DNA from: a virus
IMG/VR virus record: IMGVR_UViG_3300031825_000413
Span: 1 to 36,853 of that record
DNA length: 36,853 nucleotides
Direction: 5' to 3' (one strand)
The position numbers were made by a program, and so were the translations under genes. Under the pieces are notes generated by a model. The model searched no databases. It worked only from the letters and a program-made list of their open reading frames with translations, and was not told the origin of the DNA. Of this stretch, positions 1 through 36,853 are shown piece by piece; position 1 is the first letter of the stretch; every line of letters starts with the position of its first letter.

Positions 1-255
1 CGATGCGGTCGCGTATCCCTCGGTGCTGATCGGCACGCCGGGGATCGGTGACTGCGGACGCAGCGACCGCAGTGCCGTCCGGTCGAGCTTCGTCGACGCT
101 ACCGACACCGGGGCATAAGTGGCATTCAGGTCCGCTTCAGACAGGCGCCCATCCAGCGCCTCATGCGCCTCGTCGATCGCATCCGCATACGTGTCGAACA
201 AGGCCTTCGTAGCGCGGGTAAGCCCGCTGACAATGGTTGGTCGAGACCACGCCAT
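1..255 (-). CDS. Tail-region protein, N-terminal part (cut by window edge)
   Basis: The first 85 codons of a leftward gene that runs off the left edge without a stop. The start is an ATG preceded by AAAGGCGGG at good spacing. The product begins MAWSRPTIVSGL and continues with an acidic helical stretch (ALFDTYADAIDEAHEAL) and then a Ser/Thr/Pro-containing part. It follows the tail tube gene, so a minor tail or fibre protein is the likeliest role. No family was recognised from this fragment, and the usual tail assembly chaperone pair is not obvious here. Confidence 0.7.
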   Translation of the reverse strand, partial: MAWSRPTIVSGLTRATKALFDTYADAIDEAHEALDGRLSEADLNATYAPVSVASTKLDRTALRSLRPQSPIPGVPISTEGYATAS

Positions 256-359
256 GCGGGCTCACCCGCCTTTCACGAGAGTGGTTGAAGACATTCATCC
301 GATGACGAAGTCAGGCCCGATCACCGCCGACGACGAAAGGTCGCCGATGGTCGGGCCAA

Positions 360-860
360 CTAAGGGGCCGTCGGCTTGGTGATGCTGGTCATCTTCCCGC
401 GACCCGTCAGAGTGCACGTGAAGGCCTGCAGACCCTCCTTGTCACCACCGGTGTCCGTCCAGTTGGTCGCGAAATGACCCTCGTACGCATCCGACAGGTC
501 ATCCAGACGCCAGAACCGCACATGGCTGATGTTCTCGTAGCCGATCTTGCGGCCCTTCGCCCGCAGAAACTCCTGCCCCGGATCCGGGGTGAGGGTCTCA
601 CCCGCGAGGGTGCCCTTGCGCAGGCCCTGCAGTTCGAGGTTCTCACCGATAGCGGTGGCGATCTGCGACTTGCGGCCGTCGGCGTTGATGTCGCCGTCGT
701 CCTGCATCGTCAGGTCCGTGGTCGGGTTGACGGTGGACAGGCCGTACACGAACACCCACGACGGGGTGCCGTTCGAAGAAGTGTCGACCTGGACCGCCCA
801 GTCGCGGGCGAGGGTCGAAACGAGTGCCGACGAGTCGGCGGGAACGAGCGGAGTGCTCAT
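360..860 (-). CDS. Major tail (tube) protein
   Basis: A 166-residue protein that should polymerise into the inner tube of a siphovirus tail. The length is typical for tube proteins. The sequence is rich in beta-forming segments with Asp/Gly/Thr turns (WAVQVDTSSNGTPSWVFVYGL, then LTMQDDGDINADG) and has a late aromatic stretch RFWRLDDL. The ATG follows AGGGAGAA. The position right after the tail terminator and a small accessory gene supports the role. Assignment rests on order, size and general family resemblance. A short -1 frame extension past its stop codon is discussed in the findings. Confidence 0.8.
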   Translation of the reverse strand: MSTPLVPADSSALVSTLARDWAVQVDTSSNGTPSWVFVYGLSTVNPTTDLTMQDDGDINADGRKSQIATAIGENLELQGLRKGTLAGETLTPDPGQEFLRAKGRKIGYENISHVRFWRLDDLSDAYEGHFATNWTDTGGDKEGLQAFTCTLTGRGKMTSITKPTAP

Positions 861-880
861 GTGTTCTCCCTATCGGGTGG

Positions 881-1210
881 TTATTCGTCGGCGTCGGCCG
901 TGGTGGCCGGTTCCGCCTTGGGTGTGGGCTTGCGGGTGTGGGTGCGCTTCGGCTTCACCGGCTCCGACACTGGTTCCGGCTCGGCCTCCGGCTCGACGAC
1001 AGGCTCGGCGGGCGCGGCGGTCTTGTCCGTCCAGAACGCCATATCCGGCGCCGACGGACGCTCGTCATCGAACCGATACCCCAGGCCCAACAGATGAGCA
1101 CGCTCACCCGCATTCAAACCCGGATCCCGGCACACACCGTCGACAAACACCAGCCTGTGCCGGCCGATCCCCGTGGACTTGACATCCCGCGGGGCGTGAA
1201 TATTGCTCAT
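881..1210 (-). CDS. Hypothetical protein between tail terminator and tail tube
   Basis: 109 residues. The first 65 are compact (RHRLVFVDGVCRDPGLNAGE, GLGYRFDDERP). From about residue 67 the chain becomes a low-complexity tail of Ala, Pro, Glu and Val, then Lys/Thr/Pro, ending in acidic residues. The ATG overlaps the stop of the upstream tail terminator by 4 bases, so translation is coupled. Location suggests a structural or assembly accessory role at the head-tail joint. The disordered tail is consistent with a scaffold-like or decorative part, but no family was recognised. Confidence 0.75.
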   Translation of the reverse strand: MSNIHAPRDVKSTGIGRHRLVFVDGVCRDPGLNAGERAHLLGLGYRFDDERPSAPDMAFWTDKTAAPAEPVVEPEAEPEPVSEPVKPKRTHTRKPTPKAEPATTADADE

Positions 1211-1659
1211 GGTTGACTGCTCTCAGAAGGATTGAGGGTGAACCGGTAGGACTCGAACCGCTCGAACCGGCCATTGGCATCTGCGGCGGGCGGGGTGGTG
1301 ACCTTGCGGATCGACTGCAACACCCGCACCCCACCCGGCATCACGTAGCGTTCCGCCTCATCCAGCACCGCGAAGGCCTGGTCGGCAGGCCCGTCCACGC
1401 TGGCCAGATCGTAGGGTGCGCCACGGAAACGCAACTGCACGAACACATCCGGGTTGTGCTTGTCCCGGGCGGTGCTCCAGTCGTACACACTGACCGCCAC
1501 CGCCAAATCCGGGGACTCGGGCATCACAGCCTCGAACACCGCCGGCACCACGAGAGTGTCGGGGTAGGCCTCGCCCGGGGGTCGGTAGTCCACGATCCCC
1601 AGACCGGCCAGATGTCGAGCGACACCGATGCGGACCTGTTCGGGGGTGTACGGCTTCAC
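1207..1659 (-). CDS. Tail terminator protein
   Basis: 150 residues. In siphoviruses this protein caps the tail tube and docks it to the head connector. It has the pattern of the minor capsid/tail terminator family: N-terminal helix (PEQVRIGVARHLAGLGI), a strand with VFVQLRFRGAP, a DEAERYV helix, and a late basic/aromatic strand (GRFERFESYRFTLN). It overlaps both neighbours by 4 bases and lies directly before the tail tube gene pair, its usual place. Confidence 0.75.
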   Translation of the reverse strand: MKPYTPEQVRIGVARHLAGLGIVDYRPPGEAYPDTLVVPAVFEAVMPESPDLAVAVSVYDWSTARDKHNPDVFVQLRFRGAPYDLASVDGPADQAFAVLDEAERYVMPGGVRVLQSIRKVTTPPAADANGRFERFESYRFTLNPSESSQP

Positions 1660-1988
1660 AAGGCACCCGCTATGGAGGCTTTGACGATGTCCAGGAACTC
1701 GGCACCGAAGTCGTTGACGGCCTTCTCGAGGAACTTCGCCTCGCCACCGTTCGGGTGGTTGAGCGACACGTCCTCGTGCTGCCGAACCGCATACGGGGTG
1801 TTGTACGACACCACCCCGCGGGTGCCCTCGGCCGACGCCATCGCCGACTGCCGGAGATCACCCTCCGCGAACGGAGTCCGATCCAGCGCGTTCGCCATCA
1901 ACGCCTCACACGCCATCAACACCCCCCGCTCCACAGCCTCCCCCACCGCGCCCTCGACACCGTTGCCGTTCCATTGCGTCGAAACCAT
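1656..1988 (-). CDS. Head-tail joining / tail completion protein (gp10-like minor capsid)
   Basis: 110 residues resembling the HK97 gp10-like/minor capsid protein 2 group. A long N-terminal helix (residues 10-37) is followed by TPFAEGDLRQS, a strand VVSYNTPYAVRQHE and a C-terminal KFLEKAV helix. The TPYAxxQHE segment with the FLEKAV helix is characteristic of these joining proteins. It lies between the head-tail stopper and tail terminator genes, as in most siphovirus connectors. Confidence 0.78.
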   Translation of the reverse strand: MVSTQWNGNGVEGAVGEAVERGVLMACEALMANALDRTPFAEGDLRQSAMASAEGTRGVVSYNTPYAVRQHEDVSLNHPNGGEAKFLEKAVNDFGAEFLDIVKASIAGAL

Positions 1989-2000
1989 GCGCAGCGCCTC

Positions 2001-2333
2001 CTATTCGAGTGACACGGCCAGGTGATCCGGCGTTGGCAAACCCCCGCCGTCGGCACGCTGGGTGTCGATGACGACAGAGGTACGGCCCCCGAACGCGGGC
2101 GACAGCGTCACCAGCGAACCTGGGGGGATGTACGCGGTGGTCTTCGGGAACGCGACCCGGGTGGACGAGACGACCTCGGCGCCCGCACTGTTGCGGACGA
2201 GCTTGGTGGTGTCGTCGATCGCGCACACCTCGGGTGTCGCGAGAGCATAGATTGGGCCGGTGGAGCCCTGTCCGGTCTTGCGTTTGACGGTGACGGTGTG
2301 CCGCCAGTGCTTCGCCAAACGATCCCGCACCAT
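2001..2333 (-). CDS. Head-tail stopper
   Basis: About 110 residues of the SPP1 gp16-like/minor capsid protein 1 type, which closes the portal channel and receives the tail. It starts MVRDRLAKHWRHTVTVKRK and contains CAIDDTTKLVRNSAG and IPPGSLVTL. An ATG overlapping the upstream stop as TGATG is chosen as start. A GTG two codons earlier (base 2339) is also possible. The small beta-barrel pattern and position after the adaptor support the call. Confidence 0.75.
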   Translation of the reverse strand: MVRDRLAKHWRHTVTVKRKTGQGSTGPIYALATPEVCAIDDTTKLVRNSAGAEVVSSTRVAFPKTTAYIPPGSLVTLSPAFGGRTSVVIDTQRADGGGLPTPDHLAVSLE

Positions 2334-2752
2334 CACCACACCCCCGGCCTGGACGACCCCAAACCCTCATCCGTCAGGTAATCCATGGCAGCCGGCACCA
2401 ACCCGTCGAGCGAGGCCCGCAACGATTCGGCGATCGCCGCGGCCTGCCCCGAGTCAAGCGACACCGACGCACCAGCGATCGACGACGACGTCTCCACCTG
2501 CTCCAAACCGGCGATACCCGCATCGGGGTCGATGTCGTTGGCGGCCCAGAAGGCGGCGTGCTGGCAGGTGGCGTTCTCGAACGCGGCGATGACCTCCGGT
2601 TCGGACGGGAGCCCGGCGGGGGTGGTGTCGTACCGGTCGTTCACAGTCGCCCGGCGCACGAGACGCGAGGCAGCCCGCAGCAACGCGGCGGCATTGTCGG
2701 GCATGGGTGACACCCACGCACCGAGGGCGGCTTCGTCGGCGTAGACGAGCAC
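2333..2752 (-). CDS. Head-tail adaptor (connector) protein
   Basis: 139 residues, mostly helical, of the gp6/gp15-like adaptor type that forms a ring under the portal. It begins MLVYADEAALGAWV and contains PDNAAALLRAASRLVRRATV and a stretch in which many residues are Ala (EVIAAFENATCQHAAFWAAN), both typical of head-tail connector adaptors. It is the first gene after the major capsid protein, and a strong stem-loop lies between the two. Confidence 0.78.
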   Translation of the reverse strand: MLVYADEAALGAWVSPMPDNAAALLRAASRLVRRATVNDRYDTTPAGLPSEPEVIAAFENATCQHAAFWAANDIDPDAGIAGLEQVETSSSIAGASVSLDSGQAAAIAESLRASLDGLVPAAMDYLTDEGLGSSRPGVW

Positions 2753-2772
2753 GGTTCTCCTATCGGATGGAT

Positions 2773-2816
2773 GACACCCACCCCACCGACGCGTCAGGTC
2801 TGGTGGGGTGGGTGTC
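2773..2816 (-). terminator. Stem-loop after the major capsid gene
   Basis: A perfect 15-base-pair inverted repeat (GACACCCACCCCACC and its complement) around a 14-base loop, in the gap just after the major capsid stop. There is no clear T-run, so it may act as a partial terminator or an RNA-stability element that lets capsid mRNA exceed that of the connector genes. Confidence 0.7.
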
Positions 2817-2830
2817 GCTCACGAGGCCCG

Positions 2831-3724
2831 TCAGGACGGGGCGACGATGTTCACCGCGGCGGTGGCCAGAGCCTCCGGGCTGAACACCTTGCCGCCGTAC
2901 ACGTTGAGGCCACGGATGATGTCGGCGAAGTCGTCGGGGTCGCGGATCGCTTCCACCTGGTTGATCTGGTTGACCGCGGTCAGCGCATCCGGGACACCGG
3001 CGATCAGCACCGGGTAGTCCTTGTTCGCGCCGGCGCCGCCGACAACCGGGACGTTGCCCGAGACGAGGACGTTGAAGCCCGACGCGCGGCCGACGAGGCC
3101 GTTCCACAGCGGGTCCTGCGTGCCGCTCGAGGACAGGTCGGTGTACCGCTTGTCCATCAGCAGCGCCGAGATGAACTCGGAGTTGACCACGACGAACCGG
3201 CCCACGGTCGGAACCGAGTTCTTGTCGAGCCGCTCGCGGAGCTTGACCAGCACCTGGTAGGCGGAGGTCTGACCGGCGGTGGCCTTGTCGGGGTCACCGT
3301 CGACGACGGTGGCGTCGGCCAGCTTGTTGCCGGCCAGGACGCCGTCACGAAGGACGGTGCCGAGGAAGGTGTCGACACCGGTGGCCAGGCCGTGGCCGGC
3401 GGACTTGGTGGCCGGGCCCTGGAAGTCGCCCGCCGCCTGGACCTTGTCGACGTCGTTCACCTTGAAGTTGAAGTAGTCGGCCTCCGACACCGTCAGGGTG
3501 ATCGACGCGTCGGCCAGGTCCTCGTTGACCAGCGGGGTGCCGCGCACGTACTTGCGGATCGTCGGGGCACCGATCGTGGTGACCTTGACGGTGTCGCCCT
3601 GCTGCTGGATCTGGCCCTCGTACTTGCGGTTCGCCACCGACGGCTGACCGTAGATCAGGGCCTCGTCGTAGGGAACCTGAACGGCCGACTCCCAGATGGT
3701 CGGCTTGAAGTTGGTGATCGCCAT
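2831..3724 (-). CDS. Major capsid protein
   Basis: 297 residues, with the sequence features of the HK97-fold coat family that Pfam groups with P22 gene 5-like proteins. It begins MAITNFKPTIWESAVQVPYD and continues ALIYGQPSVANRKYEG and GDTVKVTTIGAPTIRKY, all typical. A central VGRFVVVNSEFISALL segment corresponds to the A-domain strand and helix. It is preceded by a scaffold gene and has its own ribosome site (AAGGAGAA). Expected to form the icosahedral shell. Confidence 0.92.
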   Translation of the reverse strand: MAITNFKPTIWESAVQVPYDEALIYGQPSVANRKYEGQIQQQGDTVKVTTIGAPTIRKYVRGTPLVNEDLADASITLTVSEADYFNFKVNDVDKVQAAGDFQGPATKSAGHGLATGVDTFLGTVLRDGVLAGNKLADATVVDGDPDKATAGQTSAYQVLVKLRERLDKNSVPTVGRFVVVNSEFISALLMDKRYTDLSSSGTQDPLWNGLVGRASGFNVLVSGNVPVVGGAGANKDYPVLIAGVPDALTAVNQINQVEAIRDPDDFADIIRGLNVYGGKVFSPEALATAAVNIVAPS

Positions 3725-3764
3725 GTGGCGTTCTCCTTAGGTGGTGGTGGGTGTGGCCCGCCGG

Positions 3765-4526
3765 TCAGGGCTTGTAGCGTCCGTCGGCGAGTGCCTGTAG
3801 GCGGTCCTTATGGCCCAGAGCAGCGAACTGCTCGTCGGTAAGCGGTCCGGGCTCACCGGTGCCGGTGGACGTGTCGCCTCCCGAACGCGCGGGCACCACC
3901 GGGGCGCTGGCGAATCTCGGGTTGGCGGTAACTGCCGCGTCGACTGCGGCGGCCACCTGGGCTGCGTAGTCGTCGGCAGAAGGATCGAGGTCCCTGACGG
4001 TGGCCAGGAACGAGGTGGAGTCGAGCAGTGCCGCGGTGTCGGCCTTGTCTGCCGCGGCTTCGCGGACGGCGTCGCGGAGCTGGTAGTCGCGCAGCTTGGC
4101 GGACATGTCCTGCAGGGCTTGGTTCGGGTCCGGCGGGGTGTCGGCCGCGGCCGGGTCGTCCGGGGTGAAGCCGCCGAGCTTGCCGAGGTTGGCAACGATG
4201 TCGTTGTACTTCTGTTCGAACTCGGTGGCGCGGGCTTCGGCGTCGCGGTGCTTGGTGCGCCAGTTGGCGTTCTCGGTGCGCAGGCCCTTGACGTAGCCCT
4301 CGTCGTAGCTCTTCGGCTCACCGGTGCCCGGATCGACCGCGCCGGGATCTGCCGGGGCGGGATCGGCGGTGCCGGGGTCCGTCACGGGGGCCGGTGCGGG
4401 GTCGGCGGGGATCGACGCCGGCGCGGGCGCAGGGTCGGCCACGGGTGCCGGTGCCGGATCGGTGACCGGGGCCGGTGCGGGATCGGCAGCGGGGGTCGGA
4501 TCGGCGGCGGGGGCGGGGGCAGTCAA
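3765..4526 (-). CDS. Capsid scaffolding protein
   Basis: 253 residues. The first 70 are a low-complexity run of repeats of the type DPAPAPVADP, followed by an acidic/basic coiled-coil (about residues 72-112), a Pro-rich link, and a helical second half ending LTDEQFAALGHKDRLQALAD. Coiled coil plus flexible ends, placed immediately before the major capsid gene, is the standard scaffold layout. The Pro-Ala repeat is encoded by near-repetitive DNA at 4320-4520, where length changes are likely. The start has CAGGAGGACACCC upstream. Confidence 0.85.
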   Translation of the reverse strand: MTAPAPAADPTPAADPAPAPVTDPAPAPVADPAPAPASIPADPAPAPVTDPGTADPAPADPGAVDPGTGEPKSYDEGYVKGLRTENANWRTKHRDAEARATEFEQKYNDIVANLGKLGGFTPDDPAAADTPPDPNQALQDMSAKLRDYQLRDAVREAAADKADTAALLDSTSFLATVRDLDPSADDYAAQVAAAVDAAVTANPRFASAPVVPARSGGDTSTGTGEPGPLTDEQFAALGHKDRLQALADGRYKP

Positions 4527-4563
4527 GGGGGTGTCCTCCTGGGACGGTGGGGCGCACCTGGCG

Positions 4564-4584
4564 CCGGGGTTGAAGGAAACCCGG
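4564..4584 (-). terminator. Small stem-loop between minor capsid and scaffold genes
   Basis: CCGGG pairs with CCCGG, with one G-A mismatch and two further A-T pairs, around a GAAGG loop. It lies in a 92-base gap that otherwise shows only the scaffold ribosome site. It may modulate the ratio of minor capsid to scaffold message. Confidence 0.4.
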
Positions 4585-4618
4585 CGGCTGAGCCGACGGG
4601 CGGTAAGAAGTCAGTGGT

Positions 4619-5731
4619 CTATGCGGCGGGGTTGCCCTGCCTGGCCTGTTCACGGAAGCGTTTGCGGGCCACACCGGTGCGGTCGACGTGGTCACGGATC
4701 TGCCCTTGGATGGCACGCACCCGTGCCGTAGCGAGGCGCTTGTCGGCGTCGCTCAACGCGGCAGCTTCGAGGCGTTTGGCTTCGCGGACCTTGCGTTCGA
4801 GATAACGCAGGCGCTGTTCGTCCTTGTAGCCCTGCGGGTCGTACGGTTCCGGCTTCGGGATCCGCGCCCCCGGCACCAACAGGGTGTACCGGTGCCTGCA
4901 ATTCGGGTGCTGGAAGCCCTTCGAGCGGGCCTCGTCCAACGATGCCGTCACTTTCACTGTGGTTCGGCCACGCACGCCGTCCACCCGATGCTCACCGTTC
5001 GGTGTCGACCCCGACAGGGACAACACCTTGCCTTCGAACGGTGCGCACTGCGGCGACGGATTGCGGTGGTGGGACACCACGACGAGGTCGAAGCCGCGTT
5101 GCCGCAACCGGGCCTGATGCCCCGCGGTCTGCGCCCGGAACGCGGAGGTACGAAGCGCCATGTCCGCGTACGTGTCCGGGCGCCAACGCCTGCCGGCGCG
5201 GTCGGTGAAACCCGTCAGGCCTTCGCGGGCGAACCGATTCAACGCCGTCTGCAGCACCTGCTGGCGGGTCTGCACGCCAGTGAGGGAACGTCCGGTGGCC
5301 TCGGCGATGATCTGCCGGTAGGCGCTCATCGTGGACGACAGGATGCTGTGATGTGTGCCGATGACGGCCTGCGCGGTTTCGGCTGCGAGAGCGGCCACCG
5401 CGGCGGTGTCCACCACTGTCACCGAGGCCGCTGCGGGGGCGGTAGTGACGAACCTCGCGTCGGTGATCTCCGCGTCGGCCAGGGAGACGCCGGTGGCGAT
5501 CTGCTGGGCGACTGCAGCGTCGATGGTCGCAGCCACGATCGGGGAGAGCTGCGACAGTAGGCCTTGGGCAGCGGCGGACAGTCGCCCGATGTCCTGGACT
5601 TGGCGGATGGCCCAGTCGGGGGCGTCGAGTCCCTGCTCGAGGTACTTCGCAATGAGGGCGATGAGGTGGGATTCGGCGTCGGCGTAGATGGAGGCGATCG
5701 CCGCGGATGCGCCCGGGTCGGGTGCGGTCAC
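4619..5731 (-). CDS. Phage minor capsid protein (SPP1 gp7/MuF-like)
   Basis: 370 residues. An Ala-rich helical N-terminal half is followed by the family signature: FTDRAGRRWRPDTYADMALRT, then VVVSHHRNPSPQCAPFEGKV, and HPNCRHRYTLLVPG near residue 280. These are hallmarks of the minor capsid protein group that binds portal and is packaged in small numbers, possibly being ejected with DNA. The C-terminal third is a charged coiled coil. It lies between portal and scaffold, as expected. Confidence 0.88.
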   Translation of the reverse strand: MTAPDPGASAAIASIYADAESHLIALIAKYLEQGLDAPDWAIRQVQDIGRLSAAAQGLLSQLSPIVAATIDAAVAQQIATGVSLADAEITDARFVTTAPAAASVTVVDTAAVAALAAETAQAVIGTHHSILSSTMSAYRQIIAEATGRSLTGVQTRQQVLQTALNRFAREGLTGFTDRAGRRWRPDTYADMALRTSAFRAQTAGHQARLRQRGFDLVVVSHHRNPSPQCAPFEGKVLSLSGSTPNGEHRVDGVRGRTTVKVTASLDEARSKGFQHPNCRHRYTLLVPGARIPKPEPYDPQGYKDEQRLRYLERKVREAKRLEAAALSDADKRLATARVRAIQGQIRDHVDRTGVARKRFREQARQGNPAA

Positions 5732-5754
5732 GTGGCGGTCACCTCCCTACATGC

Positions 5755-7522
5755 TCAAGCAGCTGCCGGGGCACCCTTCGCGGGGGCGTCCGGGTCCTTC
5801 AGGTTCACCGGCACCATGCCTGTGAACTGGATTCCTGCCATGCCCAGGCGGGCGGCGGCGTTGTCCGGATCGACACCGGCACGGATCAACATGCCCAACG
5901 CTTCGGCCTTCTTCTTCACCGCGTCGGCGTCCTCAGCCTCAGGCTGCTGCCCCCCCCTGTTCGGGGGTGTCCGCTTCCGGATCGGCCACGGGGACAGCGG
6001 GCGAGGTGGTGGCGCCGTCGAAGCCTGCTCCCAGTGCGAGCGGATCAGCGAGCGCCTGTTCCTTCCGGAGCCGGTCGACCTCTTCCTCACGCCATGCTTC
6101 GTCCCGATCGGGCCACAGCATCGCCACCTTCGTCTCCAACGACACCGCCCGCGCCGTGTCCAACGCCTGGATCGTCTGCGCGGACTGCAGCCGCGATTCC
6201 CGCACCGGAGGCGCCCAGTCGATCTGGATGCCGTCACCGAGCATGGCGCCGGTGCGGAACACCTGGGCGTCGATCAACAACGCCGCCTCGGACGGTTCGG
6301 AGTGCCCGCCGATCATGTGCCCCGACTTGACCTTGTGGGTCTGCACCGAACGCCTCACTTGGGCGTCGACCTCAGTTGCGGTCAACGCGACATCGTCGGA
6401 CATGCCGAACGTGGCCGGCGAATACCCCACCCGACGGAGGATCTCCCGCGTGTACGCCTCCGCGGCCTTGAGGATCGGATCGACCCGGATGTCGGCTTGT
6501 TTCAGCTCAAGGATCGGCGCCCGATCGGGGCCGGCGCCACGAACCGTGGTGTAGGCCTCTTGGTCGACGTCGAACGCCGACCCCTGCCCCGGCCTGCCGG
6601 TCTGAGTCAGGCCCTGATCGATGATCAGGCGGGCCTTCGCCAGCCGGATGTCCCGCGCCAGACTCGAGTAGGCTTCGTCAACCTGGTCCATCAGCGAGAT
6701 AACACCGGGGTCCCCGAAGTCCGAACGCCCCAGATGCCGCAGGGCGGGGATACCGCGCCATTCGGGGTTGGGGCGGCTGTTGGGGATGTAGCCGGCGGTG
6801 AGCAGCGGCACGTTCGTCGGCACGATCCCGTCACTGTTGACGGGGATCGTGGCGGTCTCGTCATGCTCGGTAAGCGGCACCGGACGACCCACGTTGATGC
6901 GGGAGCCCAGGTAGAGGGCGTGGTGGATGCCGCCCTTGGTGTGCCATTCGAAATGCCGCAGCACCATGTCGTTGTCGTCGACCAGCACCCGCCAAAACAG
7001 GACGCTCTGCAGGCGACCGTAGGAGAAGAACGGGATGGCCTGATCGGCGTCGACGTAGTCGAGCCACACATGATCCGCCAGCGCGACGTTCCACACGACC
7101 CGCACGAACGTCCCACCTAGGGCAGCGCACGATTCGGCGGCTTCGAGCATCGCCGAATGCTGGCGGCTGGTGTTGAAGATCAGGTCGGCGCGTTCGTTCG
7201 CCTTGTCGTTGGCGTCGCCGTCGCACCGTACCGACCACGGATCCGACAACAGGAGGGTGCCGGAGGTGTTCGCGAGGTCCGCAGCGATCGGCACATGCAC
7301 CCGACGCGTGGGGGCCTGCGCCCGCGCCGGGGACCGACCCCACCCCAACTTGTCCTTGAGCCCCGTAGTCCACGATCCGACGCTGCCTTGCGGAGTGCCG
7401 GCGTAACGGGCCGTCAACCGGGACGGGGTGCCGATCCACCAGTCGTTGACTTCGGCGATCGCGGCGTGGGCCTGGCCGTAGGGCTGGGGCGGCCACTGGC
7501 TCTGGGGGACGGGCAGCGGCAC
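5755..7522 (-). CDS. Portal protein (reading frame broken at a G8 run)
   Basis: Forms the dodecameric DNA channel at one capsid vertex. The main frame gives 527 residues from GTG 7522 (AGGAGGG upstream) and ends early at 5939 with QGGAAA. The adjoining frame from 5949 down to 5755 continues with EAEDADAVKKKAEALGML, then an IRAGVDPDNAA segment and TGMVPVNL, which is the usual portal C-terminus. The two are joined at a run of eight Gs (minus strand, 5950-5957). Seven Gs would give one protein of about 588 residues. The portal core is clear: NDWWIGTPSRL near the start, SRPNPEWRG and GMSDDVALTATEV later. See findings. Confidence 0.88.
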
Positions 7523-7533
7523 GTCAAGCCCTC

Positions 7534-8820
7534 CTAGTCGATGGTGATGTGATGACGCCAGATGTGTTCACTGGTGGCTACGACATAGCGCCACCCATCG
7601 ACGCTGTGATCGTTGGCCTTGAGCACGATGTCCTTGCCTTTGGCCTCGGACGCCTTCTTGTCCCACACGTAGCCGGGGATCTCCCCGAGCAGTGATTCGC
7701 ACCGGTCGGAGATCAGCATCCGATCGGAGGACATCAGGGACGAGACGATGCCGATGCCGCGGTCGACTTTGTTGTCGCCGTTGACGATGTGCCCGACGTC
7801 GTCGCGGAACAGTTGGAGTTTGAACGCTTTCGCGGACGGGTCGACGTAGATCGACTCGGGCTGCCACTGCGGACGCTGCGCCAGCCACGCCTGCAGGTCC
7901 TGCGACAACTCGCCCGGGGTGGATTCGAGCGGCGGCACCCACTCGTCCAACACGTACAGTTTCCCGCCGGCCATGCCGAGCAGGACGCCGCGGGTGGCGT
8001 TGGTGGTGCCCCAGTCGATGCCCAACCCGAGCACGCGTTCCATGTCCGGCAGCTTGTTGTGGGCGATGACATGCCGGGTGGGGGTGAACGAGGCGTAGAC
8101 GACGCCGTCGGCGTTGGCCCACTGGCCGCGGATCATCCGCTCGTAGAACAGGCCGGCGTAGGAGGCTTTGCGTCGGGCGATGTACTCGGGGTCGAGGTAG
8201 GGGTTGTCGTCGAGCAGGAACGAGAACCGGTGCACGTCCAGTGGCCGGGCGGGGTCGTCGGGGTGGAGGCGTTCGAACTCGTCGCGGTGGTCGTGCAACA
8301 CACCGTCGTGGTCGAGCCACAGTTTCGCCCGGTCGAGCCACTTGACCTTGAGCCAGTGCTTGGGGCCTTCGGGGTTGCATGATGCCCACATGCGTGCCCC
8401 GCGGATGGACAGGCGGGTGGTGACCATGTCGAAGAACGACTCGGGCACGATCGCGGCCTCGTCCACGTACGCCGACGCCAGTGTCAGGCCCTGCACTTTG
8501 GTGCGGGCCTGCTCGTTGTTGGCACCCACCAGCAGGACTTCGCGTCCGCAGATGGAAGCGGTTCCGGAGCCCATGGAGATGCTGACGAGGTTGGGTCCGA
8601 GCATCTGTTGGATGGGCAGGACGAGGTTGTTGATCACGGTGCGGCTGGTGCGGCCGGACATGAGGAACAACCCGGGTGGTCCGGTGATGGCGAAGTCGGC
8701 GTAGTCGTAGAGGGTGCCGATGGTCTTGCCGGAGCGGACTGCGCCGTCGAAGATGTTGATTTCGGCGGTGGACAGCTCGGAGGCTTGGAGGGCTTTTCCG
8801 GTGAGCGGTCCGAACGTCAC
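7534..8820 (-). CDS. Terminase large subunit
   Basis: 428 residues from a GTG that overlaps the small-terminase stop (GTGA). An upstream in-frame ATG at 8877 would add an Arg-rich segment that is only the shadow of the overlapping gene. The ATPase half has a Walker A GAVRSGKT (26-33) and Walker B YVDEAA (118-123). The nuclease half has the RNase H-like acidic residues in GIDWGTTNA, YVDPSAKAF and DHSVDGWRY. This motor cuts concatemers and pumps DNA through the portal. It is a PBSX/Terminase_3-type enzyme. Confidence 0.95.
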   Translation of the reverse strand: MTFGPLTGKALQASELSTAEINIFDGAVRSGKTIGTLYDYADFAITGPPGLFLMSGRTSRTVINNLVLPIQQMLGPNLVSISMGSGTASICGREVLLVGANNEQARTKVQGLTLASAYVDEAAIVPESFFDMVTTRLSIRGARMWASCNPEGPKHWLKVKWLDRAKLWLDHDGVLHDHRDEFERLHPDDPARPLDVHRFSFLLDDNPYLDPEYIARRKASYAGLFYERMIRGQWANADGVVYASFTPTRHVIAHNKLPDMERVLGLGIDWGTTNATRGVLLGMAGGKLYVLDEWVPPLESTPGELSQDLQAWLAQRPQWQPESIYVDPSAKAFKLQLFRDDVGHIVNGDNKVDRGIGIVSSLMSSDRMLISDRCESLLGEIPGYVWDKKASEAKGKDIVLKANDHSVDGWRYVVATSEHIWRHHITID

Positions 8821-9242
8821 GTGCTGGCCCCGTCGGGCGCGCCGGCTGTCTTGCCGGTGCGCATGGCGCGGATCCATTCGAGCGCGTCGGGCACGGTGAG
8901 TTCGGTCTTGTTGTCGGTCGGGTACAGGCCGAGGAGCCGGGCGCGGTGTTGCATGACTTTGACGTAGGCGTTGACGGCCTTGTCGGGGTCTGCCTCAAGC
9001 TGATGTGTGAGTTTCTGTTCGAGGATGTCGAGCTTGTCGAGTTCGAAGTCGAGGACTTGTTCGGCGGGTTCCCGGATGATTTCGCCGAGGCCTTCTTTGA
9101 CGAGGTCGTGGGCGTAGGACCGGGAGATGCCGAGGGCTTCGGCGATCTGGGCGTAGGTTTTGGATCGTCGTCGGTGGCGGAGGGCTTGGGCGACGAGTTC
9201 GGCGTGGTTGATGGCTTTGGGGCCGGTGCGGTTGGGGGGCAT
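8817..9242 (-). CDS. Terminase small subunit
   Basis: About 141 residues that should recognise the packaging site and load the large subunit. A helix-turn-helix (KTYAQIAEALGISRSYAHDLV, residues about 28-48) is followed by a long oligomerisation helix (EQVLDFELDKLDILEQKL). ATG 9242 is chosen over GTG 9248 because AGGAG lies 6 bases before it. The gene heads the late module and overlaps the large subunit by 4 bases. Confidence 0.88.
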   Translation of the reverse strand: MPPNRTGPKAINHAELVAQALRHRRRSKTYAQIAEALGISRSYAHDLVKEGLGEIIREPAEQVLDFELDKLDILEQKLTHQLEADPDKAVNAYVKVMQHRARLLGLYPTDNKTELTVPDALEWIRAMRTGKTAGAPDGAST

Positions 9243-9291
9243 GGGCACTCCTGGTGCGCGTCACACCCCGGTGGTGGGGTGAAGCTGGGGT

Positions 9292-9349
9292 GCCCCCTGC
9301 TCGCTTCGTCCGCCGTTTTCGATGGTTTGTGCGGGAGCGTGCAGGGGGC
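9292..9349. other. Long-range stem GCCCCCTGC/GCAGGGGGC upstream of small terminase
   Basis: A perfect 9-base stem with a 40-base loop in the 185-base gap between the small terminase start (9242) and the plus-strand gene at 9428. Together with the next stem-loop it makes this gap unusually structured. A packaging-site role is possible because cos or pac sites often lie beside the small terminase gene. This is inference. Confidence 0.45.
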
Positions 9350-9359
9350 GGTTTGGGGC

Positions 9360-9399
9360 GCCCCGACTCGACCGGGTGATCAGGCTCGGGAGTCGGGGC
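9360..9399. other. Perfect 10-bp stem-loop upstream of terminase genes
   Basis: GCCCCGACTC (9360-9369) pairs with GAGTCGGGGC (9390-9399) around a 20-base loop. It lies 29 bases before the plus-strand ORF and about 120 bases before the small terminase start. It could be a terminator, a packaging recognition element, or part of a divergent regulatory region. No clear -35/-10 pair was seen in this gap on either strand. Confidence 0.5.
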
Positions 9400-9427
9400 G
9401 GGATCGGGGCGGCTATGCTGCCGGGCT

Positions 9428-9652
9428 ATGAGCTACGGAACTCTCGGAACGACGGACCTTGAACTGCCTGTGACTTTCTCGCGTACCGGGACTGGGCCAG
9501 GCACCGACTGGCGAGTGACTGGCATCCTCAAGTCGGTGAAGCACTTCCGGGATGAGTTCGGCGAGTCGCTTACGACGGTGTGGGTGCAGTTGGGTGATGA
9601 TGCCGGGGTTGTGAAGTTCACGGTGCCTTCGATCCTGGCGACGGACGAGTAG
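9428..9652 (+). CDS. Small plus-strand hypothetical protein
   Basis: 74 residues, MSYGTLGTTDLELPV to PSILATDE, read against the direction of all surrounding genes. Codon use is like the rest of the phage, and the sequence has ordered strands (TTVWVQLGDDAGVVKFTV). A 16-bp terminator-like stem-loop begins 4 bases after its stop. No strong ribosome site is visible (only GCCGGGCT before the ATG). Function not recognised. It is the only forward gene between the left edge and the repressor, so separate regulation is likely. Confidence 0.65.
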   Translation: MSYGTLGTTDLELPVTFSRTGTGPGTDWRVTGILKSVKHFRDEFGESLTTVWVQLGDDAGVVKFTVPSILATDE

Positions 9653-9655
9653 TCG

Positions 9656-9697
9656 CGTATGCGCTGGGGCACCAACTCGGATGCCCCAGCGCATACG
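9656..9697. terminator. Strong bidirectional terminator
   Basis: A perfect 16-base-pair stem (CGTATGCGCTGGGGCA and complement) with a 10-base loop, sited between the end of the plus-strand gene and the end of the leftward tRNA region. It should stop transcription from both sides and insulate the terminase operon from the tRNA transcript. Confidence 0.8.
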
Positions 9698-9700
9698 GAA

Positions 9701-9771
9701 GGGCGGACCGCGCACGTCCTAGGAAGCGGGCCCGCGTGACGGTTTCACGCCCGTAGGTCCCACCGTCAATG
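9701..9771 (-). repeat. 71-bp direct repeat, copy A
   Basis: Matches copy B (10155-10225) at 64 of 71 positions without gaps. Both copies lie downstream of a tRNA-like sequence and a stem-loop on the minus strand, with the shared core GAAACCGTCACG and TTCCTAGGACGT. An internal inverted repeat GTGA/TCAC around AACCG is intact in this copy. Likely the product of duplicating a tRNA-plus-tail unit. Confidence 0.75.
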
Positions 9772-9777
9772 TTGTAT

Positions 9778-9805
9778 GCCGCCGATGGCCGTGGCGATCG
9801 GCGGC
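9778..9805 (-). terminator. Stem-loop just after the tRNA-Ser-like gene
   Basis: A 9-bp perfect stem (GCCGCCGAT with ATCGGCGGC) and 10-base loop starting 7 bases past the 3' end of the tRNA-Ser-like gene. A shorter counterpart (GCCCGAT/ATCGGGC, 10233-10265) sits in the same place relative to repeat copy B. Confidence 0.55.
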
Positions 9806-9811
9806 ATTGCG

Positions 9812-9895
9812 CGGAGAGCGGCAGAGTCGAACTGCTGGCTGTTACACCCGATCGGTTTTCGAGGCCGGCCCGCCACCGCTGGCGGTTCACTCTCC
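9812..9895 (-). tRNA. tRNA-Ser(CGA)-like gene with several mismatched stems
   Basis: 84 bases in type II layout: 7-bp acceptor GGAGAGT/GCTCTCC, anticodon loop CTCGAAA (CGA, serine), a long variable arm and T-loop TTCGACT. The anticodon stem CCGGC/ACCGA has C-A oppositions at both ends. The T-stem AGCAG/CTGCC has an A-C at its base, and the variable arm has a G-G. The D region can form a rigid 6-bp hairpin (CCGCCA/TGGCGG) instead of a normal D-arm. It may be decaying or dependent on editing or wobble pairing. No CCA is encoded. Confidence 0.6.
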
Positions 9896-10024
9896 TGGTG
9901 CCCGGCGTGTGCGGGCAAGAGATGACCGAGCACGCACATGCTTCCCTGGGTCATCGTGCGCACGCCCTGTTGATTCAGGTATTGCCAGTCGCCCCTGGTG
10001 CGGGACTGTCACTGTCGGTCGATG

Positions 10025-10096
10025 CAGATGCGCGAGGGGTCGAACCTCGGACCGGCGGTTTTGGAGACCGCTGCTCTACCTCTGAGCTACGCACCT
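10025..10096 (-). tRNA. tRNA-Trp(CCA)
   Basis: 72 bases with a complete cloverleaf: acceptor AGGTGCG/CGCATCT with one G-T pair, TA at 8-9, D-arm GCTC/GAGC with loop AGAGGTA, anticodon stem GCGGT/ACCGC with loop CTCCAAA (anticodon CCA), and T-arm CGAGG/CCTCG with loop TTCGACC. G discriminator. It is the only fully canonical tRNA in the cluster. It would decode UGG and supplement the host tRNA pool. Confidence 0.92.
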
Positions 10097-10154
10097 AGGG
10101 GGTGCCCCGATGGGCGGCCTGCCCGTCGGGCAGCGGAAGTCATCGGGGTCACCA

Positions 10155-10225
10155 GGGCAGACCGAGCACGTCCTAGGAAGCTGGCCTGCGTGACGGTTTC
10201 GCGCCCGGAGGCCCCACCGTCAATG
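10155..10225 (-). repeat. 71-bp direct repeat, copy B
   Basis: Partner of copy A at 9701-9771 (7 mismatches). Upstream on the minus strand lies GCCCGAT/ATCGGGC, and before that a fragment containing GGGAGAGCC and CAGTTCGAC. This looks like the start and T-loop of a tRNA with the middle missing, matching the tRNA-Ser-like gene next to copy A. Confidence 0.7.
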
Positions 10226-10433
10226 ATTGTGTGCCCGATGCCTGCCGTAGCTACAGCGATCGGGCCGTCGAACTGTCGGGGTAGTCGGCTGGCTCTCCCG
10301 GAGGGTTCGAACGTTGTTCTGCGGGGCACCATGTGCACTGGTGTCGGTCGCGGGTATGCATCCCCGGCCGAACATGCTGGCCGCCGCCACACACCTAACT
10401 GTGTGCGACGGATGGGCGATCATGTCCCCTCTG
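10226..10433 (-). other. Gap with tRNA remnants, no gene seen
   Basis: About 208 bases with no convincing reading frame. It holds a stem-loop (10233-10265), TTCGAC (T-loop-like, near 10270) and a second TTCGAAC near 10306 followed on the minus strand by CCTCCGGGAGAG. These pieces look like parts of degraded tRNA genes, but no cloverleaf can be closed. Confidence 0.45.
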
Positions 10434-10511
10434 TTCCCTCGGTCGGGCTCGAACCGACGTCTGTGCGGCCACCTTGCGGTGCCACGGCTCTACCTGTTGA
10501 GCTACGAGGAA
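10434..10511 (-). tRNA. tRNA-like gene with an 11-base anticodon loop
   Basis: Acceptor TTCCTCG/CGAGGGA, TA at 8-9, D-arm GCTC/GAGC with canonical loop AACAGGTA, and T-arm GTCGG/CCGAC with loop TTCGAGC are all intact. The anticodon stem GTGGC/GCCGC pairs, but the loop is ACCGCAAGGTG, 11 bases with no T before any candidate anticodon. The loop can close further (ACC with GGT) on a GCAA tetraloop of the GNRA type. Identity cannot be assigned. It may be a structured RNA derived from a tRNA rather than a decoding tRNA. Confidence 0.65.
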
Positions 10512-10729
10512 GGGCGGCAGGGGGATTTCCAGTCCCCGCCGAGCGTCGACCTAGGATTATGTAGGTCGCTCGGGCCACGACGATGCAGCTACGCACACGG
10601 TGTCCACCCGCTAGGGCTTCGCCTCACCCACTTGGGCGTCGGCTTCCCGCTTCGTCGTGCACATTGCGAGCCGGTCGAATGGCTCGCGCACTCTGTCACT
10701 GCCAGCGTCGGGAGCTACCCGGCGCTTTG
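10512..10729 (-). other. Gap with no gene; one T-arm-like hairpin
   Basis: 218 bases between two tRNA-like genes. The only clear structure is a 7-bp stem GCGAGCC/GGCTCGC at 10666-10687 whose minus-strand loop ATTCGACC resembles a T-loop. No acceptor stem or second arm could be matched to it. Confidence 0.4.
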
Positions 10730-10825
10730 TTCCTCTGGCCGGATTCGAACCGGCGGCTTCCCAACTCGCAGGCCAGCTGGAGTCTGGCGGAGCGGAAGGG
10801 CGACAGCACCCCCATCAGCAGAGGA
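10730..10825 (-). tRNA. Degenerate tRNA-like sequence
   Basis: A perfect acceptor-like pair TCCTCTG/CAGAGGA (8 bp if the flanking bases are included) encloses 96 bases. The T-arm GCCGG/CCGGC with loop TTCGAAT is perfect. A central hairpin GCCAG/CTGGC with loop ACTCCAG occupies the anticodon place but lacks T at position 33. No normal D-arm can be drawn in the GATGGGGGTGCTGTCGCCC segment. Either a pseudogene or an unusual tRNA-derived RNA, and the first element after the cluster promoter. Confidence 0.5.
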
Positions 10826-10902
10826 AGAGAGAACCGGCCTGTGCTCCACACGCCCACCGTGGGCTGTCTGTGGACCAGTGAGACCGGCTGTGTTGGCGAT
10901 AG

Positions 10903-10932
10903 CCTATACCACCAGGCGTTACACCCAGTCAA
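10903..10932 (-). promoter_or_regulatory. Sigma70-like promoter for the tRNA region
   Basis: On the minus strand TTGACT (10932-10927), an 18-base spacer, and TATAGG (10908-10903). The first tRNA-like element begins 78 bases downstream. The promoter starts within 20 bases of the upstream gene's stop and is preceded by TGCTACCACTATT, a 13-mer that recurs at 20088-20100. Confidence 0.65.
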
Positions 10933-10950
10933 TAGTGGTAGCAGCCCAGG

Positions 10951-11541
10951 TCACGCCACCTTCCCTGCGGCGCACGCCAACACCTCCCCCAGCAGGTACA
11001 CCGTGCAGCCGTCCACCGTGTACTTGCGGATCTTGCCGCGGCTCGCCCACACGCGGATGGTGGAGGCTTTCACCCGCTCCCCCGTCGCTGCGGTCAACTC
11101 CTCGAGTTCGGTGGCGGTGCCGTGACGGGCGTCGGCCGCGGCCCGCACCAATGGGGACACTTCGGCCGGCTGGTCTGTGGGTCCGTGGATGACGGCGCGG
11201 GCGGTGGCGTATTCGTCGGCGAGGGCTTCGGCGACGTCGTCCAACGCGGCGGGTTGCTTGACGTAGACGCGGGCAAGCCAGTTGGCGTGTTCGCGGGGCC
11301 CGTTGTGGGGGTGCCCGAACACGGGGTGTGCGCATTCGAGGACGTGGGCGACGGCGTTGCGGAGGGCGTGTTCGAGGCGGCGGACAGTGTCGAGTGCGTG
11401 GGCGTTGATGGGGAGGTGCGCTGCGCTGTGGCCACTGGAGCCGATCTTGGGTCCGCCGCGGACGGTGGGGGGTGTGGTGACGAGGGCGTTGAGGCTGCCG
11501 AGGATGTCGGTGGTGTCGTTGAGGTCGTCGAGGAGGGTCAT
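10951..11541 (-). CDS. HTH DNA-binding protein
   Basis: 196 residues from the ATG that overlaps the upstream stop. The C-terminal quarter, VKASTIRVWASRGKIRKY then DGCTVYLLGEVLA, is a MerR/excisionase-like winged-helix DNA-binding domain. The N-terminal part is helical (HALDTVRRLEHALRNAVAHVLE) with several His residues. It is the last gene of the long leftward operon. A transcription regulator, perhaps of late genes, is a reasonable inference. Confidence 0.75.
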   Translation of the reverse strand: MTLLDDLNDTTDILGSLNALVTTPPTVRGGPKIGSSGHSAAHLPINAHALDTVRRLEHALRNAVAHVLECAHPVFGHPHNGPREHANWLARVYVKQPAALDDVAEALADEYATARAVIHGPTDQPAEVSPLVRAAADARHGTATELEELTAATGERVKASTIRVWASRGKIRKYTVDGCTVYLLGEVLACAAGKVA

Positions 11542-11729
11542 GCGGCGGCTCCGTCCAGGAAGTCGGCGAGCGCGTCTCGCACGTACGCGGGCAGTGCCTC
11601 GGCGTGCGCGTGGCGATCGGTGGGGTGTTCGGTGATGACGAGGGTCCATTCGCCGGCGACGCTGTCGTAGTGAACTTCGGCGAGGTGGGCGATGCTCCGC
11701 CGCGGGAGCGCGTGCACGGTAGCGGTCAC
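11538..11729 (-). CDS. Small hypothetical protein
   Basis: 63 residues with an AEVHYDSVAGEWTLVITEH strand pair followed by a short amphipathic helix (YVRDALADFLDG). Coupled to both neighbours by 4-base overlaps. No family recognised. Confidence 0.72.
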   Translation of the reverse strand: MTATVHALPRRSIAHLAEVHYDSVAGEWTLVITEHPTDRHAHAEALPAYVRDALADFLDGAAA

Positions 11730-12229
11730 GCGGCGGCCTTCTCTCGTCGTGCGATCTCGCGGTCGAGGTACCAGCGGGCCTTGCGGAGGTCCTCGAGGCC
11801 GCCGTCGTCGTGCTTCAAGTCGGCGCGCCAGATGTACTTCATGGCGTTGCCGAGGCAGAACCCCATGTGCTCGGTGACGGTGATTGCTTCGATGCCGCTG
11901 GGGTGGCTGGTGTAGTGGCTGGGGTGGTTGACCGAATCATGCGCGGCGTCCTGGCGGTCCCATTCCTCTGCCGGGTCCGCCCCAGGATCGCCACCCCGGT
12001 AGCCCGTCACAGCTTCCCGGATCTTCTTCGCGTTTCCCGGGCCCCCGACGAGCTGGACGGGGTCGATGCCGGCTGCGTCGAGTTTGTCGGGCTTGGGTTT
12101 CTGAGGGGCGGGCATGTCTTTGGTGATCCATCCGCGGTCGAGGGCTTGTCCGATGGTGACGGCGCTGGTGCCCCATTGGTCTTCGCGGTGGAGGGTGTTG
12201 TTGTCGAGGGCTTCACCGATGGTGGTCAC
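11726..12229 (-). CDS. DUF3310 (SaV-like) protein
   Basis: 167 residues from the GTG overlapping the upstream stop; an ATG farther up would add shadow sequence. The C-terminal 70 residues are DUF3310: VNHPSHYTSHPSGIEAI, then GFCLGNAMKYIWRADLK and LEDLRKARWYLDREI. The family is widespread in phages and sometimes called nucleotide kinase-like, but its activity is not established. The N-terminus carries a small internal repeat, TIGEALDN and TIGQALDRGW, 20 residues apart. Confidence 0.85.
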   Translation of the reverse strand: MTTIGEALDNNTLHREDQWGTSAVTIGQALDRGWITKDMPAPQKPKPDKLDAAGIDPVQLVGGPGNAKKIREAVTGYRGGDPGADPAEEWDRQDAAHDSVNHPSHYTSHPSGIEAITVTEHMGFCLGNAMKYIWRADLKHDDGGLEDLRKARWYLDREIARREKAAA

Positions 12230-12594
12230 TTCACATCCTCCTGCAGCGGCTTGCCGCGCTCGTCCAGGCCTTTGCTGCGCAACCACACCAAGCGAATTTC
12301 CTTCTCGGCCCATTCGAGGTACTCGGTAGCGTCGTGCCACTCCCCGAGCCCTTCGGCTTGCTCGTGCAGATCACGCATGAGCTTGTCCAGTCGACTCTGG
12401 ACGTCCCGGAGTGTGGCTTCTGCGCGGTCTCGTTCTTCGCTGGCCTGCATCATCTCGTTGAGATGGTCAGTGCCGGTGCGGTCGTGGCCGGAGATCCAGC
12501 TCATGGCTTCCGTCATGTGGGCGATGGTGGCCTGGGCGCCGGCGAGTTCGGTGGCGATCCGGTCGTAGTCTGCTGCCTTGTCGATGGTGGTCAC
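12226..12594 (-). CDS. Coiled-coil hypothetical protein
   Basis: 122 residues from a GTG start overlapping the exonuclease stop. Mostly charged helices with heptad-like spacing (EERDRAEATLRDVQSRLDKL), then a Trp-rich acidic end (WHDATEYLEWAEKEIRLVWL). Likely an oligomeric accessory protein. No catalytic motif seen. Confidence 0.72.
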   Translation of the reverse strand: MTTIDKAADYDRIATELAGAQATIAHMTEAMSWISGHDRTGTDHLNEMMQASEERDRAEATLRDVQSRLDKLMRDLHEQAEGLGEWHDATEYLEWAEKEIRLVWLRSKGLDERGKPLQEDVK

Positions 12595-13115
12595 TTGGCG
12601 GCTCCGAGAAGCGCGTCGTACTGCACGCGTAGGTGTCGGGCATCTTCGAGGGCATTGTGCAGGCCAGCGGGCTGTGCGGGGAGCTTCGGATTGCCGAGGC
12701 GGTGCTGTTCCTGGCGCAGATCGTTCGTCCACATCGGAATCCACGACGGCAGGTCGATCATCCGGCCGAACAGCTGCGCGAGGCAGATGTGGTCGTACGC
12801 GCCGTACCAGGCCCACAGTTCGGGGAAGCCGATGTTGCGGTGTCCGCGCAGCGCCGGGTTCGTGTACGGCTGGAACGGGTCGAGGAACCGGGCGACCTCG
12901 TCGCGGATGCGGTCGTGCGGTTTCCGCTCGGACGGGTCCACACCGAGCTTCGAGACGACGTTCGCCACCAGCCACGGGTGCCGTGCGATGCGGCCCCAGT
13001 CGGCGTCGGCGTTGACGGCGTAGTATTCGCGGCCGTCCTCGGCGACGATCCCGATGCTGATCAGGTCGATCGTCCGGCCGTCCTCGAGGAATTCGGTGTC
13101 ATAGAAGTACTTCAC
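12591..13115 (-). CDS. Rv2179c-like 3'-5' exoribonuclease (DEDDh fold)
   Basis: 174 residues from the GTG start that gives VKYFYDTEFL. DTEF (Asp6, Glu8) is the first metal-binding motif, GAYDHICLAQ supplies the middle Asp, and LHNALEDARHL provides the His and last Asp. The opening (KYFYDTEFLEDG, then DLISIGIVAEDGREYYAVNADA) is strikingly like the mycobacterial Rv2179c family of RNase T-related exoribonucleases. It may trim tRNA or degrade host RNA during infection. The role is inferred from family. Confidence 0.85.
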   Translation of the reverse strand: MKYFYDTEFLEDGRTIDLISIGIVAEDGREYYAVNADADWGRIARHPWLVANVVSKLGVDPSERKPHDRIRDEVARFLDPFQPYTNPALRGHRNIGFPELWAWYGAYDHICLAQLFGRMIDLPSWIPMWTNDLRQEQHRLGNPKLPAQPAGLHNALEDARHLRVQYDALLGAAK

Positions 13116-13423
13116 TTGATGGCTCCTGCGGTGAGTCGGGCGATCTCCTCCACCGACTGCGACCCCGTCGCCTGCGCGACCGGTGTGCCCTGGTGGATTA
13201 CGACGATGGTCGGCGACGCCATGATGAGGAACTCCTCGGCCAGCTCTGCGCTGTGCCCGATGTCGATGACGTGCACGCGGTATGTGGTGCCGGTGGCGAA
13301 CTCTCGTGCGGCCTGCACGGTGTCTCGGGTGGTGCGTTCGCCCACGCCGTCGGTGATTCCGAAGATGACGATGGAGGGGTGGGTGGCTTGGATGACGCGC
13401 TGGGTGAACTCGTCGGGGGTCAC
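13112..13423 (-). CDS. Thioredoxin-fold protein lacking the CxxC motif
   Basis: 103 residues from a coupled GTG. The pattern beta-alpha-beta (SIVIFGITDGVGERTT, then YRVHVIDIG) followed by the cis-proline strand ASPTIVVIHQGTPVAQATG matches thioredoxins, but the place of WCxxC holds ITDGVGE, so thiol redox activity is not expected. It could be a structural or processivity partner, as thioredoxin is for T7 polymerase, or an inhibitor of host redox proteins. Those roles are speculative. Confidence 0.7.
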   Translation of the reverse strand: MTPDEFTQRVIQATHPSIVIFGITDGVGERTTRDTVQAAREFATGTTYRVHVIDIGHSAELAEEFLIMASPTIVVIHQGTPVAQATGSQSVEEIARLTAGAIK

Positions 13424-13974
13424 GCTGCGGTCTCCTGTCGGTAGCCGTGTGCGGCAAGGACACCGACTAGATCCGGCCCAGTCCAGCCTTCGGGCTTGAG
13501 GACCTTGCCGTCGCTTCTCTTGAGCACGGTGCCGTCCGGGCCGATCTTGTCCAGATTGCTGCGGGTCACCTCCGCCGCGGCCGCATACGCCGCCTCCGGC
13601 CCCACCGTGGTGAGCAGCGATCCCCACGCGATGACGATCACGTCCAGCAGCCCGTCCACGTACTCGGCGAGATTGTCGTCGTAGTCGGCGTCCATGGTTT
13701 CGGCGTATTCCTCGGCGAGGAGGCGGGCGCGGAGTTCGCGGGTGTCTTCGTCGGGCCACGCTGGGCGGGTGGCGATGTGCTGGTCGGCGGCGCGCATGAA
13801 CACTTCGACGCCGTCGAGTAGGCCTGGTAGGCCGCAGCAATCGAGGGTGAGGGGTTCGACGAGTTCGACGGTGGTTTCCCAATCGCGTCTGGCTCGGCGT
13901 TTGCCGAGGTGCCAGGCGATGGCGATGACGAGGGCGATTGCTGTGACGTTGGCGAGGAGGAGAGCGAGTGTCAC
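13420..13974 (-). CDS. MazG-like / PRA-PH NTP pyrophosphohydrolase with N-terminal membrane helix
   Basis: 184 residues from a coupled GTG. The first 22 residues (LALLLANVTAIALVIAIAWHL) form one membrane helix followed by RRARRD. The main domain, about 85-160, has the metal-binding helices of the MazG/HisE superfamily: LLAEEYAETMDADYDDN and EYVDGLLDVIVIAWGSL, with EExxE-like and ExxD-like positions. It ends with the KxG-type segment IGPDGTVLKRSDGKVLKPEGW, common in phage members. It may clean up modified or alarmone nucleotides. Confidence 0.8.
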   Translation of the reverse strand: MTLALLLANVTAIALVIAIAWHLGKRRARRDWETTVELVEPLTLDCCGLPGLLDGVEVFMRAADQHIATRPAWPDEDTRELRARLLAEEYAETMDADYDDNLAEYVDGLLDVIVIAWGSLLTTVGPEAAYAAAAEVTRSNLDKIGPDGTVLKRSDGKVLKPEGWTGPDLVGVLAAHGYRQETAA

Positions 13975-14186
13975 GCGCGGTATCCGTTCAGTCGTTCGAT
14001 GGCCCGTTGGTTTTCTTCGCGGCGGGCTTTGCTGCGGTAGTGGCTGGTGGTGGCGAACCATGCCCAGGAGGCGCCGAGGATGAGTCCGGCGATGTTGGCG
14101 ACCAGTACGGATTCGGGCCAGATGGCGCGGGCTGCGATGTGTCCGGCGAGTGCGACGATCCACACGAGGAATGGGGTGATGCTCAC
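13971..14186 (-). CDS. Small two-helix membrane protein
   Basis: 71 residues: hydrophobic segments at about 5-20 and 27-46 (FLVWIVALAGHIAARAI, then VANIAGLILGASWAWF) followed by a basic cytoplasmic tail (RSKARREENQRAIERL). First of a set of tiny membrane proteins in this stretch. Function unknown. Confidence 0.72.
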   Translation of the reverse strand: MSITPFLVWIVALAGHIAARAIWPESVLVANIAGLILGASWAWFATTSHYRSKARREENQRAIERLNGYRA

Positions 14187-14410
14187 GCGGTGTGGTCCTT
14201 CGGGTCGATGACGCCCACAACGACCGGGACGCCACGCGGCGGGAACTGGATGTGCGCCACCTTCGCGCCGTGCTTACGGGCATAGGTGACTGCCGGCTTT
14301 CGGTAGGCGAACGCGCGACGGCGGGCGTTGTAGTCGTATTCGCCGCCCATGCGGAACTCGACGCCATCATCGGAATCGAGGAACAGGACAAACAGGTCTG
14401 CGGCGCTCAT
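14183..14410 (-). CDS. Small hypothetical protein
   Basis: 75 residues from the ATG overlapping the RusA stop. Sequence MSAADLFVLFLDSDDGVEFRM with a basic middle (YNARRRAFAYRKPAVTYARK) and a strand-rich end. No recognised family. Confidence 0.68.
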   Translation of the reverse strand: MSAADLFVLFLDSDDGVEFRMGGEYDYNARRRAFAYRKPAVTYARKHGAKVAHIQFPPRGVPVVVGVIDPKDHTA

Positions 14411-14793
14411 TCGGTGGGTTCCTTCGAGATCGTGGCGATGTCCAGCCACATGCGCGCCGGCTCCCCCTTCACCGCGGGGTGGATGATCGGCATGTGCTTG
14501 GTCATCTGATCGGGGGTGTCGTCCTCAACGAGGTATGCGTCCACCAGGCCGTCACAGCACGCCTTCAACGTGGGCACGAGGTTGTCCGCGTCTCGCCTGC
14601 GGTTGTCCCGCGGCTGGTAGTGCAACGCCACGGTGACGTGCGACTGCCCGGTGGGGAGCTTCGCGTCGAGGGCGAGGAAGTAGGTGGCGCCGCGGATGGT
14701 CTTAGTGTGCTTGGCGCGGGTGGTCCAGTGCATTCGCTGGTTGGCGGTGAGCGGCGGTTTGTCCCACGGCAGTTGGATGGTGTGAACGGTCAT
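14407..14793 (-). CDS. rusA: RusA-type Holliday junction resolvase
   Basis: 128 residues. RusA cuts four-way DNA junctions as a dimer. The opening PWDKPPLTANQRMHW and the catalytic block RRRDADNLVPTLKACCDGLVD followed by LVEDDTPDQM carry the conserved Asp and Asn residues of the family. The length is normal. It should process recombination or replication intermediates before packaging. Confidence 0.9.
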   Translation of the reverse strand: MTVHTIQLPWDKPPLTANQRMHWTTRAKHTKTIRGATYFLALDAKLPTGQSHVTVALHYQPRDNRRRDADNLVPTLKACCDGLVDAYLVEDDTPDQMTKHMPIIHPAVKGEPARMWLDIATISKEPTE

Positions 14794-14933
14794 CGGTCAC
14801 GCATCCGCTGTCCGAGGTGCAGTGCCCCGACGATGAGGCCGGCGCTCACTGCGCTGACGAACGCGATGGTGAGTGTCGTGGTGGCGACGACCCCGAGGAA
14901 CGAGAACCAGGAGTCCGCGGTCTCGCGGGTCAT
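14790..14933 (-). CDS. Tiny single-helix membrane protein
   Basis: 47 residues, MTRETADSWFSFLGVV continuing as ATTTLTIAFVSAVSAGLIVG, ending in a short basic tail (LGQRMRDR). Both ends overlap neighbouring genes by 4 bases, which supports translation despite its size. Confidence 0.7.
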   Translation of the reverse strand: MTRETADSWFSFLGVVATTTLTIAFVSAVSAGLIVGALHLGQRMRDR

Positions 14934-15025
14934 GGCTGCATCTCCCAACGCCGGAACATCGAATGCCAGAACAAGTAACCCGCTGTCAGGTAGGCGGCGA
15001 GCACCCCGAGCAGGAATCGCTTCAC
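14930..15025 (-). CDS. 31-residue membrane peptide
   Basis: VKRFLLGVLAAYLTAGYLFW then HSMFRRWEMQP: one hydrophobic helix with basic ends. The GTG start overlaps the stop of the upstream gene, and the TGA overlaps the ATG of the next. Probably real because of this coupling, but very short. Confidence 0.6.
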   Translation of the reverse strand: MKRFLLGVLAAYLTAGYLFWHSMFRRWEMQP

Positions 15026-15291
15026 GCCACCTGCCCCTTCACCGTCGCATCGTGGATCGGACGCCCAGCCCACGACGCGTCACCCTCCTCACCCAACGCC
15101 TTGTTGAGCTGGTCGACGGTGGTGGTGGGCTTCTGCCGGAAGAACTCGGTGATCTTCGGGCCGGGCCAGCCGTTGCGCTTCATCCGGAGGACGGCGGCGG
15201 TTTCGTGGGGCACCGTCTGCGGGTCGCGGGCGTCCAACGCCTGGATGAGTTCGTGGGCGGTGCGGGGAATGCGGTCGGGGGTGGCGATCAC
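15022..15291 (-). CDS. Hypothetical protein
   Basis: 89 residues with a helical N-terminus (TAHELIQALDARD) and a VLRMKRNGWPGPKITEFFRQ segment reminiscent of a DNA-binding helix pair, but without a clear family match. Confidence 0.7.
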   Translation of the reverse strand: MIATPDRIPRTAHELIQALDARDPQTVPHETAAVLRMKRNGWPGPKITEFFRQKPTTTVDQLNKALGEEGDASWAGRPIHDATVKGQVA

Positions 15292-15494
15292 GCGGCAGCC
15301 TTCCCGGTCGTGGCGTCGAGGTCGATGAATCCGTCAGCAATCAACCGATCCACGATCGCGTGGGCAGCGTCGAAGTTGCTGCGCTGCGACGGATCAGCGG
15401 CCGTCTCTGCTGCGTAGGCGCGGCCGGCCTGCATCGCGGCGAGGATGGCGTCACCACGGCGACGCTGCGGGTTGGCGAGGGCGTGGGCGTTCAT
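15288..15494 (-). CDS. Hypothetical helical protein
   Basis: 68 residues from the ATG that overlaps the WhiB-like stop. Mostly helical and Ala-rich (GDAILAAMQAGRAYAAETA, FDAAHAIVDRLIADGF). No recognised family. Confidence 0.7.
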   Translation of the reverse strand: MNAHALANPQRRRGDAILAAMQAGRAYAAETAADPSQRSNFDAAHAIVDRLIADGFIDLDATTGKAAA

Positions 15495-15940
15495 GCGGCG
15501 AGGCTCCTTCGTTCGGTCGTGTAACACGCATCGCACAACCCCCGCGCCTTGTGCCGCACCACCCCATCCCGACTCCGGCGACGCGGCCACATCGTGCGTT
15601 CACATCCCACGCACGGACGAGGCCACGCATTGCGAGAGCGAGGGGCGCGGCGGGCGGTGGTGATGGGGATGACGGGGGCGAGGGGTTCGGGTGCGGGTGG
15701 GTGGGCGATGGTTTCGAGCATGAGGCGGGTGCGGGTGTCGCCGCGGCAGATGACGGTGGCGATCAGGACGCCGTCGGGGGTGTCGCCGTAGGCGAGTGCT
15801 TCGCGGGCGCAGGGTTGTTGCAGTGGGCAGACGAGGCACATGTCTTGGGCGGCGATGGTGTGGGGGTTGAGGTGCCAGAAGGGGTAGTCGCCGGGTTGTT
15901 CGAAGCCGGGTTTGTTGCGGCAGGGTGGTGTGGTTGGCAC
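15491..15940 (-). CDS. WhiB-family regulator fused to a C-terminal zinc ribbon
   Basis: 149 residues. Cys7, Cys35, Cys38 and Cys44 form the WhiB Fe-S cluster pattern (MCLVCPLQQPC), followed by REALAYGDTPDGVLI in place of the usual GVWGG turn. The second half has Cys110/Cys113 and Cys136/Cys139 (CVGC and CDAC), a separate zinc ribbon. WhiB proteins act with the principal sigma factor, and phage members can repress host whiB genes. The GTG follows AAGGGGG. It leads its operon after a dyad-bearing gap. Confidence 0.82.
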   Translation of the reverse strand: MPTTPPCRNKPGFEQPGDYPFWHLNPHTIAAQDMCLVCPLQQPCAREALAYGDTPDGVLIATVICRGDTRTRLMLETIAHPPAPEPLAPVIPITTARRAPRSRNAWPRPCVGCERTMWPRRRSRDGVVRHKARGLCDACYTTERRSLAA

Positions 15941-15981
15941 CTGTGTGGCCCCCTTCTGCTGTGCTCGTAACCGCGTGTCGG

Positions 15982-16005
15982 AACTACGTGAAGTATGTCG
16001 TAGTT
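15982..16005. promoter_or_regulatory. Operator-like dyad before the WhiB-like operon
   Basis: AACTACG and CGTAGTT form a perfect 7-base inverted repeat around a 10-base spacer in the 120-base gap upstream of the WhiB-like gene. On the minus strand the spacer contains ACATACTT, a possible -10. No good -35 was found. The same CTACG core appears at other promoter gaps in this phage. Confidence 0.55.
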
Positions 16006-16064
16006 GCGGGGGTTTCTCGAGTGGCAGGAGTGGGTTTGTGTGTTACGGATCTACGGTTGTGGTT

Positions 16065-16145
16065 TCAGGCGGGGCGTGGCGGATCATCCTGCATGATTAC
16101 GGCCAGCAGGAGACCCGCCCACACGGCGATCCACAGCGCGGTCAC
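16065..16145 (-). CDS. 26-residue membrane peptide
   Basis: VTALWIAVWAGLLLAVIM followed by a polar end (QDDPPRPA). The GTG overlaps the upstream stop by 4 bases. One membrane helix. Last gene of its operon. Confidence 0.55.
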   Translation of the reverse strand: MTALWIAVWAGLLLAVIMQDDPPRPA

Positions 16146-16609
16146 GTAGGCCCCGGGTGCTGGGCCAGCCACGGGTCCTGCAGGCCGAGCCACAGCGGAA
16201 CCTGGTCGAGCTTCTCCCCCAGCACCTTGAGCGCCTTGTCCCGCTCGGCGCGGGCCTGGTTGCGTTCCTTGGCGAGACGATCGATGACCTGAGCGTCGGC
16301 CTCGGCCTGGTCCACGAGAGCGTCCCGCTGGCGCTTGAGGTCTTCCGCCCCTGCGAAGTGGAGGTTGAGCACGTTCACGCGGCTGTCCAGGTGGCTCTGC
16401 GCCGCGGCCTTCCACTGGTCACGCTCTCCCTCTGCTTTCTCTGCACGCTGGCGCTCCTGACCGAGCGCGTCTGCGAACTGTCGGATTCCGCGCTTCTGTC
16501 GTTCGTTGCGGGCGCGGAGTTCGGCGACTTCGGCGTGGTCGGCGGTGAGCTTGTCGTACTCCTCGCGTCCGATCAGGACGAATTCGAGGTTGGTGAAGGC
16601 ACGAGCCAT
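16142..16609 (-). CDS. Coiled-coil hypothetical protein
   Basis: 155 residues. After a short start (MARAFTNLEFVLIGREEYD) almost the whole chain is a charged coiled coil (residues about 20-130, for example QERQRAEKAEGERDQWK), ending WLGLQDPWLAQHPGPT. It has its own ribosome site (AGGAGAACCCACCC). A structural or regulatory oligomer, not identified further. Confidence 0.75.
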   Translation of the reverse strand: MARAFTNLEFVLIGREEYDKLTADHAEVAELRARNERQKRGIRQFADALGQERQRAEKAEGERDQWKAAAQSHLDSRVNVLNLHFAGAEDLKRQRDALVDQAEADAQVIDRLAKERNQARAERDKALKVLGEKLDQVPLWLGLQDPWLAQHPGPT

Positions 16610-16639
16610 GGGTGGGTTCTCCTGAGAGTGAGGGATGGG

Positions 16640-16882
16640 TCAGGCTCGGGCGATGCCGGCGTTCGCCCACATCATGGCCTCTTCGATCTTCGTGTAGGCG
16701 AGGGCCTTCTCGCGGCCCTCGGGCACGTTCTCGTCGACCATCATCGCGAACAGCAACGCCGCGGTACGGGTGTCCTCGTGCGCCGAGATGGTGGCCTGAT
16801 CCTTCGGCGGGTGATGGGTGAAGCGGTTGGTGAGGTGGTCGGGGGCGACGTCCCAGGGGAAGCCGTCGGAGGTGGTGCTCAT
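16640..16882 (-). CDS. Acb2/Tad1-type hairpin-domain protein (candidate anti-CBASS sponge)
   Basis: 80 residues from the ATG that overlaps the upstream stop. The C-terminal 65 residues match the Acb2/Tad1 hairpin pattern: NRFTHHPP, an Ala-rich first helix, then PEGREKALAYTKIEEAMMWA followed by NAGIAR. In characterised members the protein forms a compact oligomer that binds cyclic di- and trinucleotides, so that CBASS or Thoeris effectors are not triggered. Ligand and activity here are inferred. It lies in a run of small accessory genes typical of anti-defence loci. Confidence 0.8.
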   Translation of the reverse strand: MSTTSDGFPWDVAPDHLTNRFTHHPPKDQATISAHEDTRTAALLFAMMVDENVPEGREKALAYTKIEEAMMWANAGIARA

Positions 16883-17067
16883 GGGGTGGTGCCTTTCGTG
16901 TCGATTGTGTGGTGCCAACGCCTGTGCACGTCAGCCAACTCGTCCCGGTGCGCCCCGTCGTTCCCGAGGATCGCTGCACCGCACCGGGGGCAGTACCAGA
17001 AGTCGATTTGGTGGGGTCCGTGGCCGCCGAGGCGACCGAACCCGAACACCAACGGCGCCCCGCTCAC
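16879..17067 (-). CDS. Small zinc-binding-like protein
   Basis: 62 residues from the GTG overlapping the phosphoesterase stop; GTG 17088 is an alternative. Motif WYCPRCGAAILGN with downstream HRDELADVHRRWHH, a possible CCHH zinc site. No family recognised. Confidence 0.65.
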   Translation of the reverse strand: MSGAPLVFGFGRLGGHGPHQIDFWYCPRCGAAILGNDGAHRDELADVHRRWHHTIDTKGTTP

Positions 17068-18275
17068 AGGAACGCCATATCCGACCACCCCAACGGACTG
17101 TCAGGGTTGGCGAGGAACGCAAGAATCCCGGAACGGGAGTACTTGCCCGTCATGTCCCGCAGCCACTTCGACCCACCATCCAGGCTCGGGCATTGGAACA
17201 CCGAGCACGAGCCCAGATCGAACGCCTGGAAGTGATGCCGGTGCGCGGTCACCCACACCTGCGTGGCGTGCGCATCCGCATCGCCGCGGACCTGGCCGTC
17301 GAGCCACTTGGTGAAGCCGGTCGCGTCGTTGCCGGCGATCTTGTGGCCGTGGTTGAAGCCCAGGCGGACACCGCCGGCTGTGGTGGTGTAGACGTTCATC
17401 TGGTCGTGCGGGATCGTCCACTGCACGTGGTCGAACTCCGGCCGGGCCGACAGGATGCGGCGCAACGTTTCGGCGAGGAATGCGCCTCCGCTGTCGGAGT
17501 CGGAGGTCTGATTCTTCGCCCCGCCGAGTCGGCCCATCTCCGTGTGGTTGCAGAGGACGGACACGAACTGTGCCTGTTCGAACTGCGGGAACAGGGTCTT
17601 GGCGTAGAGCTCCCACACGTCGAGGACGAAGTTCATCTGTCCGCGCAGGTTCAGTTCGACCGTGAAGAGTTGGGAGGCGTAGTTGCCGGCGCAGCCTTCG
17701 AACGGGTCGCCGTTGTTGGCGATGATCAGTTCGGTGATGTTGTGGTCGCGTGCCATGCGATCCAGCCACTGGTCGACGTTGGCGAGGCCGTCCAGGAGGC
17801 GTTGTTGGGTGGCGGCCACTCCTCCGCCTTCGCTCTTTCCGCCTTGGATGTCCGCGAGGTTCACCACTGCGGTGACCGGTGTTCCGGGCCGTGTGTGGCG
17901 TGTCCGGGTGGGCAGCTTCCATGACCGGACAGCTTTGCGGCGTTTGTCGATCTCGGTGTCGGGGAGGCGGCCTTGGGGTTTGCGGCGGAATCGGGCGCTG
18001 TAGGAGTAGAGCTGCACCAGGTCGCGGTCGCCGTCTTTGGCGCGGGCGGATTGTTGCCAGGTGGACATGCGGATGGTGTCGTCGACGACCTCGAACACGG
18101 ATGCGTCGAGGTTGAACAGGGCGAACACCGGTGTCCAGTCCGAGTGGATGGGTTTGTTGACGGTGACGTTGCGGATTTCGGCGCCGTCGGGGGTGAGGTC
18201 GATGCGGCCCTTGTTGTGGGGGTCGGTGTCGGGCTTGGGGGCGAGTGCGGCGAGTTCGTCCGCGACCGTGCTCAT
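17064..18275 (-). CDS. Metallophosphoesterase
   Basis: 403 residues from the coupled ATG. Calcineurin-like metal motifs appear in order: NLADIQGGKSEGGG (DxQ in place of DxH, about residue 140), IANNGDPFEG (GDxx), VLCNHTEMGR (NHE-like), GFNHGHKIAG (GH) and VTAHRHHF (GHxH-like). The family occurs in many actinophages and could remove phosphates from nucleic acid ends or nucleotides. Substitution in the first motif may alter substrate. The N-terminal 120 residues have no assigned domain. Confidence 0.82.
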   Translation of the reverse strand: MSTVADELAALAPKPDTDPHNKGRIDLTPDGAEIRNVTVNKPIHSDWTPVFALFNLDASVFEVVDDTIRMSTWQQSARAKDGDRDLVQLYSYSARFRRKPQGRLPDTEIDKRRKAVRSWKLPTRTRHTRPGTPVTAVVNLADIQGGKSEGGGVAATQQRLLDGLANVDQWLDRMARDHNITELIIANNGDPFEGCAGNYASQLFTVELNLRGQMNFVLDVWELYAKTLFPQFEQAQFVSVLCNHTEMGRLGGAKNQTSDSDSGGAFLAETLRRILSARPEFDHVQWTIPHDQMNVYTTTAGGVRLGFNHGHKIAGNDATGFTKWLDGQVRGDADAHATQVWVTAHRHHFQAFDLGSCSVFQCPSLDGGSKWLRDMTGKYSRSGILAFLANPDSPLGWSDMAFL

Positions 18276-18463
18276 GAGGCCTTCCGGTTGTGGCGGCGCG
18301 CTTTGCGGGCGGCCTTGTTGCGGGCCCGCCGGCGTGCCACCTCGTCGTCCGGTGTGCCCGGGCTGCGCGGCAGTCCGCGGGTGAGCTGGTCCATTGTCTT
18401 CTTGTACTGGTCGAGGGCGGCGTGGAACTCGTCGAGCGTGCGGACGTAGGGGCCTGGGCTCAT
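18272..18463 (-). CDS. Small basic hypothetical protein
   Basis: 63 residues: an acidic/amphipathic start (VRTLDEFHAALDQYKKTMDQ) and a strongly basic C-terminus (RRRARNKAARKARRHNRKAS), suggesting nucleic acid contact. Coupled to both neighbours. Confidence 0.68.
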   Translation of the reverse strand: MSPGPYVRTLDEFHAALDQYKKTMDQLTRGLPRSPGTPDDEVARRRARNKAARKARRHNRKAS

Positions 18464-18678
18464 GCTGCGAGGGTCTCCTGGGTTTGGTAGCCGCAGGGGC
18501 ATTCGCGGCGTTTGTGGGTGCGGACAGCGGACACGGAGACGCGGACACCGCGGGAGAGGAGCCATTGCCAGACGGTTTTGGCGCCTCCCCATTCGTTGAG
18601 GTGGGTGTCGATGGTGGCGCGGTCGGCTTCGGTGAGGGTGTCGAGGTATTGGGCGATGGTGCAGCCACGTCCGGTCAT
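18460..18678 (-). CDS. Small HTH-like protein with CxC tail
   Basis: 72 residues. TIAQYLDTLTEADRATIDTH then VWQWLLSRGVRVSVSAVRTH looks like a helix-turn-helix recognition unit, ending RRECPCGY. Similar small proteins are frequent in actinophage early operons. Regulatory role inferred. Confidence 0.7.
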   Translation of the reverse strand: MTGRGCTIAQYLDTLTEADRATIDTHLNEWGGAKTVWQWLLSRGVRVSVSAVRTHKRRECPCGYQTQETLAA

Positions 18679-19133
18679 AGCCAGTAGCACTCCGACGAGG
18701 GGACGAACTGCGCTTTGGTCTCGCTCCAGGCGAGCGGCTGGGGATCGTCTGCCATGCGGGCGTCCGGTCCGCTGATGGGGCGTTGGACGCGGATGACGCC
18801 ACCTCGGGCGTAGTGGTCGAGCGCGTCCCGCCCGGGGTAGTCGACGATGTGCTCTGCGGCGGTGCTGCCGCACACGAGCGGACGCGGCGGGGCCTCGGGC
18901 GCAGGGGCTGCCTGCCGAGGAGCGCGTCCGACTGGGCGGCCGTAGAGGTCACGCCACCGGGCTCCGACCTTGTTCACCGGGTCCCCGGGGAACCAACTGC
19001 GCACGTTGATTGATGGGATGCCGATGAGAGACATGAGTTCGTCAAGCGTCTTGTTGACGATGCGGTCCAGGTAGCCGGTCCAGGTGGGGCGTCGGAGTCC
19101 GGGGGTTGTCCGGTTGACGATGCGACCGGTCAT
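18675..19133 (-). CDS. Hypothetical protein
   Basis: 152 residues. The N-terminal third has a DELMSLIGIPSINVRSWFPG segment and a WRDLYGRPVGRAPRQ motif. A Pro-rich linker follows, then a strand-rich end. No family recognised. Confidence 0.7.
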   Translation of the reverse strand: MTGRIVNRTTPGLRRPTWTGYLDRIVNKTLDELMSLIGIPSINVRSWFPGDPVNKVGARWRDLYGRPVGRAPRQAAPAPEAPPRPLVCGSTAAEHIVDYPGRDALDHYARGGVIRVQRPISGPDARMADDPQPLAWSETKAQFVPSSECYWL

Positions 19134-19420
19134 GCGGTGTCCGGTCGGTACAGGACCACCAGCGGCCCGTCCTCGTTGTCCACGATGTACTCCGTGGTGT
19201 CTTCACACTCGTTGCCGATCGCAAACCAGCACCGCCCGGACGGCATATCCCACGCCTCATACACAGTGCCGGTCTTCGTGCCCCGGATGACCGTGCCACC
19301 CGGCAACGCATCGAGCACAGCGACCAAACCGGCGGCGTCACTGGGGGTGGCGACGGGGGTGTAGCCGGCGGAGCGGACACCGGACATCACAGCGGACATG
19401 ATCGGGTCGTTCCAGCTCAC
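19130..19420 (-). CDS. Hypothetical protein
   Basis: 96 residues, GTG start coupled to the upstream gene. A DAAGLVAVLDALPGGTVIRG segment followed by TGTVYEAWD and an acidic strand (EYIVDNEDGPLVVLYRP) suggests a small beta-rich fold common in actinophages. Function unknown. Confidence 0.72.
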   Translation of the reverse strand: MSWNDPIMSAVMSGVRSAGYTPVATPSDAAGLVAVLDALPGGTVIRGTKTGTVYEAWDMPSGRCWFAIGNECEDTTEYIVDNEDGPLVVLYRPDTA

Positions 19421-19737
19421 GCCGCCTCACCGGCCTTGGTGTAGCGGCGTTCGAACTCGGGCCCAGCGAGCACCTCAAGGCGGCCATCGGCGTGCTTGAC
19501 GATCCAGTCCCCCGGGTTGACGCCCGCCCACGTGTAGGGGCCGATCTGCAGGCTGGCGGTATGGAACTCACCCCGGAACCGGTTCACGTGGACCATCACG
19601 TCGAGCTGATCGCGGATCTCATCCTTGTTGCCGACAGCCCGGTCGGTGTCGAGGATGAAGCGGACAGCCCGAACACTCGCAGGACGCGGAGTGTACGAAT
19701 GGGGATCCGTCTTGCGGGTGCGTGCCATCGTGCTCAC
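19417..19737 (-). CDS. Hypothetical protein with PGDWIV-type motif
   Basis: 106 residues. A VRAVRFILDTDRAVGN start and a GVNPGDWIVKHADGRLEVL then GPEFERRY ending are typical of a phage family of unknown role in which a small beta fold ends in an F-x-x-x-Y motif. GTG is chosen by 4-base overlap; an in-frame ATG three codons later is possible. Confidence 0.75.
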   Translation of the reverse strand: MSTMARTRKTDPHSYTPRPASVRAVRFILDTDRAVGNKDEIRDQLDVMVHVNRFRGEFHTASLQIGPYTWAGVNPGDWIVKHADGRLEVLAGPEFERRYTKAGEAA

Positions 19738-20051
19738 GCCCCGATCTCGATCAGCTCGACACCCTCAGGCACCTCCACAGTCACCCGCACCGAATACTCG
19801 GTGTCCGGGTCCTGCTCGATCCTGATCGGCCACCCGGGGAGCGCGGCGGTCTCGTCGACCTGGCCGATGGTGGCGTGCCAGCAGCCGGACAGGGTTTCGA
19901 GCCCGAGGGCGACCTGGAGGCGTTTGTTGCCGTGGATCAGGTGGAAGGTGGCGCCGTCGTAGGCGCTGTATTCGTCGCTGTAGTGGCCGGCTGTGTCGCG
20001 GATTTCGACGAGGTCGTCGGAGTATCCGGTGAAGGTGAGGGTTCGGGGCAC
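19734..20051 (-). CDS. Hypothetical protein, first gene of its operon
   Basis: 105 residues, MPRTLTFTGYSDDLVEIRD, predicted all-beta. The GTG start has no purine-rich site upstream and lies 17 bases from an operator-like dyad, so leaderless or near-leaderless translation is possible. It starts the long coupled run reaching 16.6 kb. Confidence 0.72.
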   Translation of the reverse strand: MPRTLTFTGYSDDLVEIRDTAGHYSDEYSAYDGATFHLIHGNKRLQVALGLETLSGCWHATIGQVDETAALPGWPIRIEQDPDTEYSVRVTVEVPEGVELIEIGA

Positions 20052-20067
20052 ACGCCTACGGTAGGGG

Positions 20068-20100
20068 CGTAGTTACGTCTGGCTACGAATAGTGGTAGCA
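20068..20100 (-). promoter_or_regulatory. Operator-like dyad and conserved 13-mer before 20051
   Basis: CGTAG (20068-20072) and CTACG (20083-20087) flank a 10-base spacer. Next to it TGCTACCACTATT (minus strand of 20088-20100) is identical to the sequence preceding the tRNA promoter at 10931-10943. On the minus strand TACCGT could be a -10, but no consensus -35 is seen. Confidence 0.5.
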
Positions 20101-20107
20101 CCCCAGT

Positions 20108-20533
20108 TCAGGGGCAGTATGCGGTTTCGGCGGCGTCGATGATGTCCATGGATTGGGAGAGGAGGAAGCCGGAGTCGACGAGGATTCTGGTGACGTCGGC
20201 TTTGGTGGAGCCGGTGTCGAGTTCGCCGCAGATGTTGTGTCCGAGGTTGATGAGGTCGGTGCGGCTGTTGGAGGCGCGGACCTGCGGGTCGAGTTGCAGG
20301 ATGTAGCGGTCGTCGGCGCCGAGTGTGGGGCGGTTGGTGGTGGGGATGGTGACGGGCCGGCGCACGGTGGTGGTGGGTGCAGCGGCCGTGGTGGTTTCGG
20401 CTGTCTCCGCGACCACGACCGGCTCGTCATCTTGCTTGAGCAGTTTGGGCACGCCCCAGATGGCGACCAGCACTCCGATGAGGATGGCGCAGTAGGCGAG
20501 GGCTTTGAGGTTGCCGCGGGTGGCGCTGGTCAT
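20108..20533 (-). CDS. DUF732-like membrane-anchored/secreted protein
   Basis: 141 residues. Membrane helix at about 10-29 (LKALAYCAILIGVLVAIWGV), then a Thr/Pro/Ala spacer, and a C-terminal domain of DUF732 type: DDRYILQL, GHNICGELDTGSTKADVTRIL, and a final IIDAAETAYCP. The two Cys residues likely form the family disulfide outside the membrane. DUF732 proteins are common in mycobacterial genomes and function is unknown. The gene stands alone between a stem-loop and an operator gap, so it may be expressed in the lysogen. Confidence 0.8.
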   Translation of the reverse strand: MTSATRGNLKALAYCAILIGVLVAIWGVPKLLKQDDEPVVVAETAETTTAAAPTTTVRRPVTIPTTNRPTLGADDRYILQLDPQVRASNSRTDLINLGHNICGELDTGSTKADVTRILVDSGFLLSQSMDIIDAAETAYCP

Positions 20534-20547
20534 GGGGTGGTCCTTTC

Positions 20548-20574
20548 GTCCGGGTGAGTATCGCTCACCCGGAC
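20548..20574 (-). terminator. 11-bp perfect stem-loop before the DUF732-like gene
   Basis: GTCCGGGTGAG pairs with CTCACCCGGAC around TATCG. It ends next to the ribosome site of the DUF732-like gene (GAAAGGACCACCCC then ATG) and starts 15 bases after the stop coordinate of the previous gene. It could terminate the upstream transcript or control access to the ribosome site. Confidence 0.65.
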
Positions 20575-20588
20575 GACTCCGCTACGCC

Positions 20589-21485
20589 CTACCCGGTCGG
20601 CTCGTCGCCTTCCGCCTCGACGGGCCACCGCTCATCAAGTTGCTTCTGAGTCCAGTCCTTCGCTCCGACCGCGCCGACACCCAGCCCAGCGAACAGGCAC
20701 GCGACAATGGGCGGAGAAACCAGGCACAGGACGGTGATCACCGATCCGACCGATAGGAAGACGCCAAGAACGATCACTCGTCGGACCAGCTTCCGCGAGA
20801 TGAGTGGCGGCTTAAACCTTTCGACGGCGGCGTCGATGGCTTCGCGCCACTCGTCGTTCTGCTCGATGGCCTCGGCGAAGGACTCGAACGCGTTGGTGTC
20901 GTAGTCGCCGGCCTCATACGTTTCGGCCAGTCTGGCAAGGGACGGAAGCGTGAATGTCGTGTCGTGCAGGTTGAGTCGGATGGACTCGGCGAGGGCGGCG
21001 AACTTGCCGTCGGGGTCGGCGAGGGTGGTGAACCTGCTCGGGTCTATGAAGAAGGACCGGTCCATCGCTGGAAGGTTGACGCGGTCGAGCTTGAATGTGG
21101 CCGACGAGTTGAGGAACTGCTGCATGGCAGACAGCCCGGACGGGTTGAAGGATGCGCGCAGCTTCTCCATGAGTCCGGTGTGGGCCTTGGGCATCTGGAT
21201 GCCTGCGATGAGCTGCCGCATCGAGTCGCTGACCGGCACCTGGAAGGCGCTGATGGAGCGGGTGAACTGTTCCCGCATTTCGGGGGTCATGACGTGGATG
21301 GTGTTGTTTTGTGCGAGTGCGTTGGAGATGGTGGGTCCGAGCACGTTCTGCACGGTGCGGTTGTTGTGCGCGATGATGTCGGCGATGGTCCCGCGGTAGT
21401 CGGCGGGCTGGTCGTCCTGGTCGGGCCCGTTGCCGGTGGGCTCGTCGTTCTCGTTGGGCTGGGGGGCGTCGTGCTGGTCGGTCAT
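20589..21485 (-). CDS. Membrane protein with two C-terminal helices
   Basis: 298 residues. An acidic disordered start (1-30), a long soluble helical region (31-235), and two adjacent membrane helices (about 238-280: VRRVIVLGVFLSVGSVITVL, VSPPIVACLFAGLGVGAVGA), then an acidic end. No family recognised. A cytoplasmic sensor-like domain tethered to the membrane is seen in some exclusion and abortive-infection proteins, but no catalytic motif supports that here. Stem-loops lie on both sides of the gene. Confidence 0.75.
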   Translation of the reverse strand: MTDQHDAPQPNENDEPTGNGPDQDDQPADYRGTIADIIAHNNRTVQNVLGPTISNALAQNNTIHVMTPEMREQFTRSISAFQVPVSDSMRQLIAGIQMPKAHTGLMEKLRASFNPSGLSAMQQFLNSSATFKLDRVNLPAMDRSFFIDPSRFTTLADPDGKFAALAESIRLNLHDTTFTLPSLARLAETYEAGDYDTNAFESFAEAIEQNDEWREAIDAAVERFKPPLISRKLVRRVIVLGVFLSVGSVITVLCLVSPPIVACLFAGLGVGAVGAKDWTQKQLDERWPVEAEGDEPTG

Positions 21486-21538
21486 GGGCGGTTCCTTCTG
21501 TCGGTGATCTTGCTGGTTCGATTATGGCGGCGAACGCG

Positions 21539-21575
21539 GACAGGCCCGGCAGCGGTGGCAACTGCCGGGCCTGTC
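21539..21575 (-). terminator. 14-bp perfect stem-loop
   Basis: GACAGGCCCGGCAG and its complement around a 9-base loop, 6 bases after the stop of the 21582-21929 gene. It should end the upstream operon before the membrane protein gene. No T-run. Confidence 0.75.
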
Positions 21576-21581
21576 GTGTCG

Positions 21582-21929
21582 TTACTGCCCACCGTCCAGT
21601 ACGGCGAGGATGCGTTTTCCGGCTTCAGACAGGCCGAACTCGTAGGAGTGCTTTCCGTCGTCGGAGTGGGCGAGGTCATCGGCTTCTTCTCGCACCCGGT
21701 CGAGGGTGTCGAGGAGTGCGGGCAGGTTGTTCCGCGCCCACACAATCAAATCGGCGTCATTTTCCTCGATGACGCCACCTTCCTCGTACTCGTAGTTCCC
21801 GGCTACCGCGTCGTACTGTTGACTGTCCCCAATCTTGAACCCGCCCCCAGATGGGCGTACCTCCCACGGTCCAGGTGTTGCTGCGGCGTCCAGGCGCCGA
21901 CCTTCCGCGATCGTCTCGTTCATGTTCAC
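21582..21929 (-). CDS. Hypothetical phage protein with TPGPWE motif
   Basis: 115 residues. GTG 21929 overlaps the previous stop and has AGGAGG 7 bases upstream; ATG 21923 is possible. ATPGPWEVR near residue 20 and an ADLIVWARNNLPALLDTLDR helix are shared by many small phage proteins of unknown role. Confidence 0.78.
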   Translation of the reverse strand: MNMNETIAEGRRLDAAATPGPWEVRPSGGGFKIGDSQQYDAVAGNYEYEEGGVIEENDADLIVWARNNLPALLDTLDRVREEADDLAHSDDGKHSYEFGLSEAGKRILAVLDGGQ

Positions 21930-22573
21930 GATCGGTCCTCCTGGGTGTTTTCCGATGCTCCTGTGTCCACTGACTTGTCCGACACAACCTCCGTGAACGG
22001 CGCCCACTCCTCTAGGTCATCGTCCATATCGCGGGACCACATCGTGCCGTCGGCATGAACTTCCCACCCACGCGGCCCCGGCTTGAAACGCCGGTACATG
22101 CTTCCGACGTTGTCGGTCACCTTCTGCACGTCTTCGGGCACGTCGTGCAGCTCGTACCACTTGCGGGGCTCAGGCACGAATCCGCTGGCTTCGGCGCAGG
22201 TGCCTTCGTGCCCGTCGGGCGTGGCGCATGCGCCACGACTGCAGTAGTTCGGGCCGACGTCAGGCTTGCGTTCCTGCTCGAGGTGGGTGAGCAGGGCCCG
22301 GATGCCGGCACGGGTCACGTTGCGCTGGAACTCTGACGATCCGTCCCAGTCGATGAGGTTGGTCGATGGTTGTTCGGCCATGACGTATGCGTGTTCGGCG
22401 TTGAAGCTGATCTGCGCGTATTCGTCGATGCGCTTCTCGTCGGCCTGCTCACGCTCTTTCAAGTCCGCGACCAGACGGAGGTCCACGGACAGCACCCTGG
22501 TGTCTGCGGTGAACAGTTCGTCGATGAGGTTTGCGGCGGCTCGGATGGTGTTGGGGGTGATGTTGGTGGTCAT
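21926..22573 (-). CDS. Hypothetical protein
   Basis: 215 residues. Helical N-terminal half (RAAANLIDELF, LRLVADLKEREQADEKR), a Cys/His-containing middle (CSRGACATPDGHEGTC), then a Trp-rich acidic C-terminus (WYELHDVPEDVQKVTD). Possibly zinc-binding. No family recognised. Confidence 0.72.
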   Translation of the reverse strand: MTTNITPNTIRAAANLIDELFTADTRVLSVDLRLVADLKEREQADEKRIDEYAQISFNAEHAYVMAEQPSTNLIDWDGSSEFQRNVTRAGIRALLTHLEQERKPDVGPNYCSRGACATPDGHEGTCAEASGFVPEPRKWYELHDVPEDVQKVTDNVGSMYRRFKPGPRGWEVHADGTMWSRDMDDDLEEWAPFTEVVSDKSVDTGASENTQEDRS

Positions 22574-22574
22574 G

Positions 22575-22808
22575 TCAACGTCTCTTCTCAGTGGCCATCA
22601 GGCCGTACGGATCGATCAGGCCGGTGGTGGCGAGGCGCTGCGCTTCGCGGATGGCGACCCACCACATCGAGAACACGAACACTCTGGTGAAGGCTTTGGG
22701 TCCGCGGTGGTCGATGACGAGCCAGTTGCGGCGGCCGTCGATGCGGCTGGAGTGTTTGGAGCGTTCGACTCGGATGCGGCTGCGATCACCGCGGCTCGTG
22801 GTGGTCAT
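22575..22808 (-). CDS. Small hypothetical protein
   Basis: 77 residues: basic start (MTTTSRGDRSRIRVERSKHS) and an aromatic/hydrophobic middle (RVFVFSMWWVAIREAQRLA). Coupled ATG. Could associate with membrane or DNA; undetermined. Confidence 0.68.
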   Translation of the reverse strand: MTTTSRGDRSRIRVERSKHSSRIDGRRNWLVIDHRGPKAFTRVFVFSMWWVAIREAQRLATTGLIDPYGLMATEKRR

Positions 22809-23233
22809 GCGGACGCCTTCTCGGGTTCGGGCTTCACGTCGTCGATCATCGGACTCTCGGGGTCTTCCCAGTACACGGAAATCACGTAGCGTCCGGGTGG
22901 CTGGTCGAGCAGCGCGTCGTCGAACTCGAGGTCGTACTCGCGAAGAACGCACCCGATGTACGGGACTGTCCAGCCGTATCCGTAGTGGTACGTGTGCGGC
23001 ACGCCGTGGAAGGTCCATTCGTATATGCCGTCCCATGGCGGAACGCCGCCCAGCTCGTCGACTATGCCGTCTTCTGGGGTCACTTCGTCGGCGTCGATGC
23101 CGTTGTGTACGTGCGGTTTGTCGCACTCGGAGATTCCGGTGCAGTGTGGGGCGCCGGGGCATTCGAGTGTGTAGGTGAACTCGTTGGGGTCTTCGGGGTC
23201 GGGTGCTTTGGTGATGATGTGCTTGGTGGTCAT
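22805..23233 (-). CDS. Hypothetical acidic protein
   Basis: 142 residues. CPGAPHCTGISECDKPHVHNG forms a possible Cys/His zinc cluster near residue 25-45. The rest is acidic with many aromatics (WTFHGVPHTYHYGYGWTVPY). Start preceded by an exact AAGGAACCACCC leader. Confidence 0.72.
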   Translation of the reverse strand: MTTKHIITKAPDPEDPNEFTYTLECPGAPHCTGISECDKPHVHNGIDADEVTPEDGIVDELGGVPPWDGIYEWTFHGVPHTYHYGYGWTVPYIGCVLREYDLEFDDALLDQPPGRYVISVYWEDPESPMIDDVKPEPEKASA

Positions 23234-23245
23234 GGGTGGTTCCTT
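23234..23245 (-). promoter_or_regulatory. Start-associated leader AAGGAACCACCC (before 23233)
   Basis: Directly abuts the ATG. A 10-bp stem-loop lies 9 bases farther upstream (23254-23284). Confidence 0.7.
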
Positions 23246-23253
23246 GGGGTTGT

Positions 23254-23284
23254 GGGGCGGCCCAGCGGTGTGCCGGGCCGCCCC
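23254..23284 (-). terminator. Stem-loop after SSB gene
   Basis: GGGGCGGCCC pairs with GGGCCGCCCC around an 11-base loop. Sits between the SSB stop and the next gene's leader. Confidence 0.7.
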
Positions 23285-23309
23285 GTGATGGATCAGTTGA
23301 GGTCAGGGG

Positions 23310-23756
23310 TCAGAACGGGGGCTCGTCGTCGCCACCGAACCCACCCGAGGAACTCCCCCACGGGTCATCGTTCTGACGCGACTGCCGGCGACCCCCACCG
23401 CCGGAGTTGGCGCGCTGCACCGACGCCGTAGCGAACCGCAACGTCGGACCCACCTCGTCGACCTGCACCTCGTTGGACTGACGCTGCACGCCGTCCTTCT
23501 CGTAGGTACGGATCTTGTGCCGGCCGAGCACCATGACCTGCATGCCCTTGCGGAGGCTCTCGGAGATGTGTTCGGCGTAGTCACGCCAGGCGGTGCACCG
23601 GTACCAGGTGGTGTCTCCGTCTTCCCACTGGTCGCCGTTCTTGATGCGTTCGGTGACGGCGATGTTGAAGGTGGCGACAGCGGCGCCGGACGGGGTGAAA
23701 CGGAGCTCGGGATCGTTGCCGAGTGATCCGATCAGCGTTATCTGGGCTGAGGCCAT
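23310..23756 (-). CDS. ssb: Single-stranded DNA-binding protein
   Basis: 148 residues. OB-fold features of bacterial SSB: ITLIGSLGNDPELRFTPSGAAVATFNIAV, then WYRCTAWRDYAEHI, KGMQVMVLGR, and a flexible Gly/Ser/Gln tail ending in the acidic tip DDEPPF that binds partner proteins. ATG with AGGAGAACCACCC upstream. Protects single strands during replication and recombination with the Rad52-like and RusA proteins. Confidence 0.95.
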   Translation of the reverse strand: MASAQITLIGSLGNDPELRFTPSGAAVATFNIAVTERIKNGDQWEDGDTTWYRCTAWRDYAEHISESLRKGMQVMVLGRHKIRTYEKDGVQRQSNEVQVDEVGPTLRFATASVQRANSGGGGRRQSRQNDDPWGSSSGGFGGDDEPPF

Positions 23757-23896
23757 GGGTGGTTCTCCTGTTCGGTGGGTGCCGAGTCCTGTGGGATCGG
23801 CGTGAGGTCGAGCCGTGGGGCCGGGCGGGCACATCTCCAATGCGTGTTGCAGAGGAAGAAGTGCCCGTCCGACTTGCACACGCGGCAGTCGGTCAC
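23738..23896 (-). CDS. Small Cys-rich protein overlapping the SSB start
   Basis: 52 residues: VTDCRVCKSDGHFFLCNTHW then RCARPAPRL, a CxxC plus C-H-C cluster that could hold zinc, and a Pro-rich end. The GTG overlaps the upstream stop, and the 3' end runs 19 bases into the SSB gene. Codon pattern supports translation. Confidence 0.62.
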   Translation of the reverse strand: MTDCRVCKSDGHFFLCNTHWRCARPAPRLDLTPIPQDSAPTEQENHPWPQPR

Positions 23897-24108
23897 GCTG
23901 CGTTGTGTTCGGTCGCGACGATTGCGGCCCTGAGTGCGTCGACGACCTGCCGTGCCTTGTCGAGATCAGCCTTGAAGATGACCCATTCGTCAATGCCATC
24001 GAGGTCGTCTCGGTGGAGCACGCTGATGGCGATGTCTCCGTCGAGAAGGTTGTCGATTCGGAGGCCGGCCGCGTCGACGCCTTCGAGCTGTCCTACCCCG
24101 GCGCTCAT
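23893..24108 (-). CDS. Small hypothetical protein
   Basis: 71 residues: MSAGVGQLEGVDAAGLRIDN, a strand-rich AISVLHRDDLDG, and an amphipathic C-terminal helix (DLDKARQVVDALRAAIVA). No family recognised. Confidence 0.7.
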   Translation of the reverse strand: MSAGVGQLEGVDAAGLRIDNLLDGDIAISVLHRDDLDGIDEWVIFKADLDKARQVVDALRAAIVATEHNAA

Positions 24109-24419
24109 GCTGCGACCTCGGTGTCTGCGAGGTACTTCTCGGCTGCGGCGTCGAGTTCGGTTATGTCCTCGGCCACCGTGTGCAGACGCTGCAACGCATC
24201 CAACTTGTCCGGCCGGTAGCCCTGCCAGTGCATGTCACCGACCTGGACGACGGGCACACCCTGGTAACCGAGCAGGACGATCGTGTCGCGGGCCTGGGTG
24301 TCGGTGTCGACGTTGCGGAACGTGTACGGGGTGCCCTGCTTGTCGAGGTGGCGTTTGGTGGCGTTGCACTGGGGGCAGCCGGCGGGGCGTCCGAAGACGG
24401 TGATGGGTACGGGGTTCAT
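24105..24419 (-). CDS. nrdH: NrdH-type redoxin
   Basis: 104 residues. A glutaredoxin fold with CPQC at residues 15-18, the VPVV cis-Pro strand and the NrdH signature HWQGYRPDKL. NrdH donates electrons to class Ib ribonucleotide reductase. No reductase gene is in this window, so it likely feeds the host enzyme to raise dNTP supply. A 25-residue acidic helix extends beyond the usual length. Confidence 0.9.
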   Translation of the reverse strand: MNPVPITVFGRPAGCPQCNATKRHLDKQGTPYTFRNVDTDTQARDTIVLLGYQGVPVVQVGDMHWQGYRPDKLDALQRLHTVAEDITELDAAAEKYLADTEVAA

Positions 24420-25060
24420 GCTGCGTTTCCGTTCTGTGTGGTGGTTGCGGGTTCGGCGGCCCACGATGCGGCGACCGCTTCGCCCAGGGCGATGATGTGC
24501 ATGTAGTGGGCGGTCCACCGTCCGACGTCGGCGGGGTCGCGGTGTTCCCATTCGGCGCCCTGGCGGCGCTTCACTTCGGCGGCGAGCCCGTCGAGGGTGC
24601 CGGGTCCCCAGCAGCCGGCCTGCACTTGGTGGCCGTCCTTGGTGCGCCAGATGGTGACGGTGATGTTTTCGGAGCCGACGGGGCCGATGGTTAGGTGGTG
24701 CTGGGTGTGGGTGATGTCGGCGTTGCCCCCGACGCGGGCGTTGCCCCCGACGCGGGCGTTGTCCCAGACGCGGGCGTTGCCCCAGACGCTGGCGTTGCCC
24801 CCGACGCTGGCGTTGCCCCAGACGCGGGCGTTGCCCCCGACGCGGGCGTTGTCCCAGACGCGGGCGTTGCCCCAGACGCTGGCGTTGCCCCCGACCCAGC
24901 AATCACCGTCCTGAGACAGGTTCCGCTCGTTCTCGATCCAGCCGCCCAGATCGCCTGCCTTCACACCGTGAAGCGGAATGTCACGGAGCGCCTTGATGCG
25001 GTGCAGGGTGCGACCCGGGAACTCGCTGGTCTCGGTGGCGAGTTCGTACTTGGTGCTCAC
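24416..25060 (-). CDS. Hexapeptide-repeat (left-handed beta-helix-like) protein
   Basis: 214 residues from a coupled GTG. N-terminal [25 protein letters not shown] caps a run of tandem hexapeptides ([24 protein letters not shown]) over residues 54-113, as in polymer-forming and transferase beta-helices. After the repeats, [20 protein letters not shown] and a [17 protein letters not shown] domain complete the protein. Family proteins occur in many phages and bacteria without known activity. The underlying DNA is an 18-bp tandem repeat. Confidence 0.8.
24720..24894. repeat. 18-bp coding tandem repeat, with a duplicated 72-bp block
   Basis: About ten units of the type GTTGCCCCCGACGCGGGC, one per hexapeptide. 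A four-unit block ([24 protein letters not shown]) occurs twice, separated by one VWGNAS unit, giving a 90-bp period. This indicates a recent duplication by slippage or recombination. Confidence 0.85.
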
Positions 25061-25209
25061 TTGGTCTCCTGGATGTCGAAGGTGTAGCGGTAGATGGTTT
25101 GGACGTGGACGCCGTACATGTCCGCGAGGACGGCTACTGGGGTGCCGAGGGTGCGGGCTTGGCGTATGGCGGTGATGTCGTCGTGGGTGAGTTTGCGGGG
25201 GCGGCTCAA
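25057..25209 (-). CDS. Small HTH DNA-binding protein
   Basis: 50 residues from a TTG start that overlaps the upstream stop as [24 protein letters not shown] then [20 protein letters not shown] is a resolvase-type helix-turn-helix. Too short to carry another domain. Probably a regulator or a helper of nearby genes. Confidence 0.7.
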
Positions 25210-25424
25210 GGGGCCTCCTGGTCCGGCTGGGGTGTGGTGGGGGTGAGTCCCATTCCTGCGGAGAGGGAGCCGACGAGTTGGGTTATGGTCGCGATGGCTT
25301 CGTCTTTGGGGACGCCTTCTGCGCAGACGCGGAAGTTGGCGAGGCCGTCGTCTCGTTCGCTGTAGGCGACTTCGAACACGTGCTGCGTGTCGGTGTCGGG
25401 GTTGGTGTGGGGTGTGGGGTTCAT
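25206..25424 (-). CDS. Small hypothetical protein
   Basis: 72 residues: HVFEVAYSERDDGLANFRVC, a helix (KDEAIATITQLVGSL), and a Pro-rich end. The exact AAGGAACCACCC leader precedes the ATG. Confidence 0.7.
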   Translation of the reverse strand: MNPTPHTNPDTDTQHVFEVAYSERDDGLANFRVCAEGVPKDEAIATITQLVGSLSAGMGLTPTTPQPDQEAP

Positions 25425-25732
25425 GGGTGGTTCCTTCGTTGTTGGCGGCGTTTGTTGTTGTTGCAGGTGCGGCAGAGGCCGTGTGCGGCGTGTTCGACGG
25501 TGCCGGGGTGGTGTTGGGGGTTGGATTGGTTGGGGCGGAGGGGTTTTCGGCAGGGGCCTTGGCAGTGGGTGGGGCGGGGTTGTTGGGTTTTGGTGCGGGG
25601 GGCTTCGTGGCGGTCTTGGGTGAGGAGGGTGTGGAGGTGGGGGTCGGGGGTGAGTGGTGTGGTGTGGTGTTTGCGGGCCCAGTGGTCGAGGGCGAGGGAG
25701 TCTTGCGGGGTCCATTCCACGGTGGTGGTCAT
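25421..25732 (-). CDS. Zinc-ribbon hypothetical protein
   Basis: 103 residues. N-terminal helix (DSLALDHWARKHH), long Pro/His/Thr-rich middle, then CQGPCRKPLRP and HGLCRTCNNNKRRQQRRNHP, a two-knuckle zinc ribbon with a basic end. Related zinc-ribbon proteins recur in actinophage early regions. Confidence 0.72.
   Translation of the reverse strand: MTTTVEWTPQDSLALDHWARKHHTTPLTPDPHLHTLLTQDRHEAPRTKTQQPRPTHCQGPCRKPLRPNQSNPQHHPGTVEHAAHGLCRTCNNNKRRQQRRNHP
25425..25436 (-). promoter_or_regulatory. Start-associated leader AAGGAACCACCC (before 25424)
   Basis: Abuts the ATG although the region also codes for the end of the upstream gene, so the leader is kept inside coding sequence. Confidence 0.65.
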
Positions 25733-27174
25733 GAGTGCACTCCGAGAGATTCGGCTACCGCGGCAAACAGGTCCCTTGCTGCGGGTGGGGTGACTGCGTT
25801 GCCGGCCTGGCGGACCTGTTCACGCTTGTTGCCGAGGATCGTGTAGTCGGTGGGGAAGGCCATGCCGCGGGCGATTTCGTGGGGCTCGAGCATGCGGAAC
25901 ATGCAGTCCTCGACCTTGGGGGTGGATGCCTGGGCGAGCGCGTGGTGCATACCGGATGCGGCGAAGGTGTCGTAGGGCTCGCTGACGGGCTTGGTTGTGT
26001 TGTTGGCGCGCAGTGGCACGACGAAGGCGTAGCGGTCGTGGGTGGTGAGGGTGCCGTATGGCTCGTCTGTGGTGCGGGCGGTCCCGTTGCTGTAGTAGGG
26101 AACGAGCAGCGCGGTTTCGTTGCGGGTGGTCATGGTGCGCAGCGGATCCGCGGCGGAACGTGCTTCCTTTCCGTCGCGGCCTTCAACTGGGACGAGGAGC
26201 GCTTTGGATGCGGTGGTGTGCAGGGTGCGCAGGACGTCGTCGGTAGACCAGGTGCGCACGCCCGGGCGTCGCTCGAAGGTGTTACCGGCCACCTCTGCAG
26301 TGAAGGGTCCGGCATGCTTGACCAGGCCTGCCTCGATTCGAGCGAGGGTCTTGGCCGACAGGGGCTTGTCGCGGTCGCCAATGCGCTGCCCTTGGATGGA
26401 CCAGTCGATCGCGGCGGACGCGGGCAGCCATCCGGGTTCAAGGATGCTGTTGCGGCAGGCGACGTTGGGGCAACGCCACACGTACTGAGCTCGGTAGCGG
26501 CCCCACGGTGCGTCGGGCTTCTTCCATGACTGGACCGCCTGGACCTGGGCGTCGCAGCTGGGGCAGTAGGCGCGCGGGCGGGTCCACTTGTCCAGGTCGG
26601 GGGCGGTGTTGCCGTCGCGCCAGAACACGATGTAGATGCGGTCGCGGGACTGCGGCGCGGGTAGGCCGGCGGCCTGGGCGTGCATCGAGTTGAGGTAGAC
26701 GACGCGGTGTCGGTAGCCGAGCAGCTGCATGGCTTGCAGCCATGCGGGCCACATGACCCATTTGGCGGCGTCAACGACGTTCTCGACGATGACGGCCCGG
26801 TAGCGGTGGTGTTCAGCGAAGCGCGGGACGTCCCACATGGTGGCGCGGGAACGTTCGGCGGCCTCATCGGGCAGGAGCTCGCCGAACAGGTCCGGTTCGC
26901 CGGTGGCGCCTTCGTTGCGTTTGCGGCCGCGTGCGACGCTGTGGTTGGTGCAGCTTGGGCTGGCCCACAGTATGTCGGTCCTGGGGAACAGTCGCGGATC
27001 GACCTGGGAGACATCGGCGCAGGCGTGGTCGGCGTCCGGGTGGTTCGTGTTGTGCGTGTCGATCGCGAGTTGCCAGTGGTTCGCGGCCATGCGGACCTGC
27101 AATCCGGGAACAGCGGTTGCGCCGGTTGACGATCCGCCGGCTCCGCAGAACAGGTCGGTGATGGTGAGCGTCAT
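25729..27174 (-). CDS. DNA (cytosine-5) methyltransferase
   Basis: 481 residues. Motif I DLFCGAGGSS (7-16), motif IV ASPSCTNHS with catalytic Cys75, motif VI ENV (131-133), motif VIII PQSRDRIYIV and motif X RQAGNAVTPP near the C-terminus. The motif IV context is SPSC rather than the usual PPCQ, a variant seen in phage enzymes. A zinc-ribbon-like insertion (CPSC at 204-207, CPNVAC at 235-240) begins the target-recognition region. No restriction partner is adjacent, so it probably protects phage DNA from host restriction. Target site unknown. Confidence 0.9.
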   Translation of the reverse strand: MTLTITDLFCGAGGSSTGATAVPGLQVRMAANHWQLAIDTHNTNHPDADHACADVSQVDPRLFPRTDILWASPSCTNHSVARGRKRNEGATGEPDLFGELLPDEAAERSRATMWDVPRFAEHHRYRAVIVENVVDAAKWVMWPAWLQAMQLLGYRHRVVYLNSMHAQAAGLPAPQSRDRIYIVFWRDGNTAPDLDKWTRPRAYCPSCDAQVQAVQSWKKPDAPWGRYRAQYVWRCPNVACRNSILEPGWLPASAAIDWSIQGQRIGDRDKPLSAKTLARIEAGLVKHAGPFTAEVAGNTFERRPGVRTWSTDDVLRTLHTTASKALLVPVEGRDGKEARSAADPLRTMTTRNETALLVPYYSNGTARTTDEPYGTLTTHDRYAFVVPLRANNTTKPVSEPYDTFAASGMHHALAQASTPKVEDCMFRMLEPHEIARGMAFPTDYTILGNKREQVRQAGNAVTPPAARDLFAAVAESLGVHS

Positions 27175-27302
27175 CGGGTGTCGGTCTCCTGGGCGAGGTC
27201 GAGTAGGTCGTGGGCGTACTGGTGGCCGTCGGTGTCGACGTTGAACAACAACGGCAGAGCATCCGGATCGCCGATCAACGCGGCGAGCTCCGCGGCCGTC
27301 AC
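27171..27302 (-). CDS. 43-residue hypothetical protein
   Basis: VTAAELAALIGDPDALPLLF then NVDTDGHQYAHDLLDLAQ, acidic and helical. Start and stop overlap both neighbours by 4 bases, which supports translation. Confidence 0.62.
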   Translation of the reverse strand: MTAAELAALIGDPDALPLLFNVDTDGHQYAHDLLDLAQETDTR

Positions 27303-27457
27303 CGGCGTGCCTGACGCGTGAACTGGCGGTTGAACTCCCGTTCTTCGCGTTCGAGGTAGGCGGTACAGGCGGGGCAGCCGTAGCAGAACATCAGGTGCCG
27401 GTCGTCGACGTGGTCGGGCCGGTAGCGTTCGTCGGCGCGGGGGTTCCAGTAGTTCAT
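27299..27457 (-). CDS. Small Cys-containing protein
   Basis: 52 residues: MNYWNPRADERYRPDHVDDR, then MFCYGCPACTAYL and a charged helical end. CxxCxxC could bind metal. Coupled ATG. Confidence 0.65.
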   Translation of the reverse strand: MNYWNPRADERYRPDHVDDRHLMFCYGCPACTAYLEREEREFNRQFTRQARR

Positions 27458-27636
27458 GCGACGTCGGCTGTTATGGCGGCTTGGGCGATGCGGTTGCGGA
27501 TGTTGCCGTAGGCGGGGTGGTGGTCGCGTTCGCGGTCGAGTCGGCGGGCGATTTCGAGTGCGTGGGTGTGGCTGGGGGTGTCGCGGTGGCGGCCGTGGTA
27601 GTTGCCGGTGTCTCGGGTGTGGCCGTTGTGGCGCAT
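27454..27636 (-). CDS. Small His/Arg-rich protein
   Basis: 60 residues with His-rich start (MRHNGHTRDTGNYHGRHRDT) and a basic helix (LEIARRLDRERDHH). Ribosome site AGGAGA before the ATG; the GGAACCACCC leader variant lies 14-23 bases upstream. Confidence 0.6.
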   Translation of the reverse strand: MRHNGHTRDTGNYHGRHRDTPSHTHALEIARRLDRERDHHPAYGNIRNRIAQAAITADVA

Positions 27637-27752
27637 GCGGGTCTCCTGTGGGTGGTTCCGTGGGGTGCGCTGGCAGGCGCGGGTGGTGCGTGCCCGGGCG
27701 GTGAGTCGAACACCGCTGGTTTCCCCGGGTGGGGCCGGTCCGGGCTGTGGTG
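27637..27752 (-). other. Non-coding gap with T-arm-like hairpin
   Basis: 116 bases without a gene. It holds GGAACCACCC (27650-27659) and a hairpin GCGGTG/CACCGC at 27698-27716 whose minus-strand loop TTCGACT mimics a T-loop. No cloverleaf can be made because only 23 bases separate a possible acceptor from the T-arm. Confidence 0.45.
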
Positions 27753-28040
27753 CTAGAGGCCGACTGCGGTGTCGCGGTAGCGGTCGTACGCGGCGTCCGC
27801 ACGGTCCCAGAACTCGCAGGGATCGTCGATCGACCAGTTGTCCGCGTCGTCGATCAGCTCGGCGCGCTCGAACTGCAGGCGGTGGATCTCGTTGTGGTTG
27901 GCCTGGTATCGGGCCACGAGGGCGGGGTGGTCGGTGCAGTCGGTGCGGCGGGACCAGGTGGCGATGTTGTTCTGGTCGTGGCGCAGGGCGGCGAGCTTGT
28001 CGTTGATGGCGTCTATGGGGGTGAAGGCGTAGCTGGGCAT
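27753..28040 (-). CDS. Hypothetical protein
   Basis: 95 residues, helical: AFTPIDAINDKLAALRHDQN, then YQANHNEIHRLQFERAELID and acidic CEFWDRADAAYDRYRD. Ribosome site AGGAGAACACCCC. Confidence 0.72.
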   Translation of the reverse strand: MPSYAFTPIDAINDKLAALRHDQNNIATWSRRTDCTDHPALVARYQANHNEIHRLQFERAELIDDADNWSIDDPCEFWDRADAAYDRYRDTAVGL

Positions 28041-28093
28041 GGGGTGTTCTCCTGTCGTGCGGGTGGTTCCTGGGTTGGGCTGGCAGGCCCTGG

Positions 28094-28258
28094 TCAGAGT
28101 CCGAATTCGATTGCGATTTTGTGGCGGTTTTCGGCGCGCATGGCGGCTTCGTAGGAGGCGACGATGGAGGCGCGTTGGTGGCCGGTGGTGTTGCGTATGC
28201 CGGCGGCGATTTGGCGGCGGCGTTGGCGGAGTATGCGGAGTTCTTCGTGGTGGTTCAT
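28094..28258 (-). CDS. Small basic helical protein
   Basis: 54 residues, MNHHEELRILRQRRRQIAAG then RASIVASYEAAMRAENRHK. The leader AAGGAGCCACCCC lies directly before the ATG. First gene after the promoter at 28313-28341, so it leads its operon. Confidence 0.68.
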   Translation of the reverse strand: MNHHEELRILRQRRRQIAAGIRNTTGHQRASIVASYEAAMRAENRHKIAIEFGL

Positions 28259-28312
28259 GGGGTGGCTCCTTGGGGGTGGGGGCTGGCAGGCCCGGTGTGG
28301 CTGATGGGACGA

Positions 28313-28341
28313 ACGTTATGCGAAACCTTCGTCGTAGTCAA
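28313..28341 (-). promoter_or_regulatory. Leftward sigma70-like promoter
   Basis: On the minus strand TTGACT (28341-28336), a 17-base spacer, and TAACGT (28318-28313), which fits the actinobacterial TANNNT -10. It should drive the 28.3-to-21.6 kb genes. The -35 lies inside the operator-like dyad. Confidence 0.72.
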
Positions 28342-28354
28342 CACGAAACTACGA
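28332..28354. promoter_or_regulatory. Operator-like dyad over the -35 region
   Basis: TCGTAGT and ACTACGA form a perfect 7-base inverted repeat around 9 bases. A repressor here would block the overlapping promoter. Confidence 0.62.
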
Positions 28355-28379
28355 TCTATTCCGCGAGACCTGCACCACA

Positions 28380-28505
28380 TCATTCGGGCGGTGTTTCGGC
28401 CGATCCGACCCAACCTTCCCCCGACATCCCCAGCCAGACCGCGATTCCTGCCGCCTGTGCGCCCCGTGGACGCGTCGACACCACCACCCCGGACTGATTG
28501 CCCAC
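28380..28505 (-). CDS. Possible 41-residue protein
   Basis: GTG start, VGNQSGVVVSTRPRGAQAAG then IAVWLGMSGEGWVGSAETPP. Codon composition is like phage genes, but no ribosome site is seen and the frame lies in an otherwise untranslated gap upstream of the promoter. A remnant of a larger gene is possible. Confidence 0.35.
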   Translation of the reverse strand: MGNQSGVVVSTRPRGAQAAGIAVWLGMSGEGWVGSAETPPE

Positions 28506-28535
28506 CACAGCGGTGCCGACGCAACTACGATCCCG

Positions 28536-29081
28536 CTACGCCGCGTGGCGCTTCTTCGCCAACCGCGGAATCATCCGCGGAACGCATGGCATCTTGCGCG
28601 TGACCACTTCGCCCTTCGAGTTCTTCATCGTGCACGGATACATCACCTCGGCCCCGCACTGCGGACAGTCCCGGTCGACCGCGTCATTGACCTGATACGC
28701 CCCCGGCACCGGCGGTCCCTCCGCCCGGATCGGCAACCCAATCAGGCCCGGATCCGGCGCGGTGATCCCGTGCCGGACGTCGTTGCGCACCTGGCGGGCC
28801 TCGAGGGCGAGCCGGTCCTCACGCTCGGCACTGTCCCGGCGGGCCTCGCGTGCGAGCTTGACCAGATCGCCGACGGAGATGCTCCGATCCCGCGGCTCGC
28901 GGTAGTACGCGGTGACCGCGCCCAGGAGGTGGGCTTCGTCGAAGCGGTAGGAGTCGAGTGCTTCGGCCCATGCAGCGATACGGAGCTTGTCGTCGGCGGT
29001 AATGCGGTCGTCGAACAGGGCAGCGCGTCCGAGGGCGGCACCGACGGCAAGGACGGTGGCGGGGCTGGCGTTGATGCTCAT
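28536..29081 (-). CDS. Replication-associated protein (helicase-loader-like)
   Basis: 181 residues from the coupled ATG. The N-terminal half has the pattern of actinophage proteins that follow the replication organizer: ALFDDRITADDKLRIAAWAE, then FDEAHLLGAVTAYYREPRD and SVGDLVKLAREARRD. The second half ends in a Cys cluster (CPQCGAEVMYPC, then MPC). A role in loading host helicase is inferred from context. Confidence 0.75.
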   Translation of the reverse strand: MSINASPATVLAVGAALGRAALFDDRITADDKLRIAAWAEALDSYRFDEAHLLGAVTAYYREPRDRSISVGDLVKLAREARRDSAEREDRLALEARQVRNDVRHGITAPDPGLIGLPIRAEGPPVPGAYQVNDAVDRDCPQCGAEVMYPCTMKNSKGEVVTRKMPCVPRMIPRLAKKRHAA

Positions 29082-29941
29082 CGGGTGGTTCCTTCGTTGA
29101 TCATGGCGTTGGCGAGTTCCTGAGCGGCGTTCATGTAGCCCAGGGCTTTCGACGTGGGCTTGCCGATGCCCGGGCGGCGCCCGGGCCCGCCGGCGGTTCC
29201 GGTAGGGGCGAGTGCAGTGCCCGGCGCGGCAGCGGCGGGCTGGCTGCGGTTGCGGATCACTTCGGACACCAGCGACGGCAAGACACCGGGTCCGAGGTTC
29301 GGCTTGGTGAGCCACAGTTCGAGCGCGGCCCGGACGTCGGTGTCGGGGGTGCCGCCCTTGAGGAGTTCACCGGCGCGCATCGCGAGCATGGTCCGAGATG
29401 CCTGGGGGTGTTCGCTGGGGATGACCGCTCGGACGAGGCGCCAGCCGTCGACATCGACAGGCTTACCCGAAGGCCGCTCGTCGCGCTGCGGATCGCTCGC
29501 GCCCGCGTCACTTACGTGAGATGCCTCTTTAGGTGAGTAAGTATCTGTATGGGTCGGGTCGGGTCGGGTTGAGCGAACTTCGCCGGAAGTTCGCTCGGTG
29601 TTCGCGCGAACATTCTTCGAACGCTTCTCGTCCCTCGCGGCGCGCATACGCTCTCTAGCTGCGGTTCTGTCCTTCTCGACGTGCTCTTTAGTGGGCTGCC
29701 GCTCGCCCCATTCGTGGAATTGGTAACCGCCTTCTGCTTCGAGCCAAAATCCGGCCTGTACCAATTTCCTCGCGAGGGATTTCGATCCGAACGACGTCAC
29801 CATGTGGTTGGGGACGAATCCGTCGGTCAAAGTGGAGGCGCACCATGACCCGGCGCGGACCCACATTCCCATCGCTGCATTGCCGGCCGCGATGGTCTTC
29901 GCATGGAACGCGAGGTTGTCGTCGACTTTGAACCAGGGCAT
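29078..29941 (-). CDS. Replisome organizer / replication initiation protein
   Basis: 287 residues. The N-terminal WFKVDDNLAFHAKTIAAGNA, MGMWVRAGSWCAS and TDGFVPNHM, then GYQFHEWGERQP, is the common winged-helix domain of actinophage replication initiators. A charged, disordered linker (100-160) leads to a helical C-terminal part (ALELWLTKPNLGPGVLPSLV). It should bind the phage origin, which may lie within this gene or nearby. No iterons were noted by eye. Confidence 0.8.
   Translation of the reverse strand: MPWFKVDDNLAFHAKTIAAGNAAMGMWVRAGSWCASTLTDGFVPNHMVTSFGSKSLARKLVQAGFWLEAEGGYQFHEWGERQPTKEHVEKDRTAARERMRAARDEKRSKNVRANTERTSGEVRSTRPDPTHTDTYSPKEASHVSDAGASDPQRDERPSGKPVDVDGWRLVRAVIPSEHPQASRTMLAMRAGELLKGGTPDTDVRAALELWLTKPNLGPGVLPSLVSEVIRNRSQPAAAAPGTALAPTGTAGGPGRRPGIGKPTSKALGYMNAAQELANAMINEGTTR
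29083..29094 (-). promoter_or_regulatory. Start-associated leader AAGGAACCACCC (before 29081)
   Basis: One base separates it from the ATG. It lies inside the last codons of the replication organizer gene. Confidence 0.65.
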
Positions 29942-29942
29942 C

Positions 29943-30191
29943 TCAGCCGGCTTTCTGTGCAGGGAATGGGTGGTTCCGTGGGCGGTGATTCGGTGGCAGT
30001 CCGAGCTCGTCTCGCAGCCGGGCGACGGTGAACAACGTCCACCTGGTCACCAGGGCGATGTCCTGATCGGTCGCCCCTTCGCGGTGCATGTTGCGGATCA
30101 GGATCCGTCGGTCGTATGGGGACAGAAGCTCGCCGGGCTCGCGCCCCTCCCGCACCAGGCGGTACAGGAGGGGCGCATCGAGCGGTCTCAC
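29943..30191 (-). CDS. Small HTH-like protein
   Basis: 82 residues from a coupled GTG. LLSPYDRRILIRNMHREGAT then DQDIALVTRWTLFTVARLRD is a helix-turn-helix pattern of the sigma/transposase type. It precedes the replication organizer by one base. A regulator is likely. Confidence 0.72.
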   Translation of the reverse strand: MRPLDAPLLYRLVREGREPGELLSPYDRRILIRNMHREGATDQDIALVTRWTLFTVARLRDELGLPPNHRPRNHPFPAQKAG

Positions 30192-30472
30192 CGGATAGGG
30201 CGCATGACCGGCGCCCAGTCGGCGAAGGTGGCGAACACCTTCGGGCAGGGGCACACGAACGCGTAGCGGCTCGCCACGACCTCGCCTCGGTGTGGGTGGC
30301 ACAGCATGACGTAGGCGAGGCGGGGGGCGATGCGGCATCGGTGCACACCGAGGAACCAGGCCGCCGGCATCACACAGTCAGGGAGGTGTTCCCAGGGTGT
30401 GACGCGGCCGATCTGGCAGCGCGGTGCGAAGTCGAGCGCGGCGAGAGTGTCGGTTTCGAGGATGCTGGTCAT
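30188..30472 (-). CDS. Hypothetical protein with Cys/His cluster
   Basis: 94 residues, MTSILETDTLAALDFAPRCQ with CRIAPRLAYVMLCHPHRGEV and YAFVCPCPKVF. Several Cys and His residues may bind zinc. Coupled ATG. Confidence 0.7.
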   Translation of the reverse strand: MTSILETDTLAALDFAPRCQIGRVTPWEHLPDCVMPAAWFLGVHRCRIAPRLAYVMLCHPHRGEVVASRYAFVCPCPKVFATFADWAPVMRPIR

Positions 30473-30774
30473 GAGGCGTTCCGATCGGTCCAGCCGCGGC
30501 CGTAGGTGTGCCGTATGCGTCCGACACCGTCGCGGCCGTAGTAGAGGTCGCGGTCGATGTGTCCGCGGCGGATGTCGTCGTCGAGGTGGCCGTTGTGCCA
30601 TACTTCGCGGCCGTCGAGGTCGGCGAGGCGTCGGCAGCGGTAGACGCTCATGCGTTCTATGGCGCCGCGGCGTGCGTCCTTGCGGCTGTTGTAGGCGTGT
30701 TTTCCGCAGGCGGGGCACAGGAAGTAGGTGGGACGGTCGGGGCATTTCGAGGGGCGCTTCTTGTTGTGCTTCAC
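30469..30774 (-). CDS. Zinc-ribbon hypothetical protein
   Basis: 101 residues from a coupled GTG. KCPDRPTYFLCPACGKHAYN resembles the CPxCGKxAY zinc motif of actinophage accessory proteins. A basic helical region follows, ending HTYGRGWTDRNAS. Confidence 0.72.
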   Translation of the reverse strand: MKHNKKRPSKCPDRPTYFLCPACGKHAYNSRKDARRGAIERMSVYRCRRLADLDGREVWHNGHLDDDIRRGHIDRDLYYGRDGVGRIRHTYGRGWTDRNAS

Positions 30775-31178
30775 GACGCCACCTCGGCATCGAATCGGGC
30801 CACGAGCCGGTCGATCCGGGCGGTGCCGAGGGACTGTTCGAGTGCGATCTGCAGTTCGATCGGCGCCGACAGGTAGAGCTCGGTGATTATGTGCACGGGT
30901 ATCGACAGCTTCTTGGTGTCTCCGGCGCGGCGGGCGCGCAGGTAGGCGTTCTTCGATTCGCGGCACGGGGGGCAGGGGGTTTCCTTGCGGCGCACGTGGG
31001 CCTGGTAGCCGGAGTAGGTGCCGCACTGCGGTACGGGGCGGCCCTTCTTCGGTTTCTTGGCGCGGAGTTCGTTGCGGTAGGTGTTGTGGGCGAGTCGGCA
31101 CGGGTCGCAGGGGGTTTCGCCGCGTCGGGCGTGGGCGAGGAATCCGGCGTGGGTGCCGTGGTTGTTGACGCTCGTCAC
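30771..31178 (-). CDS. Protein with duplicated HGTxxG-PCxxC zinc motifs
   Basis: 135 residues. Two copies of the same unit are visible: HGTHAGFLAHARRGETPCDPC and CGTYSGYQAHVRRKETPCPP followed by C, about 42 residues apart. Each has a PCxPC knuckle after an H/C-rich start. The C-terminal 45 residues are helical. Such tandem knuckles often bind nucleic acid. GTG start. Confidence 0.75.
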   Translation of the reverse strand: MTSVNNHGTHAGFLAHARRGETPCDPCRLAHNTYRNELRAKKPKKGRPVPQCGTYSGYQAHVRRKETPCPPCRESKNAYLRARRAGDTKKLSIPVHIITELYLSAPIELQIALEQSLGTARIDRLVARFDAEVAS

Positions 31179-31210
31179 GAGGTGCTGGTCTCTTTCGCGG
31201 ATGTTGGGGT

Positions 31211-31240
31211 GGGGCGCCGGCCCGGGTTGGTCGGCGCCCC
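31211..31240 (-). terminator. 9-bp perfect stem-loop after the Rad52-like gene
   Basis: GGGGCGCCG pairs with CGGCGCCCC around a 12-base loop, between the Rad52-like stop and the zinc-motif gene. GGAACCACCC lies 5 bases before it (31246-31255). Confidence 0.65.
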
Positions 31241-31263
31241 CGTGTGGGTGGTTCCGTGTGGGG

Positions 31264-31998
31264 TTACGCGGCGGCCGTGCCCGGCTCGCCTCCCAGTTCC
31301 ATCTGCCCGTCCGACGTCTCCGACTCCGCAGCGCGGATCGCCTCGAGACGAGTTGACATCTCAGCCTTGAGTTCAGCCTTCTGAGGCTCGGTCAGGTGCG
31401 GCGCGTAGTAATCCCACGCCTTCTTCAACGTCACAGCCGAATCGCAGGCCCGAACCTTGCCGATCATCTCGGCGAACTCGGACGTGCTGGGGCCGGGCTC
31501 GGGCTCCGGTTCCGGATCGGGTGCAGGTCGATCCTCACTCCCCCGAGCTTCGGCTGCCTCGTGCAGCTCTCCCTTGTGCCACAGGTCCAGTGCGGCACCG
31601 AAGCGCATGCCGGAGTTGCGCAGCGCGTCACCGATCGCTTCCTTGACGGCATTGGCGCCCTGCTTGCCCTCTGCGTCGCCGTAGCCGAGGCGGGTGACAC
31701 CGCAGATGGTGAGCTTGATCCACAGTCCGCCGTGGCGGTCAAAGCGCGGCAGGCCGTGCTCGTCGTAGGCGAGCGGTTCCCAGGTCCATTCGGGATCGAC
31801 GTCGAGAAGCCGGTCGGTCAGTGCGGCGTGGCCGACGTAGTCGAGATGGACGGCGGGCAGCCCGTGCCAGCCGCCGCATTCGCGGCACTTGCCCTTCTCG
31901 GCGTTCTTCCGCGTGGGCTTGGGGAGCTTGCCAATCTGGTTCTCGGGGAACGGTTCGCGCAGGCGCTGCAGGCGGGCGTCCCGGTCGTCGGTGGTCAT
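31264..31998 (-). CDS. Rad52/ERF-like single-strand annealing protein
   Basis: 244 residues. The N-terminal KLPKPT, CRECGGWHGLPAVHLDYVGH and LLDVDPEWTWEPLA, then GGLWIKLTICGVTRLGYGDA and GANAVKEAIGDALRNSGMRF, match the Rad52-like annealing proteins of actinophages. A disordered acidic/Pro linker and a helical C-terminal tail follow. It should anneal phage single strands during recombination and work with the SSB encoded downstream. Leader GAGGAGCCACCCACC before the ATG. Confidence 0.88.
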   Translation of the reverse strand: MTTDDRDARLQRLREPFPENQIGKLPKPTRKNAEKGKCRECGGWHGLPAVHLDYVGHAALTDRLLDVDPEWTWEPLAYDEHGLPRFDRHGGLWIKLTICGVTRLGYGDAEGKQGANAVKEAIGDALRNSGMRFGAALDLWHKGELHEAAEARGSEDRPAPDPEPEPEPGPSTSEFAEMIGKVRACDSAVTLKKAWDYYAPHLTEPQKAELKAEMSTRLEAIRAAESETSDGQMELGGEPGTAAA

Positions 31999-32015
31999 GG
32001 TGGGTGGCTCCTCTT

Positions 32016-32540
32016 TCAGTTGGCCCGCGGTGCCGGCAGGGCCAGCACGTCGGTGATGTTCAGGCGTCCGGTGCGGACCATGTCTTCGACCAGGGCGTCG
32101 ACGTTCTTCGAGGCGGTGAACCGCGGCATGGACGGACGCGGCGCGGGCACGGTCACCACGACGCCGTCGAACTCGAACCGCTCCGGGCTCCCGGCGGCCT
32201 TGTGCGCGGCCAGGGCCCGGGCCTTGACGGAGGTGAGGCCTTGTTCGGTGAGTCGGTAGGTGGCTGCGCTGTCGCCGAACTCGTCGATTGCCCAGGGCAG
32301 GACGCGGGCTTCGTCGTCGATCTCCACGACGGGTTTGGGCTGGGTAGGTTTGGGGACGCTGGCGTAGCCGAGTTGGTGGGTGTCGGTGTCGTCGATGCCG
32401 TCGAATGCGTAGACGGTGCCGCGGGTGAGGTTGGCGGCGAGTTCGGCTTTGGCGGTCTTCTCGACGTCGGCGAGCTTGTTCTTGAGTGCTGCGACGAGGG
32501 CGAGTTTGGTGACGATCGCCTCGAGATCAGTGGTGCTCAC
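32016..32540 (-). CDS. Recombination-associated hypothetical protein
   Basis: 174 residues from a GTG. N-terminal coiled coil (VAALKNKLADVEKTAKAELA), then a globular domain (DTHQLGYASVPKP, TYRLTEQGLTSVKARALAAH) and a C-terminal helix. Always next to the annealing protein in related layouts, so a partner in recombination is likely. Function not established. Confidence 0.75.
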   Translation of the reverse strand: MSTTDLEAIVTKLALVAALKNKLADVEKTAKAELAANLTRGTVYAFDGIDDTDTHQLGYASVPKPTQPKPVVEIDDEARVLPWAIDEFGDSAATYRLTEQGLTSVKARALAAHKAAGSPERFEFDGVVVTVPAPRPSMPRFTASKNVDALVEDMVRTGRLNITDVLALPAPRAN

Positions 32541-32800
32541 TTCGACTCCTTTCGAGCCATGCGTGCCTGGTGCAGGAGCTCGCCCGCCATGCGCTCGAGT
32601 GCCTCGGGTGGGAACGGTTCGTGATCCTCAGTGGTGTAGGTGATCCCGGTCGGACCGGTCGGCAGTTCGACGACAGCGAAGCGGTCGAGTACCGCGTCGG
32701 TGGCCTTCGCGCACCTGCCGTGCCACTCGATGCAGTCATCGAGATTGGTCTCGCAGATCACCGAATGGGCGACTTCAATCAGTTCGTTTCGGATGCTCAT
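32537..32800 (-). CDS. Small hypothetical protein
   Basis: 87 residues, MSIRNELIEVAHSVICETNL then WHGRCAKATDAVLDRFAVVE and a basic helical end. The exact AAGGAACCACCC leader precedes it. Confidence 0.7.
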   Translation of the reverse strand: MSIRNELIEVAHSVICETNLDDCIEWHGRCAKATDAVLDRFAVVELPTGPTGITYTTEDHEPFPPEALERMAGELLHQARMARKESK

Positions 32801-32812
32801 GGGTGGTTCCTT
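32801..32812 (-). promoter_or_regulatory. Start-associated leader AAGGAACCACCC (before 32800)
   Basis: Abuts the ATG, and its first A is shared with the TGA stop of the DUF4326 gene. Confidence 0.65.
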
Positions 32813-33141
32813 CAGGAGTTGGCGAGTTCGAGCAGGACATCGGCGTGGCAGGGCTGGTCGAGCGGGCACCAGCAGGCGAGGTCCTTGCCGGCGAGCTCGG
32901 CGCGGATTGACTCGACCAGTCGGTTGAAGGCGGTTGGACGGATGCGGCACAGAGTCTCCAGCTCGACCGCATACAGGCTCACCGCTTCCGCCGCGTCCTT
33001 GATGTCGAATCCGGTGAACCTGTTGACGTCACCGACCCGATACGGGTTGCCCCACTTCGTCGGGCGTCCTACGTAGACGGCGCCTTCTGACATGCGCCAG
33101 CCCTTCGTCCGCTGGCGTTGGATCCGCTCCGGGGTGCTCAT
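32812..33141 (-). CDS. DUF4326 protein
   Basis: 109 residues. PERIQRQRTKGWRM, VYVGRPTKWGNPYRVG and the C-terminal LACWCPLDQPCHADVLLELA are hallmark segments of DUF4326, found in phages and in bacteria near DNA-processing genes. The CWC-x5-CH cluster may bind metal. Role unknown. Confidence 0.9.
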   Translation of the reverse strand: MSTPERIQRQRTKGWRMSEGAVYVGRPTKWGNPYRVGDVNRFTGFDIKDAAEAVSLYAVELETLCRIRPTAFNRLVESIRAELAGKDLACWCPLDQPCHADVLLELANS

Positions 33142-33317
33142 GCGTACATCGCCTGTGCGAAGCCGACCGCGGACCAGTAGCCCACGACCATCACGAACAG
33201 GAACCCGGCCGCACCCGATATCAACGCCAGCGGGGACACGTCGCCGTCGTAGGGTTCGTAGTCGTGGTGGTCGTCGTCGATGTCGCGGTCGGTGAACATC
33301 GGATCAGTGCGGTTCAT
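33138..33317 (-). CDS. Small single-helix membrane protein
   Basis: 59 residues: acidic His/Asp-rich N-terminus (DRDIDDDHHDYEPYDGD) then one membrane helix (LALISGAAGFLFVMVVGYWS) and a short outside end. Coupled ATG. Function unknown. Confidence 0.7.
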   Translation of the reverse strand: MNRTDPMFTDRDIDDDHHDYEPYDGDVSPLALISGAAGFLFVMVVGYWSAVGFAQAMYA

Positions 33318-33574
33318 CGGGCTTCTCCCGGGGTGTAGATCACGGTGATACGCGGGGTCTGGGTGTTGTAGCGGCTGGCCTCGCGGATCAGGTCCGCCGC
33401 GGTGTAGTCGTATTCGTCGTTCCAGTCGGCGCCGGCCCAGGCGTCGCGGCCGTGCTTCTGGTAGGCGGTGACGTCGACGAGGACGACAGAGTTGTCGGGC
33501 AGGGCCTCGAGTTCGCTCGGTGTGGTGATGGTGTGCGGCTTGCGCCAGCCAGCCGCGAGGAGGTTCTCGGCCAT
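33314..33574 (-). CDS. Small hypothetical protein
   Basis: 86 residues: RKPHTITTPSELEALPDNSV, VVLVDVTAYQKHGRDAW, and a final VIYTPGEAR. The pattern resembles a small beta-strand protein found in many actinophages. Function unknown. Confidence 0.72.
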   Translation of the reverse strand: MAENLLAAGWRKPHTITTPSELEALPDNSVVLVDVTAYQKHGRDAWAGADWNDEYDYTAADLIREASRYNTQTPRITVIYTPGEAR

Positions 33575-33577
33575 CCG

Positions 33578-33637
33578 TTACCAACTCTCATCGTCCGCAG
33601 CGACCAGGTCTGCGTAGAGTTCTTCGCGGGCGCTCAT
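33578..33637 (-). CDS. Possible 19-residue peptide
   Basis: ATG overlapping the upstream stop, then SAREELYADLVAADDESW and TAA. If translated it couples the upstream gene to the next start 4 bases downstream of its stop. Could simply be a leader that keeps ribosomes moving. Confidence 0.45.
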   Translation of the reverse strand: MSAREELYADLVAADDESW

Positions 33638-33936
33638 GCGACATCGGTCTCGGTGCGTGCGGTGACCATGAACAGCTTCGCCAACACGACCTGCACCGCA
33701 TCCGACATCGACCGCCCCTCACTCTCAAGGACGAAGAACTTGCGGTTGTCGGTTTCGAGGTTCCACTCGACGGCCGGATGTGCGCTGTGGCCGGGGAGGT
33801 AGAGCTTGACGTAGAACCGTCCGTTGGAGGACAGCGACACCGTGTAGTGCGCGTCCTCACGGGCGTGGACCTCGGTGTTCAGGCGGTCGAGCAGCTCGGC
33901 GAGGCTGCTATCCTGGGCGGCGGGGTTGGTTACCAT
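33634..33936 (-). CDS. Small hypothetical protein
   Basis: 100 residues, helical start (SLAELLDRLNTEVHAREDAH) then strands (YTVSLSSNGRFYVKLYLPG, FFVLESEGRSMSDAVQVVLA). No family recognised. Confidence 0.72.
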   Translation of the reverse strand: MVTNPAAQDSSLAELLDRLNTEVHAREDAHYTVSLSSNGRFYVKLYLPGHSAHPAVEWNLETDNRKFFVLESEGRSMSDAVQVVLAKLFMVTARTETDVA

Positions 33937-33948
33937 GGGTGGTTCCTT
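33937..33948 (-). promoter_or_regulatory. Start-associated leader AAGGAACCACCC (before 33936)
   Basis: Abuts the ATG. An 11-bp stem-loop lies 4 bases upstream. Confidence 0.7.
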
Positions 33949-33952
33949 CCTC

Positions 33953-33995
33953 GGCCCGGTCTCGTTCGCACCCTGGCAGGGGGAGAGGCCGGGCC
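33953..33995 (-). terminator. 11-bp stem-loop after the excisionase-like gene
   Basis: GGCCCGGTCTC pairs with GAGGCCGGGCC (one G-T pair) around a 21-base loop. It lies between the excisionase-like stop and the next leader. Confidence 0.6.
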
Positions 33996-34018
33996 TCACT
34001 CGTTTCTGGGGGGATGAA

Positions 34019-34270
34019 TCAGGCAGCGGCGGACGGGTCGTACGGCACCCGCGTCGCCCACTCGAGGACGTCGACCACCTTGAACCGGGTCAACTTCGGG
34101 CCCAGGCTGTAACCGGGCAGATCCCCGCGGCGGGCCGCTTCCATGACGGTGTCGTAGGAGACGGACACCAGCTTCGCGGCGTCACGGGCGGAGATCAGCT
34201 GTGCGCCGACCGGAATGGGGGTGACGGTGACGAGATCCACGGTGGTCTCGTTGCGCGTTTTGCGGGCCAT
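34019..34270 (-). CDS. Excisionase/Cro-like HTH protein
   Basis: 83 residues. QLISARDAAKLVSVSYDTVM then EAARRGDLPGYSLGPKLTRF is the MerR/excisionase-type winged helix used by phage Xis and by Cro-like early proteins. It is the first leftward gene across from the repressor, the usual place for cro or xis. The leader AAGGAACCACCC sits 2 bases before the ATG. Confidence 0.8.
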   Translation of the reverse strand: MARKTRNETTVDLVTVTPIPVGAQLISARDAAKLVSVSYDTVMEAARRGDLPGYSLGPKLTRFKVVDVLEWATRVPYDPSAAA

Positions 34271-34272
34271 GT

Positions 34273-34284
34273 GGGTGGTTCCTT
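34273..34284 (-). promoter_or_regulatory. Start-associated leader AAGGAACCACCC (before 34270)
   Basis: Two bases from the ATG; rightmost exact copy in the window. Confidence 0.65.
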
Positions 34285-34300
34285 CACTCGAAGCTTGGTC

Positions 34301-34343
34301 GTAGCTTGCCGTCGTAGCGTAGCCCGTAGCTACGCCGCTACGC
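34301..34343. promoter_or_regulatory. Operator cluster and early leftward promoter
   Basis: Six GTAGC/GCTAC units in 41 bases. The core GCGTAGC (34317-34323), palindrome CGTAGCTACG (34325-34334) and GCTACGC (34337-34343) make one nested dyad. On the minus strand TTGCGT, 18 bases, TACGCT forms a possible promoter through the cluster, so a bound repressor would shut off the early genes. Confidence 0.7.
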
Positions 34344-34486
34344 AAGCGGGTTACGTCGGAAAGTCGAGACTTTTGACGGAACTTCGAAGAAGATGCAGGT
34401 CAGACTACGGTATACCGGCCAGTAGGTACGCTCTGCGTAACCTGAGAATCTTGGTACCGCCTACGCACTCCGGTGCGAAACTTCGA

Positions 34487-34503
34487 TACAGTCTCAACCC
34501 ATG
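34487..34503 (+). promoter_or_regulatory. Possible -10 of a leaderless repressor transcript
   Basis: TACAGT (34487-34492) fits TANNNT and lies 8 bases before the repressor ATG, placing transcription start at or next to the ATG. No Shine-Dalgarno sequence is present. No convincing -35 at normal spacing. Confidence 0.45.
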
Positions 34504-34905
34504 GAGACGGACAAGCGCCAAGCTGCAGCCCGTGTCGCCGAACTCTTGAGACAAGGCCGCGAAGCCGCCGGTCTGTCAAAGAAGAAAGCGGCAGAACTAT
34601 CCGGAATGAGCGAAGGGAGGTGGAGACAATTAGAGAAGGGTGTCGAAATGAAAGCCGGCGTCGAACACCCAGCAACCACCTCGGCGAAGACACTCGTAAA
34701 GATGGCCCGCGCCATCGGAATTGAGGCGAAAACGTTACTCGAAACAGCTGGATTTGTCGGTGATGTTCCTGACATCGAGGCCCAAGCGAACGAGTCGTTG
34801 CCTACACGTAAACTGACACCCGAATCCATCGACGTGTCAGATCTGAACGACTTCGAACGTCGACTGGTGGAGGCATACATCTCTGGTATCAGAGCTCACA
34901 AATAA
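34501..34905 (+). CDS. Immunity repressor, Xre-family HTH
   Basis: 134 residues. Residues about 10-80 are an Xre/Cro-type helix-turn-helix: VAELLRQGREAAGLSKKKAA, then LSGMSEGRWRQLEKG and TLVKMARAIGIEAKTLLE. The rest is acidic (DIEAQANESL, SDLNDFERRLVEAYI) and may serve dimerisation. It faces the early leftward genes across the GTAGC operator cluster and is followed by an ImmA-like gene, the usual pair. A+T-richer than its neighbours, a common trait of immunity genes. Confidence 0.85.
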   Translation: METDKRQAAARVAELLRQGREAAGLSKKKAAELSGMSEGRWRQLEKGVEMKAGVEHPATTSAKTLVKMARAIGIEAKTLLETAGFVGDVPDIEAQANESLPTRKLTPESIDVSDLNDFERRLVEAYISGIRAHK

Positions 34906-34919
34906 GGACAACGAACATC

Positions 34920-35432
34920 GTGCGTAGCCGGGATCCCATCGCCGAAGCTAAAGCCCTCGGCATCACCGTCCGGATCGAATCACTGCCCTTCGGGGACTCG
35001 TGGTGGATACCGGAACTCCGCACGATAACTGTCGACGAAACCCTCGTAGGTCCCTACCGCGACGCCTGGATCGCCCACCAGCTCGCCCACGCGATCTTCA
35101 ACCCCGACACCATCGAAGACCGCTCCGCCGTCGAACTGAAAGTTGTCGACTCCACCACCCGTCAATCCGTCGTCCTTGGCGAACTCGCACGGGTCGTGAC
35201 CGAAGAACACGACCCCGTCGCCATCGCGCACCGGCTCCGCACAGTCCCCGAGTTGATCTACGCCCGCGTGCAGCTCCTCACCCCCGGAGAGCGCACGTTC
35301 GTCGGCGACCTGGTCGACTCGATCGCATGGGACCAGTGGAGCGGCCCGAAGACCTTCGAGTGCGTGCAGTACCCCCACGCCCACGCCACTCCCGAACCGG
35401 TCGACGTGCTTCCCACCCTCCGACGCTGGTAG
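34920..35432 (+). CDS. ImmA/IrrE-like protein with altered active site
   Basis: 170 residues from GTG 34920 (AAGGAC 11 bases upstream). The region WWIPELRTITVDETL, then RDAWIAHQLAHAIF, is the ImmA/IrrE zinc peptidase fold, but the HExxH motif reads HQLAH (53-57). The catalytic Glu is therefore Gln. A real peptidase of this type cleaves the phage repressor on induction. This one may bind without cleaving. It follows the repressor by 14 bases and ends at a bidirectional terminator. Confidence 0.78.
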   Translation: MRSRDPIAEAKALGITVRIESLPFGDSWWIPELRTITVDETLVGPYRDAWIAHQLAHAIFNPDTIEDRSAVELKVVDSTTRQSVVLGELARVVTEEHDPVAIAHRLRTVPELIYARVQLLTPGERTFVGDLVDSIAWDQWSGPKTFECVQYPHAHATPEPVDVLPTLRRW

Positions 35433-35462
35433 ACCAGACAACCTTCCGCAGAGACACGAAAA

Positions 35463-35499
35463 GACGCCCCCGACCCACCAAACGTGGATCGGGGGCGTC
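35463..35499. terminator. Bidirectional terminator between repressor operon and integrase
   Basis: GACGCCCCCGA pairs with TCGGGGGCGTC, extended by CCAC/GTGG after one mismatch. It lies 31 bases after the ImmA-like stop and 14 bases after the integrase stop coordinate on the opposite strand. Confidence 0.8.
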
Positions 35500-35512
35500 C
35501 CCGCATCGAACC

Positions 35513-36853
35513 TCAGGCCCCCACCGGCGCCGGCCCCGCCAACAACTCCCCCAACTGCGACAACGCCGCCGCCGTCTGCGAATGATCGATGTGCGCATAC
35601 ATCCGCTGCGCCGCGATACTCGAATGCCCCATCACCTGCATACGAATGTGCTCCTCCACCCCCATCGCCATCAGCAGACTCGCCGTCGTATGCCGCGCCT
35701 CATGCAACTTCACCACCGGCAACCCCGCCGCCTTCAACGCCGCATGCCAATCGTCGGTGTCCAGGTCCGGGCGCCGCGGCCGCCCGTCCCACGTCGTCCA
35801 CACCAGGTTGTGCTCGTTCGCAGGGTCCATCGCCGCCTTCTGCCGCAACCCCGTCAGCAGAGGCTCAGGGATCGGCACCACCCGCACCGACGTCGTCGAC
35901 TTCGGCGCCGTCAGGCACAGTGACGACTCGAGGTGCCGGTACTCGAAGCCTTCTTCGGCGTCGATCTCCACCTCCGGGCAGGACACCGCGTGCGTCTTCC
36001 CGCACGGAAACACCCCGGACCCGTTCTTCACACCGCAGCCGTGCCGGCGCGGCAGGCGCTGGAGCTGCCACGAGATGTCCATCAGGCCCCGCTCGAGGTC
36101 CACCCGATCCCACGTCAGTCCCAGCAGCTCACCCTGTCGGGCGCCGAGCAGCAGGGCCGCGGCCCAGCGGGTCGCCATCGGATCGCCGTTGCGCGACGAA
36201 TGCAGCATCAACGCCCGCGCCTGATCCACCGACAATGCGTGTCGCTCCGCCCGCCGCACCCGCGGCGCGTCAACCAGCTCCGCCACATTGCGGGGGATCA
36301 TGCCCTCCCGCACCGCCGCCGTCAGCGCCGTCGACAGCAGGTTGTGGGCGTGCCTCGCCGTCTGGGTGGACTTGCCGTCCGCGTAGATCGCCTTGTGCAT
36401 CGCCCGCACATGCGCCGCCGTCAGATCCGACAGGCGCACCGACCCCAGATGCGGCACGATGTTGCGCCGCACCACCGAGTAGTTCGTCTGCCACGTCCGC
36501 GGCTTGAGCTTGGGTTTCGCGATCTCGTCCATGTAGTGCGTAACCCAAGCTTCGACGGTAGTACGTTTCGAAGTTGCGGTTACGCCCTTCTCGTAGTCCT
36601 CGCGGGCGCTACGAAGCTTCTTCGCCGCCTCGTTACGGTTCTTCGCCCGCACCGTGATCGTCTTCCGCTTCCCGTCCAGGCCGTAGCCGAGCCACAACGT
36701 GCCCTGCCACAACACCCGCGGGCAGTCCTGCGGCCGCTCCTGCCCACACGGAAACACCCCCTCCGGTGTCTTCTTCCCGCACCGGTGCACCGCGGACAGT
36801 CCCCCGGTGCCCGCGTCCCGTTTCTGACGCTTCGGCTTGCCGTCGTCACTCAT
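35513..36853 (-). CDS. int: Tyrosine integrase with duplicated Cys-rich insert
   Basis: 446 residues, complete at the window edge. SAM-like core-binding domain at about 95-195, catalytic domain from about 205. Active-site residues are Arg239 (GARQGELL), Lys318, His384 and Arg387 (HEARHTTA), His410 (MGHSS) and Tyr419 (RMYAHI). Two inserts share one pattern, H-x-C-G, GVFPCG and CP: Cys25/36/44 near the N-terminus and Cys273/284/292 between Arg239 and Lys318. The N-terminal copy precedes the arm-binding region. It integrates and, with the excisionase, excises the phage. Confidence 0.92.
   Translation of the reverse strand: MSDDGKPKRQKRDAGTGGLSAVHRCGKKTPEGVFPCGQERPQDCPRVLWQGTLWLGYGLDGKRKTITVRAKNRNEAAKKLRSAREDYEKGVTATSKRTTVEAWVTHYMDEIAKPKLKPRTWQTNYSVVRRNIVPHLGSVRLSDLTAAHVRAMHKAIYADGKSTQTARHAHNLLSTALTAAVREGMIPRNVAELVDAPRVRRAERHALSVDQARALMLHSSRNGDPMATRWAAALLLGARQGELLGLTWDRVDLERGLMDISWQLQRLPRRHGCGVKNGSGVFPCGKTHAVSCPEVEIDAEEGFEYRHLESSLCLTAPKSTTSVRVVPIPEPLLTGLRQKAAMDPANEHNLVWTTWDGRPRRPDLDTDDWHAALKAAGLPVVKLHEARHTTASLLMAMGVEEHIRMQVMGHSSIAAQRMYAHIDHSQTAAALSQLGELLAGPAPVGA

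Follow-up and report, generated by a model that had tools for sequence, protein, structure and literature searches.

In a phage tRNA array, two tRNA-shaped units enclose a structured RNA, about 214 nt long and a member of a previously unrecognised, strongly conserved family of tRNA-array RNAs; units docked to this RNA that lack a canonical anticodon arm preserve the acceptor and T arms, the "processing half" of a tRNA. The array is on the (-) strand of the window, by which we mean the whole 36,853-nucleotide stretch analysed (IMG/VR virus record IMGVR_UViG_3300031825_000413), a virus record that carries genes for a terminase, a portal protein and an integrase. Searching IMG/VR with the terminase returned no close relative of this phage, and among cultured phages the closest terminase is that of Gordonia phage TinyDot, at 52%.

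Composition of the tRNA array

A preliminary description of this region as one normal and three aberrant tRNA-like units is borne out by ARAGORN, Rfam scores and predicted folds. The canonical gene is tRNA-Trp (CCA; 10024–10096, (-) strand), the sole ARAGORN gene in the array (63.5 bits in Rfam) and the only feature returned by an Rfam scan of the whole window at gathering thresholds, which gave no GOLLD, ROOL or other RNA; sub-threshold matches in the array to mir-610, Plastid-ycf2 and YrlA were rejected as chance or antisense-tRNA matches. Unit 1 (9813–9895, (-) strand) is tRNA-Ser(CGA)-like with C-A oppositions within its stems, and its tRNA-Sec/Ser-type Rfam match of 34.3 bits falls below the gathering threshold of 47; a close homologue was not found, and this unit may be decaying. 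Unit 2 (10434–10511, (-) strand) keeps its acceptor, D and T arms intact, and its fold is the cloverleaf expected from the earlier reading, in which a hairpin closing on a GCAA tetraloop replaces the anticodon loop (z = -2.5). It scores 41 bits as a tRNA in an Rfam region search (threshold 29), with the anticodon region unaligned, and is not listed in the whole-window gathering scan; no orthologue of its sequence was identified.

Unit 3 (10730–10825, (-) strand), a tRNA-Ser-like element of 96 nt, has a fully paired acceptor stem (7/7) and T arm (5/5) and an abnormal D and anticodon region, and matches no tRNA model. It had been described as having only an acceptor and a T arm; both arms are there, but a helix also occupies the anticodon-arm position, with a 7-nt loop that lacks U33. 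Units 2 and 3 share with tRNAs the 7-bp acceptor stem, the 5-bp T arm and the TTCRA loop, and lack the tRNA anticodon arm of a 5-bp stem and a 7-nt loop with U33.

The array is bounded at its downstream end by a perfect 16-bp inverted repeat without a T run (9656–9697), which stands between the array and a small convergent (+) strand gene (9429–9652) pointing towards it, and which is probably a bidirectional terminator shared by the two. No promoter for the array was recognised.

A conserved RNA family in phage and plasmid tRNA arrays

The 214-nt RNA (10516–10729, (-) strand), which the preliminary description had passed over, begins 1 nt past the unit 3 discriminator base, and its 3' end is 4 nt short of unit 2. 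When plasmids were searched, the matches fell in this spacer and not in the tRNAs: one on a Prescottella (Rhodococcus) equi plasmid, 74% identical over 236 nt, and one on a Nocardia farcinica plasmid, both beside tRNAs. A pattern search of IMG/VR and GTDB with the shared core gave further members in Nocardia, Mycolicibacterium and environmental phages or plasmids, along with four pattern matches (L034, L036, L037 and L039) that were set aside as unsupported. BLAST with the mycobacterial type of the RNA led to the cultured mycobacteriophages Aegeus, Chaser, DyoEdafos and Bromden, where it occupies an unannotated gap between tRNA genes; this type alone matched, BLAST of the window element and of the L030 and L069 types against cultured phages giving none. 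Near-duplicates apart, we studied 22 other instances, from Nocardia, Rhodococcus (Prescottella) and Mycobacterium plasmids and phages. The 214-nt RNA reaches no Rfam family, and the candidates group I intron and tmRNA were dropped because there is no Rfam match and the spacer lies outside a tRNA, not within one.

The structure was modelled in two ways: R1 is a covariance model of the 5' domain (10660–10730, (-) strand), which comprises P1, the invariant GUGACAGAGUG, P2 and the tRNA discriminator, and R2 is a full-length model built from eight sequences. Both models find members in plasmids and phages that are independent of one another, and R2 recovers mycobacteriophage members outside its seed with E of about 1e-10. 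An alignment of 21 members, fitted to the model, has 96.3% of its cells paired and double changes in 41 of the 47 pairs, compared with 19.7 in shuffles; in the seed as aligned by MAFFT, and thus not fitted, 95.6% of cells pair and 26/47 pairs are double-changed, and the 5' domain likewise covaries strongly in an unfitted MAFFT alignment. An outer stem pairs the strand after P1 with the 3' end, and it too covaries, the window having GGCAG/CUGCC where most members have GGUGG/CCACC. This covariation is decisive in establishing the RNA as a real structured family; the folding energy of the spacer (z = -1.4) would by itself have missed it. When R1 was run against genomes in two overlapping samples of about 400, a single new genome (G208) emerged besides the two query genomes, indicating that the RNA is rare and accessory. 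Seven Nocardia-type members (L004, L028, L038, L059, L066, L069 and L077) carry an extra conserved 3' hairpin, ACUUCGCC ... GGAAGUG, followed about 150 nt on by a tRNA.

tRNA-shaped units abut the RNA and keep their acceptor and T arms

A close association of the RNA with tRNA-shaped units is evident throughout the family. In 22 of the 23 tabulated places (window included) such a unit ends 0–6 nt ahead of the RNA, in most exactly at the discriminator; the exception is L019, with no tRNA in front, and in L026 the unit is a degraded one. The identity of the upstream tRNA varies (Lys, Asn, Ile, Pro, Leu-like and others). On the other side, a tRNA or tRNA-like unit follows 4–6 nt past the 3' end of the RNA in the window, L003, L021, L027, L030 and L101.

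Units without a canonical anticodon arm make up 8 of the 16 distinct upstream units, as against 6/91 units elsewhere in the same arrays (Fisher P = 7.5e-5, near-duplicates removed), a comparison limited to units detected by their intact acceptor and T arms, in which several lineages are still related. Within these counts L103:5903 (annotated as His) is probably, and L026:6121 possibly, an ordinary tRNA; the test is conservative, since the six anticodon-less units elsewhere include at least one annotated ordinary tRNA. Since the other eight distinct upstream units are ordinary tRNAs, this position permits the loss of the anticodon arm without requiring it.

The preliminary description had looked to related phages for conservation of the odd structures and for compensatory changes, and both are seen: anticodon-less tRNA-like units with covarying acceptor and T arms occur in at least seven other arrays. 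Across eleven anticodon-less units the T arm is paired in 100% of cells, with all five pairs double-changed, and the acceptor in 98.7%, with many double changes. Most of their minimum-energy folds are cloverleaves in which 4–6-nt loops replace the anticodon loop, for the most part GACG or GCAA tetraloops or loops of 5–6 nt. Unit 3 itself has homologues in two other phages, one (L105:1876–1968) 79% identical over 99 nt and near a terminase gene, as in the window, the other (L024:8992–9081) with a compensated acceptor change. Behind the L105 homologue no RNA of the 214-nt type was found, and in L024 the homologue sits one tRNA further upstream of the RNA, which suggests that unit 3 has a role or a history of its own.

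These data bear on the choice, left open earlier, between decay and retention for a non-decoding job. On an account of plain decay, the array is plastic and the aberrant units are pseudogenes of tRNAs that only happen to lie beside a conserved RNA; the mispaired stems of unit 1 and its want of a close homologue, the unmatched sequence of unit 2 and the fast turnover of arrays in such elements all fit this account. It does not sit well with compensatory changes that keep the acceptor and T arms paired, with the persistence of unit 3 in two other phages or with the clustering of anticodon-less units ahead of the RNA, and we consider it unlikely as a general explanation, although it may describe unit 1. 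Judged by these sequence comparisons, units 2 and 3 are likely retained for a non-decoding job and not simply decaying. What looks like tRNA wreckage thereby becomes evidence that phage and plasmid tRNA arrays have a second product.

Relation to manA and other array RNAs

The 214-nt RNA resembles manA RNA (RF01745) in its order of elements: a 5' hairpin, an outer stem closing near the 3' end, a GUGAC-containing strand, a hairpin, a multi-hairpin junction, a two-part helix and a 3' hairpin, the comparison of helix order having been made by eye between the R2 structure and the Rfam structure line. The RF01745 threshold of 55.2 bits is not reached by the family. A near-threshold manA RNA (52.1 bits against 55.2) does occur in a tRNA-bearing region of L009, a contig found through the repeat described below, and by eye it has its order of helices and UUAGCG hairpin loops in common with the 214-nt family. 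Since the Rfam manA model does not match the 214-nt family and R2 does not match L009, we call the RNA manA-like and not manA. The two also differ in setting: the 214-nt RNA is flanked by tRNAs and not placed in the 5' UTRs of sugar or nucleotide genes, and has no mannose or other target gene downstream. Published manA RNAs include one next to the tRNA array of a Bifidobacterium megaplasmid (PMC10832533) and one in a tRNA-rich cyanophage (PMC9964418). A weak manA match (L106:1430–1636, 35.7 bits) lies on an actinobacterial genome contig without tRNAs nearby.

GOLLD is another structured RNA found among tRNA genes of phage origin, with a tRNA or pseudo-tRNA inside its gene (PMC6582537), but it exceeds 400 nt and is a different family. 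The tRNA arrays of Mycobacterium phages and plasmids reported in PMC5966550 and PMC12803027 are arrays of the same type in the same or related hosts and on the same kind of mobile element; a term search of the two papers found neither anticodon-less units nor the 214-nt RNA, and the structured RNA described in PMC5966550 is about 430 nt.

In DyoEdafos, an abiF RNA (L103:6198–6234; 41.1 bits, gathering threshold 37) lies between two tRNA genes. The abiF-motif RNA of C. difficile is the antitoxin of the AbiF toxin (PMC12373285), and the DyoEdafos copy is possibly a phage-borne mimic of an RNA antitoxin. One hint at what the 214-nt RNA may do is thus its company, arrays of this kind carrying further RNAs with a potential to act against the host, but this is a lead and not evidence on the 214-nt RNA.

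Proposed release of the RNA from the array transcript

We regard it as about an even call that the tRNA-shaped units are processing punctuation that frees the 214-nt RNA from the array transcript. The array would be transcribed as one (-) strand unit, from about 10.83 to 9.66 kb; host RNase Z or exonucleases would cut after the discriminator of unit 3, the 5' end of unit 2 would be cut by host RNase P, and the two cuts together would free the RNA as a discrete molecule, which would then act in trans. What it would act on is a guess, host defence or translation. For such punctuation the stacked acceptor and T arms would be enough, and selection would therefore keep these while the anticodon arm shrinks to a tetraloop or vanishes. 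In Nocardia-type arrays the next tRNA is about 150 nt downstream, and RNase P cleavage at the 3' end of the RNA is therefore not general. Precursors of phage T4 tRNAs are likewise phage transcripts cut at tRNA boundaries, and in model substrates of RNase P the acceptor and T arm suffice (PMC11143913); the difference is that here the cuts would yield a separate conserved RNA, and that some of the tRNA function, decoding, would be missing from the units.

The same zero spacing could mean that the tRNA-like unit is a permanent, uncut 5' domain that shields the RNA or binds a host tRNA-binding protein. The constancy of the spacing and the precedent of GOLLD speak for such a domain. Many relatives, however, have an ordinary, presumably functional tRNA in this position that would need release, and zero spacing at the discriminator places the junction exactly where RNase Z cuts; a permanent domain is, in our estimate, rather improbable.

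We consider it very unlikely that the 214-nt RNA acts in cis, in the manner of a riboswitch, and has its tRNA neighbours only incidentally. Its architecture is of the manA type, and manA RNA was proposed as a candidate cis-regulatory RNA (PMC2864571), but tRNAs or tRNA-like units adjoin it in most instances and no protein gene is consistently placed as a controlled target. We give least credence to the earlier suggestion that the units are decoys titrating host enzymes, either nucleases that target tRNAs or enzymes that process them: changes in the anticodon loop are thought to let phage tRNAs counter host anticodon nucleases (PMC10264068), whereas these units are missing exactly the loop that such enzymes cut, and decoys leave the zero spacing to the conserved RNA unexplained. 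The link to 3'-end processing enzymes drawn in the same suggestion fits better, with the units as processing signals and not as decoys.

More tentatively, processing punctuation may extend to a wider practice in which actinobacterial phages and plasmids keep dedicated anticodon-less tRNA mimics as handles for releasing a trans-acting RNA of the manA class. If this were true, the manA class would be primarily a tRNA-array RNA of mobile elements and not a mannose riboswitch. Release by tRNA-shaped punctuation offers a reason for the tRNA shape to outlast decoding and casts the manA-type RNAs, of open function since 2010, in a new light; the covariance-supported family lies unannotated in gaps of cultured mycobacteriophage tRNA arrays and is therefore testable at once in the M. 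smegmatis laboratory strain.

A repeated hairpin element in the array

The array also contains two copies of a 72-nt repeat (copy 1, 9700–9771; copy 2, 10154–10225; both (-) strand), each comprising hairpins HP1 and HP2. The 90% identity noted earlier holds; the length is 72 nt and not 71, and copy 2 lies about 208 nt past unit 2 and does not directly follow it. Four of the seven differences between the copies make up two compensated HP2 pairs (GCGGG/UCCGC to GCAGG/UCUGC and CGC/GCG to AGC/GCU), suggesting that both copies have kept their structure since duplication. A further hairpin, HP0, overlooked in the preliminary description, stands ahead of each copy (9776–9807 before copy 1 and 10233–10265 before copy 2, both (-) strand); the latter, GCCCGAU...AUCGGGC, was read from the sequence, and the fold spanned part of it only.

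The loop of HP2 is the 12-nt UUCCUAGGACGU, with a palindromic CCUAGG. The exact loop, on different closing stems, is found in the window repeats and in L005, L006, L008, L009, L016 and L017; in L006, L009, L016 and L017 the hairpin is near tRNA-like or tRNA genes, and in L005 it is just upstream of an HNH-like ORF. L009 also has an 83-nt tmRNA match (L009:6175–6257) that covers the tRNA-like domain only, without an mRNA-like part, and in L006 a comparable tRNA-like unit of 80 nt, read by eye, lies about 150 nt upstream of the hairpin. Present in unrelated phage contigs and absent from Rfam, the UUCCUAGGACGU-loop hairpin is a candidate second RNA motif.
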